Shown here: piece by piece, positions 1 to 48,641 of the stretch | Numbering within the stretch: position 1 is the first letter of the stretch | How the letters are laid out: the number at the start of each line of letters is the position of its first letter | DNA from: Bdellovibrio sp. | Lineage (GTDB): Bacteria; Bdellovibrionota; Bdellovibrionia; Bdellovibrionales; Bdellovibrionaceae | Assembly (NCBI GenBank): GCA_020720425.1 | Contig: DYOP01000011.1 | Span: forward strand, 1-48,641 | Reading direction: 5' to 3' | Length of the DNA: 48,641 bases | Translations under genes and position numbers: made by a program | The notes under the pieces: model-generated | What the model was told of the DNA's origin: nothing | What the model saw: only the letters and a program-made list of their open reading frames with translations | The model's database searches: none

Positions 1-1313
1 ACTTTTGTGTCATAATAAATAACTCGTCCAACATTCCATTTAAAAAGTTCTCCAAATATTAAATAGTCTAGCGGCGATGCCTGATAGTGGGGCGTAAGCC
101 AGGCCGTAGGCTTAATGCCAAGAGCTAGCATGGAGTGAAGCCCTTGTTCCATGCGATTCATAACCCATTCAACACTGTCTTCGGGGTTAACCGTGCTATT
201 TACGGCATCCCAAAACTCAAAATCGTCAGAGGACATTCCGGTATGGGGGTTTTTGTGTTGGCCCCACTGGTGGGTCACTCCGTGCCAAATATAAGAGTGA
301 CCTGCTTTTTTAATTTCTTTCATTAGCTCAACAAAGGCGACGTTATTTTCGCCAGCCTCATTAAAAATTCCTCGTCCTGAGCTGTCAAAAGGGTCAACGT
401 ACATGGGGACAATTGAGTAACTGGCTTTTATTTTTTCACTATTTAAAATTTTTATTACATCATAAACATAGCTGATTTCAATTTGTGGAAAAATATCTTC
501 AATTCGCATAAAACCATATTTTTGTTTATGGAGTGGTTTTTCATCTAAAATATCAAACAATAAATCAGCCACAATTAAAAAACGGTCTGCCTCGTGCATA
601 AAGCTAAAAGGAATGTCGGCAATATAGTAGCGATTTTTATTTTGCAAAATATAAGGTATTTTATCGGAGTTACCATTATGAATGAGTTCAGAAATAAGAA
701 CAGTATTTTTTGATAGCTCTAAGTTTTCGGATTTTTTTAAAATAACATTTTCAAAAGGAGCCATAAATTGATTGGGATTATCTCTAGAAAACTCGCCCCA
801 TTTATAAAACTGTTCACCTTTGTATGTTGCAAATTTATAAAATGTGGGACGACCTTGGTCGTCTTTTTTGTCAGTATCTAATTTTGTTAAGCCGCTGTAT
901 TTATAGCCAAAAATTTTTTCAAAATAATCTAATCCTGGCTTCCAAATAGAGTAACCCATCCAAATGACTTTTTTGTTGGTCTTACTAAAATCCGAAAAAA
1001 ACTCTTTAGGGATATTATTTTCAAAGTAGGAGCCTAAATAAAAACTAGCCTGACAGCGCTCAATATCTCCGGATTGATAAGACTCAATAGTCCCTTCGAT
1101 CAATTGATATTTTGGAAAGTGAGCCAGTATGTTTTGTAAAAAAATCGAATAGGTTTTTCCAAGCCAGTACTTTGAATCAGTCGATTGATCATAAAATATT
1201 TGAATGCACTTGGGAGATTTATCAAAAGATAAAGCCATAAGTGGGTGAGGTAACAGATAAGTACTAAATATAAAAATAAAAATTATTTTTTTAAGATTGA
1301 TTAGTGATTTCAT
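1..1313 (-). CDS. DUF2334-type putative polysaccharide deacetylase (partial, C-terminus beyond window)
   Basis: Reading the minus strand from the ATG at 1313 gives 437 codons without a stop to the window edge, so the 3' end is missing. The N-terminus (MKSLINLKKIIFIFIFSTYLL) is a signal peptide ending near 'PLMA', so the protein is exported. Around residue 270 there is an 'MRIEDIFP' acidic motif and around 343-348 'WHGVTHQ', the pattern of DUF2334 proteins, members of the NodB-like carbohydrate deacetylase superfamily (family knowledge). The start overlaps the 3' end of the glycosyltransferase gene by 23 bases, so the two are co-transcribed. I infer that it edits, for example deacetylates, the glycan made by that enzyme. 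The substrate cannot be read from sequence. Confidence 0.75.
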   Translation of the reverse strand, partial: MKSLINLKKIIFIFIFSTYLLPHPLMALSFDKSPKCIQIFYDQSTDSKYWLGKTYSIFLQNILAHFPKYQLIEGTIESYQSGDIERCQASFYLGSYFENNIPKEFFSDFSKTNKKVIWMGYSIWKPGLDYFEKIFGYKYSGLTKLDTDKKDDQGRPTFYKFATYKGEQFYKWGEFSRDNPNQFMAPFENVILKKSENLELSKNTVLISELIHNGNSDKIPYILQNKNRYYIADIPFSFMHEADRFLIVADLLFDILDEKPLHKQKYGFMRIEDIFPQIEISYVYDVIKILNSEKIKASYSIVPMYVDPFDSSGRGIFNEAGENNVAFVELMKEIKKAGHSYIWHGVTHQWGQHKNPHTGMSSDDFEFWDAVNSTVNPEDSVEWVMNRMEQGLHSMLALGIKPTAWLTPHYQASPLDYLIFGELFKWNVGRVIYYDTK

Positions 1314-2733
1314 TTGAAGAACTCCCTTTAATTTGAGGTTCATTTGATAAAACAACACCCATATTTTGAGCCATCAAATCGGCTTGAGCCTTAAAGTGGG
1401 CCGGAAGGCTGTGCTCAGTTTTAGACCAAGATAGGGCTTTGTTTCTTGATTTTGAAATTGCATATTGCATCAGAGCCCTATAGGTGGCAACTGTATTTAT
1501 AAAATTTGCAAGCCACCACCTCACAGGGGTCATAAGAGCTGTTTTTAAGTTGTGAACAATATAAACAGCAAACATGCGATGGTAAAGTCTAATAATAAAG
1601 GCAAAAAAGTTAAAAATTAATAAGGAGTTGAACCAATTATTATTTTCGATAGAAAGAGGGCTATACCCAAGTGCTTGTCTATAAACAAAAAATATTAAAA
1701 ACATAAAGGCAAATGTAACAACAAATGAGTTAATAAGGCCTCTGCGGTCTCTCCATAAAAAGTATTTGTTTAAAGGGGACCCATTCCACCCTAAAAACTC
1801 AATACCTTGAAAAATAATTCCAATACTCCAGCGGGTTTTTTGTTTAATTGAGGCTTTGATTGAGTTCGGAAAATACTCACGAGTGGCAATAAAATTGCGT
1901 TGATTATTGGTTTGATTCTCATAAAAACATAAAAATAAAGCCGTCATTTTTAAAAGGTGAACGCTGTGGCCTAAAAAATAATCTTCAGTTAATGCCGACT
2001 CTCTAAGGTAGCCCCCTTTATTGACTTCCATAAGTTTTAACATCAATCGCCTAGATAGGGCTGTGCCTGTGCCGGCTGAGGGTAATACCAAGCCCATTTT
2101 TGATCTTAATAGCATTTCACCTGTATGATGCTCGCTAAACTCATCCGAGTAGGTGTTACCAATAATCTCTTGTAATGAGCGATCAAATGAGTAAACCGGT
2201 ATTTGGATAAAGTCGGAATTGTTTATAAAGGTATTGATTAAAGGTAGCGATAGGGGGTGAATAACATCTTCTGAATCGTGCATTAAAAAGATGTCAAAAG
2301 ATATTTTAAGACTTTCTTCGGAGCTAAAAATTTGCCTGGCTACGACATTAAGCATTTGCCCCTTTGAGGTGGGGCCTGGCTTAGGGTTAATAACAGCATG
2401 TACTCTTGGATGCTGTTCAGATAGTCTTTTAGCAACGGCTAATGTAGCGGCATCATTCGGGTAAACCCCTAAGAAAAAATGAAAATTTTGATAATCTACA
2501 TTTTGTAAATTACCTAAAACCATATGTTCAATAACATCTTCCTCTTTCCAGTTAGCAACGAGAATGGCAATATTTTTTTGGGGCGAAGTTAAAAGAGTTT
2601 GCTTAAGGGCCAGTGTCAGTTTTTGAGGATGAGCCTTGTAAATAAACCTTAAAATATCAATTGTAAAATCATCAAGGGCCAAGAGGGACATGCTTATCAC
2701 TGAAAATAAAAGTAACAATTCGATCAGGTTCAC
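1291..2733 (-). CDS. NfrB-like membrane glycosyltransferase (GT2, processive type)
   Basis: A 480-residue inner-membrane family 2 glycosyltransferase. An N-terminal membrane segment (1-20) precedes a cytosolic GT domain with 'MHDSED' (151-156), 'TED' (249-251) and 'QKTRW' (298-302), the D,D,TED,QxxRW set of processive polymerases, then C-terminal membrane segments (about 335-400). Blocks such as 'YPND', 'PGPTSKG', 'FIQIPVYSFDR', 'YSDEFSEHH' and 'KYFLWRDRRG' closely resemble what I recall of E. coli NfrB, the phage N4 adsorption protein B that polymerises a ManNAc glycan. Similarity continues to 'WSKTEHSLP' (about 435). The C-terminal MshEN-type c-di-GMP domain of NfrB is absent; only about 40 unrelated residues follow. 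It overlaps the upstream gene by 4 bases (ATGA). Confidence 0.85.
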   Translation of the reverse strand: MNLIELLLLFSVISMSLLALDDFTIDILRFIYKAHPQKLTLALKQTLLTSPQKNIAILVANWKEEDVIEHMVLGNLQNVDYQNFHFFLGVYPNDAATLAVAKRLSEQHPRVHAVINPKPGPTSKGQMLNVVARQIFSSEESLKISFDIFLMHDSEDVIHPLSLPLINTFINNSDFIQIPVYSFDRSLQEIIGNTYSDEFSEHHTGEMLLRSKMGLVLPSAGTGTALSRRLMLKLMEVNKGGYLRESALTEDYFLGHSVHLLKMTALFLCFYENQTNNQRNFIATREYFPNSIKASIKQKTRWSIGIIFQGIEFLGWNGSPLNKYFLWRDRRGLINSFVVTFAFMFLIFFVYRQALGYSPLSIENNNWFNSLLIFNFFAFIIRLYHRMFAVYIVHNLKTALMTPVRWWLANFINTVATYRALMQYAISKSRNKALSWSKTEHSLPAHFKAQADLMAQNMGVVLSNEPQIKGSSSNEITNQS

Positions 2734-3512
2734 TCAAAGCTCCCTTCAATAAAAAAAGAAAACTCAGGGCCCATATTGTTTAAACTGTTTTTAATATCTA
2801 TTTTTTGATAGGCTAAAAAATTAAATCCAATATGTGGAGCCCAAAGTTTGACTAATGCCCCTGGTCTTACTTGGTAAGTTTCTGGTCCAAGTTGGGCTGA
2901 AGGGCTTGCCTGCCCCCATAATTGGGCCATTGGGCCAAAAGAAAGGCCATAAATTGAGTGAAAAAGAGGATAGGTCAGTCTTAGCCAGCCTGTTGAGATT
3001 GGCGAGTTGTCTATTTGCGAAATTAAAATCAAATCATAATAATGATCAAGCTCAAGTTGGTGAGTTTGACTTATGGAAAATGATTTAAAACCGCCCCCCC
3101 AAAAGCCCAGTCTATCTTGGGGTTGGCCAACTTGCGATAAGCCAAAGAGCCAGCGGTTTTCGGCAAAAAACCAAAGGTTTAGTGGATCATAAAGCTTTGA
3201 TTTTAAACCGACAGAAGGACCATAAAAGTAGGGATTTGAATATAGGCCAAAATAGGGTTTAATAGCCCCCGAGAACAGAGTTAAATCATCTAAGAAAATA
3301 CGAATTCGGTTTTCAGAAAGCAAGACTTGAGAAGGATTTTCTTGAGGCGCTAAAATTGATTGAAAGTAATACTCAAAATGTGCAGCAAGTAAGACTTGAG
3401 GTGAGAGAGCTAATAGAGCAAGGCTTAGGAGCAGAGTTTGAAAATAACAGCGACCATGAAAGTAGGATTTTTTTAGTATTGGCCTTTTGTCATTAGGGTA
3501 ACAATTGAGCAT
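2730..3512 (-). CDS. Exported protein, probable outer-membrane beta-barrel of the glycan locus
   Basis: 260 residues. A basic N-terminus followed by a long hydrophobic run (LLLSLALLALSPQVLLAA) is a signal peptide. The mature part has many alternating aromatic/polar short strands (for example 'LWFFAENRWLFGLSQV', 'GWLRLTYPLFHSIYGLSFG', 'PHIGFNFLAYQKIDIK') and no cytosolic domain, which fits an outer-membrane barrel of roughly 10-14 strands. It is the first gene of the operon with the NfrB-like enzyme (4-base overlap), the place taken by the outer-membrane partner NfrA in E. coli. I could not align it to NfrA, which is much larger and has repeats before its barrel; it could match only the barrel part. 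A run of seven C at 3094-3100 lies inside the gene. Confidence 0.6.
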   Translation of the reverse strand: MLNCYPNDKRPILKKSYFHGRCYFQTLLLSLALLALSPQVLLAAHFEYYFQSILAPQENPSQVLLSENRIRIFLDDLTLFSGAIKPYFGLYSNPYFYGPSVGLKSKLYDPLNLWFFAENRWLFGLSQVGQPQDRLGFWGGGFKSFSISQTHQLELDHYYDLILISQIDNSPISTGWLRLTYPLFHSIYGLSFGPMAQLWGQASPSAQLGPETYQVRPGALVKLWAPHIGFNFLAYQKIDIKNSLNNMGPEFSFFIEGSFE

Positions 3513-3595
3513 TTGACATTCCTAAGGGTTAACTGGTGCTATATTTATGTAAGTGCACTTACTACTCTAAATTATTACGATTACAAAGTGAGATC

Positions 3596-4756
3596 ATGGA
3601 AACTATTTTGATAAGTAAAAAATTCACACTTGGGGTTTTGTTTGGGACGCGTCCTGAGGCTATTAAAGTGGCTCGGTTGATTGATTATTACAAAAATTCA
3701 GCTCATTTTGAGATAGTTGCTATATCCACGGGACAGCATCAAGAGATGATGAGACCTATTTTGGATTTTTTTTCAATTAAAGAAGACATCAATTTAAATA
3801 TCATGAAACCAGGTCAAACCGTTTTTGATGTGGTTGTGGCAACTATGGAAGGTTTAGGTAAACAGTCAAAGGGGCTAAAACTTGATGGCCTTTTTGTTCA
3901 GGGGGATACGGCCTCATGCATGGCAGGCAGCATTTGGGGTTTTTTAAATAAAATCCCTGTTTTTCATATTGAGGCGGGGTTAAGGTCAGGTAACATTTAT
4001 CAGCCGTGGCCTGAAGAATATAACAGGAGAGTCACAGGCCAAGCCGCCTCGATTCACTTTGCTCCAACCCAAGGGTCAGCTCAAAATTTAATTAATGAGG
4101 GCTTTAATAAAGATTCGATTTATGTTGTGGGTAACACGGTCATTGACAGTTTAAAATATGTAACGGATCAGCTTAAAAGCAATCCCTTGTTGGCGGATTA
4201 TCCTGAAAAGAAAATTATAAATCAGTGGAAGTCTGAAAATAAAAAGTTAATTTTACTCACGGTTCATAGGCGCGAAAGCATTGGCGATGAGATGAGGCAG
4301 ATATTTAAAGCGATTCGGTTTTTATCAGAGCAGCCTGATGTGAAAATTATTTTGCCTCTTCATTTAAATCCAGCGGTTCAAGAGGCGGCAAAAGAAGTAT
4401 TAGCGGGAAGCCAGGTGTTAATTACGCCCCCTTTATCTTATGTGCCCTTTATTGATGTCATGAGTAAATGTCGGTTTGTTCTTTCTGACTCGGGCGGGGT
4501 GCAAGAAGAAGCTCCCAGTTTAGGTAAGCCCGTGCTTGTTCTTCGTAAAACAACCGAACGTCCCGAAGGGGTTGCTGCGGGCACCTGTGAGCTGGTTGGG
4601 TCAGATGAAAAGCTGATTATAAATAAATCTCTTGAGCTTTTAAATAACGATCAAGTATTGGCAACAAAGGCAAAAATTCAAAATCCCTATGGCGATGGGA
4701 CATCCTGTCTGCAAATAGCCAATATTGTTGAGAAGTTTTTATCAACCAAATTATGA
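3596..4756 (+). CDS. wecB: UDP-N-acetylglucosamine 2-epimerase (non-hydrolysing)
   Basis: Cytosolic enzyme interconverting UDP-GlcNAc and UDP-ManNAc. 386 residues from the ATG at 3596; the frame opens at an upstream GTG (3536), but the added 20 residues (Cys/Tyr-rich) are not family-like, and the family block 'FGTRPEAIK' starts at about residue 16 from this ATG. Further signatures are 'HIEAGLRSGNIYQPWPEE', 'NTVIDSL', 'LTVHRRES', 'DSGGVQEEAPSLGKPVLVLR' and 'TTERPEGV'. Length is normal. It is divergent from the NfrB-like operon with starts about 85 bases apart, and UDP-ManNAc is the donor reported for the E. coli Nfr glycan, so supplying that pathway is a natural inferred role. The 'weak' RBS is GTGAG just upstream. 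Confidence 0.93.
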   Translation: METILISKKFTLGVLFGTRPEAIKVARLIDYYKNSAHFEIVAISTGQHQEMMRPILDFFSIKEDINLNIMKPGQTVFDVVVATMEGLGKQSKGLKLDGLFVQGDTASCMAGSIWGFLNKIPVFHIEAGLRSGNIYQPWPEEYNRRVTGQAASIHFAPTQGSAQNLINEGFNKDSIYVVGNTVIDSLKYVTDQLKSNPLLADYPEKKIINQWKSENKKLILLTVHRRESIGDEMRQIFKAIRFLSEQPDVKIILPLHLNPAVQEAAKEVLAGSQVLITPPLSYVPFIDVMSKCRFVLSDSGGVQEEAPSLGKPVLVLRKTTERPEGVAAGTCELVGSDEKLIINKSLELLNNDQVLATKAKIQNPYGDGTSCLQIANIVEKFLSTKL

Positions 4757-4842
4757 AATCAGCCTCTTAACGTGATGGGCAAAGCGAGAATTATTTGCTG
4801 AAGTCCCAAATGAGTAAGATAATTTTTAAAAAGGGAGATTAT

Positions 4843-5250
4843 ATGAAAACTATGCCTAAAATAATGAAGTTTATGACTTCTCACCCCCATACAATTAATT
4901 CTCATTTAAGTTTGGCTCAAGCTGAAAAGATGATGTCTGAATACCATATTCGCCATCTACCAGTTTTAGAGGGTGGAAAGTTAATTGGTTTAGTAAGTGA
5001 TCGAGACTTGAAAATGGTTATGTCTTTTAAAGACGTTGACCCAGTTAAGGTGACTGTCGAAGAGGCTTGTACTTTTGACCCAATTACAGTGAGTCCTGAG
5101 TCAGATTTGGATGAAGTCGTAAAGTTAATGGCAGAAAAGCGGATTGGTTCAGTGCTTGTTGCAGATAATAATAAGTTGGTCGGGATTTATACTTGGGTTG
5201 ATGCCCTTAACTCGATGAGTGAAATTTTAAATCAAAGGTTTCATCACTAA
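4843..5250 (+). CDS. Twin CBS-domain protein
   Basis: 135 residues starting at the ATG at 4843, chosen because AAGGGAG (4831-4837) sits just upstream; an earlier in-frame TTG at 4795 has no such site. The whole protein is two CBS modules: 'MTSHPHTINSHLSLAQAEKM...IRHLPVLEGGKLIGLVSDRDL' (about 10-57) and 'DPITVSPESDLDEVVKLM...IGSVLVADNNKLVGIYT' (about 76-121). CBS pairs bind adenine nucleotides and act as energy sensors, usually attached to or beside a target. No effector domain is present, so the target is unknown. It lies 86 bases after wecB on the same strand; whether it is co-transcribed is unclear. Confidence 0.85.
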   Translation: MKTMPKIMKFMTSHPHTINSHLSLAQAEKMMSEYHIRHLPVLEGGKLIGLVSDRDLKMVMSFKDVDPVKVTVEEACTFDPITVSPESDLDEVVKLMAEKRIGSVLVADNNKLVGIYTWVDALNSMSEILNQRFHH

Positions 5251-5285
5251 TTTTGTTTTAAAGATTAATTTAGTAGGGAGTATTT

Positions 5286-5843
5286 ATGATGGCCATTAGA
5301 AAAAAGGTTTTTTTAGGTTTTGTTTTTGCGTTTTTACCTTTTCAAAGTTTTGCTCAAGAGGCAGGGGTTGTATTGGGGATAAGAGGAGACAGTGCCGACT
5401 CAGGAGTTTCGTCGGCGGTAACCTCTGGTAAATCGGCTATGCAAATTGGATTTTATTTTACAAACGAAATAAACCCGAAGTTTAACTTTAAATCAGGCAT
5501 CAATTACGTTAATCAGCAATACGAAGTGTCCTCATCGGGAACAGTTTTGGATTTTAAATTTTCCTATTTTGAACTCCCACTTAATTTTGTTTATAAAGTG
5601 AGCGATTTTGGAGGATTTTTTGTTGGCCCTGCGGTTGCTTTTAATTTAGATAAAAATTGTGGCTCTCAATCTTCATGTGCTGAGGTCAGTTCTGTTTTAA
5701 CAAAACTGCAGCTGGGCGGTCATTTTAAAATTGCACCTGAAGTGGGTGCTGATTTGTATTTTGAAAACTCATTTAGTAAAGTATCTAAATATGTCGAATC
5801 TCCCAAGGCCGTTATACTAAACCTATTTGTTACTTTTGAATAA
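5286..5843 (+). CDS. Small outer-membrane beta-barrel protein (porin-like)
   Basis: 185 residues with a clear signal peptide (MMAIRKKVFLGFVFAFLPFQSFA, cleavage after 'SFA') and a mature part of amphipathic strands: 'IGFYFTNEINPKFNFKSGINYV', 'FSYFELPLNFVYKVSDFGGFFVGPAVAFNL', 'LQLGGHFKIAPEVGADLYFEN'. This is typical of 8-stranded OmpW/outer-membrane beta-barrel domain proteins. Two cysteines in 'NCGSQSSCAE' (about 122-129) could form a disulphide in an extracellular loop. TAGGGAG lies just before the start; two ATGs are adjacent and either may be used. Function unknown. It ends 140 bases from the convergent uppP gene. Confidence 0.75.
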   Translation: MMAIRKKVFLGFVFAFLPFQSFAQEAGVVLGIRGDSADSGVSSAVTSGKSAMQIGFYFTNEINPKFNFKSGINYVNQQYEVSSSGTVLDFKFSYFELPLNFVYKVSDFGGFFVGPAVAFNLDKNCGSQSSCAEVSSVLTKLQLGGHFKIAPEVGADLYFENSFSKVSKYVESPKAVILNLFVTFE

Positions 5844-5982
5844 CTGCAATTATCGAGCCTTCTTATCGAGTAACGTTTGTCGGCCAACAGAAGTTGACCT
5901 TTTCCTTTTTTTATTGTAGGCTAGAGCCCTTGATGTAGTTCAATAGGGCTTAATAAGAAAGCTGAATAATAAAGAAATTTTA

Positions 5983-6756
5983 TTATTTGTACAAAATAGA
6001 TATAATAATAGCTGCGCCAATGACAATTCTATACCAGCCAAAATGCTTAAGGCCATATTTGGATAATACACTCAGTAACCCTTTGATACTTAGGGTTGCA
6101 AAAACAAAAGAAAGCGTTAGGCCCAGTAAAATAAAATCTAATTGGGATGAGTTTATGCTGGGGATAATTTTATAGCCTTTATAAAGTCCTGCGGCCATAA
6201 GGGTTGGGACTGCCAAGAAAAAAGAATACTCGGTAGCTTCTTTTTGGTTAAGCCCAATATTGAGGCCTCCAATAATTGTAGCTGCAGATCTTGATACGCC
6301 TGGTATAAAGGCAAAACATTGAATGAATCCTAAAATAAGAGCTTGCTTGTAAGAAATAGAATTTAGACTCACCTTTGCCTCGGAATAAGAGGACTTTTGG
6401 TCATAAAAAATTAAAACAATTCCACCTAAAAATAAAGCTAATGCCACAACCAGTACATGATTTAAAAGGGCTTCAATTTGGTTTTTAAAAATAAGTCCAA
6501 TAAAAGCCGCTGGTAAAAAAGAAGTTAATATTTTGAGATAAAATTGAATTCGAATTGGGAAAAATTTTTTCCGGTATAAAAAAAGAACCGATAAAATAGC
6601 TCCAAATTGAATAATAATATTAAAACTTTGAACAAAAGTATCATTGTTAATGCCCATAGCAGTTGAAAATAAAATCAAATGCCCAGTGGATGAAATGGGT
6701 AAAAATTCAGTAATACCTTCAATTAGAGAAAGTAAAATAACGTCTAAATATGTCAT
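5983..6756 (-). CDS. uppP: Undecaprenyl-diphosphatase (BacA/UppP family)
   Basis: 257-residue multi-span membrane enzyme that dephosphorylates undecaprenyl diphosphate so the lipid carrier can be reused for peptidoglycan and surface glycans; its loss raises bacitracin sensitivity (family knowledge). The first signature 'EGITEFLPISSTGHL' (about 13-27) and the second 'PGVSRSAATIIGGL' (about 153-166) are intact, and about eight hydrophobic segments are visible. Length matches the family. The start is the ATG at 6756 with GAGG about 11 bases upstream. It is monocistronic by layout, divergent from the subtilase gene. Confidence 0.95.
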   Translation of the reverse strand: MTYLDVILLSLIEGITEFLPISSTGHLILFSTAMGINNDTFVQSFNIIIQFGAILSVLFLYRKKFFPIRIQFYLKILTSFLPAAFIGLIFKNQIEALLNHVLVVALALFLGGIVLIFYDQKSSYSEAKVSLNSISYKQALILGFIQCFAFIPGVSRSAATIIGGLNIGLNQKEATEYSFFLAVPTLMAAGLYKGYKIIPSINSSQLDFILLGLTLSFVFATLSIKGLLSVLSKYGLKHFGWYRIVIGAAIIISILYK

Positions 6757-6853
6757 ATAAGTGTATTACCTCGTAAGTTGCAAATTGAGTCAAGGGTCGT
6801 GCTGTCTGAAAATTACGATTTTTGGCCCCATATTTTTTGTATGACCAAGGGGT

Positions 6854-6923
6854 GATGTCAGAATAAAAAAATTTAACTAACAAGAGATGTCATCTATTTT
6901 TTTATTGGCTAATGTCAGGACAT
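6854..6923. promoter_or_regulatory. Dyads and repeated GATGTCA motifs between uppP and the subtilase gene
   Basis: The 228-base divergent intergenic region holds a perfect 11-base inverted repeat (AATAAAAAAAT at 6862-6872, ATTTTTTTATT at 6896-6906), three (G/A)ATGTCA copies (6854, 6886, 6911) and a 5-2-5 palindrome ATGTC-AG-GACAT (6912-6923). The arrangement suggests operator sites for one or both genes, but no regulator family is recognised and AT-rich repeats arise easily by chance. Confidence 0.3.
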
Positions 6924-6974
6924 GGTTAGGCTATAGCGATATTGCTACTGAGTTGTAGGTAGCTATAAACATAA

Positions 6975-6984
6975 GGGGGGGGGG
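6975..6984 (+). repeat. G10 homopolymer abutting a start codon
   Basis: Ten consecutive G residues lie directly before the ATG of the subtilase gene (6985). It occupies the place of the ribosome binding site. In AT-rich DNA a G10 tract is unexpected, and such tracts commonly change length by strand slippage, so it may tune or switch translation. The repeat itself is seen directly; the switching role is inference. Confidence 0.9.
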
Positions 6985-8505
6985 ATGTTTAACATAAAAT
7001 ATATTTCTAAAATTGCGGTCGCTTTATCGCTTTTTTTAGGCGTCCAGGCGCAGTCAGCAGAAAACGAGTTTTTGGTTAAAATTAAAGATGAGTCTATTTT
7101 TTCTCAAATGCAAAAAGCTCATATTGAAATCAGTGATTATCATAAGGCGGGTCAGCTTTTGACAGTAACGATTTCTAAAAATGAGCAGTTAGAAAAATTA
7201 ATATGGTTCTATTCTAATCCGCTTGTTCAGTATGTTGTGCCAAACTCTGAGCTAGAAGCTTTTGATGTGCCGCTGGATTTTTCTAAACTAAAAACGCAGT
7301 ATGCTCTTTCTAATATTAAAGCTCAAAAAGCATGGGAAATTGCGGGTAACAAGGGTTTGAAGTCAGTTGTGGTAGCCGTCATTGATACGGGTGTTGATTA
7401 TAAACATAAAAACCTTTCTCCTAATATGGTAGAAGGTTATGATTTTGCTCGTAATGATTCAGACCCTATGGATGAAATTGGCCGCTCAAACCCAGGTCAT
7501 GGGACTCACTGTGCAGGGATAATAGGAGCGACCGGTCTTATTGAGGGCGGAATTGTTGGAATAGCTCCAGGCATTTCTCTTATGCCGCTTCGTTTTTTAG
7601 ATCAAAATGGTCGTGGTGACTTTGGTAACGCAGTTAAAGCAATTGATTATGCTATTGAACAAAAAGTACAAATTATTAGCGCTTCTTGGGGTGGGCGAAT
7701 TAATCAAGCTATGGCAACGCCTTTGATTGAAGCTATTGAAAGAGCCAATCAGACTGGCATTTTATTTGTTGTTGCGGCTGCAAATGACGGTAAAAATAAT
7801 GATACTTATGATGTTTTTCCGGCTAACGCACCTGTTGAAAATGTACTAACAGTTGCCGCTTCTAATTCGAAAGGTGAAAAGCCGACTTGGTCAAATTTTG
7901 GAAAAGGCAAAGTTCATATTGCTTCGCCAGGTGATGCTATCGTTTCAACTTTGCCAAATGATGCTTATGGTCCGTTATCGGGGACTTCAATGGCAACTCC
8001 CCTTGTGGCAGGTTTAGCAGCTCTTGTTAAATCGCAGGATGGTTCGATTACTCCTTTGCATATGAAGTCCCTTCTTCAAGCCTCAGCTCATGAGTCTTCT
8101 GTGGTAACAGCCTGCGGTTGCGAAATTGATGCAGCTGAAGCTGTGAACTTTGCTAAAAATAAGTTACCCTATATTCATCCGCAAGCCGCTTCTTTAAAAG
8201 TTAACGAGACAACGACTTTTGAAGTGGTCAACGGTGCTGAAGAAAATTTTGAATTTAATGTCAGTGACACGTCAAAGGCAAATATCGATGCGAAAACGGG
8301 AAAGTTAAATGCTCTTCAAGCAGGCGATATCATCGTAAATGCAGTTGATAAAGAATCGGCACAGGTTCTGCACTCTCGAATCATAAGAATTTTAAAGGCT
8401 AACGGTTCAGAGCAAAAACCTGCCGCTCAATGTCCATTTGATAGCCCTGAGTTATGCAATGGTTTGTGTTACTTTATTCCCATATTACCTTGGTGTACAA
8501 AGTAA
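6985..8505 (+). CDS. Secreted subtilisin-like serine protease (S8) with Ig-like domain
   Basis: 506 residues. Signal peptide at 1-25 (SLFLGVQAQSA), then an inhibitor-I9-like propeptide region (about 27-90, 'NEFLVKIKDES'), then the S8 catalytic domain with Asp in 'VIDTGVDY' (about 130), His in 'GHGTHCAG' (about 173), the oxyanion Asn in 'AAANDG' and Ser in 'SGTSMATP' (about 335). All catalytic residues are present. After about 390 comes a short Ig-like (BIG2-like) region ('AASLKVNETTTFEV...') and a cysteine-rich tail ('CPFDSPELCNGLCYF', '...PWCTK') that may be disulphide-bonded. It is predicted to be exported, autoprocessed and to degrade proteins outside the cell or on the surface. It is followed after 26 bases by a FadL-family gene, a likely operon. 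Confidence 0.92.
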   Translation: MFNIKYISKIAVALSLFLGVQAQSAENEFLVKIKDESIFSQMQKAHIEISDYHKAGQLLTVTISKNEQLEKLIWFYSNPLVQYVVPNSELEAFDVPLDFSKLKTQYALSNIKAQKAWEIAGNKGLKSVVVAVIDTGVDYKHKNLSPNMVEGYDFARNDSDPMDEIGRSNPGHGTHCAGIIGATGLIEGGIVGIAPGISLMPLRFLDQNGRGDFGNAVKAIDYAIEQKVQIISASWGGRINQAMATPLIEAIERANQTGILFVVAAANDGKNNDTYDVFPANAPVENVLTVAASNSKGEKPTWSNFGKGKVHIASPGDAIVSTLPNDAYGPLSGTSMATPLVAGLAALVKSQDGSITPLHMKSLLQASAHESSVVTACGCEIDAAEAVNFAKNKLPYIHPQAASLKVNETTTFEVVNGAEENFEFNVSDTSKANIDAKTGKLNALQAGDIIVNAVDKESAQVLHSRIIRILKANGSEQKPAAQCPFDSPELCNGLCYFIPILPWCTK

Positions 8506-8531
8506 TATAAAAATTGATTAGGTGGAATATA

Positions 8532-9830
8532 ATGGAGAGTGCTTACTTTATTGAGGTATTATCAAAAAAAGGTTTTAAAGCTTTTAAGATAGTAACATTT
8601 TTGTGGGCACTCCTTTTTTGTTCAAATAAAAGTTATTCGCAAAATTTAAATCTTCAAAGTCTTCTTATCGGAGATCAAGCGGCCGGGATGGGGGGCGCCT
8701 ACACAGCCCTTTTTAGTGATGCATCTGCTGCTTCTTACTATAACCCAGCGGCATTGGGTTTTATCAATGAAGAGTCTGTTTCGGCCTCAGTCGGTGTTTT
8801 TAAAAAATTTGATATTCACTATGGAGACAGTGCGGATATTGTTTCGGCGTCATTAAAAATGAATCAGGGCTTTTTTAGGGCCGTTCCGGCCTCGACGGCA
8901 GCGGTATTAAAAACTGAAATATTTGATTGGCTAAAGCCTTACACATTAGCATTTTCAATTATTGTTCCTGAGTATGACGAATTCAAAGGTGATCTATATC
9001 GGTCAGAATCAAATGTTGCAACTTTAGATTATAAAATCGAAAGCCTTTGGGTGGGGGGATCAATTGCCAAAAAACTATCCCCAACGCAATCTGTGGGATT
9101 ATCACTTTATTATGTGGCCAGGACTTTCTCATCTAATGAGGTTCAACGAAGCTCCGGTGGGAGTTGGTATTTTGATTCTGAAACAAGAACGTTTAAACAT
9201 AATTATGTTTTACCCATCATAGGTTACCAAGCTGAGATTGACTCGAGCTGGAGATGGGGGATAACAGTTTTTGGACCATCATTAAAAATTGCAGGCGAGG
9301 GTGAGCGTGAGAGCTTGCATATTGATAGTACGGGGATTACTTCGGAGACTCCAGAAACCGGAGTTTCAAGCTTTATGGGGCGACCCATGCAGATTAATTT
9401 AGGATTAAACTATTTAATTAACCGCTGGAGTATTGCGTTTGATATTAAGCATTCTCTTGGGCAAGAGGCTGTTGATTTTGAAGGTAAACCCTACGCTCAA
9501 AATTATTCGTTTAAACCAATAACAAATATTTCTTTAGGTTCAGAGTATATTTTGCAAGATAACCTTCATTTAAGAGCTGGAATTTTTAGTGATTTTAGTC
9601 CTCACGAAAGTCAGCGTATTTTAGTCTATCAAAACCAGGCTGATTATATTGACCAAGGGGGATTTTCTGCGAACGTTGTTTATAAACAAAAAAATATGCA
9701 ATACACCTTTGGAGGTTACTATTTGGGCGGCAAGGGGCACTCATGGCATAAAGTGCAAAATAATATAATCGAACTCTCTAAGCAATCTCATGTTTTTACA
9801 ATGTTAGTGGGCGTTCATTACAGCATGTAA
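8532..9830 (+). CDS. FadL/OmpP1/TodX-family outer-membrane protein
   Basis: 432 residues from the ATG at 8532, which has AGGTGG six bases upstream; the frame extends to a TTG at 8514 without benefit. A hydrophobic segment (about 20-33) ending 'SNKSYSQ' acts as signal peptide. The mature N-terminus carries 'GDQAAGMGGAYTALFSDASA' and 'YYNPAALGF', the hallmark of FadL-type transporters for hydrophobic compounds (fatty acids, aromatics). The rest is strand-rich, and the C-terminus 'VFTMLVGVHYSM' looks like a barrel end strand. Substrate is not deducible. It lies 26 bases after the subtilase and probably shares its transcript. Confidence 0.85.
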   Translation: MESAYFIEVLSKKGFKAFKIVTFLWALLFCSNKSYSQNLNLQSLLIGDQAAGMGGAYTALFSDASAASYYNPAALGFINEESVSASVGVFKKFDIHYGDSADIVSASLKMNQGFFRAVPASTAAVLKTEIFDWLKPYTLAFSIIVPEYDEFKGDLYRSESNVATLDYKIESLWVGGSIAKKLSPTQSVGLSLYYVARTFSSNEVQRSSGGSWYFDSETRTFKHNYVLPIIGYQAEIDSSWRWGITVFGPSLKIAGEGERESLHIDSTGITSETPETGVSSFMGRPMQINLGLNYLINRWSIAFDIKHSLGQEAVDFEGKPYAQNYSFKPITNISLGSEYILQDNLHLRAGIFSDFSPHESQRILVYQNQADYIDQGGFSANVVYKQKNMQYTFGGYYLGGKGHSWHKVQNNIIELSKQSHVFTMLVGVHYSM

Positions 9831-9858
9831 AATCAAATAGTATGTTTTATAAAATTAA

Positions 9859-10101
9859 TTAATTTAGGTTTTGCCCAATACGTGATGTTTCAATTAATTT
9901 TTGGGTCATTTGAGAGGCCCTGTTAGATGATTTGTGAACCTTGTATTTTTTACTGTCTAAGATTTTTTTTGCTTTCATATGGTTTTGAGAAGAAATAGTT
10001 CTTGTATTGGTTGGTTGGCCTAAGTCATTAGAATGAGTTACCAACAATGAAGATATTATAATGACAATAATTGAAAATGAAATTTTAATTAGATCTTTCA
10101 T
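9859..10101 (-). CDS. Small exported or membrane-anchored hypothetical protein
   Basis: 80 residues from the ATG at 10101, preferred over a GTG- or ATG-type start further upstream because AAGGAT lies seven bases before it. The N-terminus has one hydrophobic stretch (ISFSIIVIIISSLLVTHS, about 6-23), a signal peptide or anchor, followed by a basic, Ser/Lys-rich tail (MKAKKILDSKKYKVHKSS). No family recognised. It follows flagellin on the same strand but is separated from it by a 15-base-pair hairpin, so it is probably expressed separately or at a reduced level. Confidence 0.5.
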   Translation of the reverse strand: MKDLIKISFSIIVIIISSLLVTHSNDLGQPTNTRTISSQNHMKAKKILDSKKYKVHKSSNRASQMTQKLIETSRIGQNLN

Positions 10102-10249
10102 AAATGCATCCTTATTTCCGGTTATATGAGGTGAGTGTCTACAAGCACTCAAGCCATGTAGGGCATATAGGATGCCAAATCTAAATCTAAATGGATAGAT
10201 CCTAAGCCAAAGGTCTTAATAAAAAATTCATACGGGATGCGCAAAATGT

Positions 10250-10285
10250 AATCTGCACAAATGAAGCTAATCATTTGTGCAGATT
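10250..10285 (-). terminator. Perfect 15-bp hairpin downstream of flagellin
   Basis: The arms 10250-10264 and 10271-10285 are exact reverse complements (AATCTGCACAAATGA and its complement) around a 6-base loop. On the minus strand it starts 34 bases after the flagellin stop and is followed by ACATTTTG, a weak T stretch. It is best read as the flagellin transcript's terminator or a 3' stabilising structure. Because the arms are perfect, a protein-binding palindrome is also possible. Confidence 0.65.
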
Positions 10286-10318
10286 TTAGTTAGGTAGCTG
10301 GCTATTTATTTTTTCTGA

Positions 10319-11152
10319 TTAGCCAATCAGTTTAAGAGCCACTTGAGCAGAACTATTTGCCTGTGAAAGGGTTGAGGCACCAGCCTGAAGTAGGATCTGG
10401 TTTCGAACCATTTCAGAAGAAGCTTGTGCAACATCGGTATCACGAACTCGAGAATTGGCAGCCGAAAGATTTTCTTCTTGAACTGCTAAATTATCTATAG
10501 TCGAGGTTAGTCGGTTTTGCAGAGCTCCCAGGTTAGAGCGATACCCGTTAACTGTATTCTGAGCTTCATCAAGTAAGTTTAAAGCTTCTTGAGAGCCCTC
10601 TTTTGTCGTATAGTCTAGACTATCAATACCAAGAGCGTCTAAGGTAGCCACATTCATTGAGGAATCAAAAGAAATTCGATCTTCTTCTTCAGAGTTGAAA
10701 AGTCCAATTTGAAAATCAAACTGAGGAGTTGATCCATCTAAAAGGTTTGTTGTCCCCCATTTAGTTGTTTTAGCGATTCGATTGACTTCAGCTTTAAGTT
10801 GATCCACCTCTTTATTGATGAATGATCTTTCTGTGTCTGAAACCGTATCTGACGCTGATTGAATTCCTAATTCTCTAAGTCGTGTTACCATGTTTCCAAT
10901 TTCATTCAAACCGCCTTCAGCTGTCTGAACCATTGAAATTCCATCATTCGCATTTCGATTGGCTTGACGAGCTGAGCGGATCTGAGATTTTAATCTCTCA
11001 GAAATCGCAAGACCCGCGGCATCATCTGCTGCGATGTTAATGCGTGATCCAGAGGCTAGCTGCCCCATGGATTTCCCCATGGCTCGCTGGGCTCCAGCTA
11101 AGTTCCTTTGGGTGTTGATAGCCGATATGTTTGTACTTACTCTCATGCCCAT
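10319..11152 (-). CDS. fliC: Flagellin
   Basis: 277-residue filament subunit. The N-terminal D0/D1 region ('MRVSTNISAINTQRNL', 'LASGSRINIAADDAAGLAISERL', 'RNANDGISMVQTAEGGLNEI') and C-terminal D1/D0 region ('TVNGYRSNLGALQNRL', 'AASEMVRNQILLQAGASTLSQAN'-like) are complete, joined by a short middle (about 140-190) with no D2/D3 insert. This size is typical of Bdellovibrio-type flagellins, which form multi-flagellin filaments under a sheath (family knowledge). The start at 11152 is supported by AGGAGGT five bases upstream. A sigma-28 promoter lies about 90 bases upstream and a hairpin lies downstream. No other flagellar genes are adjacent. Confidence 0.97.
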   Translation of the reverse strand: MGMRVSTNISAINTQRNLAGAQRAMGKSMGQLASGSRINIAADDAAGLAISERLKSQIRSARQANRNANDGISMVQTAEGGLNEIGNMVTRLRELGIQSASDTVSDTERSFINKEVDQLKAEVNRIAKTTKWGTTNLLDGSTPQFDFQIGLFNSEEEDRISFDSSMNVATLDALGIDSLDYTTKEGSQEALNLLDEAQNTVNGYRSNLGALQNRLTSTIDNLAVQEENLSAANSRVRDTDVAQASSEMVRNQILLQAGASTLSQANSSAQVALKLIG

Positions 11153-11238
11153 TTGTTACCTCCTTTTAGGTGTAGTTCAGCATGGTATCCTCCTTGTTTG
11201 GTTTGTAAGAGCTCAATCCTTTTGTGCTCTCAGGTAAC

Positions 11239-11265
11239 TTATCGCCGTGTATGTCAAATAATTAA
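11239..11265 (-). promoter_or_regulatory. Sigma-28 (FliA) type promoter for flagellin
   Basis: On the minus strand TTAA (11265-11262), a 15-base spacer and GGCGATAA (11246-11239) match the sigma-28 consensus TAAA-N15-GCCGATAA with one mismatch in each box. It points at the flagellin gene and would leave a leader of about 80 bases containing the strong ribosome binding site. Confidence 0.8.
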
Positions 11266-11356
11266 CGGTCTCTTAGTCCAAATTATTGAAAAAAATACTG
11301 GGTTATAGCAATTTTTGACTCAAGTAAAGTCTTGAAAGTAGTATCCCGACTAGCCA

Positions 11357-12841
11357 ATGAACAAGCTTTCAGATCCTTTTACTAGACTATTTTGGGTGTT
11401 ACTATGCGTAGGTGGGGTTACCCTGTCTGTCGCTATGTACTATAAAAAATCATTTGCTTCGTGCTTGGATAGTAGATTTATTAATGATGTTACCATCATA
11501 GAGTCATCAGAATCATATAAGATAGCTTCGTGTCCATCAGTTGACAAAAAAAGTCAGGGATATAAAGCTTCTCGTTGGTCAGAACTTATTGCTAATAAGC
11601 TTTCCGAGCATAATTCATTTTTTGAAGTTATATTTTCTTCAGGGGTTAAAAATAAAATTAACATAACGGTCATTGATACCGAGCAGTTTTTTTTAGATTT
11701 TAAAAACAACCATCTTATTTTAAGCCGAAAAGTATTTAATGATTCTGATATCTTTGGTAAGGCCTTAAGAATTGCCTTGTTCGCTCAGGTTATATTTAAC
11801 AAAGCAAGCACGCCCCATTTAAAAAGCAATTATAATGTGTTTTATATGGCCGATTGGTTAAGCTCTATTGCTTGGTTTGCCTATACGAGTAAAAGCGATT
11901 TGGAAGGTGTTGATCGTGCGGTTCCGCTTTCGATGCTTAATTTAAGTAAGCAAAAATCAAACTATTGTGTTTCAAAAATTGTTAGTTTAGTTGATATGAA
12001 AAACTGTATGGATTTAAAAAGTGAATCTATTTGGGAACAGGGGCAAGCCTATTCGTATCTATTGCCCATACTTAAGCAGGCTTGGTTTTATCGCCTTGGG
12101 CAGGCCCCATCAATCGATAGAATTCACTTTTTAAGGCAGGTTACTAATTACGACTATAAATTTGATGTAAGTACAGAGTCGACTGTTTATAATGATCTTG
12201 AACTGAGTGCTAGAGAAATTGACTGGATTAAAAGCAATGAAAAGGCTTTATTGGGTTACCTAGATCCAAAGCTTGCACAAGAATTTAACCGTCCCGTTTT
12301 TTTGATTAACAAGTATGACACGTCACTGTTTGTCGGAAAACTTGCCTATCCTCAGCAAATGGCTCAAGAGTTTTCAAAAATTGGTTTTATTCAAATCGAC
12401 GAATCACTTTCAGATTTTTATAGTTCATGGGGTAAAATAAAATTAAATAGCGCCATTAAATTCGATTCTGTAGTTTATTGGTCTTGTGATATGCCGAGTA
12501 TCAAAACATTGCTGAGTTTTGAAAGTAACAGTGAACACATTTATGTTATTAGCTCTTGTGATAGTCCTGATGAATCATTTTTTAATGAGATAACAAAAAT
12601 TGGTATTGAGGCATATTTAGTTAAATATATAGATCTTACTTTTGCAAAAATTCATCTGCCATCATTAAAGCAGGTTTCGCAAAAACAGCCGTTTAACCCA
12701 TTAACCTTAATTTCGAGTAAAACCAATGATCATCCTTTTTTTAAGTCAATTGGATTTGATTCGGCAGAGTGGGATTCGAAAACAAATATCTATCAATGGA
12801 ATTCTGCCATTGAGGTTGTCGAAAGATTTAGAATTAATTAG
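11357..12841 (+). CDS. Hypothetical protein with N-terminal membrane anchor
   Basis: 494 residues, not recognised. The N-terminus has one hydrophobic helix (about 10-27, LFWVLLCVGGVTLSVAMYY) preceded by few charges, so it is a membrane anchor or uncleaved signal, with the remainder probably periplasmic. Several cysteines (36, 59, about 205, 217, 382, 404) could form disulphides. There are no repeats and no enzyme motif I trust. It is divergent from flagellin (205 bases apart) and convergent with the pan operon. No clear ribosome binding site precedes the ATG. Low-complexity content is absent and the frame is long, so it is very likely real; it may be lineage-specific. Confidence 0.7.
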   Translation: MNKLSDPFTRLFWVLLCVGGVTLSVAMYYKKSFASCLDSRFINDVTIIESSESYKIASCPSVDKKSQGYKASRWSELIANKLSEHNSFFEVIFSSGVKNKINITVIDTEQFFLDFKNNHLILSRKVFNDSDIFGKALRIALFAQVIFNKASTPHLKSNYNVFYMADWLSSIAWFAYTSKSDLEGVDRAVPLSMLNLSKQKSNYCVSKIVSLVDMKNCMDLKSESIWEQGQAYSYLLPILKQAWFYRLGQAPSIDRIHFLRQVTNYDYKFDVSTESTVYNDLELSAREIDWIKSNEKALLGYLDPKLAQEFNRPVFLINKYDTSLFVGKLAYPQQMAQEFSKIGFIQIDESLSDFYSSWGKIKLNSAIKFDSVVYWSCDMPSIKTLLSFESNSEHIYVISSCDSPDESFFNEITKIGIEAYLVKYIDLTFAKIHLPSLKQVSQKQPFNPLTLISSKTNDHPFFKSIGFDSAEWDSKTNIYQWNSAIEVVERFRIN

Positions 12842-12898
12842 TTGCTGCTTAAAAATGCATTGTACGGTTTGTAGCTCAAAGTTCGCAGATGATTTATT

Positions 12899-12927
12899 CT
12901 TTTTATCCTTGAGGCACGGCCATCCAT
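12899..12927. repeat. Dispersed intergenic repeat, copy A
   Basis: A 29-base stretch ending CACGGCCATCCAT matches 16159-16187 with only two mismatches. GTTCGCA occurs upstream of both copies. It lies in the 111-base gap between the convergent unknown gene and panD, which holds no other clear feature. Confidence 0.75.
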
Positions 12928-12952
12928 TGGGGGGATATAAATTTGCAAGGAT

Positions 12953-13321
12953 TTAGGGATTTGCCTCTGAGGTTTTGATAGAGGTTGGCTTGTTTTGAGA
13001 GTCGACAAAAACAACAGTGGGTTTGTGAAATTCGGCTTGTTCTATATTAATAGAAGCATAAGAAGCAATAATAACAATATCGCCCTTGATTACGAGTCTG
13101 GCGGCCGCTCCATTTAAACAAATTTCTCCGGTGTTACCTTTAATAACATAAGTCGAAAATCGCTGTCCATTATTGCAATTATAAATATCGACTCGTTCGT
13201 TAATAAATAGCCCTGCCTGTTTGATAAGTTCTGGGCAGATTGAAATAGATCCTTCGTAGCTAAGATCAGCTTCTGTTACGGTAGCTCTATGGATTTTGCA
13301 TTTTAGCATTTCAATATTCAT
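12953..13321 (-). CDS. panD: Aspartate 1-decarboxylase
   Basis: 122-residue proenzyme converting L-aspartate to beta-alanine for pantothenate. The family start '[21 protein letters not shown]' contains the self-cleavage site Gly-Ser in 'YEGS', where Ser becomes the pyruvoyl cofactor. '[10 protein letters not shown]', '[12 protein letters not shown]' and '[10 protein letters not shown]' are also typical. The start codon overlaps the coaX stop by 4 bases (ATGA), and it is the last gene of the operon. The start could instead be the second Met five residues on; both fit. Confidence 0.97.
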
Positions 13322-14115
13322 GAGTTGTTGTCTCCATTAATGACAGGGTTAAGCCTTAATGCTTGAATAAGGCCAATCAAAACAAGATCTCGGTGGGTAA
13401 CATCAAAAAAGGACTCATCTTCAAAAAGATTTGAAAATCCTCCGGTGCCAATAATCAAAGGCCTGGGTTGTCCCTCAAAGCATTCATTAATAATTTTTGT
13501 TGAAATTTCTTTCATCATCCCAAGATGCCCATAATACAGACCTGATTGAATGCTTTCAACTGTGGCTTTGCCTAAGGCCTTTTGTGGTCGGAGAATTTCA
13601 ACGCTGGGTAACTTTGCTGTTCTGGTTTCAAGGGCTTCCATTGAAATGCGCATGCCTGGAGTGATGACGCCACCCAGGTATTCTTTTTTGGTCGTAATGG
13701 CGCAAAACGTGGTTGCTGTCCCAAGATCAATAATAATTAGATTTTTATTGGGGTAAAGGGTCAGAGCTCCAATCGCATTGGCAATGCGATCTGCTCCCAC
13801 TTCTGAGGGGTTATGATAAAGAACTTTTAAGCCCGTTTTAACTCCGACTTGAAGTACAAAAGGAGTGATATTAAAATATTTATTGCAAGCGCTTTTAAGT
13901 GAGTAAACAACATCGGGCACAACTGAGCAGATAGAGATCTGTGTAATCTGATCAGGTTGTATGCCATTTTCTCTAAGGGCAGATCGTAAAAAAATACCAA
14001 TTTCATCACTTGATGAGCCGCCTTTTGAGGTTTTTCGAAACTTAATTAAAAGTTCATTTTGATTGTAAACGCCGCCATAAATTTGACTGTTACCAACATC
14101 AAGGGTTAAAATCAT
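13318..14115 (-). CDS. coaX: Type III pantothenate kinase
   Basis: 265 residues. Phosphorylates pantothenate, the first committed CoA step; the type III form is feedback-insensitive and belongs to the ASKHA fold (family knowledge). Visible motifs are the N-terminal phosphate loop '[14 protein letters not shown]', '[12 protein letters not shown]', the metal/ATP '[10 protein letters not shown]' and '[15 protein letters not shown]'. AAGGAG lies immediately before the ATG, inside the end of coaBC, and the genes overlap by 4 bases. Length is normal. Confidence 0.96.
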
Positions 14116-15332
14116 AGTTTCTCCTTAGAAGTTATGACATCAGAAAGCCCTGTGGCTAATTCGGAGATCGAATAAAACAGGGGGTTGTCATCTTTTGATA
14201 AGTTTGATTTATTATAAAGAGTGTAAACGGGCGTTTTATTTTTATGTTTAATTAAATCGTTATGAACTACGTAGTCACATTGGCTTCGGTTAATTAGGTC
14301 GGTAACTTTTTTGAATTCTAACTCATGACTGAGCCCTACGGTTAATTTAAATCCAATAACAAGGCTGTGGGGGGTTATCTTTTTAAATTCATCAATTAGT
14401 TTTTTTCTAGGAATAAGATCAAGCTTTAAATGGGTCCCTGAGTCCAGTTTGAAATCTTTTTCAGATGATTGTGAAAGCTCAAAATCACTGACTGCGGCCA
14501 TGTGGATAAGGGTCGCGTTCGGAAGCTGATAAAGAGTATTGGTAACAAGCTGACTTAGCTCGTCGGGGGTTTTAAATGTAAGTAACGAAAATCCCATTTG
14601 TTCTTGAATGTCCCCATTGGGGCTTAAGGCGCTTTTGATTAATATAATATCAAATCCTAGCAAAAATAAGTTTTTGGCGAGTAAAACCCCTGACTTTCCT
14701 GAGGATATATTGCTAATAGTTCGAACAGAATCAATGGCTATCTCTGTTCCGCCTGAAGTAATTATGATGGTATGATTTTTTATTTTATTTAAATGTCTTT
14801 GAATTTGAAAAAATATTTGATCGGGTTCTTGAAGCCTTCCAGGGCCAACCTCTTTGCAAGCTAAATCGCCCTCAGGGCTATCTAAAAAAACAAGGCCTAA
14901 TTTTTTTAATTTTTGAATATTCTCCTGTAATAGGGGGTGCTTATACATGGCTTGATTCATGGCGGGAGCAACTAAAAAAGGTTTACTAAAGTCGTGTGCC
15001 ATAAATAATGAACTTGTTAAAGTGTCAGCACCTCCTGTGGCCATTTTAGAAATTTGATTGGCCGTGCAGGGAGCGCAAATAATAATATCGGCCCATCGAG
15101 CTAAATGAATATGAGCCATTTGATCTGTGCCCACTTTCCAAAGGTCTACTTCTACTGGGTTTGAGCTGAGGGCTTCAAATACAGTAGGGCTTATAAAGTT
15201 TTGAGCCCCTTTGCTCATGGCAACTTTAACTTGAAAGCGATTTTTAACAAGTAAAGAAGTCAGCTCAGCCGCTTTATAAGAAGCTATTGAGCCGGTAACA
15301 ATTAATAGAACTTTTTTGTTAGATTGAGACAT
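14112..15332 (-). CDS. coaBC: Bifunctional phosphopantothenoylcysteine decarboxylase / phosphopantothenate-cysteine ligase
   Basis: Two CoA steps in one protein of 406 residues from the ATG at 15332 (a TTG two codons earlier is also in frame). The N-terminal flavoprotein CoaC part (1-190) shows '[12 protein letters not shown]', catalytic His in 'HIHLARWAD', 'PAMNQAMY' and '[13 protein letters not shown]' with the active-site Cys. The C-terminal CoaB part (190-406) shows '[18 protein letters not shown]', 'SSGKSG' and 'AAVSDF'. It overlaps panC by 14 bases and coaX by 4 bases, so translation is likely coupled. Confidence 0.96.
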
Positions 15333-16074
15333 TGTCAATTAACCTCACTTCTCCTAAAAACACAGCTCCATAGCGACGATTATTTTTATCTTCCACGTAA
15401 TCCACTTTAAATCCGGATTGGGTCAAAAGACGGGAGGCATCGGCAGATGAAGTGCTACTTGTTAATATTTTATAAAATTCAGGAGCTTTGAGCTTTTCAG
15501 TCACAGTTAATCTTGCATTTCTTGAGCTAAGAGCAAGCCCTGAGTTTTCGCGAACCGTTGGTAACCCAACAATTTGAGTGTCTATAAAAAAACTTTTTAC
15601 CATGCTTTTAATAAGTGTTAGTTGTTGAAAATCTTTTTCGCCAAAATAAGCATGACTTGGGCGAGTGAGTAATAACAGTTTTAAAACAACAGTTAATACG
15701 CCATCAAAATGACCTGGGCGATGGGCTCCGCATAATAATTTTGAAAAATCAGTTTCAATAACCTTATAAGTGTACTCATCAGGATAAAGTTCGGACTTTG
15801 AAGGGTTAAAAACGGCATCTACCCCAAGCGTTGAGGCCAATTTGAAATCACTTTCTAATTGGGAGGGATATTTTTCAAAATCATCAGGATTATTAAACTG
15901 AGTCGGGTTAACGAAAATAGATAAAATCACCTTTTGATTGTGAGAGCGGGCTTGTTTGATGAGTTGAGCATGTCCTTCGTGAAGGGCGCCCATGGTGGGA
16001 ATAAAGCCAATATCAGAGGTGCTTAAATTATTACGATAAAAAGTAAGATCCTCTGAAGTATTTATAATTTTCAT
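15319..16074 (-). CDS. panC: Pantothenate synthetase
   Basis: Joins pantoate and beta-alanine using ATP. 251 residues, about 30 shorter than usual at the C-terminal domain. Motifs: 'FIPTMGALHEGHAQLI' (HIGH-type nucleotide-binding), 'SIFVNPTQFN', 'FDGVLTVVLKLL', 'YFGEKDFQQL' and 'LALSSRNARL'. All active-site blocks are in the N-terminal part and are intact, so it should be active. The gap of 154 bases to panB is the only real spacer in the operon and carries repeat copy B. Confidence 0.96.
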   Translation of the reverse strand: MKIINTSEDLTFYRNNLSTSDIGFIPTMGALHEGHAQLIKQARSHNQKVILSIFVNPTQFNNPDDFEKYPSQLESDFKLASTLGVDAVFNPSKSELYPDEYTYKVIETDFSKLLCGAHRPGHFDGVLTVVLKLLLLTRPSHAYFGEKDFQQLTLIKSMVKSFFIDTQIVGLPTVRENSGLALSSRNARLTVTEKLKAPEFYKILTSSTSSADASRLLTQSGFKVDYVEDKNNRRYGAVFLGEVRLIDNVSI

Positions 16075-16158
16075 TTGGTACCTGCCATATTTAAGATCAA
16101 GTCCGTTTGCAAAACATAACTTAACTTTTTTTTGTTCGCAACTTCAAAAAAGAGTGTG

Positions 16159-16207
16159 CTTTTTATTCTTGAGTCACGGCCATCCATGGCCTCTGCATGC
16201 ATGAGGC
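16159..16207. repeat. Dispersed intergenic repeat, copy B, with small hairpins
   Basis: 16159-16187 matches copy A (12899-12927) at 27 of 29 positions. Its end runs into two small inverted repeats: GGCCAT/ATGGCC (16178-16183, 16186-16191) and GCCTC/GAGGC (16189-16193, 16203-16207). It sits inside the pan operon between panB and panC, where it could affect RNA processing or termination; that role is inference. Confidence 0.7.
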
Positions 16208-16228
16208 ATAAAGGTGGATTATATTGTT

Positions 16229-17026
16229 TTATATTTTGTAAGACTCGCTGGGGAGCGGAAATTGGATATTTTGAATTTGATTTATATAAGCCTCAATAGC
16301 GGCTGTTGCCTCCTGTTGAGTGTTCATAAAAGATCTGACAAATTTAGGCTTATGCTCACTTGGGTAACCTAATAAATCATGCCATACTAAAATCTGACCA
16401 TCCGTGCCGCTTCCGGCTCCGATGCCAATGGTCGGAATTTCTAATGAATTTGTTATTTCATTGGCAAGCTTGTCTGGCACGCATTCTAGGACAAGGCAAA
16501 AGCACCCGGCTTGCTCAAGTTTTTTTGCATCATTTAAAATTTTAATATATTGAGATTGAGTTTTTCCTTGTACTTTATATCCACCAATTGTGTGGATAGA
16601 CTGTGGAGTTAGTCCAAGATGGCCCATAATGGGAACTCCATTTTGGGTTAATTTTTGAATGTGTTTTAAAATCGACTCATCAGCGCCTTCAAGTTTTAAA
16701 GAATGAGCTCCTGATTGCATCAAAAGAGTAACATGTTTTAATAGTCTATCGAAACTGCCTTGATAGGTTAAAAAAGGAAGATCAGCTACGATATGTTTAT
16801 GGTATCCCTTGAGCCCCTTAGCAACGGCCTTTGTATGTTGAGCAATCATTTGGGTTGTTGCAGTTAATGTGCTGTCGTGGCCATAAACAGTCATGGCTAG
16901 GCTGTCGCCAATAAGTACCCCGTCTATATTGGTTTTAGAGGCAATTAAAGCGCTTGGATAGTCGTAGCAAGTAATCCAAGTTGATTTACGTTTTGTTTTT
17001 AAATCACGAATTTCCTGTATATTCAT
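16229..17026 (-). CDS. panB: 3-methyl-2-oxobutanoate hydroxymethyltransferase
   Basis: 265 residues; transfers a hydroxymethyl group from methylene-THF to ketoisovalerate, giving ketopantoate. Motifs: 'WITCYDYPSALIA', 'IDGVLIGDSLAMTVYGHDST' (metal-binding Asp), 'VVADLPF'-like 'IVADLPFLTYQ', 'SLKLEG', 'IMGHLGLTPQS' and the catalytic Glu in 'LVLECVP', then 'IPTIGIGAGSGTDGQILV'. AGGAG precedes the ATG, and the gene overlaps the stop of the Rossmann-fold gene by 4 bases. Confidence 0.97.
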   Translation of the reverse strand: MNIQEIRDLKTKRKSTWITCYDYPSALIASKTNIDGVLIGDSLAMTVYGHDSTLTATTQMIAQHTKAVAKGLKGYHKHIVADLPFLTYQGSFDRLLKHVTLLMQSGAHSLKLEGADESILKHIQKLTQNGVPIMGHLGLTPQSIHTIGGYKVQGKTQSQYIKILNDAKKLEQAGCFCLVLECVPDKLANEITNSLEIPTIGIGAGSGTDGQILVWHDLLGYPSEHKPKFVRSFMNTQQEATAAIEAYINQIQNIQFPLPSESYKI

Positions 17027-17706
17027 TTTATTTTCTCCTGAAGCATTGAAAAACTTTTCATGATCTCAAAAAAGGGATCACTTTTTAGGCTGTCTAAATT
17101 TGTATCTATTGTTTTTTTATCTTGTCTTACCCAGGGGCCAGTTAATGCTGTTTTATAATCATATTCAAGATTATGGGTTATGCTTTTTAAATAAAAAATT
17201 GTTTGTTTAGGTGGAATTCCCCAATTATCAAATGTGCCCATGAGCTTTTGCCATAAGGTAACACTGCCCGGGCCCGCCAATACGCATAGAGAATGGTAAA
17301 GCGCCTTTTGTTCTGGGCTAATTAGGTATCTAGGATTAGGTAGCTCCTTTAACTCATGTTTATAAAGGTGCTCACTGCTTGTTACTAATGGAATTTCTGA
17401 ATACATAGAGGATTCAAATAAGTTAAATCCGAAACTTGCCATAAGGTGAGCGTCGTAAGAATTTTTAAATATAAGGCTGCCTGAGCTGTGAATGAGGGGT
17501 TTATTGTAAGGGCTAAGTTGACTTACGAAATCTTCAATTGCCCGATCTGAAACAGCAATCCAGATTTGCTTTGCATCTCGGGCCATTTTATCTAAATCAA
17601 TTTTCGAGTTACCCTTTCTTGACCAAACACAAAATTCAATTTTTAGATTTGAAAAATAATATTGAAGATGTTTTGAAAGTCTGCCGTCGCCAATAATAAG
17701 ATACAT
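17023..17706 (-). CDS. Rossmann-fold / DUF2520-like protein; candidate PanG-type ketopantoate reductase
   Basis: 227 residues from the ATG at 17706 (a GTG two codons upstream overlaps the GGGTGA ribosome binding site). The N-terminus 'YLIIGDGRLSKHLQYYF' is a dinucleotide-binding GxGxxx loop, followed by 'CVWSRKG', 'IWIAVSDRAIEDF' and 'LIHSSGSL', the layout of Rossmann-like plus DUF2520 proteins. The C-terminal half is helical. It is the first gene of the operon and overlaps panB by 4 bases. PanE/ApbA, needed between PanB and PanC, is not in the operon, and PanG-type reductases of this broad kind replace PanE in Francisella and others. Function is inferred from context plus fold and is not proven by motifs. 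Confidence 0.6.
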   Translation of the reverse strand: MYLIIGDGRLSKHLQYYFSNLKIEFCVWSRKGNSKIDLDKMARDAKQIWIAVSDRAIEDFVSQLSPYNKPLIHSSGSLIFKNSYDAHLMASFGFNLFESSMYSEIPLVTSSEHLYKHELKELPNPRYLISPEQKALYHSLCVLAGPGSVTLWQKLMGTFDNWGIPPKQTIFYLKSITHNLEYDYKTALTGPWVRQDKKTIDTNLDSLKSDPFFEIMKSFSMLQEKIK

Positions 17707-18071
17707 AATCACCCAAAATTAGCGTTACTCAGAGTGGTAGTCAAACGGTATAACTTTGTGCCTATAGTACCTCCTATGCTTTGCCCAGAAAAATTTCATT
17801 TCTTAACAGGAATGCTTGCGGTATGGTTATTAGCTTTCTTGGCCGGGAGGTTGAGAAAGTGATTAATTTCAAGTTTACTCTTTGGCGCTGAGTAATTGAT
17901 TGAAACTTCTGAACTTAGTATCAAAATCAAGGTTTGGGTTAAAATTTTATGTTTAATCGCATTGCTTAATTATTATTTTTGGAATTATGATTAAGTGTAG
18001 GCTTATCGTATTGTCGTTGTCCCCTATTTAATTTGGATAATAAATTGGATTTATTTTAAAAGGAGTTAAAA
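17707..18071. other. Divergent intergenic region without a convincing gene
   Basis: About 365 bases between the pan operon and the cNMP-binding gene. It should hold both promoters, but no strong -35/-10 pair is clear. A possible minus-strand pair (AGTCAA complement at 17739-17744, AAATTA complement at 17716-17721, 17-base spacer) would give an almost leaderless transcript. One 28-codon hydrophobic frame (17776-17862) has no ribosome binding site. AAAGGAGTT just before 18072 is the ribosome binding site of the next gene. Confidence 0.6.
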
Positions 18072-18521
18072 ATGAAATCGTTACTAAAAAAAATCTACCT
18101 TTTTTCTGATTTTTCTGATCAGGAAATTTCGGACTTAGCTCAGATTGTAAAAGAAAAGGATTATATCTCAGGCCAGGAGCTTTTTTTCTCGGGAGAAAAG
18201 GCCAATGCTATGTATCTAATATCGTCGGGCACAGTTAAAATTATTAAGTCTACGGATGAGGCAGATGAAATTGTTTTATCAACGGTGGCAGGTGGGGAAC
18301 ATTTTGGTGAGATGAGTTTTTTAACGGGAGAGCCTCGATCCGCAACGGCCCGAATTGTAGAAAGCTCTCATGTGCTTGAGATTTTTTACAATGATCTTGC
18401 TGGTCTTATGAAAGCCAATATAAACATGTCAGAAAAATTTCATAAATCTATGGCTCGGTTTTTGGCAAAGAGATTAGTTTCAACAACGCTTGAGCTTAAA
18501 AATGCAATTGAAACACTTTAG
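18072..18521 (+). CDS. Stand-alone cyclic-nucleotide-binding domain protein
   Basis: 149 residues, one cNMP-binding beta-roll (about 5-125) and a C-terminal helix. The phosphate-binding cassette is present: 'GGEHFGEMSFLTGEPRSATARI' contains FGE and the Arg-Ser-Ala, consistent with binding cAMP or cGMP. There is no DNA-binding helix-turn-helix and no kinase, so it is a sensor or adaptor rather than a CRP-type regulator. An AAAGGAG site precedes the start. It is 20 bases before the aminopeptidase gene and probably co-transcribed; the functional link is unknown. Confidence 0.88.
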   Translation: MKSLLKKIYLFSDFSDQEISDLAQIVKEKDYISGQELFFSGEKANAMYLISSGTVKIIKSTDEADEIVLSTVAGGEHFGEMSFLTGEPRSATARIVESSHVLEIFYNDLAGLMKANINMSEKFHKSMARFLAKRLVSTTLELKNAIETL

Positions 18522-18541
18522 TTGTTTGAGGTTATAAAGAT

Positions 18542-20455
18542 ATGAAAAAATCTAAATCAGAATCTAAATCAGAATCAAAAGCAAAATCCAAGACAGGTAC
18601 ACAAGCAAAAACTATTGCAACACCCATTGCAAAATCAAATATAAAATCCAAAGCAAGTTCAGAATTTAAAAAAAATGTGCTAAAATCAAAAACTGCAACC
18701 CAATCTAGATCAAAATTCAAAACCAAAATCGAAGTTGAATCTACCGCTTACATTAAGGTAAGCAAAAACCATAGTCCTGATTTAAATTCAAGTTTTGTTC
18801 CGCTTTTTTGTTCAAATATAGTTACCTTTTCTAAATCTCAAAAAATAAAATCATGTATTGTGGTGCTTAGTCACAGTCAAAAAAATAATGTGATAAAAAA
18901 ATATTCCCATCTTATTGCAGATTCTATTGAAAAAACGGTCTTTCAAAAGGGTGAGTGGACGTATTTTTCGTTTCTGAGTTACCCAAAATCAAAAAGTCAG
19001 GCCCCCATTTCTTACTCATTTTTAGCCTCGCCCAAGCCTTTGGTAAATACGTCACATCATGGCTTGCTCGAAGAATCCAGCTATGTTTTTTTTAAAAACC
19101 AATTTGCCATTTTGTATCAAAAAATGCTTTCTCGGGGGGTTACTGAGTTTTCTTTAGATTTAGATTTTATAGAGTCTGACTCTCTGCTGCCTTCGCCTCA
19201 ATCTGCCTATTTGGCTTTGTTTTCGCCTTCCGCTTCACCTTCGTCTTCACCTTCTCGTCCTACTTCTTTGCTGTCGGGGTCCTCATCTTCTGCTTACTCT
19301 GCCTCATCGTCATGTGAGGGTCTGTTTGTTGGGCTAGAGTTGTTTTGTTATAATTATTTAAGCTTGTTTAAGGGGTCTAAGGCAGAAGTTTATCCCAAAA
19401 TAATTATATCACCTAAGTTGAAAACATCATTAGGTGCTTGTATTGACAGGGGAGCTTTAATTGGCCGATCAATAAATACGGCTAGGCATTTGGTTAATAT
19501 TCCACCCAACCTTATGACTCCTGATGCGTTTTCTAAAGTAGCGATAAGCCTATTTAAATCGAGTCCTAACTCTAATGCAGATGTTACCCTGAGCGTTTTA
19601 AACTTAGAGCAAATTAAAAAACAAAAAATGGGTCTTATTGTTGGTGTTGGCCAAGGGAGTCCCAATGAGCCCAAATTTATACATATCAGATATCGCCCCT
19701 TAGGTAAGCATAATAAGCTAAAAAAAACTTATGCGTTGATTGGCAAGGGTGTTACCTTTGATTCGGGAGGCTTAGATATAAAACCTTCCAGCGGTATGCG
19801 CCTGATGAAAAAGGATATGGCGGGTGCCTCAGCCGTATTAGGGGCCATGTATTACTTGTCACAAAGTAAATGCGACTTGCAGGTGGATGCATTTATTCCG
19901 CTTGTCGAAAATTCTGTTGATGGTCATTCTATGAGGCCAAGCGATGTTCTTATCTCTCGCAGTGGGCAGAGTGTTGAAATTCATAACACAGATGCGGAGG
20001 GGCGGCTGGTATTAGCTGATGCTATTGATTATGCTTTAACTCACAGCTCTGCCGAAAAGCCAGACGTTATTATTGATGTAGCCACTTTAACAGGAGCTAT
20101 TAAGTCAACTTTAGGCTTAGAAATTGGTGGCATATTTAGTAACGATGATCAGCTCAGCGAAGAGCTATTAAAAGCTGGGCAGGCTTCGGGGGATTTGCTT
20201 TGGAGGATTCCACTATACTCTAAATATACATCAGGATTTTCATCTCCTTTTGCCGATGTTGTTAATGCAGTTGATGGATGGGCTTCGCCTATTACGGCAG
20301 CTCTTTTTCTGGAAAGATTTGTTAAATCCACAAGGTGGGCGCATCTTGACATTTATGGATGGCAAGATAAAGCGAGCGGACCTCTTTCTCAGGCGGGGGC
20401 AAACGGTCAGGCTGTATCATTGTTGATTAAATTTTTAGAGGCCCAATCAAATTAG
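18542..20455 (+). CDS. pepA: M17 leucyl aminopeptidase with low-complexity N-terminus and Ser-rich insert
   Basis: 637 residues against about 500 for the family. The C-terminal catalytic domain (about 310-637) is intact: 'GKGVTFDSGGLDIKPS' (about 400-415; first metal Lys and Asp, catalytic Lys), 'MKKDMAGASAV' and 'NTDAEGRLVLADA' (about 482-494; Asp, Glu and catalytic Arg). It is a two-metal cytosolic exopeptidase normally hexameric. The extra length is a Lys/Ser/Ala-rich start (about 1-65, with 12-base DNA repeats at 18548-18573) and a Ser/Pro-rich insert (about 229-262) in the N-terminal domain. Both look disordered and unlike neighbouring genes. The frame is continuous, so no frameshift is implied. 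Confidence 0.93.
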   Translation: MKKSKSESKSESKAKSKTGTQAKTIATPIAKSNIKSKASSEFKKNVLKSKTATQSRSKFKTKIEVESTAYIKVSKNHSPDLNSSFVPLFCSNIVTFSKSQKIKSCIVVLSHSQKNNVIKKYSHLIADSIEKTVFQKGEWTYFSFLSYPKSKSQAPISYSFLASPKPLVNTSHHGLLEESSYVFFKNQFAILYQKMLSRGVTEFSLDLDFIESDSLLPSPQSAYLALFSPSASPSSSPSRPTSLLSGSSSSAYSASSSCEGLFVGLELFCYNYLSLFKGSKAEVYPKIIISPKLKTSLGACIDRGALIGRSINTARHLVNIPPNLMTPDAFSKVAISLFKSSPNSNADVTLSVLNLEQIKKQKMGLIVGVGQGSPNEPKFIHIRYRPLGKHNKLKKTYALIGKGVTFDSGGLDIKPSSGMRLMKKDMAGASAVLGAMYYLSQSKCDLQVDAFIPLVENSVDGHSMRPSDVLISRSGQSVEIHNTDAEGRLVLADAIDYALTHSSAEKPDVIIDVATLTGAIKSTLGLEIGGIFSNDDQLSEELLKAGQASGDLLWRIPLYSKYTSGFSSPFADVVNAVDGWASPITAALFLERFVKSTRWAHLDIYGWQDKASGPLSQAGANGQAVSLLIKFLEAQSN

Positions 20456-20585
20456 AGTTAATGCCGCGTAACAAATTAATTTCTACGCCCTCAGAATGCC
20501 GGTCAGGCTAGATCTTGATTTTTTTCTTGCTATTAAGTCTTATAAAGTATAAAAAATCACGTTCGAACTTTAACATCACAGCGGG

Positions 20586-20600
20586 GTTGAATAATTCAAC
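20586..20600 (+). promoter_or_regulatory. Palindrome in the rplK leader
   Basis: GTTGAAT-A-ATTCAAC is a perfect inverted repeat just six bases before the rplK ribosome binding site (CAGGAGG, 20607-20613). In E. coli L1 binds the rplK leader RNA to repress rplKA; this could be a related element or a simple operator. Only the symmetry is seen. An AT-rich stretch at 20515-20553 (TTGATT, TATAAA) is a possible promoter but is not well spaced. Confidence 0.35.
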
Positions 20601-20618
20601 TCTTTGCAGGAGGATCTT

Positions 20619-21044
20619 ATGGCAAAAAAAGTAACAGGCATGATCAAACTGCAGATTCCGGCAGGGAAAGCAAATCCAGCTCCTCCCGTGGGACCGGCGC
20701 TTGGTCAACATGGTGTAAATATCATGGAGTTTTGTAAACAGTTTAATGCTCGTACGCAGCAATTGGGAGATTCAATCATTCCAATAATTATTACTGTATA
20801 TCAAGACCGATCATTTACATTCATAACCAAAACGCCACCCGTGTCCAATCTGATAAAAAAGGCAATCAAACTTGAGAGCGGCTCAAAAATGCCTCAAAAA
20901 GATAAGGTTGGAAAAATTAAAAAGGCCGAAGCTATGAAAATCGCAGAAACAAAAATGCCTGATCTTAATTGCATGAAGGTAGAGTCTGGTTTTTCACAAG
21001 TGGTAGGTTCAGCTAAATCAATGGGCATAGAGCTTGTTGATTAA
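20619..21044 (+). CDS. rplK: 50S ribosomal protein L11
   Basis: 141 residues from the ATG at 20619, chosen for its position after CAGGAGG and the family start '[34 protein letters not shown]'. It forms the GTPase-associated centre stalk base on 23S rRNA. The usual upstream partners secE and nusG are absent; an aminopeptidase gene precedes it. rplA follows 11 bases later. Confidence 0.98.
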
Positions 21045-21055
21045 CGGAGGCAAAA

Positions 21056-21742
21056 ATGTCAGGTAAAAGATTTATTAATTTGCAAAAACAGGTTAAGCCT
21101 CAGGTTTATACAACTGATGACGGGCTTGAATTAGTAATTAAAACAGCAACTGCTAAATTTGACGAATCAGTAGAGGCAGCTTTTCGCTTGGGTATCGACG
21201 CTAAGCAGGGAGATCAGCAGGTTCGGGGCGCTGTTTCTCTTCCTAATGGTTTAGGTAAAGCTGTTCGGGTATTGGTATTTGCCAAAGGCCCTAAAGAGGC
21301 TGAAGCAAAAGCAGCGGGAGCAGACTTTGTTGGATCAGATGATATTGTCCAAAAAATTACAGGAGGATGGCTCGATTTTGATAAGGTCATTGCCACTCCT
21401 GATATGATGGCGACCGTGTCAAAAGTGGCAAAAATTCTTGGGCCTCGTGGTCTTATGCCAAACCCTAAAGTCGGAACAGTTACCATGAATGTTGGAGAAG
21501 CTGTTTCTGCCGAAAAAAAGGGTAAAATGGATTTTCGAAATGATAAGACGGGTATTGTTCATACTATTATTGGCAAAAAATCAATGGGTAAAGACAAGCT
21601 AAAAGAAAATTTTCTTGTATTGATGGAGGCTATTCAAAAAGTAAAGCCTTCATCTTCAAAGGGGATTTATCTTAAAAGTATTACTCTTTCCTCTACGATG
21701 GGTCCTGGAATAAAGCTTGATCCAGGCCAGTATATAAAGTAA
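21056..21742 (+). CDS. rplA: 50S ribosomal protein L1
   Basis: 228 residues, normal length, forming the mobile L1 stalk at the E site and, in many bacteria, repressing its own operon. Signature '[21 protein letters not shown]' is split around residue 130-150, with '[20 protein letters not shown]' after it. CGGAGG precedes the start. The 146 bases after it form the L10-type leader. Confidence 0.98.
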
Positions 21743-21888
21743 GGGTATAGATCCTGTTATTAAAACTAAGTCGATGACCACTGGTTTGCCTTGTGCAATT
21801 AATGGCCCCAAAGCCGCCCGTAGAGACAGAGTTAACCCAATCGGTTTTTCTCTTTTTCAGTGGTCCTCGCTAATTGTAGGAGGCAAAT
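21743..21888 (+). promoter_or_regulatory. L10-type leader RNA before rplJ
   Basis: The 146-base gap between rplA and rplJ holds the long-range pair GACCACTG (21776-21783) with CAGTGGTC (21858-21865), eight perfect base pairs closing a structured region with GCC-rich and 'GTAGAGACAG' segments, just upstream of the rplJ ribosome binding site (AGGAGG). Position and architecture match the bacterial L10 leader, through which excess L10(L12)4 represses rplJL. The pairing is seen; the assignment is by position and shape. Confidence 0.75.
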
Positions 21889-22410
21889 ATGATTACAAGA
21901 GAAACAAAAAAAGAGTTAATAAGCTCAGTATCAAATTCATTAAAAAGTTCAAAAGCATTTTTCTTGGTCGACTTTAAAGGTCTTAAAGTTGAGCAGGTTA
22001 CTAGCCTAAGAAAAAAACTCTTTCCGCTTAAAGGCGAAATGAAAGTGGCTCGCAATACGCTAGCCACTATTGCACTTAAAGGTGAAGGCGTTACCGATGA
22101 GTCGCTAATGAATGCCCTTGAAGGTACAAATGCATTTGTTTTTGCTTTTGAAGATGCAGCATCGGTTGCAAAAGCAATTCATGAATATTCAAAAGACAAT
22201 GAAGCGTTAAAACTTAAAAGTGGATACATGGAAGGTAAGGCTTTGTCTGCTAAAGATGTTACATTTTTAGCTACTCTGCCATCAAAAGATGTCCTGCGGG
22301 CTCAGTTTCTTGGGGTGCTTTCAGCGCCGGCTTCGAAATTTGTTCGAACGCTTAATGAGGTTCCTGCCTCATTGGCAAGGGTATTAAACTCAAAAGCAGA
22401 GCAGGGTTAA
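21889..22410 (+). CDS. rplJ: 50S ribosomal protein L10
   Basis: 173 residues. Base of the L7/L12 stalk; binds 23S rRNA with its N-terminal domain and L12 dimers with its C-terminal helix. 'FFLVDFKGLKVEQVTSLRKKL' and 'VARNTLATIAL' are family blocks. AGGAGG precedes the ATG, and the upstream leader suggests autoregulation. rplL follows after 77 bases. Confidence 0.97.
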   Translation: MITRETKKELISSVSNSLKSSKAFFLVDFKGLKVEQVTSLRKKLFPLKGEMKVARNTLATIALKGEGVTDESLMNALEGTNAFVFAFEDAASVAKAIHEYSKDNEALKLKSGYMEGKALSAKDVTFLATLPSKDVLRAQFLGVLSAPASKFVRTLNEVPASLARVLNSKAEQG

Positions 22411-22487
22411 ATTAAGGATAAAATAATTAAGTAAAATTAAATTAAAGATAACAAACTGATCACAGATCAAATAACTAAGGAGGACTT

Positions 22488-22865
22488 ATGTCATTAACAA
22501 ACGATCAAATCGTAGAAGAGCTATCAAAAAAAACTGTTCTTGAGATTGCAGAGCTAGTAAAAATGCTTGAAGAAAAATGGGGTGTTTCAGCTGCGGCTCC
22601 TGTTGCTGTTGCTGCTGCTGGTGGCGGTGCTGCTGCTGCTCCTGCTGAAGAGAAAACAGCTTTTGATGTTGTTCTTAAAGAAGCTGGTGCTAATAAAATT
22701 AACGTAATTAAAGAAGTTCGCGCAATTACAGGTCTTGGTCTTGCTGAAGCTAAAGCTTTAGTAGAAGGTGCTCCTAAGAATGTAAAAGAAGCTGTAGCTA
22801 AAGATGAAGCTGAGAAGATGAAAAAGACATTGGAAGCAGCTGGCGCAAAAGTTGAACTTAAGTAA
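22488..22865 (+). CDS. rplL: 50S ribosomal protein L7/L12
   Basis: 125 residues with the N-terminal dimer domain, an Ala/Gly hinge (about 36-54, '[19 protein letters not shown]') and the C-terminal factor-binding domain '[20 protein letters not shown]', '[20 protein letters not shown]'. It recruits and stimulates translation GTPases. AAGGAGG before the start is strong, as expected for a four-copy protein. A terminator-like hairpin follows. Confidence 0.98.
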
Positions 22866-22888
22866 TCTACTTTGATATTGTATTTTTT

Positions 22889-22932
22889 AACATGGGGGTT
22901 CATGCGTTGAACCTCCATGTTGATTTTTTTTT
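22889..22932 (+). terminator. Intrinsic terminator/attenuator between rplL and rpoB
   Basis: AACATGGGGGTTCA (22889-22902) pairs with TTGAACCTCCATGTT (22907-22921) with one wobble, a stem of 14 pairs with a tiny loop, followed by nine T (22924-22932). It is a strong rho-independent terminator in the position of the known partial rplL-rpoB attenuator of E. coli, so it probably sets the ratio of ribosomal protein to RNA polymerase mRNA. A second small repeat CAGGCT/AGCCTG (22971-22976, 22990-22995) follows in the rpoB leader. Confidence 0.9.
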
Positions 22933-23045
22933 AAAGTCGTGTTTCTAATCAAAAACTATCGTGGGGTTGACAGGCTCCTCCGCTCAAACAGCCTGAGATT
23001 TCTAAATATTTATGCTGGTAATTTTTTATGATTGAGGAGTTATAG

Positions 23046-26000
23046 ATGAAAGAAGCCACGATCACGGGTTCTAATCTTCGTTTGCGCAAATCGTTCTCTA
23101 AAAATCGACAACCAATAATGATCCCTAACCTGATTGAGCTTCAGCGATATTCGTATGAGCAGTTTTTGCAAAAAGACGTTGATTCAGATCGTAGACAGGA
23201 AATGGGGCTTCAAAGTGTTTTTCGATCTGTTTTTCCAATTACAGACTTTAATAACACAGCTCATCTTGAATATGTTTCATATGCGTTTGAGGCGCCTAAA
23301 TATGATGTTGATGAGTGCCGTCAGCGAGGAATGACTTTTGAGTCGGCATTAAAGGTAACACTTCGGTTGGTTGTTTTTGATGTTGACGAAGAGACAGAGG
23401 CTCGTAGCATTCGCGACGTGAAAGAACAAGAAATTTATCTAGGCACTTTGCCCTTGATGACAAATAATGGTTCATTTATTGTTAATGGGGTTGAGCGCGT
23501 TGTTGTTTCTCAGTTGCATCGTTCTCCCGGTGTATTTTTTGATCACGATGGTGGAAAGGCTAATGCCTCCGGAAAACTCTTATATAATGCACGAGTTATT
23601 CCTTATCGTGGTTCTTGGTTGGATTTTGAATTTGATCAAAAAGACCTTATTCATGCCCGTATTGATAGGCGAAGAAAGTTTCCAGCCACCGTCATACTTA
23701 AGGCCCTTGGTTATACGACAGATCAATTATTAAGTTATTTTTACGATATTGACGAAATTCATATTCGTGGAGATCAATTTTTCAGAAAGCTTGATCTTGA
23801 GAGAATGTCGGGACAGAGGGCTTTATCAGATATCGTTGAGCCAAAATCAGGCGAAGTTTTAGTAAAAGCAGGGCGCCGTATAACTCGTGCCATAGTTAAA
23901 AAAATTCAACAGTTAGATATCAAGGAGCTTGAGGTTTCTTTTGATGAGCTTGTCGGACGAGTGTTAGCTCGTCCCATCATCGAAGAAGATACAGGTGAAA
24001 TCATTATTGATTCTAACGTAGAGCTAGAAAAAGCCCATATTTTAAAAATTAAGGAACTTGGAGTTCAGAATATTCATGTTATCTTTTTTGATGGATTAAC
24101 TGTAGGTCCATTTTTAAGAAACACCCTTCTTGTCGACAAGGTATCGAGTCGTGACGAAGCGCTTATACGAATTTTCCAACAGCTACGTCCTGGTGAGCCT
24201 GTTTCTGCAGAGGTTGCAAAAACATTCTTTCAGCGATTGTTTTTCGATCCTGAAACCTATGACCTGTCTGAAGTTGGTCGTATTAAAATCAATCATAAGT
24301 TTTCTATTCCTATGGATGAGTGTCCGCCTGATTTTAGAGTTCTAACTCCTAAAGATATTTTAGCTTCTGTTAAATATCTAGTGGACCTCAGAAACGGTAA
24401 AGGCATAGTTGATGACATTGATCATCTTGGTAATAGGCGTGTGCGATCAGTCGGTGAGTTGCTAGAAAACCAATTCAGGATTGGTCTTGTTAGGATGGAA
24501 AGGGCGATTCGTGAGAGGATGAGTCTTCAAGACCTTGAAACGATGATGCCTTACGATCTTGTTAACGCAAAGCCTGTTAGTGCGGTCGTGAAAGAGTTTT
24601 TTAATTCTTCTCAGCTTTCGCAGTTTATGGATCAGACAAATCCCTTATCTGAAATCACCCACAAGCGAAGATTGTCTGCTCTAGGACCTGGAGGCTTAAG
24701 TCGTGATCGGGCGGGATTTGAAGTGCGAGACGTTCATCCTACGCATTATGGCCGAATTTGTCCGATTGAAACTCCAGAAGGGCCCAATATTGGTCTTATC
24801 TCGTCTTTAGCAACTTATGCTCGAATTAACCAGTATGGATTTATTGAAACCCCCTATAGAAAGTGGGAAAATGGTAAACTTTCAGCTGATATCGTTTATC
24901 TTTCTGCTCTTGAAGAAGCGGGGCAAGTCATTGCGCCAGCTCCGCGTGATCTTGAAAACTTTATTAAAGAAGATACCCGTGTAATTTCAAGAAAAGATGG
25001 TGAATATATACCTGCAGAGCGAGATGGCATTTCATTGATGGATGTTTCTCCTGCTCAGTTAGTATCAATTGCCGCAAGTTTAATTCCTTTTCTTGAGCAT
25101 GATGATGCTAACCGTGCCTTGATGGGATCAAACATGCAACGGCAGGCAGTTCCATTGATTCGTTCAAAGTCACCATTGGTTGGGACAGGGGTCGAAAAGC
25201 TGGTTGCAAGAGATTCTGGCACATCAGTTGTTGCTCTAAATGATGGAATTATAGAAGAGGTTGATGCCTCTCGAATTGTGGTTCGCAGGCTTGCCAAAGG
25301 CGGAGAGCTTGGGGCCAATGTTGATATTTATAATTTAACAAAATACCAAAGAACAAATACCAACACTTGTTTTAATCAAAAACCAATTGTTCAAAAGGGT
25401 GATATCGTAAGAAAAACTGAAATTATAGCCGACGGTCCCTCAACAGAGCTTGGTGAGTTGGCGCTGGGGCAAAACGTGATTGTCGCGTTTATGCCTTGGA
25501 TGGGGTATAACTTTGAGGATTCTATTCTTATCTCTGAAAGACTTATTACAGATGACGTTTACACTTCTATTCATATCGAAGAGTTTGAATGTCTTGCTCG
25601 AGACACAAAGCTAGGAAAAGAAGAGATCACAAGAGATATTGCCAATGTCGGAGAAGAGGCTCTTAAGGACCTAGATGGATCTGGTATCATTCGAGTCGGA
25701 GCAAGCGTAAGGCCTGGTTCTATTATGGTTGGTAAAGTAACACCAAAAGGCGAATCGCAATTGTCTCCTGAAGAAAAGCTATTAAGGGCAATTTTTGGAG
25801 ATAAGGCAGGAGATGTAAGAGACAGCTCGCTAAGGGCTCCTCCCGGGGTTTTTGGAACCGTAATTGACGTTCAGGTTTACAGTCGCGATGGCGCAGATAA
25901 AGATCCTCGAATGCTTGAAATTATTGGTGAAAAAAAGACGAAGCACGAAAAAGATTTTAAAATTGAGCAAAACGTTATTAGAAATAACGCGATTGAAAAA

Positions 26001-27215
26001 TTAAAAGGCATAATCATTGGCAAAAAAACAACAGGGGTTCTTCTTAGTGAGGACGGGTCTCAAAAGCTTTTAACAAAAGGCCAAGAAATCACATCTGCAG
26101 ACTTAGAGTTAATTCCCTTTGATTTGCTTATGTATATTCCTCTTGAGTCAGAAATTGAATATCAAGTAACACGTATTGTAGACGGTGCTCGTAATCAATT
26201 AGAGGCCATTAAAATGGTTTATGAAGAAAAGATTGAACGCCTAAGAAAGGGTGATGAGCTGCCTCCGGGTGTTGTTAAAATGGCAAAAGTATATGTTGCT
26301 ATTAAACGAAAACTTCAGGTGGGAGATAAATTTGCGGGTCGCCATGGTAACAAGGGTGTTGTCTCTAAAGTGTTACCACTTGAGGACATGCCCTTTTTGG
26401 CAGATGGAACTCCTGTCGATATGGTTTTAAATCCACTCGGTGTTCCTTCTCGTATGAACATTGGACAAATTTTAGAGTGTCACCTGGGTTGGGCTGCTAA
26501 AAATATCGGTTCTCAGCTTGGTGGTTATTTAGAAAATTGGCATGCTGAAAATGCTCGTAAACGTTTGTTAGAGGTTTTTAGTGATCCAGAAATTCAAACA
26601 AAAATTCAAAATGCAGATGAGAAATCATTAAAAAACCTTGTTGTTAAAGTTAAAGATGGAGTTCACGTTGAAACTCCTGTGTTTGACGGAGCAAGAGAGT
26701 CAGATGTAAAGGCGTTACTTAAGCAGGCCGAGCTAGAATCGACAGCGCAAAGTATTTTATTTGACGGAAGAACAGGTGAAGTCTTTAAAAATCCAGTAAC
26801 AGTTGGTGTTATGTATATGTTAAAACTGCACCATTTGGTTGAAGAAAAAATTCACGCGCGTTCAATTGGGCCCTATTCACTTGTTTCTCAACAGCCCCTC
26901 GGTGGTAAATCTCAGTTCGGGGGTCAAAGATTGGGAGAGATGGAAGTTTGGGCAATTGAAGCCTATGGCGCTGCTTATTCGCTGCAAGAGTTTTTAACGG
27001 TTAAGTCTGATGATGTTGCCGGTAGAACTCGAATGTATGAGAGCATTGTTAGAGGGGAAAATCTTCTAGAGCCTGGATTGCCAGAGGCATTTAACGTTTT
27101 AATTAACGAATTAAAAGCGTTGGCATTAAATGTTGAGCTTATGGAGTCAGATCTTTTATCTGATCCTGTAGAGGATGAAGATTCTGATGAATCAGGCGAA
27201 ATGGGTAATCACTAA
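23046..27215 (+). CDS. rpoB: DNA-directed RNA polymerase subunit beta
   Basis: 1389 residues, full length. N-terminal '[23 protein letters not shown]', the rifampicin region '[21 protein letters not shown]' with the usual Asp, His and Ser residues (so no classic resistance change), '[19 protein letters not shown]', '[12 protein letters not shown]' and the C-terminal '[16 protein letters not shown]' are present. It forms the catalytic cleft with beta'. The start is the ATG at 23046 with GAGGAG upstream. rpoC follows after 21 bases. Confidence 0.98.
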
Positions 27216-27236
27216 TCTCAAAAAAAGGAGCACACC

Positions 27237-30200
27237 TTGAGAGACTTGTTAAATTTTTTTGATAAACCAAAAGACCCCCTATCAATTGAAGGGGTCAGAA
27301 TTTCTCTAGCATCACCAGAAATGATTCGAAGTTGGTCTCATGGTGAAGTTAAAAAGCCAGAAACTATTAATTATAGAACATTTAAGCCAGAGCGAGATGG
27401 ATTGTTCTGCGCTAAAATTTTTGGACCAATTAAGGATTACGAATGTCTTTGCGGTAAATATAAACGAATGAAGTACCGCGGAGTCATTTGTGAAAAGTGC
27501 GGCGTTGAAGTTACCCAATCTAAGGTTAGACGCGAAAGAATGGGGCATATTGAGCTGGCTACTCCGGTAGCTCACATTTGGTTTCTTCGTTCTTTGCCGT
27601 CACGTATAGCAACAATTTTAGATATGTCTCTTAAGGATGTTGAAAGAGTTCTGCACTGTGAGGCCTACGTTGTCGTTGATCCTGTGGAGACTCCACTTGT
27701 TTCGGGTTTAGTACTTTCTGAGGAGTCTTATCAAGCCGCGCTTGATGAGCATGGGCCTACTTTTAAATCAGGAATGGGGGGAGACGCAATCAGAGAACTT
27801 TTGCGTAAAATCGATCCTGAATACTTAGCTAGAAAGCTAAGATTAGAGTTATCTGAAGCAAAATCTGATGCGGCAACCAAGAGAATTGCTAAACGTTTGC
27901 GAGTTATCGAAGCGTTTAAGGCATCAAAAAATAAACCAGAATGGATGATGGTTGAAGCGCTTCCTGTTTTACCTCCTGATTTGCGACCTCTTGTTCCCCT
28001 TGACGGAGGCCGGTTTGCCACTTCAGATCTTAATGATCTTTATCGAAGAGTGATCAATCGTAATAATCGATTAAAGCGTCTTCAAGAGCTTAATGCACCA
28101 GAGATTATTATTCGAAACGAAAAAAGAATGCTTCAAGAGGCTTGTGATGCCCTACTTGACAATGGGCGACGAGGTAAAACATTCACCGGTCCTAACAAGC
28201 GTCCTCTTAGGTCATTAAGTGATATGCTTAAGGGTAAGCAGGGGCGATTTAGACAGAACTTACTAGGTAAGCGGGTTGATTATTCAGGTCGTTCAGTTAT
28301 TGTTGTAGGACCTAATCTTAAACTTCATCAGTGTGGTCTGCCCAAAAAAATGGCGCTCGAGCTGTTTAAACCCTTTGTCTACAATAAATTAGAAGAGCGT
28401 GGTTTGGCAGGGACGATCAAACAAGCCAAAAGGCTTGTTGAGCAAGAGTCAGTTGAAGTATGGGATATCTTAGCAGAGGTTGTTAAAGAGCATCCTGTAT
28501 TGCTCAACCGTGCGCCTACGCTTCACAGGCTTGGAATTCAAGCATTTGAACCTATTCTACACGAGGGAAAGGCGATTCAGTTGCACCCTCTTGTTTGTAC
28601 GGCATTTAATGCCGACTTTGATGGTGACCAAATGGCGGTTCACGTTCCTTTGTCTATTGAGGCTCAGGTCGAAGCGCGTGTTTTAATGATGTCAACAAAT
28701 AACATCCTTTCTCCCGCAAATGGAAAGCCGATTATCAATCCATCTCAAGATATTGTTTTAGGGTTGTACTGGATGACACGAATTCGACCCGGGGCTCATG
28801 GAACAGGAAAGGTATTTGCTTCAGTCGAAGAGGTTATATCGGCTCATGAGCATGGAACTGTTGATTTGCAAGCATCAATTAAAGTTAGAGCTCGAGGAGC
28901 ATTGCAGGAGACCTCTGTCGGTCGAGCTATTTTAAGCGATATTTTGCCTGACCTAGTGCCCTTTAAAGAAATAAATGTAGTTCTTACGAAAAAGCAAATT
29001 GCAACTTTAATTGATAGAAGTTTTCGTCTTGCGGGCGCTAAAGCAACCTGTATTCTTGCAGACAAATTAATGGAGTTTGGATTTAAGTATTCAACTTTGG
29101 CAGGTTTATCAATTTGTATCGATGACATGGTTATTCCCGAATCTAAAGTATTGCGTTTAAAAGAATCAGAGGCTCAAGTAGCTGAAATTCAAAAACAATA
29201 TGATGAGGGTTTAATTACTGACGGTGAAAGATATAATAAAGTTGTAGATATTTGGGCTCAGGCTTCAGACAAGGTTGCTAAAGAAATGATGGTTAAGATT
29301 GAAAAGCAAAACTTTGTTGTTGATGGTAAAGAGTTTGAAGGTCCTTCGTTTAACCCTATTTATATTATGGCTGATTCGGGAGCCAGGGGTTCTGCCAATC
29401 AGTTAAGGCAGCTGGGAGCCATGCGAGGTCTAATGGCCAAGCCTTCTGGAGAAATTATTGAAAGTCCTATTACGGCAAATTTCCGCGAAGGACTAAACGT
29501 TCTTCAATACTTCATATCGACTCATGGTGCTCGTAAAGGCTTGGCCGATACGGCTTTGAAAACAGCCAATTCAGGTTATTTAACACGAAGACTTGTGGAT
29601 GTTTCCCACGATGTGGTAACAACTGAGCAAGACTGTGGAACTAAAGATGGCCTAGAGATGGGCCCACTGATGGAGTCAGGTGAGATTATCCAGGCTATCG
29701 GTGAGCGGCTTCTCGGAAGAACGGCATTGGGAGATGTTACTGATCCCGTATCAGGTGAACTGATTGTTTTAGATGGTCATGAAATTGATGAGTTAGCTGT
29801 TCAAAAAATTGAATCTTTAGGGCTTGAAAAAGTTACTATTCGGTCGCCACTGACTTGTCGTTCAAGACGTGGAATTTGTATTAAGTGTTATGGTCGTGAT
29901 TTGGCACGTGGAGCCACGGTTAGTCTTGGTGAAGCTGTTGGTATTATTGCCGCTCAATCTATTGGTGAGCCGGGAACTCAGTTAACAATGAGAACCTTCC
30001 ACTTAGGGGGGGCAGCGTCTAAAGCTGTTGAACAGTCAATTCACACGGCTAGATATGATGGTACTGTTAAGCTGTTTAGCACTCAGGGTGTGCCTAACCG
30101 CTCAGGTAAGCTGACAGTTCTTAATCGAAACGGGGAAATTGTTATTTTTGATGATTCAGGTCGGGAGCGTGAGCGATTTAGACTTCCTTACGGCTCAGTG

Positions 30201-31352
30201 TTAAAAGTGAGTGAAGGTTCTGCTGTGAAAAAGGGAGATGCCCTTGCCGAGTGGGATCCCTACTCAAATCCGATTATTTCAGATGTCTCAGGGCGAGCTC
30301 AATTTCAAGATGTTATTGAGGGTGTTACTATGTCTGAGCAGGTTGACCCTGTGACTGGCTTTGCTACCAAAGTAATATCTGAATTTAAATCGTCAGAGTA
30401 TAAACCAGCTGTTATTATTGTTGATGAAAATGGTCAGCCCTTGCAAATTCCTGGTCGAAACATTGCAGCGCGCTATTCAATTCCTGTAGGTACGCATTTA
30501 ACAATTGCTGATGGCGATATTATTCACTCGGGTGATGTCATTGCTAAACTTCACAGAGAGGCTTCAAAAACAAGAGATATCACCGGAGGTCTTCCTCGAG
30601 TAGCTGAGTTATTTGAGGCTCGAAAGCCTAAAGATGCAGCTGTTATTGCTGAGATTGATGGTTACGTATCATTCGGAAAAGATGTCAAAGGAAAGCAAAG
30701 AGTTATTTTAAGCCCTGATGTGGGTGAGCAAAGAGAATACCTTATTCCAAAGGGTAAACATCTCGTTGTTCGTGAAGGGGAGTATGTAAAGGCAGGCGAA
30801 CCGCTTGTTGATGGATCTACCAATCCGCATGATGTGCTTGCCGTTTTGGGCGAAAAAGCTGTTGCAGCCTATTTGGTTAATCAGGTTCAAGAGGTTTATC
30901 GATTGCAGGGTGTTTCTATAAATGACAAACATATCGAAGTTATTGTAAGGCAAATGCTAAGCAAACTGCAAATTGTTGAGCCAGGTGATACAACCTTTAT
31001 TTCTGATGAGCAGATTGAAAGATTTGCATTTGAGGATGAAAACTTAAGAGTTTCAAATGAAGGCGGAAGAGTTGCTGTTGCAAGACCTCTTTTGCTAGGG
31101 ATAACTCGCGTTTCTCTAAGCACTAACTCTTGGATTTCGGCAGCTTCGTTCCAAGAGACAACAAAAGTTCTTACTGAGGCAGCTATTCAGTCTAAGTTAG
31201 ACCGTTTGATTGGCTTAAAAGAAAATATTATTATGGGACGACTTGTTCCTGCCGGCACGGGGGTGCCAGCTTACAAGCGATGGCGTGCAGTTGTTGCAGA
31301 TGATGAGCAAATGGAGTTTGGATTGCCAACATCTGGTCTGACGGCGCCATGA
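27237..31352 (+). CDS. rpoC: DNA-directed RNA polymerase subunit beta'
   Basis: 1371 residues beginning with TTG at 27237, chosen because AAAGGAG lies 7-8 bases upstream and 'MRDLLNFFD' is the family start. Zinc ribbon '[20 protein letters not shown]' (about 64-83), active-site '[12 protein letters not shown]' (three Asp for Mg2+; about 458-469) and the second zinc site '[19 protein letters not shown]' (about 880) are intact. The trigger loop region '[19 protein letters not shown]' is standard. It ends the rpoBC unit; rpsL follows after 100 bases. Confidence 0.98.
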
Positions 31353-31367
31353 TGATTAATGTGTGTT

Positions 31368-31433
31368 AAAATAAATTTGATGTTGACGTCGGCCCAGAAA
31401 ACTTTTAGAAGTTGCGGGTTCGGCGTTTATTTT
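31368..31433 (+). promoter_or_regulatory. Structured leader upstream of rpsL
   Basis: In the 100-base gap before rpsL, AAAATAAA (31368-31375) complements TTTATTTT (31426-31433), and inside this ACGTCG (31386-31391) pairs with CGGCGT (31421-31426) and CCC (31393-31395) with GGG (31416-31418), leaving a loop of about 20 bases. It could be a terminator-like or protein-binding leader for the str operon. No T-run follows, so simple termination is unlikely. The two arms share one base at 31426, so not all pairs can form together. Confidence 0.35.
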
Positions 31434-31452
31434 ATGTTGTTGAGGGAGATGT

Positions 31453-31827
31453 ATGCCAACAATTAACCAGTTGATAAAAAATGAAAGAATTGTTCAAAAG
31501 CGCGACACAAAGTCGCCAGCTCTTGAGAGTTGTCCTCAGAGGAGAGGTGTGTGTACTCGCGTTTATACAACAACTCCAAAAAAGCCAAACTCTGCACTAC
31601 GAAAGGTTGCAAAGGTTCGACTATCTAATGGGTATGAGGTTATTTCTTATATTCCAGGGATTGGTCATAATTTGCAAGAGCACTCGGTTGTTCTTATCAG
31701 GGGCGGCAGGGTAAAAGATCTGCCAGGTGTAAGATACCATATCGTAAGAGGTGTTTTGGATCTGCAGGGTGTAAATGGTCGATTAAGATCTCGATCAAAA
31801 TATGGAACTAAGCGTCCTAAAAAGTAA
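31453..31827 (+). CDS. rpsL: 30S ribosomal protein S12
   Basis: 124 residues. Decoding-centre protein. '[19 protein letters not shown]' and '[17 protein letters not shown]' contain the Lys and Asp residues (around 43 and 88-89) whose change gives streptomycin resistance; here they are the sensitive forms. GAGGGAG precedes the ATG. rpsG follows after 29 bases. Confidence 0.98.
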
Positions 31828-31856
31828 TTATAAAAATATAAATTGAGGTATTTTCT

Positions 31857-32330
31857 ATGGCTCGCAGAAAAAAGTCAGTAAAAAGAGAAATGGTTGCCGA
31901 TCCTGTCTTTGGAGACATGATGATAGCCAAATTTATCAATCGAATAATGATTCAAGGAAAAAAGTCAGTTGCTCAAAATCTTTTTTACGGAGCTCTTGAC
32001 GAACTAAAAGACAAGGTTCCTGGCGAGGAGCCTTTATCGATTTTCAAAAAAGCTATTGAAAATTGTAAACCATCTGTCGAAGTAAGATCAAGAAGAGTGG
32101 GCGGTGCTACTTATCAAGTACCCGTAGATGTTCGACCTTCACGAAGACTTGCTCTTTCTATGAAATGGATTGTGGGTTACTCTAGAGATCGCGGAGAAAA
32201 AGATTTTGCAAAGCGATTAGCTGGCGAAATTATCGATGCCTATAATAACCGCGGTAATTCGATCAAGAAAAAAGAAGATGTTCATAAAATGGCAGATTCT
32301 AACAAAGCTTTTTCACACCTTAATTGGTAA
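31857..32330 (+). CDS. rpsG: 30S ribosomal protein S7
   Basis: 157 residues; primary assembly protein of the 30S head. 'ARRKKSVKREMVADPVFGDMM', 'KPSVEVRSRRVGGATYQVPVDV' and 'RRLALSMKWIV' are family blocks. In E. coli S7 also represses the str operon. fusA starts 18 bases later. Confidence 0.98.
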   Translation: MARRKKSVKREMVADPVFGDMMIAKFINRIMIQGKKSVAQNLFYGALDELKDKVPGEEPLSIFKKAIENCKPSVEVRSRRVGGATYQVPVDVRPSRRLALSMKWIVGYSRDRGEKDFAKRLAGEIIDAYNNRGNSIKKKEDVHKMADSNKAFSHLNW

Positions 32331-32348
32331 TCATTGGTTATATAATAA

Positions 32349-34463
32349 ATGTCATGGCAAGATCCAGATAGTGTTGATGAGCTCGCTGCAACTCGAAATA
32401 TTGGGATTATTGCGCATATTGATGCTGGCAAGACTACGACCACTGAGCGCATTTTATTTTTAAGTGGTAAAACTTATAAAATTGGTGAAGTTCACTATGG
32501 CGACACCGTAATGGATTGGATGCCTCAGGAGCAGGAGCGTGGTATTACTATTACAGCGGCTGCTACAACTTTTTTTTGGAACAATCACAGAATAAATCTT
32601 ATTGATACTCCTGGGCATGTTGACTTTACTATCGAAGTTGAGCGCTCATTAAGGGTTCTTGAAGGCGCAGTTGCTGTTTTTGACGGAGTAAGTGGAGTTG
32701 AGCCTCAATCGGAAACTGTCTGGAGACAGGCAGATAAATTTCAAGTCCCTCGGCTATGTTTTATTAATAAAATGGATAGAGTTGGAGCTGACTTTGAGGC
32801 ATCAATTTTGTCAATTCGTGAACGACTGGGCGCAGAGGCATTATGTATTCAGCTTCCTGTGGGAAGCGGGGAAACCTTTTCGGGTGTAATAGATCTTATT
32901 GAGCAAAAGTATTATTATTGGCCAGATGCCGGAGATGGTCAAAACTATGAGATTCAAAATGTTCCAGAATATTTAAATGAGCAAACGGCTAAGTACAGGC
33001 AGCAATTAATTGATAAAATTGTCGAATCTGATGACGCGCTGCTCGAGGCTTATCTTTCTGGCGAAGAGCCAACGCATGCCAAATTAAAATCGGTGCTTCG
33101 CAGGCTCGTAATTGGTCAATCAGTTTATCCTGTTTTGTGTGGTGCTGCCTTTAAAAATAAAGGTGTTCAGCTGCTTTTAGATGCTATTGTCAATTATTTA
33201 CCAAGTCCTCTCGAGCGTGATGTGCTAACTGCTAGTTCGGTTATTGGTCAAAAGCTGGGAGCAAAGGTTGAGTGTCCTCTATCTTTTTCTTCAAAGTCGG
33301 TTTCTCTTGCTTTTAAAATTATGGCAGACCCCTTTGCGGGTTCTTTGACCTTTTTGAGGGTTTACTCAGGAGTAATAAAAGCGGGAGATCAGCTTTTTAA
33401 TCCTAGAACCGAAAAAAAAGAACGAATTCAGAAGATATTTAAATTACACGCCAATCATAGAGAAGAAATACAAGTTTTAAAAGCAGGGGATATTGCTGGT
33501 GTAATTGGTTTAAAGAACTCGGGGACAGGTGATACTTTGTGTGATCCGTCTTTCCCGGTTGTTTTGGAGTCAATTACTCCTCCAGAGCCTGTGGTATCAG
33601 TTATTTTAGAGCCTAAGTCCTCGGGGGAGCTGGATAAGCTTGTTGCTTCTCTTCAGGTTTTAGTCAAAGAAGATCCCTCGGCGAGGCTGAAGACAGATGT
33701 TGAAACAGGTCAGCTTCTTCTGTCGGGAATGGGGGAGCTTCATATTGAAATACTTATTGATCGCTTAAAGCGAGAGCATAAGGTGCAGGTTAGCGTTGGT
33801 CGTCCCCAGGTTTCTTATCGAGAAACAATTAAGACGGTTTCCCGTGCAGAGCATGTATTTGATCGGGTCATCGCTGGAGACCCTCAATTTGTAGGTCTTA
33901 CAGTCGAGGTTCTGCCTAAGGCGCTTTTGCAGCCTGCAGAAATAATACTTTCTCCAGAGGTCGAAAAGTTGCTTAGCGTTGAGCAAGTTTCAATTTTAAA
34001 AAGTGGTATTAAAGAGTCTCTAGAAACAGGTATTTTAGCTAGCTATCCTCTTTTGGGTGCTGAAGTTAAAATACTATCAATTCAGGTTGATCAGGCAAAG
34101 GCCTTTGGCGATATTGCAATAAAGGCTGTTTCTGCATTGGCTGTAAAAGAAGCCCTACTGGGGGCTAAGTCGGTACTTCTTGAGCCCATTTTCAAGCTCG
34201 ATGTTGTTTGTCCAGATATGTTCGTTGGGTCTGTTGTATCCGATATCAACTCTAGAAGGGGGAAGGTTGTTGCTATTGATGTAGACTCTAAAAGGGGCTC
34301 TATTATTAAGGCGACCGTTCCACTTTCAAACTTGTTTGGTTACGCTACTGATGTGCGCAGCCTTTCTCAGGGGCGAGCAACTTTTGTTATAGAGTTTCTT
34401 GAGTATGCAGAAGTGCCAAAAAAACAGGCTGACGAAATACTTAAGGCGCTAGGAAGAATTTAA
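32349..34463 (+). CDS. fusA: Elongation factor G-type GTPase with diverged domain IV
   Basis: 704 residues. G-domain motifs are intact: '[18 protein letters not shown]' (G1), '[10 protein letters not shown]' (G2), 'DTPGHVDFT' (G3) and 'INKMDR' (G4); domain II/III ('[20 protein letters not shown]') and domain V ('[21 protein letters not shown]') are normal. Domain IV (about 485-610) is unusual: the QSGGRGQYG block of ordinary EF-G reads '[10 protein letters not shown]', and the tip block GSYHDVDSSELAFK reads '[15 protein letters not shown]', losing the conserved tip His. It occupies the fusA position in the str operon, but it resembles a paralogue type more than a canonical translocase. No clear ribosome binding site precedes the ATG. 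tuf does not follow. Confidence 0.9.
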
Positions 34464-34664
34464 AACCCTAATGGTGAGAAAAGTTAGAAGTCCTAATTTG
34501 TTGTTCTCTTTATATAAAGGATTTGCTAATGAGAACTGGCCTTCCTGGCTAGAGGGAATAATATATTTTACCCATCTTATGTTATACGCCTAAATAAGCG
34601 AATCGCTGATCTCATCCTCAAGTCCACGCCGGTTGAAATATTTTCGTGATGACTGAAAGATGTA

Positions 34665-34690
34665 CTCTTTATTTTATGTCTCACGGCGTA
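34665..34690. repeat. Dispersed intergenic repeat, weak copy C
   Basis: Matches copy B at about 20 of 26 positions with one gap; the common core is TCACGGC preceded by a T-rich CTTTATT stretch. Weaker than copies A and B and possibly chance, but it is also intergenic. Confidence 0.35.
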
Positions 34691-34713
34691 TTAGAAGGGG
34701 GCTAAATTTTTCT

Positions 34714-34743
34714 TTGACATTTAAGTGCTGACTATTGCATAGT
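34714..34743 (+). promoter_or_regulatory. Sigma-70-like promoter for the S10 operon
   Basis: A perfect -35 box TTGACA (34714-34719), an 18-base spacer and CATAGT (34738-34743; four of six to TATAAT) lie 35 bases before rpsJ. Transcription would begin near 34750, leaving a leader too short for an E. coli-type S10 leader that binds L4. Confidence 0.65.
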
Positions 34744-34778
34744 TCTCACTTCGTCAGATCCGCTTTAAAGGGGAACGT

Positions 34779-35096
34779 ATGGTTAATCAGAAAATTCGTA
34801 TTAGGTTAAAGGCATTTGACTACAAGCTTCTTGATCAATCAACCAAGGAAATTGTAGATACGGCAAAGCAAACAGGGGCAAAGGTGGTAGGACCAATTCC
34901 TTTGCCTACTCAAATAAGTAGATACACTGTTTTAAGGTCTCCCCACGTTGACAAAAAATCACGGGAGCAATTCGAGGTAAGGACGCACAAAAGACTGTTG
35001 GATATTATGGATCCTACCCAGCAAACAATTGATCAGCTGATGAAGCTTGACCTTTCAGCTGGTGTAGATGTCGAAATCAAGCTTTCACAGGCTTAA
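34779..35096 (+). CDS. rpsJ: 30S ribosomal protein S10
   Basis: 105 residues; 30S head protein and, with NusB, an antitermination factor. '[17 protein letters not shown]', '[36 protein letters not shown]' (in parts) is the standard core. AAAGGGGAA precedes the ATG. First gene of the S10 unit, with its own promoter. Confidence 0.98.
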
Positions 35097-35110
35097 TCAA
35101 GAGGTAACTT

Positions 35111-35794
35111 ATGTCAGAAAACAAATCAGAAAGCATTGAAAATCAGGAGTCCCTAAAGGCGGAAGTTCGCTTAGGTGGCTTATATTTCTACAAAGAGGGC
35201 ATGAGCACTTGGTTTGATGAGCAAACTAGGACTGCAACGGCTGCAACTGTTCTTAGGCTGGAGCCTACGGTAATTACTCAAATTAAGACGATAAGCACCG
35301 ATGGCTACGACGCTGTTCAGCTCGCTATTGGTTCAAAAAGTGATAAAAACGCAAATGCAGCTCTTTTAGGTCATATAAAATCATCAGGCATGCAAAAGGC
35401 TCCTCGAATACTTAAAGAGGTTAGGCAGGCGGCGCCTGAGGGGGCCGAAGTGGGCTCTAAGATTTCAATCGACTCCTTAGTGGTTGGTGACAATGTTAAG
35501 GTGATTGGAGTCTCAAAAGGTAAGGGATTTGCCGGTTCTGTTAAGCGTTACGGATTTGCTGGCGGACCTGCATCTCACGGCTCTAAGTTTCATAGGCAGC
35601 CGGGCTCTAGCGGCAATAGAACATGGCCAGGAAGGGTTATGCCAGGTAAAAAGTTTCCAGGCCATATGGGCGCTAAGACTGTTCAAACTAAAAACCTAAA
35701 AGTTTTAAAAATTGATGTAGAAAATGGATACATAGTAATAAGCGGAGCCGTTCCTGGCGCTAGAAATTCACTTGTTGCCGTATTTAGGGGTTAA
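35111..35794 (+). CDS. rplC: 50S ribosomal protein L3
   Basis: 227 residues. Core 'SKGKGFAGSVKRYGFAGGPASHGSKFHRQPGS' is split around 135-166 and 'PGRVMPGKKFPGHMGAK' follows; it reaches towards the peptidyl-transferase centre. The N-terminus is unusual: about 20 extra acidic residues, and the standard GKKxGMTxxF motif reads 'FYKEGMSTWF'. AGAGGTAA precedes the ATG. rplD starts two bases after the stop. Confidence 0.96.
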   Translation: MSENKSESIENQESLKAEVRLGGLYFYKEGMSTWFDEQTRTATAATVLRLEPTVITQIKTISTDGYDAVQLAIGSKSDKNANAALLGHIKSSGMQKAPRILKEVRQAAPEGAEVGSKISIDSLVVGDNVKVIGVSKGKGFAGSVKRYGFAGGPASHGSKFHRQPGSSGNRTWPGRVMPGKKFPGHMGAKTVQTKNLKVLKIDVENGYIVISGAVPGARNSLVAVFRG

Positions 35795-35796
35795 TT

Positions 35797-36420
35797 ATGT
35801 TAAAAGTAGAACTGTTTAATTGGGAAAATTTAAAAAATATTGGTGAGTTGGATTTGCCAGCAACCTTGTTTGATGTTGAGGTAAAGCCACACGTTTTAAG
35901 TGAAGTGATTCGATGGCAGCATGCGAAAGCCAGACAGGGTACGCATATGGTTAAGACCAAGGGGTTGGTTAGCGGCGGAGGCAAAAAGCCATTCAAGCAA
36001 AAAGGAACGGGAAACGCCAGGCAGGGGTCAAATCGTTCTCCTCTTATGCCTGGAGGTGGTAAAGTGTTTGGTCCCGTCCCTCGAAGCTATGATTACGCAT
36101 TGCCAAAAAGATTTCGAAGGTCGGCATTATGCATGGCCCTGACATCGCTCTATAAAAATAATAAAATTTATGTATATGAAGAGTTCTCATCAGACGGAAA
36201 AACTAAAACAGTAGCTCAAAAGTTAAAAACTATTGGTTTAGAGAAGGGTTTAATTCTTGATGGGAAGCGCCATGATCTTCTTGCTAGAGCTACTCGTAAT
36301 TTGCCTAAAGTGAAATATATTGACTCGGTGGGTTTAAACGTTGAAGACCTGCTTCGCTATAATCATCTTTTAATTTCAAAGCAGGGATTAGAAGCCTTAA
36401 AGACTAGGTTGGAGGCGTGA
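35797..36420 (+). CDS. rplD: 50S ribosomal protein L4
   Basis: 207 residues. The exit-tunnel loop 'KPFKQKGTGNARQGSNRSP' is present around 67-85, then 'GGKVFGPVPRSYDYALPKR'. In E. coli L4 also represses the S10 operon; the short rpsJ leader here makes that mechanism doubtful. The gene follows rplC after 2 bases and abuts rplW. Confidence 0.97.
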   Translation: MLKVELFNWENLKNIGELDLPATLFDVEVKPHVLSEVIRWQHAKARQGTHMVKTKGLVSGGGKKPFKQKGTGNARQGSNRSPLMPGGGKVFGPVPRSYDYALPKRFRRSALCMALTSLYKNNKIYVYEEFSSDGKTKTVAQKLKTIGLEKGLILDGKRHDLLARATRNLPKVKYIDSVGLNVEDLLRYNHLLISKQGLEALKTRLEA

Positions 36421-36421
36421 T

Positions 36422-36700
36422 ATGAAAACAGTAAAAGGCGCAATCGTTACAGAAAAAACTGTTAAGCTTAATGAGTTAGGAAGATACACATTTGAAGTTG
36501 ATATTGCTGCCAACAAGGCTGATGTTAAATCGGCAATTGAATCTGTGTTTGGTGTAAGTGTTATATCGGTAAGAACGATGATTTCGCGTGGAAAAGCGAA
36601 AAAATCTAGAAAAGGACTTCAGCTAAAAGCTAAAAAATGGAAAAAAGCAATTGTACAAGTGGCAGAGGGCCAAAAAATTGCTGCACTAGAAGGGGTTTAG
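36422..36700 (+). CDS. rplW: 50S ribosomal protein L23
   Basis: 92 residues; tunnel-exit protein that docks SRP and trigger factor. '[37 protein letters not shown]' (read in parts) is the family pattern, with a basic loop '[21 protein letters not shown]'-type region after it. One base separates it from rplD and one from rplB. Confidence 0.97.
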
Positions 36701-36701
36701 A

Positions 36702-37520
36702 ATGGGTTTAAAACATTTTTCATCACGCTCGCATGGGTCTCGGTTTAGGGTTGGTTTTGATTTTTCTGATATTACAACTAGCACTCCCCAAAAATCATTG
36801 CTTGCGCCTTTGAATAAAAAATCAGGCAGATCTAATCATGGTCAAATCTCTATCCGCTATAAGGGCGGAGGCGCAAAGCGAAGATATAGATTGATTGATT
36901 TTATCAGAGCTATTGATGATGTTGTCGGAACAGTTAGAACGGTTGAGTATGATCCAAATCGATCTTCTCGCATCGCCTTAGTTGTTTATTCAAATGGAAA
37001 AAAATCATACATACTGGCTCCGGTTGGTCTTAAAGTTGGCGATAAGGTTGTTAGTTCATTATCTGCGGATATTAAACCAGGCAATGTTCTGCCCTTATCT
37101 GGAATTCCTGTTGGCACAACGATTCACAACATTGAGCTTAGGCCTGGTAAAGGTGGGCAGATTGCAAAATCAGCTGGTACTGCAGCCACTCTAGTTTCTA
37201 AAGAAGGCGAGTATTGTCAAGTTCGTTTACCCTCTGGTGAAGTTAGGTATATTCTTTCAAGGTGTCTTGCTACTATTGGCCAAGTAGGAAACTTGGATCA
37301 AGAAAATATTTCTTTTGGTAAAGCGGGCGCTTCTCGATGGAGAGGTATTAAGCCAAGAGTGCGTGGAATGTCAATGAATCCTGTTGATCACCCCTTGGGT
37401 GGTGGAGAAGGAAGAGGCAAGGGGCATCATCCAGTAACTCCTTGGGGACAGCCATGTAAAGGGTTTAAGACAAGGCATAATCCAAGAACTGATAAATTTA
37501 TAATTAAGCGGGGAAAGTGA
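36702..37520 (+). CDS. rplB: 50S ribosomal protein L2
   Basis: 272 residues; needed for subunit joining and peptidyl transfer. '[16 protein letters not shown]', '[14 protein letters not shown]' and '[18 protein letters not shown]' are visible. The functionally important Asp-His of 'VDHP' is kept; the next His of the common DHPHGGG is Leu, a variation I regard as tolerated. rpsS follows after 7 bases. Confidence 0.98.
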
Positions 37521-37527
37521 GAATACT

Positions 37528-37815
37528 ATGGCACGTTCACTAAAAAAGGGACCATTTATTGATCATCATCTTTACGGAAAAATTCAGACTGCTATCGAAA
37601 AAAGCGATAAGAAGGTGATAAAAACTTGGTCAAGACGATCGACAGTGTTTCCAGAGATGATAGGACTTACATTTGCTGTGCATAATGGCAGAAAGTTTGT
37701 TCCTGTTTATATTACAGATAATATGATTGGCCATAAGCTTGGTGAATTTGCTCCAACAAGAACTTTTGGTGGTCACCCAGAAAAAAAGGCTGCGGCTCCG
37801 GCTGCTAAAAAATAA
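37528..37815 (+). CDS. rpsS: 30S ribosomal protein S19
   Basis: 95 residues; 30S head, contacts S13 and the A-site finger bridge. '[17 protein letters not shown]', '[18 protein letters not shown]' and '[16 protein letters not shown]' are diagnostic. An Ala/Lys-rich tail (AAAPAAKK) ends the protein. rplV follows after 12 bases. Confidence 0.98.
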
Positions 37816-37827
37816 AGAGGATTTAGT

Positions 37828-38166
37828 ATGGAAAACAATGTATCAGCTAAGCTTAGTCATGCGCGAATCGGGGCACAAAAAGCTCGATTAGTGGCAGACC
37901 TTGTAAGAGGAAAAAACGTTGATTTAGCTCTTCGTATGCTAACTTTTTCAGATAAAAAGGGCGCCGTTATTTTGAAAAAACTGATTGAAAGCGCTGTGGC
38001 TAATGCTGATCAGAAAAAGACAATGGATATGGATAAGTTATTTATTCATACCCTGATGGTAAATGAGGGGCCATCGCTTAAAAGATTCAGACCAAGAGCT
38101 CAGGGGCGAGCTTATGGGGTTAAGAAAAAGACTAGTCATATTATAGTTACACTTGCAGAGAGGTAG
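37828..38166 (+). CDS. rplV: 50S ribosomal protein L22
   Basis: 112 residues; lines the exit tunnel with its beta-hairpin. '[26 protein letters not shown]' (in parts), '[21 protein letters not shown]' around 84-104 forms the tunnel loop, of normal length with no macrolide-type insertion. The stop lies two bases before the GTG of rpsC. Confidence 0.98.
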
Positions 38167-38168
38167 TT

Positions 38169-38834
38169 GTGGGTCAAAAGGTTAATCCGATAGGTTTTCG
38201 TTTAGGGGTAATTAAAACATGGGATTCTCGATGGTATGCAGCGCGAGAAAAGTATGTTCAAAATTTTCAAGAAGACATTTTACTTAGAGATTACTTGTCA
38301 AAAAAATTAAAAAATTCGGCAGTGTCAAAAATTGATATTGAGCGAGCTGCTAATAAAGTAAAACTTATTATTAACACAGCTCGTCCTGGTATTGTTATTG
38401 GTAAAAAAGGTGCTGGTATAGATCAGCTTAGGGCTGAGCTACAAAAACTAACAACTAATGATGTGCATTTGGCTATCAGTGAAATCAGAAAGCCAGACAT
38501 GGATGCGTTACTTGTAGCTGCAAATATTGCGTTACAACTAGAAAAGCGTGTTTCTTGGAGAAGGGCAATTAAAAAGTCAATCCTTGCAGCCACTAAATCT
38601 GGAGTCAGAGGAATTAAGATTCGAATTTCTGGAAGACTTGATGGGGCTGAAATTGCACGATCAGAATGGTATAACGAGAAGAGTGTGCCCCTTCATACAT
38701 TAAGAGCAGATATTGACTATGGAACAGCCGAGTCACTTACTGCTTATGGGATTTTAGGGGTGAAAGTTTGGATTTATAAAGGTGATATTTTGTCAATTAA
38801 GGAAGCCCAGGAGGTAGGCCGTGCTAAGTCCTAA
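38169..38834 (+). CDS. rpsC: 30S ribosomal protein S3
   Basis: 221 residues starting with GTG (38169); '[21 protein letters not shown]' is the usual start. A KH domain ('[18 protein letters not shown]') and '[15 protein letters not shown]' follow. Part of the mRNA entry tunnel and helicase. The end overlaps rplP by 14 bases, so translation is probably coupled. Confidence 0.98.
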
Positions 38835-39228
38835 GAGGGTAAAGTGGAGAAAGCAGTTTGTTGGTAGATCAAATGGTTTAGCATACAGAGGATCAGATTT
38901 ATCATTTGGTGATTTTGGTTTGCAAGCTACTGAAGCCGAGCGAATGACGTCAAGACAGATTGAGGCAGCCCGTATTGCAATTTCAAGATCGATTAAGCGA
39001 GGTGGAAAAATCTGGTGTCGCGTATTTCCTGATACGCCTGTTACCAAAAAGGCCGCAGAAACAAGAATGGGATCCGGCAAGGGAAATCCTGAGTTTTGGG
39101 TAGCTCGAATTCTTCCTGGAAGAATTATATTTGAAATGAATGGAGTAACTCGGTTACAAGCTGAAGAGGCTTTTAAAAGGGCTGCTTATAAGTTGCCATT
39201 TAAGACTCGATTTATTGAGAGGGAATAA
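38821..39228 (+). CDS. rplP: 50S ribosomal protein L16
   Basis: 135 residues with a GTG start at 38821 and AGGAGG about 10 bases before it, inside the end of rpsC. '[16 protein letters not shown]', '[11 protein letters not shown]' and '[14 protein letters not shown]' are family blocks; it organises the A-site region and 5S contact. The stop overlaps the rpmC start by one base (TAATG). Confidence 0.97.
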
Positions 39229-39413
39229 TGAAATACAATGAAGTAAAAAGTTTAAGTAAACAGGATTTAAAAAAACAAGTGACAGAGCTAAGAAAAGCAA
39301 ACACTGAATTGAAAATTAAAGCGGGTCTTGGAAGACTTGAAAATCCATCTGTCATTAAAAAAAATAGGGTAATAATAGCAAGATTATTGACAGCGCTTAA
39401 TTTAACTGCTTAG
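39228..39413 (+). CDS. rpmC: 50S ribosomal protein L29
   Basis: 61 residues; small helical protein beside the tunnel exit. 'LSKQDLKKQVTELRKANTEL' and 'RLENPSVIKKNRVIIARLLT' match the two-helix family with the conserved 'N...K..R..IAR' pattern. Start overlaps the rplP stop. Confidence 0.95.
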   Translation: MKYNEVKSLSKQDLKKQVTELRKANTELKIKAGLGRLENPSVIKKNRVIIARLLTALNLTA

Positions 39414-39446
39414 TACTCATGTCTACTATATTATATGGAGCTAAAA

Positions 39447-39710
39447 ATGGAAAATAAAAATATTGAAATTATTTCGCGAGGAAATCGAGCCTCTTTTCAA
39501 GGAAGGGTTGTAAGCGATAAGATGCAAAAAAGTCGAGTTGTCCTAGTGGAGCGAATAGTTAAGCATCCAAAATATGGTAAGTACGTAAAAATGGGTACTA
39601 AGTTTGTTGTTCATGATGAAGATAATACTTCTAAAATTGGTGATTTGGTTAAAATTGTTGAATGTCGCCCAATGAGCAAGTTAAAGCGCTTTCGCATAGA
39701 AAAAAATTAA
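39447..39710 (+). CDS. rpsQ: 30S ribosomal protein S17
   Basis: 87 residues from the ATG at 39447. An earlier in-frame ATG (39435) lies at the edge of the likely ribosome binding site TGGAG (39436-39440), which fits the later start better. '[21 protein letters not shown]', '[19 protein letters not shown]' and '[19 protein letters not shown]' are diagnostic of this early 30S-assembly protein. Confidence 0.96.
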
Positions 39711-39729
39711 GTTCTAAGGAGATTGATTT

Positions 39730-40098
39730 ATGATTCAGATGCAAACAATTCTAAAAGTTGCAGATAACTCTGGGGCCAAAGAGGTTATGTGTGTTAAGGT
39801 TCTTGGTGGTTCAAAGAGAAGATATGCATCTTTAGGTGATATCATTGTTGTGTCAATTCGAGAGTCCTCACCCCAGTCTAAACTAAAAAAGGGTGATGTG
39901 GCTAAGGCAGTTGTTGTCAGGATGAGAAGACAGGCGCGCAGGCAAGATGGAAGCTATATTGCATTTGATGACAATGCAGTTGTTTTGCTAAATGCATCAA
40001 AAGAGCCCGTAGGAACCCGTATATTTGGGCCTGTTGCAAGAGAGTTAAGAGCTAATCAGTTTATGAAGATTGTTTCCTTAGCGCCAGAAGTTTTGTAG
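39730..40098 (+). CDS. rplN: 50S ribosomal protein L14
   Basis: 122 residues, the standard length; '[21 protein letters not shown]', '[23 protein letters not shown]' and '[13 protein letters not shown]' identify it. It forms intersubunit bridges and is the RsfS target site. AAGGAG precedes the start. The usual next gene, rplX (L24), is missing: rplE starts only 10 bases after the stop. Confidence 0.98.
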
Positions 40099-40107
40099 GG
40101 GGATTTA

Positions 40108-40650
40108 ATGAGTCGATTAAAAGATAAATATAAAGAAGAAGTTGTACCAGTATTAATGAAAAGCATGGGTTATAAAAACATCATGCAGGTACCAACGCTT
40201 GATAAAATTGTAATCTCGGTTTGCACATCTGAAGCCGTGCAAAACCCAAAAATATTAAATCAAGTTGTAGAGGAAATTACTTCAATTGCTGGTCAAAAGC
40301 CAGTTGTTACGAAGGCCAGAAAAGCTATTTCAAATTTCAAACTCAGGGCCGGGCTTCCTATTGGAGTTATGGTAACGCTAAGAAAAGAGAGAATGTGGCA
40401 CTTTTTAGACAAGCTTCAAAGCTTAGCAATGCCTCGAGTTCGTGACTTTAGGGGGATATCACCTAGAGGGTTTGACGGGCGAGGAAATTTTAATATGGGA
40501 CTAAAAGAACAAATTGTTTTTCCTGAAATTAATTATGATAAAGTGGAAAAGATTAGAGGAATGAATATATCAATTTGCACAACTTCAAAAACTGATGAAG
40601 GAGCAAAAGCTCTTTTAGAATCGCTCGGTATGCCTTTTAGGACTAGATAG
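40108..40650 (+). CDS. rplE: 50S ribosomal protein L5
   Basis: 180 residues; binds 5S rRNA and the central protuberance. '[20 protein letters not shown]', '[21 protein letters not shown]', '[19 protein letters not shown]' and '[11 protein letters not shown]' are the usual blocks. GGGGGAT precedes the ATG. It follows rplN directly where rplX is normally inserted. Confidence 0.98.
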
Positions 40651-40663
40651 GAGAGGGGATAGA

Positions 40664-40969
40664 ATGGCTCGTTTAGCAATGATCAATAAAAATAATTCAA
40701 AAAAAGCATGGATTATAAAAAATGCAGCAAAGCGCTTAGAGCTACGATCTAAAATGAAAGATCAAGCGATAGGTGCTGAAGAAAAAATGGAAGTTCAATT
40801 CTTGCTTCAGAAGTTAGGGCGAAGAACTAGCGCTACTCAGTATCGTAATCGCTGCCATCTAACAGGCCGCTCAAGGGGTACTTTAAGAGATTTTGGATTA
40901 GGTAGAAATATGTTTAGAAAACTTGCTCTAGAGGGTAAATTGCCAGGTGTTCGCAAGGCGAGTTGGTAG
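40664..40969 (+). CDS. rpsN: 30S ribosomal protein S14 (long, zinc-free form)
   Basis: 101 residues. 'LQKLGRRTSATQYRNRCHLTGRSRGTLRDFGLGRNMFR' (in parts) marks the family; the CxxC zinc ribbon of the short form is absent, so this is the C-minus type of many proteobacteria. GAGAGGGG precedes the ATG. Confidence 0.97.
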   Translation: MARLAMINKNNSKKAWIIKNAAKRLELRSKMKDQAIGAEEKMEVQFLLQKLGRRTSATQYRNRCHLTGRSRGTLRDFGLGRNMFRKLALEGKLPGVRKASW

Positions 40970-40981
40970 TAGGAGGATTCA

Positions 40982-41359
40982 ATGGATACAGTTTCTCAGT
41001 TTTTAGTAGGTATTAAAAATGCAATGCTTGTCGGTAAAGATAAGGTTGATATCCCTTCGTCTAGAATGAGGGTTGCGCTTGCTACAATCCTTAAAGAAAA
41101 AGGATGGGTAAAAGACTTCCGTTTGGCAGATGATGGCAAGCAGGGGTTAATGAGAATTTATTTAGGTTCAAACTCGTTCGCTGGAAACTTTTTAAGAGTG
41201 AGTAAGCCAAGCAAAAGGGTTTACATTTCTAAGCAAAATATTAAATCAGTAAGATCTGGGCGCGGATTCTCAATTCTCAGCACTAATGTGGGAGTTCTTT
41301 CTGATGATCAAGCAAGACAGAGAAATGTTGGTGGCGAGTTAATTTGTAATATTTGGTAA
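40982..41359 (+). CDS. rpsH: 30S ribosomal protein S8
   Basis: 125 residues, slightly shorter than E. coli (130) at the N-terminus. 'VSQFLVGIKNAMLVGKDKVDIPSSRMRVALATILKEKGW' (in parts), 'SVRSGRGFSILSTNVGVL' and the C-terminal 'GGELICNIW' are diagnostic. In E. coli S8 represses the spc operon by binding the L5 region. AGGAGG precedes the start. Confidence 0.97.
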   Translation: MDTVSQFLVGIKNAMLVGKDKVDIPSSRMRVALATILKEKGWVKDFRLADDGKQGLMRIYLGSNSFAGNFLRVSKPSKRVYISKQNIKSVRSGRGFSILSTNVGVLSDDQARQRNVGGELICNIW

Positions 41360-41369
41360 GAGGTAAATT

Positions 41370-41924
41370 ATGTCTAGAATTGGAAAATTGCCAATAGCAA
41401 TACCAGAAAAAGTGAAAATTGAAAATGATAAAACATCTGTTAAAGTAACAGGCGCTAAAGGAAGTCTTATTGTCAATCTTCCGGCGTGTATTAATTTTGA
41501 GCTAGCTCAAGGAAATGCTTTACTTTCTATGAATGCAGAGCGTCTAGAGCAGGATAAGGCAGTAACTAAGTCAGCTTTTGGTTTAACAAGAACGTTGCTT
41601 GCTAATGCAGTAAAGGGTGTCTCGGAAGGCTTTTCCGTTGGCTTGGAGCTAAATGGTGTTGGATACCGTGCTGCAGTTTCTGGCAAGGTGTTAGAGCTTG
41701 CGCTTGGCTATAGTCACTCTATTAAATTTGATATTCCCACTGGAATTGAAATTAAAGTGGATAAGCAAACGCAAATTGTAGTTGTTGGCGCAGATAAAGA
41801 GCTTGTTGGGCGTGTTTCAGCTAAAATTCGGAGCTTTCGTCCACCAGAGCCTTACTTGGGTAAGGGTGTAAAGTATGTGGGTGAGAAGATAAGAAGAAAA
41901 GCTGGTAAGTCTGGTGGAAAATAA
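41370..41924 (+). CDS. rplF: 50S ribosomal protein L6
   Basis: 184 residues, two tandem alpha/beta repeats near the sarcin-ricin loop. 'MSRIGKLPIAIPEKVKI', 'GVGYRAAVSGKVLELALGYSH' (in parts) and 'RPPEPYLGKGVKYVGE' near the C-terminus are characteristic. AAGAGG lies before the ATG. Confidence 0.98.
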   Translation: MSRIGKLPIAIPEKVKIENDKTSVKVTGAKGSLIVNLPACINFELAQGNALLSMNAERLEQDKAVTKSAFGLTRTLLANAVKGVSEGFSVGLELNGVGYRAAVSGKVLELALGYSHSIKFDIPTGIEIKVDKQTQIVVVGADKELVGRVSAKIRSFRPPEPYLGKGVKYVGEKIRRKAGKSGGK

Positions 41925-41941
41925 ACCTAAAAGGATAGCAA

Positions 41942-42307
41942 ATGAAAATTAAAAGAAATAAAAAAACTTCTGATCGTGTTGTCTCTCGATTGGTAAAAAA
42001 AGCTAGAGTGAGAAATAAAATTTCTGGTAGTGCTGAGCGACCTAGGGTATGCATTTTTCGAAGTAATTCTCATGTGTATTTGCAAGTTGTTGACGATGTT
42101 AAGTCGGTAACGTTGCTTTCTGAGAGTACAATAAGCTTAGGTTTAAAGGGAAATAAAGAGTCAGCTAAAGCTGTTGGTGCAAGCCTTGGTAAAAAATTAT
42201 TTGAAATGAATATTTTAAATATTGTTTTTGACAGGGGCGGCTATAGATATCACGGTCAAGTTTCATCAGCTGCTGATGGTGTACGAGAAGCTGGAATTAT
42301 TTTTTAA
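41942..42307 (+). CDS. rplR: 50S ribosomal protein L18
   Basis: 121 residues; carries 5S rRNA into the large subunit. A basic N-terminus (KIKRNKKTSDRVVSRLVKKAR) precedes 'RPRVCIFRSNSHVYLQVVDD' and 'VFDRGGYRYHGQVSSAADGVREAG' (in parts). AAAGG precedes the ATG. Confidence 0.97.
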   Translation: MKIKRNKKTSDRVVSRLVKKARVRNKISGSAERPRVCIFRSNSHVYLQVVDDVKSVTLLSESTISLGLKGNKESAKAVGASLGKKLFEMNILNIVFDRGGYRYHGQVSSAADGVREAGIIF

Positions 42308-42319
42308 TTTGGAGTTCAT

Positions 42320-42778
42320 ATGGAAATTGAAAAGGCGAATTTATCAAATAGCGGATCAGATTTAGACGAAAGAGTTGTTTCTATTCGCAGGGTAACAAAA
42401 GTTGTTAAGGGTGGAAGAAGATTTTCTTTTTCAGTTTTGGTTGTAGTGGGCACTCATGATGGGACTGTTGGTTTTGGATCTGGAAAGTCAGCAGAAGTTC
42501 CAGAAGCAATTAATAAGGCCACACGAAGTGCAAAAAAGAATGCATTTAAAGTAAAGCTTAAAGATGGAAGTATTCCTCACGAGGTAACTGGTGAATATGG
42601 AGCCAGTAAAGTTATTATGAGGCCTGCCAGTGGGGGGACCGGAGTGATCGCGGGAGGAGCTGCTCGTGCGTTACTTGAGGCCGTAGGTGTTAAGGATATT
42701 TTAACCAAATGTATCGGATCTAGAAACCCCTATAATGTTATTAGGGCTACATTAGACGCTCTTGGGCAGCTTTCATAA
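42320..42778 (+). CDS. rpsE: 30S ribosomal protein S5
   Basis: 152 residues. '[19 protein letters not shown]', 'ALVVVG'-like '[20 protein letters not shown]' and '[20 protein letters not shown]' show both domains; the 20-30 loop important for spectinomycin sensitivity is present. A short acidic/polar N-terminal extension (about 12 residues) is visible. GGAG lies seven bases before the ATG. Confidence 0.98.
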
Positions 42779-42794
42779 TTCGAAGGAGATAAAA

Positions 42795-42977
42795 ATGGCA
42801 TTTAAAGTTACCCTTATGAAAGGGCTTAGCAGAAAAACTGACACACAAATTAGAACATTAGAGGCATTGGGACTTAGAAAGCGGCATCAATCAGTACTTG
42901 TTAATGATACTGTGGCAAACCGAGGGCAAATCTTAAAAGTTCAGCATCTACTTAAGGTAGAAAACATTCAAAAATAA
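42795..42977 (+). CDS. rpmD: 50S ribosomal protein L30
   Basis: 60 residues from the ATG at 42795, selected because AAGGAG (42783-42788) is properly spaced and '[20 protein letters not shown]' starts like the family; the frame is open further upstream inside rpsE. '[20 protein letters not shown]' is typical, with an ordinary ferredoxin-like fold length. Confidence 0.95.
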
Positions 42978-42987
42978 TGAGGGCGCA

Positions 42988-43449
42988 ATGGATTTAAGTA
43001 GCTTAGTTTCAAAACCAGGAAGTCGTACGTCTCCTAAACGTCTTGGAAGAGGGCGTGGATCAGGTTTAGGACAAACATCTGGTAAGGGGCACAAGGGGCA
43101 GCTAGCGAGAACAGGTGGGAAAGTAAGAAGAGGTTTCGAAGGTGGGCAAACGCCACTGTCTAGAAGAATGCCTAAGCGTGGCTTTTCAAACGCTGCTTTT
43201 TCTTTTGATGTTATTAGTTTTTCTTTGGATTTTCTTGTTTCTAGATTTCCAGAGGGTGATATAACTGTTGAAAGATTAATTGAAGTTGGTTTAATATCAT
43301 CCAATCAAGCAATAAAAATTATTGGCGGTAAGGCTGTGTTTACAGCAGAAAAAGCACTCTTATCGAGATCTTTTAAGGTTGACCTTGTTAGTGCAAGTGT
43401 AAAGTCCATTATCGAGTCTAATGGTGGAAAAGTAATACTTCCTGAGTAG
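42988..43449 (+). CDS. rplO: 50S ribosomal protein L15
   Basis: 153 residues. The Gly/Arg-rich N-terminal arm '[20 protein letters not shown]' and '[18 protein letters not shown]' is diagnostic; the C-terminal globular part is normal. Late-assembly 50S protein. GGGCG precedes the ATG. secY follows after 17 bases, as usual. Confidence 0.97.
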
Positions 43450-43466
43450 TTAAACATGGGGGGAAC

Positions 43467-44765
43467 ATGGATAGTTCTATAGTTAACAGGATATTTTTTA
43501 CAATTTTAGCCTTGGCCGTTTATAGGGTCGGTGTGCATGTTTCTGTCCCCGGAGTTGATCCATCTGCTGTTGCCTCACTGTTTTCAGGCCACAAAGGCGG
43601 AGTATTAGGTATCTTTGATACCTTTTCAGGCGGAGCGCTAGCTCAATTTTCTGTTTTTGCATTGGGTATAATGCCATACATTTCAGCATCAATTATCATG
43701 CAGCTACTTTCGGCATCGGTACCTACTTTAGAGGCATTAAAAAAAGAGGGCGCTAGTGGCAGAAAAAAAATCTCACAATATTCAAAAATTTTAACTCTTA
43801 TTTTGTGCATAGTTCAGGGCTATGGGTTAACGACTTGGCTGTCATCATCTTCTGGGGCATCTGGGGAGTCAGTAGTTATTGGCTTGAATTCTCTTATACC
43901 GTTTAAAATTTTGGCCATAACAACTCTTACGGCAGGAAGCTTTTTTCTAATGTGGGTTGGAGAGCAAATTACTGAAAAAGGAATTGGTAACGGTTCGTCA
44001 TTAATTATTTTTACAGGAATCGCCTCCTCAGTTCCAAGAGGGGTCATGTCTTTCTATGAATTGCTTGTAAATGGAGAGCTTGCTTTGGCTTTGGGTATAG
44101 TTGCCCTTCTAATATTCACAGCAGTTTTAATTGGTGTTGTTTTGATGGAGACAGCCCAGAGGCGTCTTCCTATACAATACTCACAAAGAACGGCAGGTCC
44201 TGGAGTTGGAAACACTCCTTCAAGCCACTTGCCTTTAAAAATTAATTTTTCTGGTGTTATTCCTCCGATTTTTGCATCAAGCCTTTTGTTGTTTCCTTCG
44301 ACATTAGCTCAATTTATGGACTCATCAGTTTTAAAAAACCTTCAAGATTCGCTTAACCCTACAGGGGTTATTTACAATATACTTTTTGTAATCCTAATTG
44401 TCTTTTTCTCATTTTTTTATATGGAAGTTGTTTTTAATCCCAACGAAGTAGCTGAAAATTTAAAAAAATACGGTGGCTTTGTGCCTGGTGTTCGCTCGGG
44501 TAAAGCTACAGCAGATTATATTAAAAAGGTTATGTTTAGGATTGGGGTTGTTGGAGCGGCTTATTTAAGCATTATTTCTGTAATGCCTGTTGTTTTGATG
44601 CAGACATTTAATATCCCCTTTTATTTTGGGGGAACATCTCTTTTGATTTTAGTAGGTGTTGCTTTAGATACGGCTCAACAAATTCAGACAGCGATGATGT
44701 CAAGTAAGTATGATTCTGTTTTAAAGGGTGGAAAGATTCGCTCGCGCCGAGTGGAGTTTAGATGA
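43467..44765 (+). CDS. secY: Protein translocase channel subunit SecY
   Basis: 432 residues with ten transmembrane helices. 'RIFFTILALAVYRVGVHVSVPGVDP', read in parts, is helix 1 and the plug side; 'LGIMPYISASIIMQLL', 'GIGNGSSLIIFTGI', 'GVIPPIFASSLLLFP' and 'FNPNEVAENLKKYGGFVPGVR' are standard. The cytosolic N-terminus before helix 1 is unusually short (about 8 residues). GGGGGAA precedes the ATG. It overlaps adk by 4 bases. Confidence 0.97.
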   Translation: MDSSIVNRIFFTILALAVYRVGVHVSVPGVDPSAVASLFSGHKGGVLGIFDTFSGGALAQFSVFALGIMPYISASIIMQLLSASVPTLEALKKEGASGRKKISQYSKILTLILCIVQGYGLTTWLSSSSGASGESVVIGLNSLIPFKILAITTLTAGSFFLMWVGEQITEKGIGNGSSLIIFTGIASSVPRGVMSFYELLVNGELALALGIVALLIFTAVLIGVVLMETAQRRLPIQYSQRTAGPGVGNTPSSHLPLKINFSGVIPPIFASSLLLFPSTLAQFMDSSVLKNLQDSLNPTGVIYNILFVILIVFFSFFYMEVVFNPNEVAENLKKYGGFVPGVRSGKATADYIKKVMFRIGVVGAAYLSIISVMPVVLMQTFNIPFYFGGTSLLILVGVALDTAQQIQTAMMSSKYDSVLKGGKIRSRRVEFR

Positions 44766-45430
44766 GTTTAGTGTATGTTCTTTTGGGTCCTCCAGGCTGT
44801 GGGAAGGGGACGCAAACTGCAATGCTGAAGACAAAATTGAGTTCAGTTGCATCAATAAGTACGGGAGATATGCTTAGGGCCTCTATTTCTAAAGGTGACA
44901 ACCTTGGGTTGAAAATTAAATCAGTCGTAGAATCCGGTCATCTTGTATCTGATGATTTGATGTTAAATGTTGTAAGGCAGTCTATTGAAGAGGCAGTTAA
45001 CAATCAGCTTTCAGTTATACTTTTGGATGGCTACCCGCGCACATTGGTTCAGGGTCAGCAAATGGATTCAATTTTGAGTGACATGAAAGATAAAGCTTCA
45101 TTTGCTGGCGCTATAAATTTTGGTATTAATCATGAAATATTGATCAAAAGGCTTTCAGGAAGATGGATCTGTAAAAATTGCGGTGCAATATTTAATGAGT
45201 ATTATAAGGCGCCAATTAAAGAGGGAGTTTGCGATATTTGTTCTTCGCCTCTATTTAAGCGAAAAGATGATAATGCGGATGTGGTGGAAAGCAGATTAAA
45301 AGTATACGAAGAGAATACCTTTCCTCTTATAAAGTTTTATCAGGACAAAAATTGTTTGTACAGCGTTGATGCTGAAAAGTCAGAAGAGGATTTGGCTCAG
45401 GATATAATAAATATTTTAAAAAAACGGTAG
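44762..45430 (+). CDS. adk: Adenylate kinase (zinc-LID type)
   Basis: 222 residues; 2 ADP to AMP + ATP. P-loop 'LLGPPGCGKGTQ', 'STGDMLRASI', 'LLDGYPRTL' and the LID 'CKNCGAIFNEYYKAP...CDICSS' with two CxxC pairs that bind zinc in many species. Overlap of 4 bases with secY indicates coupling. In many genomes map and infA lie between adk and rpmJ; they are absent here. Confidence 0.97.
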   Translation: MSLVYVLLGPPGCGKGTQTAMLKTKLSSVASISTGDMLRASISKGDNLGLKIKSVVESGHLVSDDLMLNVVRQSIEEAVNNQLSVILLDGYPRTLVQGQQMDSILSDMKDKASFAGAINFGINHEILIKRLSGRWICKNCGAIFNEYYKAPIKEGVCDICSSPLFKRKDDNADVVESRLKVYEENTFPLIKFYQDKNCLYSVDAEKSEEDLAQDIINILKKR

Positions 45431-45488
45431 ACATGGGATGCGGCTTGGTGATATGAAGTCAATCTTCTTTGTCTGAGAGGAGTCTATT

Positions 45489-45602
45489 ATGAAGGTACGT
45501 CCTTCTGTTAAAAAAGTTTGCAACAAGTGTAAGGTAATACGTCGTAATGGCGTACTAAGAGTGGTTTGCGAAAACCCTAAGCACAAGCAAAGGCAGGGAT
45601 AA
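45489..45602 (+). CDS. rpmJ: 50S ribosomal protein L36
   Basis: 37 residues, translated by hand: [19 protein letters not shown] is followed by [18 protein letters not shown]. The Cys-x2-Cys, Cys and His ligands of the zinc site are all present, so this is the zinc-binding (C+) form. GAGAGGAG lies 8 bases before the ATG and the stop is one base before rpsM. Position between adk and rpsM is standard. Confidence 0.96.
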
Positions 45603-45603
45603 G

Positions 45604-45978
45604 ATGGCTCGTATTGCAGGTGTTGACCTTCCAAAAAACAAAAGAGTGGAAGTTGCTTTAACATATATTTATGGAATCGGAAGATCGAGGGCTTTAGAAA
45701 TAATGAAAAGCCTTGGAATATCTTCTGTTTTAAGAACGGACAACCTGACCGATGAGCATTTAGCTCAGATCAGAGGATACCTTGAAACCAACTTTAAGGT
45801 TGAGGGTGATCTAAGACGTGAAATTGGTCAGGCTATTAAGCGATTGATTGATATAAATAGCTACAGAGGCTCTCGTCACAAAAAGGGATTACCAGTCAGG
45901 GGTCAGCGAACACGAACGAATTCTCGTACTCGTAAAGGTCCTCGTAAAACGGTTGCTAACAAGAAAAAAGCTGTATAA
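45604..45978 (+). CDS. rpsM: 30S ribosomal protein S13
   Basis: 124 residues. '[25 protein letters not shown]' (in parts), '[30 protein letters not shown]' (in parts) and a basic C-terminal tail reaching the P-site tRNA are diagnostic. The 50S-30S bridge protein of the head. Starts one base after the rpmJ stop. Confidence 0.98.
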
Positions 45979-45991
45979 TTAGGAGATCTAG

Positions 45992-46378
45992 ATGGCTCAG
46001 CCAGAAGTTAAAAAGAAAGTTAAAAAAATTGTTACTTCTACTGGAATTGCAAATGTTTATGCAGGCTTTGGTAACATTCTTGTGACCATTGCTGACCCAT
46101 CGGGGGCAACTGTTGCATGGTCGTCTGCCGGTGTGATGGGATTTAAAGGAAGCAGAAAAGGGACTCCTTTTGCGGCTCAAGTAACAGTAGAGGACGCTTG
46201 TAAAAAAGCATCTGCACTTGGAGTAAGGGCTCTTGATGTAAGAGTAAATGGTCCTGGCGCAGGAAGAGAGCCTGCAGTAAGGGCAATGGCCGCAGCAGGC
46301 ATGAAAATTTTATCACTTCGTGATGTTACGCCAATACCGCACAATGGCTGCAGGCCTCCAAAACGAAGAAGAGTATAG
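45992..46378 (+). CDS. rpsK: 30S ribosomal protein S11
   Basis: 128 residues. '[21 protein letters not shown]', read in parts, '[14 protein letters not shown]' and the C-terminal '[18 protein letters not shown]' identify this platform protein next to the E-site mRNA. The N-terminus is Lys-rich ([11 protein letters not shown]). AGGAG precedes the ATG. Confidence 0.98.
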
Positions 46379-46386
46379 GGAGTTTT

Positions 46387-47013
46387 ATGTCAAAAGCAGC
46401 ACAATCTGTATGTAAAATGTGTCGAAGAGAGAATACTAAGCTTTTTTTGAAGGCTGAAAGATGCTTTACCGATAAATGTTCATTTGAAAGAAGACCGTAT
46501 CCCCCTGGTCAGCACGGTCAGGCAAGATTAAAGTTTTCTGAATTTGCCCTTCAGCTGAGAGAAAAGCAAAAGTTAAAGAGGTATTACGGTTTGCAGGAGA
46601 AAAATTTTAAACGATTTTTCTCTATTGCAGAAAAAAGCACGGGTAACACAGGGGAATCATTTTTAAGTCTATTAGAGAGAAGGCTGGATAGCGTTGTTCA
46701 TGCTATAGGCGGTGGAGCTTCTAGAAGACACGCTAAGCAGTTAATTTCACATGGGCATGTATTAGTTAACGGTCGTAGTGTCAACGTATCATCATTTATA
46801 GTTAAGCAGGGTGATGTTATTTCGATTTCACAAGCGTCTCTTGAGATACCTACTGTGCAATTAGGACTGGCTTCATCTCAGCGTAAAGAAGCGCCAGGCT
46901 GGCTTGAAATTGATAAGGCAAAAGCTACGGCAACAGTACGAGCTTTACCACAGAGATCAGATGTGTCTGTTCCAGTTGAAGAAAGACTCGTTGTTGAATT
47001 TTATTCTCGATAA
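46387..47013 (+). CDS. rpsD: 30S ribosomal protein S4 (zinc-binding form)
   Basis: 208 residues. N-terminal '[18 protein letters not shown]' plus 'FTDKC' gives four Cys for zinc; '[14 protein letters not shown]', '[14 protein letters not shown]' and the S4 RNA-binding domain '[20 protein letters not shown]' are intact. Primary 30S assembly protein and, in E. coli, repressor of the alpha operon. GGGAG precedes the start. Confidence 0.98.
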
Positions 47014-47030
47014 TTACCATTGGGGGATTG

Positions 47031-48056
47031 ATGCAGGATTTTTATTATAAGTTTTGGAGAGAGTTAATTAGTCCAAAATCGGTCGACACAGAGAAGGAGT
47101 CTAAAAGTGATGCTTATGCAAAATTTTTAGTGCGTCCTCTTGAGAAAGGATATGGCGTTACCCTTGGGAACTCATTAAGAAGAATATTGCTCAACTCAAT
47201 GATGGGTTCAGCTGTTAGCGCAGTTAAAATTGATGGCGTAAATCATGAGTTTAGTCATTTATCTGATGTCGTAGAGGATGTAACAGATATTATTTTAAAC
47301 CTAAAGTCGGTTCGCTTTAAGCAAACTGATCCAAATCCTCAGGTTGTACGGATTGAAAAATCAGGGCCAGGGCAAGTGACTGCTGCTGATATTGTTTGTA
47401 ACGATAAGGTGATGGTTATAAATCCAGATCAGCATATTGCCACCTTGGGCCGCAATATTACTTTTAAATGTGAACTGGTTGTTTCTTACGGTCGAGGATT
47501 TGCTTCTGCTGAGGATGTAGCCTCAAAAGAAGTGGGCTGGATTTATGTAGACTCGCTTTACAGTCCAGTTAAAAAGGTAAATTATCAGGTAACTGCGGCG
47601 CGAGTAGGTCAAAGAACTGACTATGATGCATTATCTTTAGAGGTTTGGACAGATGGTTCTCTTCGTCCTGAAGAGGCGTTATCCTTAAGTTCAAAAATTT
47701 TAACAGAACAGCTTAATGTATTTAAACTTGTTGGTGAGTTTAAAGAGCCTCAAGGTGTTGAGGTTAATACTCATGGACTTTCGCTTAATGAAAATCTATT
47801 TAGACCTGTTGAAGATTTAGAGTTATCTGTTAGAAGTGCAAACTGCTTGAAAAATGCTAATATACGGTATATTGGCGAGCTTGTAGTGCGCTCTGAATCT
47901 GAGATGTTAAAGACTAAAAACTTTGGAAGAAAATCGCTTAATGAGATTAAAGAGATTTTGGGTACAATGGGCTTGGGACTAGGTCTTAAGATTGAAGGTT
48001 GGCCACCGGTAGGCTGGGATCCTATGTATGGATTTGGAGAGAAGGAACGACAATAG
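47031..48056 (+). CDS. rpoA: DNA-directed RNA polymerase subunit alpha
   Basis: 341 residues from the ATG at 47031; an adjacent in-frame TTG (47028) is too close to the GGGGG site (47022-47026). The N-terminal domain ('[26 protein letters not shown]', in parts) assembles beta and beta'; the linker precedes the C-terminal domain '[22 protein letters not shown]', '[14 protein letters not shown]', which binds UP elements and activators. Length is slightly above the E. coli protein (329). Confidence 0.98.
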
Positions 48057-48071
48057 AATTAGAGGTTATAT

Positions 48072-48431
48072 ATGTCTAGTCATCGAAGAAGAGTAAAGCA
48101 TTTTTCAAGAGATTTTAATGCCAGAAAAGCTTTAATTGCTGGTGGTGTTGTATCGCTTATCGAAGTGGGTAGAATTAAAACTACTTTAGAGAGAGCTAAA
48201 GAAATAAGAAGACAAGCGGAGAAGCTGGTTACTTTGGGTAAAAAGGGAAATGTGAATTCTCTTAGGCTTATTTCTGCCAGACTTATGGGAAATGTAGATC
48301 AGTCTAAAAAGATAATTAATGAGATTGCACCTAAATTTAAAAACCGAAATGGTGGATACACTCGAATTATCAAAATGGGGATTAGAGTTGGTGATAAGGC
48401 CCCTATGGCCCTGCTTGAATTTGTCGAGTAA
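48072..48431 (+). CDS. rplQ: 50S ribosomal protein L17
   Basis: 119 residues. 'MSSHRRRVKHFSRDFNARKAL', read in parts, 'RIKTTLERAKEIRRQAEKLVTLGKKG' and 'FKNRNGGYTRIIKMGIRVGDKAPMALLEFVE' are family blocks; the C-terminal extension of E. coli L17 is absent, as in many bacteria. Last gene of the alpha unit. No strong terminator hairpin is visible in the 38 bases after it. Confidence 0.98.
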   Translation: MSSHRRRVKHFSRDFNARKALIAGGVVSLIEVGRIKTTLERAKEIRRQAEKLVTLGKKGNVNSLRLISARLMGNVDQSKKIINEIAPKFKNRNGGYTRIIKMGIRVGDKAPMALLEFVE

Positions 48432-48469
48432 ATTATAAGATTTTTTATACTAAGTGAGTTACTAGATTG

Positions 48470-48641
48470 TTAAGACTGTTGAAATTCTTCTTTAGTCGTG
48501 TCCATCATATCCTCATCATCAAGGGGGATTGCTAGCCATGAGGCATCAAGTAAAAAATGGTTAATCAGTTGTGATTTTTTCTCATCTTTTTTAAGATAGG
48601 TCGTTGGGTGAGTACAAACGTAATCGACTCATCGACAGCAG
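48470..48641 (-). pseudogene. 3' end of a minus-strand coding frame, possibly frameshifted
   Basis: The last 172 bases carry a minus-strand frame ending at the TAA complement at 48470-48472. Its last 52 codons (from 48628) have no start codon until a double Met near the end and an in-frame TGA lies at 48629-48631. A neighbouring frame is open from the window edge and joins it by a -1 shift at A-AAA-AAG (48592-48586), giving '...VLTQRPILKK' then 'DEKKSQLINHFLLDASWLAI'. It could be a broken gene, a real frameshifted gene or chance. The family is not recognised. Confidence 0.3.

Follow-up and report, generated by a model that had tools for sequence, protein, structure and literature searches.

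The first 4,756 nucleotides of the window (the entire 48,641-nucleotide stretch of Bdellovibrio sp. DNA analysed here) contain a three-gene operon on the minus strand and, on the plus strand, a divergent wecB gene (Table 1). This gene set, its overlaps and the divergent orientation of wecB had been proposed in an original prediction from sequence; all four genes (4/4) lie at the predicted coordinates, and the scores of the three that match a known family agree, with one correction: contig C186 ends at position 1, so the DUF2334 gene is truncated (~436 of ~590 amino acids) and the operon runs on past the available sequence. The barrel and GT2 genes overlap by 4 bases, and the GT2 and DUF2334 genes also overlap. 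A promoter scan of the divergent intergenic region detected no promoter-like site above chance and no excess over shuffled sequences, and a search for phage families gave nothing useful.

Table 1. Features identified within positions 1-4756 of the window.
Feature	Position	Strand	Basis
DUF2334 protein, N-terminal ~436 aa	3..1313	-	PF10096; truncated by contig end
NfrB-like processive GT2 polymerase, 480 aa, without C-terminal MshEN domain	1291..2733	-	profile and alignment
12-strand beta-barrel of the outer membrane (260 aa), a candidate export pore that lacks a TPR domain	2730..3512	-	AlphaFold model
Intergenic/promoter region separating the divergent wecB and operon	3513..3595	.	gene coordinates
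wecB, UDP-GlcNAc 2-epimerase (UDP-ManNAc supply)	ORF 3536-4756, likely ATG 3596	+	TIGR00236

Synthase and sugar-nucleotide supply

The polymerase belongs to glycosyltransferase family GT2 (144.5 bits in a profile search) and, as predicted, is NfrB-like: it is 35% identical to Escherichia coli NfrB (E 2e-85) over NfrB residues 24-479, the whole GT domain; it scores 349 bits (E 5e-104) against the NCBIfam NfrB equivalog NF008411, below the curated cut-off of 1170, and 397.8 bits against PRK14716.1-3, for which the cut-off is 409; and it falls with NfrB and all Bdellovibrionaceae GTs in a clade of 47 with support of 0.98. A grouping with PgaC or BcsA is rejected by alignment and tree, the match to PgaC having an E value of 0.004 and the comparison with BcsA giving no match. 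Three residues of E. coli NfrB that are essential by experiment, D169, D267 and W330 (PMC8669469), have conserved equivalents in 48/48 sequences. The alignment with NfrB stops before the C-terminal MshEN domain, and the MshEN residues are absent, so control by c-di-GMP of the NfrB type cannot be assumed and c-di-GMP control through MshEN is rejected for this GT; the analogy originally drawn with the c-di-GMP-dependent glycan of E. coli stands for the synthase clade and falls for this domain. A PDB sequence search with profiles of the GT and of DUF2334 returned nothing useful.

The wecB product scores 388 bits against TIGR00236 (cut-off 210) and 340 bits against Epimerase_2. A profile search of the whole genome, which is 99.4% complete, finds wecB only at this locus and no NDP-sugar dehydrogenase (wecC-type) above the cut-off; accordingly, no route to ManNAcA is apparent.

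The gene set is conserved in predatory Bdellovibrio-like bacteria and their relatives. Strong wecB is present in 20/20 GT-positive genomes of the family and in 2/46 GT-negative genomes (Fisher p 6e-15), these two possessing strong wecB without the GT; within genus g4 the counts are 12/12 and 1/12 (p 1e-5). A survey of NfrB homologues for neighbouring DUF2334 and wecB genes, as the original prediction had suggested, proved positive: of the 14 neighbourhoods seeded on the GT in the rest of the phylum (outside the family, each covered for 6 kb or more to either side of the GT), all 14 contain DUF2334, 13 contain wecB, 12 the barrel and 9 GH113. Some relatives keep the GT and wecB, with DUF2334 missing or reduced to its N-terminal domain, and in some, among them Bdellovibrio sp. 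qaytius, which carries the GT and DUF2334, wecB is unlinked to the GT. Because wecB has an ECA- or O-antigen-type role in enterobacteria (PMC8669472), it might belong here to a locus for ECA, O-antigen or a ManNAcA-containing capsule and be unrelated to the GT operon; this is extremely improbable, being largely refuted by the genome-wide search for the dehydrogenase, and the neighbouring genes scanned in the window include no O-antigen genes, while wecB follows the GT across the family. An ECA or O-antigen context is therefore rejected, and the predicted tie between wecB and the GT locus holds.

It is also quite improbable that the GT makes another hexosamine polymer, such as poly-GlcNAc, next to a WecB that serves a separate pathway by chance. 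The donor specificity of a GT2 synthase is unreadable from sequence, DUF2334 also adjoins PgaC-like synthases, and wecB is divergent here and unlinked in the relatives mentioned above; but the presence and absence of strong wecB track the GT, linkage is maintained in all but one of the 14 neighbourhoods outside the family, the sole genomic wecB is accompanied by no NDP-sugar dehydrogenase above the cut-off, and the hydrolases associated with these loci (see below) are of the mannanase type rather than PNAG hydrolases.

Candidate modifying, trimming and export proteins

The DUF2334 protein (PF10096, 95.5 bits; cut-off 26) comprises, in the window copy, a signal peptide, a GATase/ThuA-like N-terminal domain and most of a CE4-type deacetylase domain, and aligns with full-length relatives of ~590 amino acids. 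An AlphaFold model of a full-length relative (pLDDT 90) has two domains and a CE4-type fold, for which the closest PDB match is NDST1; CE4 deacetylases (3rxz, 2c71, 2c1g and 9f6z) match at E values of 1e-7 to 1e-4 with moderate TM scores, and the matches include CE4 pseudoenzyme structures as well. D253, H326 and H330 (L055 numbering), residues of the metal-binding type, are invariant at the residue level in 28/28 diverse DUF2334 sequences; the window copy contains E-D, H-x3-H and PHY motifs, which are invariant in the 28 sequences except for the P of PHY, and alignment by eye places a Glu where classical CE4 enzymes have the catalytic Asp. The possible deacetylase of the original prediction thus models as a CE4-type deacetylase. 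In the searchable literature, DUF2334 is almost absent, with one passing mention; Listeria PssB and Bacillus subtilis YdaL are probably DUF2334-type proteins.

An alternative that we regard as unlikely is that poly-ManNAc is made and the DUF2334 protein has another job, acting in binding or export without catalysis or as a different CE4-fold enzyme (e.g. a hydrolase or O-deacetylase). In loci that are second copies, only the N-terminal domain of the DUF2334 protein is kept, implying that this domain is of use even where the deacetylase domain is missing; the pseudoenzymes among the structural matches point the same way, and PssB of Listeria monocytogenes is listed as a deacetylase with a role that is not established (PMC6307706). 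Against this alternative stand the invariance of D, H and H in diverse sequences and the identity of the closest structure, NDST1 being an N-deacetylase of a hexosamine polymer.

The remainder of the operon is probably located on contig C94, where a gene for a GH113-like (beta-mannanase-like) hydrolase follows the end of a gene for a 570-amino-acid protein (c7) to which no family could be assigned and for which comparison with NfrA gave nothing useful. A gap of about 1.5 kb, coding for the C-terminus of the DUF2334 protein and the N-terminus of c7, would be expected between C186 and C94. The GH113-like protein is 60% identical to that of a relative, and Glu180 and Glu335 are invariant in 18/18 sequences; in two relatives, GH26-like genes lie between the GT and DUF2334. 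Hydrolases of this mannanase type suggest a beta-1,4 linkage. The four genes originally described are as predicted, whereas the locus would in fact be larger, with the GH113-like hydrolase included.

The predicted outer-membrane protein is supported by a model of 12 strands (AlphaFold, mean pLDDT 82) with PDB matches to the barrels KdgM, NanC, OmpG and PgaA, and by homology (best E 8e-10) to the proteins encoded at the corresponding place in relatives; it has no family match in Pfam. It is a barrel alone and not the TPR plus NfrA_C architecture of NfrA. A weak profile match to NfrA_C (hhalign probability 57-87%) is not reproduced by single-sequence controls, which are uninformative because E. 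coli NfrA_C by itself also fails to match.

Comparison with known systems and proposed pathway

The locus has counterparts of the components of a synthase-dependent exopolysaccharide system: a synthase, a periplasmic modifying enzyme, a glycoside hydrolase (here on C94) and an outer-membrane pore. We propose, with a probability of roughly 0.7, that an NfrB-type synthase combined with modules resembling those of Listeria Pss makes a beta-linked poly-ManNAc that is N-deacetylated and trimmed in the periplasm: WecB would convert UDP-GlcNAc to UDP-ManNAc; the inner-membrane GT2 would polymerize and translocate the ManNAc chain; the periplasmic DUF2334 protein, as a metal-dependent CE4-type deacetylase with an N-terminal accessory domain, would remove some of the N-acetyl groups; the GH113-like clan-A hydrolase, encoded downstream, would trim or release chains; and the small barrel would export the polymer across the outer membrane. 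This pathway is favoured by loci of Halopseudomonas and Burkholderiaceae that hold DUF2334, wecB, an NfrB-like GT and NfrA together, and by the joint occurrence of DUF2334 and wecB beside PgaC-like synthases in other phyla. Against it, in 16 of 41 long DUF2334-seeded loci both this GT and wecB are missing from the vicinity.

With the NfrB-NfrA-WecB system of E. coli, which produces the NGR or phage N4 receptor glycan (PMC8669469, PMC8669472), the locus shares the synthase clade with its essential residues, a barrel partner in the outer membrane, encoded in an operon with overlapping genes, and, judging from wecB, a dependence on UDP-ManNAc; we infer poly-ManNAc chemistry here, as has been inferred for the E. 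coli product. It differs in lacking the MshEN domain and the TPR scaffold of NfrA, in adding DUF2334 and GH113, and in the linkage of wecB, which in E. coli lies in the ECA cluster. The prediction of a variant glycan system in a different phylum is supported by the locus and its co-occurrence, but two of its features have precedents. An nfrA-nfrB-wecB cluster is reported in Achromobacter xylosoxidans (PMC8669472), likewise joining an NfrB-type polymerase and wecB to modification and export genes, so that this linkage is not new; that cluster differs in its BcsB and O-acetyltransferase homologues, and DUF2334 is unmentioned in the report. Nor is a deacetylase in a poly-ManNAc system new, given Listeria PssB (PMC6307706): the Pss exopolysaccharide is poly-beta-1,4-ManNAc with alpha-1,6-Gal (PMC5039582, PMC11439720, PMC6307706), and the functional parts list of a ManNAc polymer, a deacetylase and a dedicated glycosidase (PssZ) would be shared. 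Unlike PssC, which is described as PNAG/cellulose-synthase-like (PMC4125290), the GT is NfrB-type in the tree against PgaC and BcsA types; the Gram-positive host, BcsB-like PssD and c-di-GMP receptor PssE are features of Listeria only. PgaABCD (PNAG) similarly combines a synthase, a periplasmic CE4 deacetylase and glycoside hydrolase and an outer-membrane barrel, but here the GT is outside the PgaC clade, the hydrolase is GH113-like and another sugar is expected.

A broader reading, to which we give somewhat less than even odds, is that DUF2334, until now unassigned, is a family of poly-N-acetylmannosamine deacetylases recruited across many phyla by at least two separate synthase classes, NfrB-like and PgaC-like, and that in Bdellovibrionota it marks a phylum-wide exopolysaccharide, a beta-1,4-mannosaminan that is cationic because partly deacetylated and that would be new for this group, whose members are often predatory. 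If true, this would provide a function for DUF2334 and a conserved surface polymer, possibly a phage receptor, in Bdellovibrio relatives. Because the polymerase, the UDP-ManNAc enzyme and candidates for deacetylase and hydrolase occur together in Bdellovibrionota, substrate, linkage and modification are directly testable; the chemistry of the NfrB product may be approachable through this locus, with the candidate hydrolase serving as a tool for polymer analysis.

Gene layout and the missing operon end

The window spans an entire contig (C186, 48,641 bases) from a 2.6-Mb genome (203 contigs, 99.4% complete), and at one end it carries three overlapping minus-strand genes with wecB divergent from them. 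In profile searches the DUF2334, GT2 and wecB genes score well over their family cut-offs; the outer-membrane-type gene has no family match, but relatives encode a homologue of its product in the equivalent place. The neighbouring genes scanned (window 5983-11152) give no sign of further polysaccharide genes.

Features of the locus and of the scanned neighbouring genes (window positions)
Feature	Position	Strand	Remarks
outer-membrane-type gene	3512-2730	minus	260 aa; first in transcription order
GT2	2733-1291	minus	480 aa; second in transcription order
DUF2334 gene	about 1313-3	minus	third in transcription order; runs off contig
wecB	about 3596-4756	plus	divergent from minus-strand genes
BacA (UppP)	5983-6756		
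subtilase	6985-8505		
FadL-like protein	8514-9830		
flagellin	10319-11152		

The gene order in relatives is wecB, barrel, GT, DUF2334, a 570-aa protein (c7) and a GH113-like hydrolase. Another contig of the same genome, C94, begins within a c7 homologue, followed by a GH113-like gene (60% identity to a relative's) and a pyrE-like gene; because this order matches that of relatives, C186 and C94 probably adjoin. No known family was found for c7 (L026:11791-13506), which, judged by eye, has a helical N-terminal part and two beta-rich repeats at its C-terminus; it may stand in for the TPR scaffold of NfrA.

Glutamates E180 and E335 of the GH113-like proteins, which we take to be the catalytic positions, are invariant in 18/18 sequences, and in two other relatives a GH26-like gene sits between GT and DUF2334. 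With GH113 and GH26 both being families of beta-mannanases (PMC9032380), these genes hint at a backbone of beta-1,4-linked mannosamine. A second GH113-like gene (contig C116, L051:6306-7631; 36% identical to a relative's GH113) lies elsewhere in this genome, distant from any NfrB-like GT.

Synthase, barrel and DUF2334 protein

The GT is NfrB-like, as originally predicted: residues 24-479 of E. coli NfrB match it at 35% identity (E 2e-85), PgaC barely matches (E 0.004) and BcsA does not match, and in a tree NfrB and the Bdellovibrionaceae GTs form one clade, separate from PgaC, BcsA and those PgaC-like synthases that accompany DUF2334 at other loci. Its score is below the NfrB equivalog cut-off. 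Residues D169, D267 and W330, needed by NfrB as demonstrated by mutation (PMC8669469), are kept in 48/48 sequences, this GT among them; the protein stops short of the MshEN domain and so has none of the MshEN residues. The GT is thus a synthase of the NfrB type that lacks the c-di-GMP module of NfrB.

The anticipated outer-membrane protein is modelled as a 12-strand barrel (pLDDT 82). Structures similar to the model are KdgM and NanC, both small sugar porins, OmpG and the barrel of PgaA, at TM scores no better than about 0.4-0.5. The protein lacks a TPR part, and a suggestive likeness to the C-terminal barrel of NfrA comes from a poorly controlled profile comparison (probability 57-87%).

The model of a full-length relative of the DUF2334 protein (587 aa; L055:10001-11761; pLDDT 90) has as best PDB matches human N-deacetylase/N-sulfotransferase 1 (NDST1, the top match), a heparan sulfate N-deacetylase, and several CE4 deacetylases. 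Further matches to structures of glutamine-amidotransferase and ThuA-like type are taken to correspond to its N-terminal domain. R250, E252, D253, H326, H330, H391 and Y392 (L055 numbering) are invariant in 28/28 diverse sequences, a pattern that would fit a D-H-H metal site of CE4 type. All are present in the window copy, whose C-terminal part is missing because the contig ends. With NDST1 as top match of the model, a distant relation between DUF2334 and NDST is possible.

Co-occurrence and proposed pathway

The GT is present in 20/66 genomes of Bdellovibrionaceae. Strong wecB (over 365 bits) occurs in 20/20 of these versus 2/46 without the GT (Fisher p 6e-15), and within genus g4 in 12/12 versus 1/12 (p 1e-5), values that are only indicative because related genomes are not independent. 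GT-seeded neighbourhoods elsewhere in Bdellovibrionota show co-occurrence too: the 14 loci with at least 6 kb on each side contain DUF2334 (14/14), wecB (13/14), barrel (12/14) and GH113 (9/14), and all 33 loci, many cut by contig ends, contain 24, 21, 26 and 14, respectively. The only wecB of the window genome is at this locus, and no NDP-sugar dehydrogenase scores above cut-off genome-wide; UDP-ManNAcA and ECA are therefore not expected.

The Bdellovibrio-type genus also has another type of barrel-GT locus (L029, L032, L034, L037, L044, L045, L053), a deacetylase-less variant in which the DUF2334 protein is reduced to its N-terminal domain of ~230 aa; most of these loci have genes for phosphate ABC transporters (pst-type) and NDP-sugar epimerases nearby, and in three genomes this locus is a second copy.

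The observed gene content, conserved residues and co-occurrence underlie a model whose sugar, linkage, deacetylation and export we infer: WecB would supply UDP-ManNAc, the GT would polymerise and translocate the chain, the DUF2334 protein would deacetylate it in the periplasm, GH113 would trim it, and the barrel would export it. The NfrB-NfrA-WecB system of E. coli is already known, Achromobacter is reported to have an nfrA-nfrB-wecB cluster (PMC8669472), and poly-beta-1,4-ManNAc is known from Listeria, where PssB is listed as a deacetylase and PssZ as a glycosidase (PMC5039582, PMC6307706, PMC11439720). We found no open-access paper tying DUF2334 to a polysaccharide or Bdellovibrio to NfrB; the gene set is phylum-wide and unstudied.

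DUF2334 loci beyond the phylum

A DUF2334-seeded genome-wide scan yielded 61 loci. In Halopseudomonas laoshanensis, genes for DUF2334, WecB, an NfrB-like GT and a protein of TPR-NfrA_C type stand in a row. The genes in a Burkholderiaceae strain are wecB, an NfrB-like GT whose weak match to MshEN falls slightly under cut-off, NfrA, DUF2334 and a GlmS-like gene. Proteins of roughly 1,300 aa that include DUF2334 are encoded next to wecB in Bacteroidota, Desulfobacteraceae, Acidobacteria and Verrucomicrobia (L098, L103, L104, L107, L109); the GT beside them is PgaC-like in the Bacteroidota example, with which the other GTs group in the tree. Thus, with either of two synthase classes, DUF2334 tends to accompany the sugar enzyme; the exceptions are 16 of 41 long DUF2334 loci, which have neither this GT nor wecB nearby. 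The ~1,300-aa Bacteroidota protein also has a weak Glyco_hydro_42M match.

Follow-up and report, generated by a model that had tools for sequence, protein, structure and literature searches.

The locus analysed here raises the question of what a run of ten G residues does when it directly touches the start codon of a gene for a secreted protease. The window, i.e. the whole stretch of 48,641 nucleotides that was analysed, belongs to a Bdellovibrio sp. assembly of 2.6 Mb in 203 contigs. An initial annotation had placed the tract at positions 6975-6984 and had proposed phase variation of the downstream gene by slippage.

The tract, the subtilase gene and its neighbours

The coordinates of the tract were verified exactly, with zero bases between its last G and the ATG at 6985. 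The features of the locus are as follows.

6975..6984, + strand: G10 tract, which together with the TAA ahead of it would form the Shine-Dalgarno (SD) sequence TAAGGGGG plus a G spacer (basis: sequence, orthologous start regions and pairing model)
6985..8505, + strand: secreted subtilase of 506 aa, Peptidase_S8 plus Big_2, N-terminal signal-like segment
5983..6756, - strand: uppP/bacA (undecaprenyl-diphosphate phosphatase), profile match; conserved divergent neighbour
8514..9830, + strand: FadL/Toluene_X family outer-membrane protein gene, profile match; not conserved as neighbour

G10 is the sole run of at least 8 G or C in the 48.6 kb window. The runners-up are a C7 (3094-3100) and a G7 (30006-30012), then eight G6 runs; the initial annotation had named the C7, which is present, as the other homopolymer of this kind and had overlooked the G7. 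Markov models of order 1-3, trained on 369 kb of sampled genome sequence, gave an expectation of 0.04-0.07 runs of G10 or longer, on either strand, per window of this size. G10 is thus unusual for one window, yet it is 1 of 26 tracts of at least 9 genome-wide.

The assignment of the target gene as a secreted subtilase was confirmed by the matches of its 506 aa frame to Peptidase_S8 and Big_2; PF00082 scored 185.6 bits against a gathering cut-off of 21.8, which places the product in the Peptidase S8 family. The segments IDTG, GHGTHCAG and GTSMATP are visible in the translation, and we take them to be the D-H-S segments of subtilases. The nearest solved structures by sequence were deseasin MCP-01, an intracellular serine protease and thermitase. 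The ATG at 6985 agrees with the signal-peptide starts of the orthologues.

Co-location with the FadL-family gene had been put forward as a sign of a surface cluster. This argument was dropped, because a FadL-type neighbour was found in 0 of 65 subtilase loci at E 1e-6 (some loci end shortly after the protease gene), whereas divergent uppP lies beside the subtilase in 40 of the 65. As a side observation, the divergent arrangement of uppP and the secreted subtilase (5983-6985 in the window) is conserved within the family.

Orthologous start regions

Subtilase orthologues came from 31 relatives by whole-genome search, with more from named records; 58 relatives were searched, all outside the genus of the window organism. 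The 50 distinct start regions counted, the window's among them, took in 21 of 35 named-record loci. Omitted were L063, L065, L066, L070, L074, L081, L083 and L086, apparently the same contigs as loci from the whole-genome search, L084 as a near repeat of L078, L095 and L096, where the N-terminus was not reached, L097 as a Bacillota protein, L068, which is without an in-frame start codon ahead of the match, and L082, whose start was unresolved.

GGAGG lay within the last 22 nt before the start in 39 of the 50 regions, a share that is somewhat favourable since orthologue start codons were hand-picked using the signal peptide and visible SDs; the start of L079 was set too late by 3 bases, with no effect on the count. 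The orthologue SD often reads GGAGGGGG, 4-7 nt ahead of ATG. Typical forms are CCACGGAGGGGGTTTAATATG and ACCAAGGAGGGGGTTTTATG, and the general pattern in the relatives is (A/C)(A/C)GGAGGG(GG), a few bases ahead of ATG. The window's G10 occupies the same position. According to the initial annotation, the tract replaces the ribosome binding site; this was rejected in view of the G-rich SD that orthologues carry at that very place, and G10 is best taken as a G-rich form of the site.

The longest G run per start region (n = 50) was 2 in nine regions, 3 in fifteen, 4 in eleven, 5 in twelve (mostly as GGAGGGGG), and 6, 9 and 10 in one region each. Tracts longer than G6 were thus confined to two of the 50, the window and SKYG79, a MAG from another genus (L061, L091) with G9 at the same site, AAGGAAGGGGGGGGGTATG; the tract is not kept across the relatives. 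We regard G10 as most likely a degenerate, overgrown and lineage-specific form of the subtilase SD that relatives carry in the same place. In this lineage the internal A of the SD would have become G, and the G run would then have extended across the spacer until it reached the ATG; with GGAGGGGG as the putative starting point, a single A-to-G change would give G8. Independent gain of a long tract by this gene in a second genus could also mean selection on the tract itself, which counts against a simple drift of the SD.

Pairing with the 16S rRNA tail

Pairing with the anti-SD tail was computed register by register, and the spacing penalty was that of an E. coli ribosome-binding model; the calculation covers tail pairing and spacing and takes no account of mRNA structure, S1 or standby effects. 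The 16S tail was taken from two relatives (L171, L172), in which 16S ends in GGATCACCTCCTTT. The register in question is the following.

6972..6979, + strand: TAAGGGGG, able to pair with the anti-SD tail CCUCCUU via one G-U wobble (pairing model; tail from L171 and L172)

Five G's remain between this element (6972-6979) and the ATG. For G10 the best register was AAGGGGG at an aligned spacing of 4, with -8.6 kcal/mol in a model that combines the relatives' tails with E. coli spacing parameters; AAGGGGG is thus complementary to the relatives' 16S tail at a suitable distance. The same model gave -11.2 kcal/mol for B. bacteriovorus (L080). Modelled shorter tracts fell to -7.1 (G9), -1.3 (G8) and -0.8 kcal/mol (G7), and modelled longer ones, from G11 to G15, ranged from -8.7 to -9.2 kcal/mol. 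Since the loss of two G's cuts modelled initiation sharply, slippage could matter. The model also lends support to the proposal that the tract sits in ribosome-binding position and that its length would set the SD spacing.

TAAGG at the 5' edge of the tract would anchor the 16S tail, the G's that follow would pair, one of them as a G-U wobble, and the final G's would act as a spacer. Normal translation would be expected at G10. Slippage that removes at least two G's would bring the pairing too near the ATG and so weaken initiation, and a gain of G's would have little effect. Length sensitivity is hence predicted to be one-sided, with contraction weakening initiation sharply and expansion not.

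The sole 16S match in the assembly itself (L098; G000:C124, 1214-2888, 778 bits) is not Bdellovibrio-like and is without the CACCTCC tail. It was set aside as a tail source for its organellar look, and the relatives' tails were substituted. A tRNA-like stretch follows the match on this 3.6 kb contig of 34% GC, which is probably organellar DNA, perhaps of a protist, that was binned with the genome.

Upstream sequences and the transcription start

The sequence TATAAA (6964-6969), 5 nt ahead of the tract, might instead be a -10 box, so that the RNA would begin in or next to the G's, giving a near-leaderless mRNA whose 5' end would be altered by tract length or reiterative initiation. In keeping with this, several relatives have a TATGAT-like box about 18 nt ahead of the SD, suggesting short leaders. 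However, a promoter scan of 6757-7100 gave no match on the + strand, and a sigma-70 promoter across the tract was rejected on these grounds. Moreover, TAnnnT at its best offset was present in only 7 of 36 relatives, a subset of the 50-region set in which a few loci (such as L041, L052, L077 and L079) were anchored on an upstream GGA and not on the SD. A transcript of this kind might also be without the AAGG that anchors the SD. We consider a transcription start at the tract highly improbable.

In L039, L044, L064, L072 and others, the region about 25-60 nt ahead of the subtilase start holds a recurrent inverted repeat like GTTCCAAGTTGGAAC, a possible operator; none was seen in the subtilase leader of the window.

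Long G tracts across the genome

Genome-wide, 26 distinct G/C tracts of at least 9 were counted (19 of G9, 7 of G10, none longer). The first-, second- and third-order Markov models gave expectations of 8, 14 and 12 such tracts, and of 2 to 4 tracts of at least 10. The observed number is a 2-3 fold excess (Poisson p 4e-7 to 0.004), and the expectation is if anything high because most contigs of the training sample had been listed for their tracts. Among 59 genomes (its own and the 58 relatives), with 0 to 33 G9 matches per genome, the window's genome had the most. Mismatch-repair loss as the source of the many tracts is unsupported, as MutS and MutL were both found above cut-offs.

Most tracts, 19 of the 26, lie within open frames (18 of 24 other tracts in frames of at least 90 aa, plus one on C195). 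Pfam named 14 of these 19 genes: LptE, a transglycosylase, LptF/G, IF-2, MurB, a class-V aminotransferase, ATP synthase alpha/beta, a response regulator, Kup, a chorismate-binding enzyme, a TsaD-family protein, a DHH/RecJ-like protein and two amidohydrolases, one of them imidazolonepropionase-like. The remaining 5 had no Pfam match and include a doubtful frame of 136 aa (L003). Six of the 26 tracts are intergenic; for three of these the next same-strand ORF of 80 aa begins at least 107 nt downstream, and for the remaining three the search found no such ORF within 250 nt. Only one tract, the window's G10, lies directly at a start. Elsewhere, at L025 (G000:C146, 1501-1509), a terminator-like hairpin (AAGGCTGAGCC...GGCTCAGCCTTT) has a G9 in its loop.

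The long tracts are not gathered at surface or variable genes. Tract length alone therefore marks no switching genes here, because so many tracts lie in open frames, several of them of housekeeping genes (IF-2, ATP synthase, MurB, Kup).

The same set bears on whether the assembled length of G10 is an assembly or sequencing artefact, the true run being shorter or longer. The assembly is fragmented into its 203 contigs, G tracts are difficult for short reads, and in one study a published reference tract disagreed with the length in the main population (PMC9187656). Yet the frame stays open across the tracts of 9-10 G within conserved genes, and a domain match spans the tract in 9 of the 19 in-frame cases (coordinates read by eye); tract lengths are therefore right in general, and an artefact at this one locus is most improbable.

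G-rich Shine-Dalgarno sequences at other genes

Of 251 ORFs in the genome sample, 5 have a run of at least 6 G no more than 20 nt from the start, as compared with 1 among 1516 internal Met sites (Fisher p 0.0003). Of 41 distinct G7-N0-9-ATG sites inspected in this genome, 7, the window's included, begin ORFs that exceed 150 aa and do not lie in longer frames; for the other six, Pfam named four genes, encoding cytochrome bd subunit II, FliW, a Clp-type ATPase and DnaB. Across 66 genomes of the family, G9-N0-6-ATG occurred 36 times and the reversed pattern 11 times. Of 29 G9-N0-6-ATG sites inspected, 12 begin ORFs of at least 140 aa, one of these starts being doubtful given a longer frame on the opposite strand. 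Poly-G SDs thus arise occasionally across the family at various genes, and the subtilase is the only gene for which we noticed one in two genera.

Two relatives carry G12 tracts a few bases ahead of an ATG, L156 (G003), where an ORF of over 500 aa follows, and L159 (G080). These are better slippage candidates than the G10 of the window.

Is the tract a phase-variable switch?

G10 might be a contingency locus under selection, at which slippage alters SD strength and spacing and toggles the protease between high and low expression. Its length falls in the range that is variable in other bacteria, where G11/G12 mixtures are described (PMC9187656). The modelled steep loss at G8 relative to G10, the G9 that this gene acquired in another genus and the family-wide excess of G9-N0-6-ATG over its reverse agree with such a role, and about half of the 12 G9 gene starts have signal-like N-termini by eye. 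However, the long G tracts of this genome also occur in housekeeping frames and so are not confined to variable genes, a tract longer than 6 is found in only 2 of the 50 start regions, and MutS and MutL are present. Nothing seen requires G10 to be a selected switch, and we hold this explanation to be unlikely. Phase variation by G10 would be possible in principle but is disfavoured by the genome-wide picture. An extension of the preferred reading, that G10 is an overgrown SD, can be offered only as a speculation that we ourselves doubt: in some Bdellovibrionota, GGAGGGGG would repeatedly have turned into a pure G tract by one substitution plus slippage, giving one-sided translational switches (contraction down, expansion neutral), at the subtilase twice, in two genera.

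Within the open-licence literature searched, we found no description of a natural poly-G SD as a phase switch, nor any paper that deals jointly with Bdellovibrio, phase variation and homopolymeric sequence. If the length varies, the locus would be a natural case of a slipping repeat that is both SD and spacer, with expression changing without a frame shift and an asymmetric prediction. If it does not, the locus shows how far a G-rich SD can drift and stay workable, and it cautions against calling long G tracts in these genomes phase-variable by length alone.

Comparison with known systems

A close counterpart is the SD of the orthologous Bdellovibrionota subtilase genes, for example in B. bacteriovorus kdesi (L080), where the same gene has a G-rich extended SD, CCACGGAGGGGGTTTAATATG, in the same place near the ATG. 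In contrast to it, the window's SD is without the internal A, and the G run reaches the ATG without any other spacer base. Egbert and Klavins reportedly engineered, in 2012, ribosome-binding-site spacers from simple sequence repeats in which the repeat length between SD and start tunes translation; those spacers were synthetic, whereas the window's tract is natural and its tuning role putative.

The pili of Bifidobacterium breve, as described in PMC9187656, are likewise a surface or secreted function linked to a G tract of about 10-12. That tract, a replication-slippage switch, lies within the coding sequence and shifts the frame, and mixed lengths were measured; the tract studied here precedes the ATG and has one assembled length. 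For espR of M. tuberculosis, PMC11898584 reports that translational efficiency can shift with the length of a 5'-region G homopolymer, as might be the case here. That 7G tract lies 144 bp upstream and acts via leader folding, whereas the window's tract would itself be the SD and its spacer.
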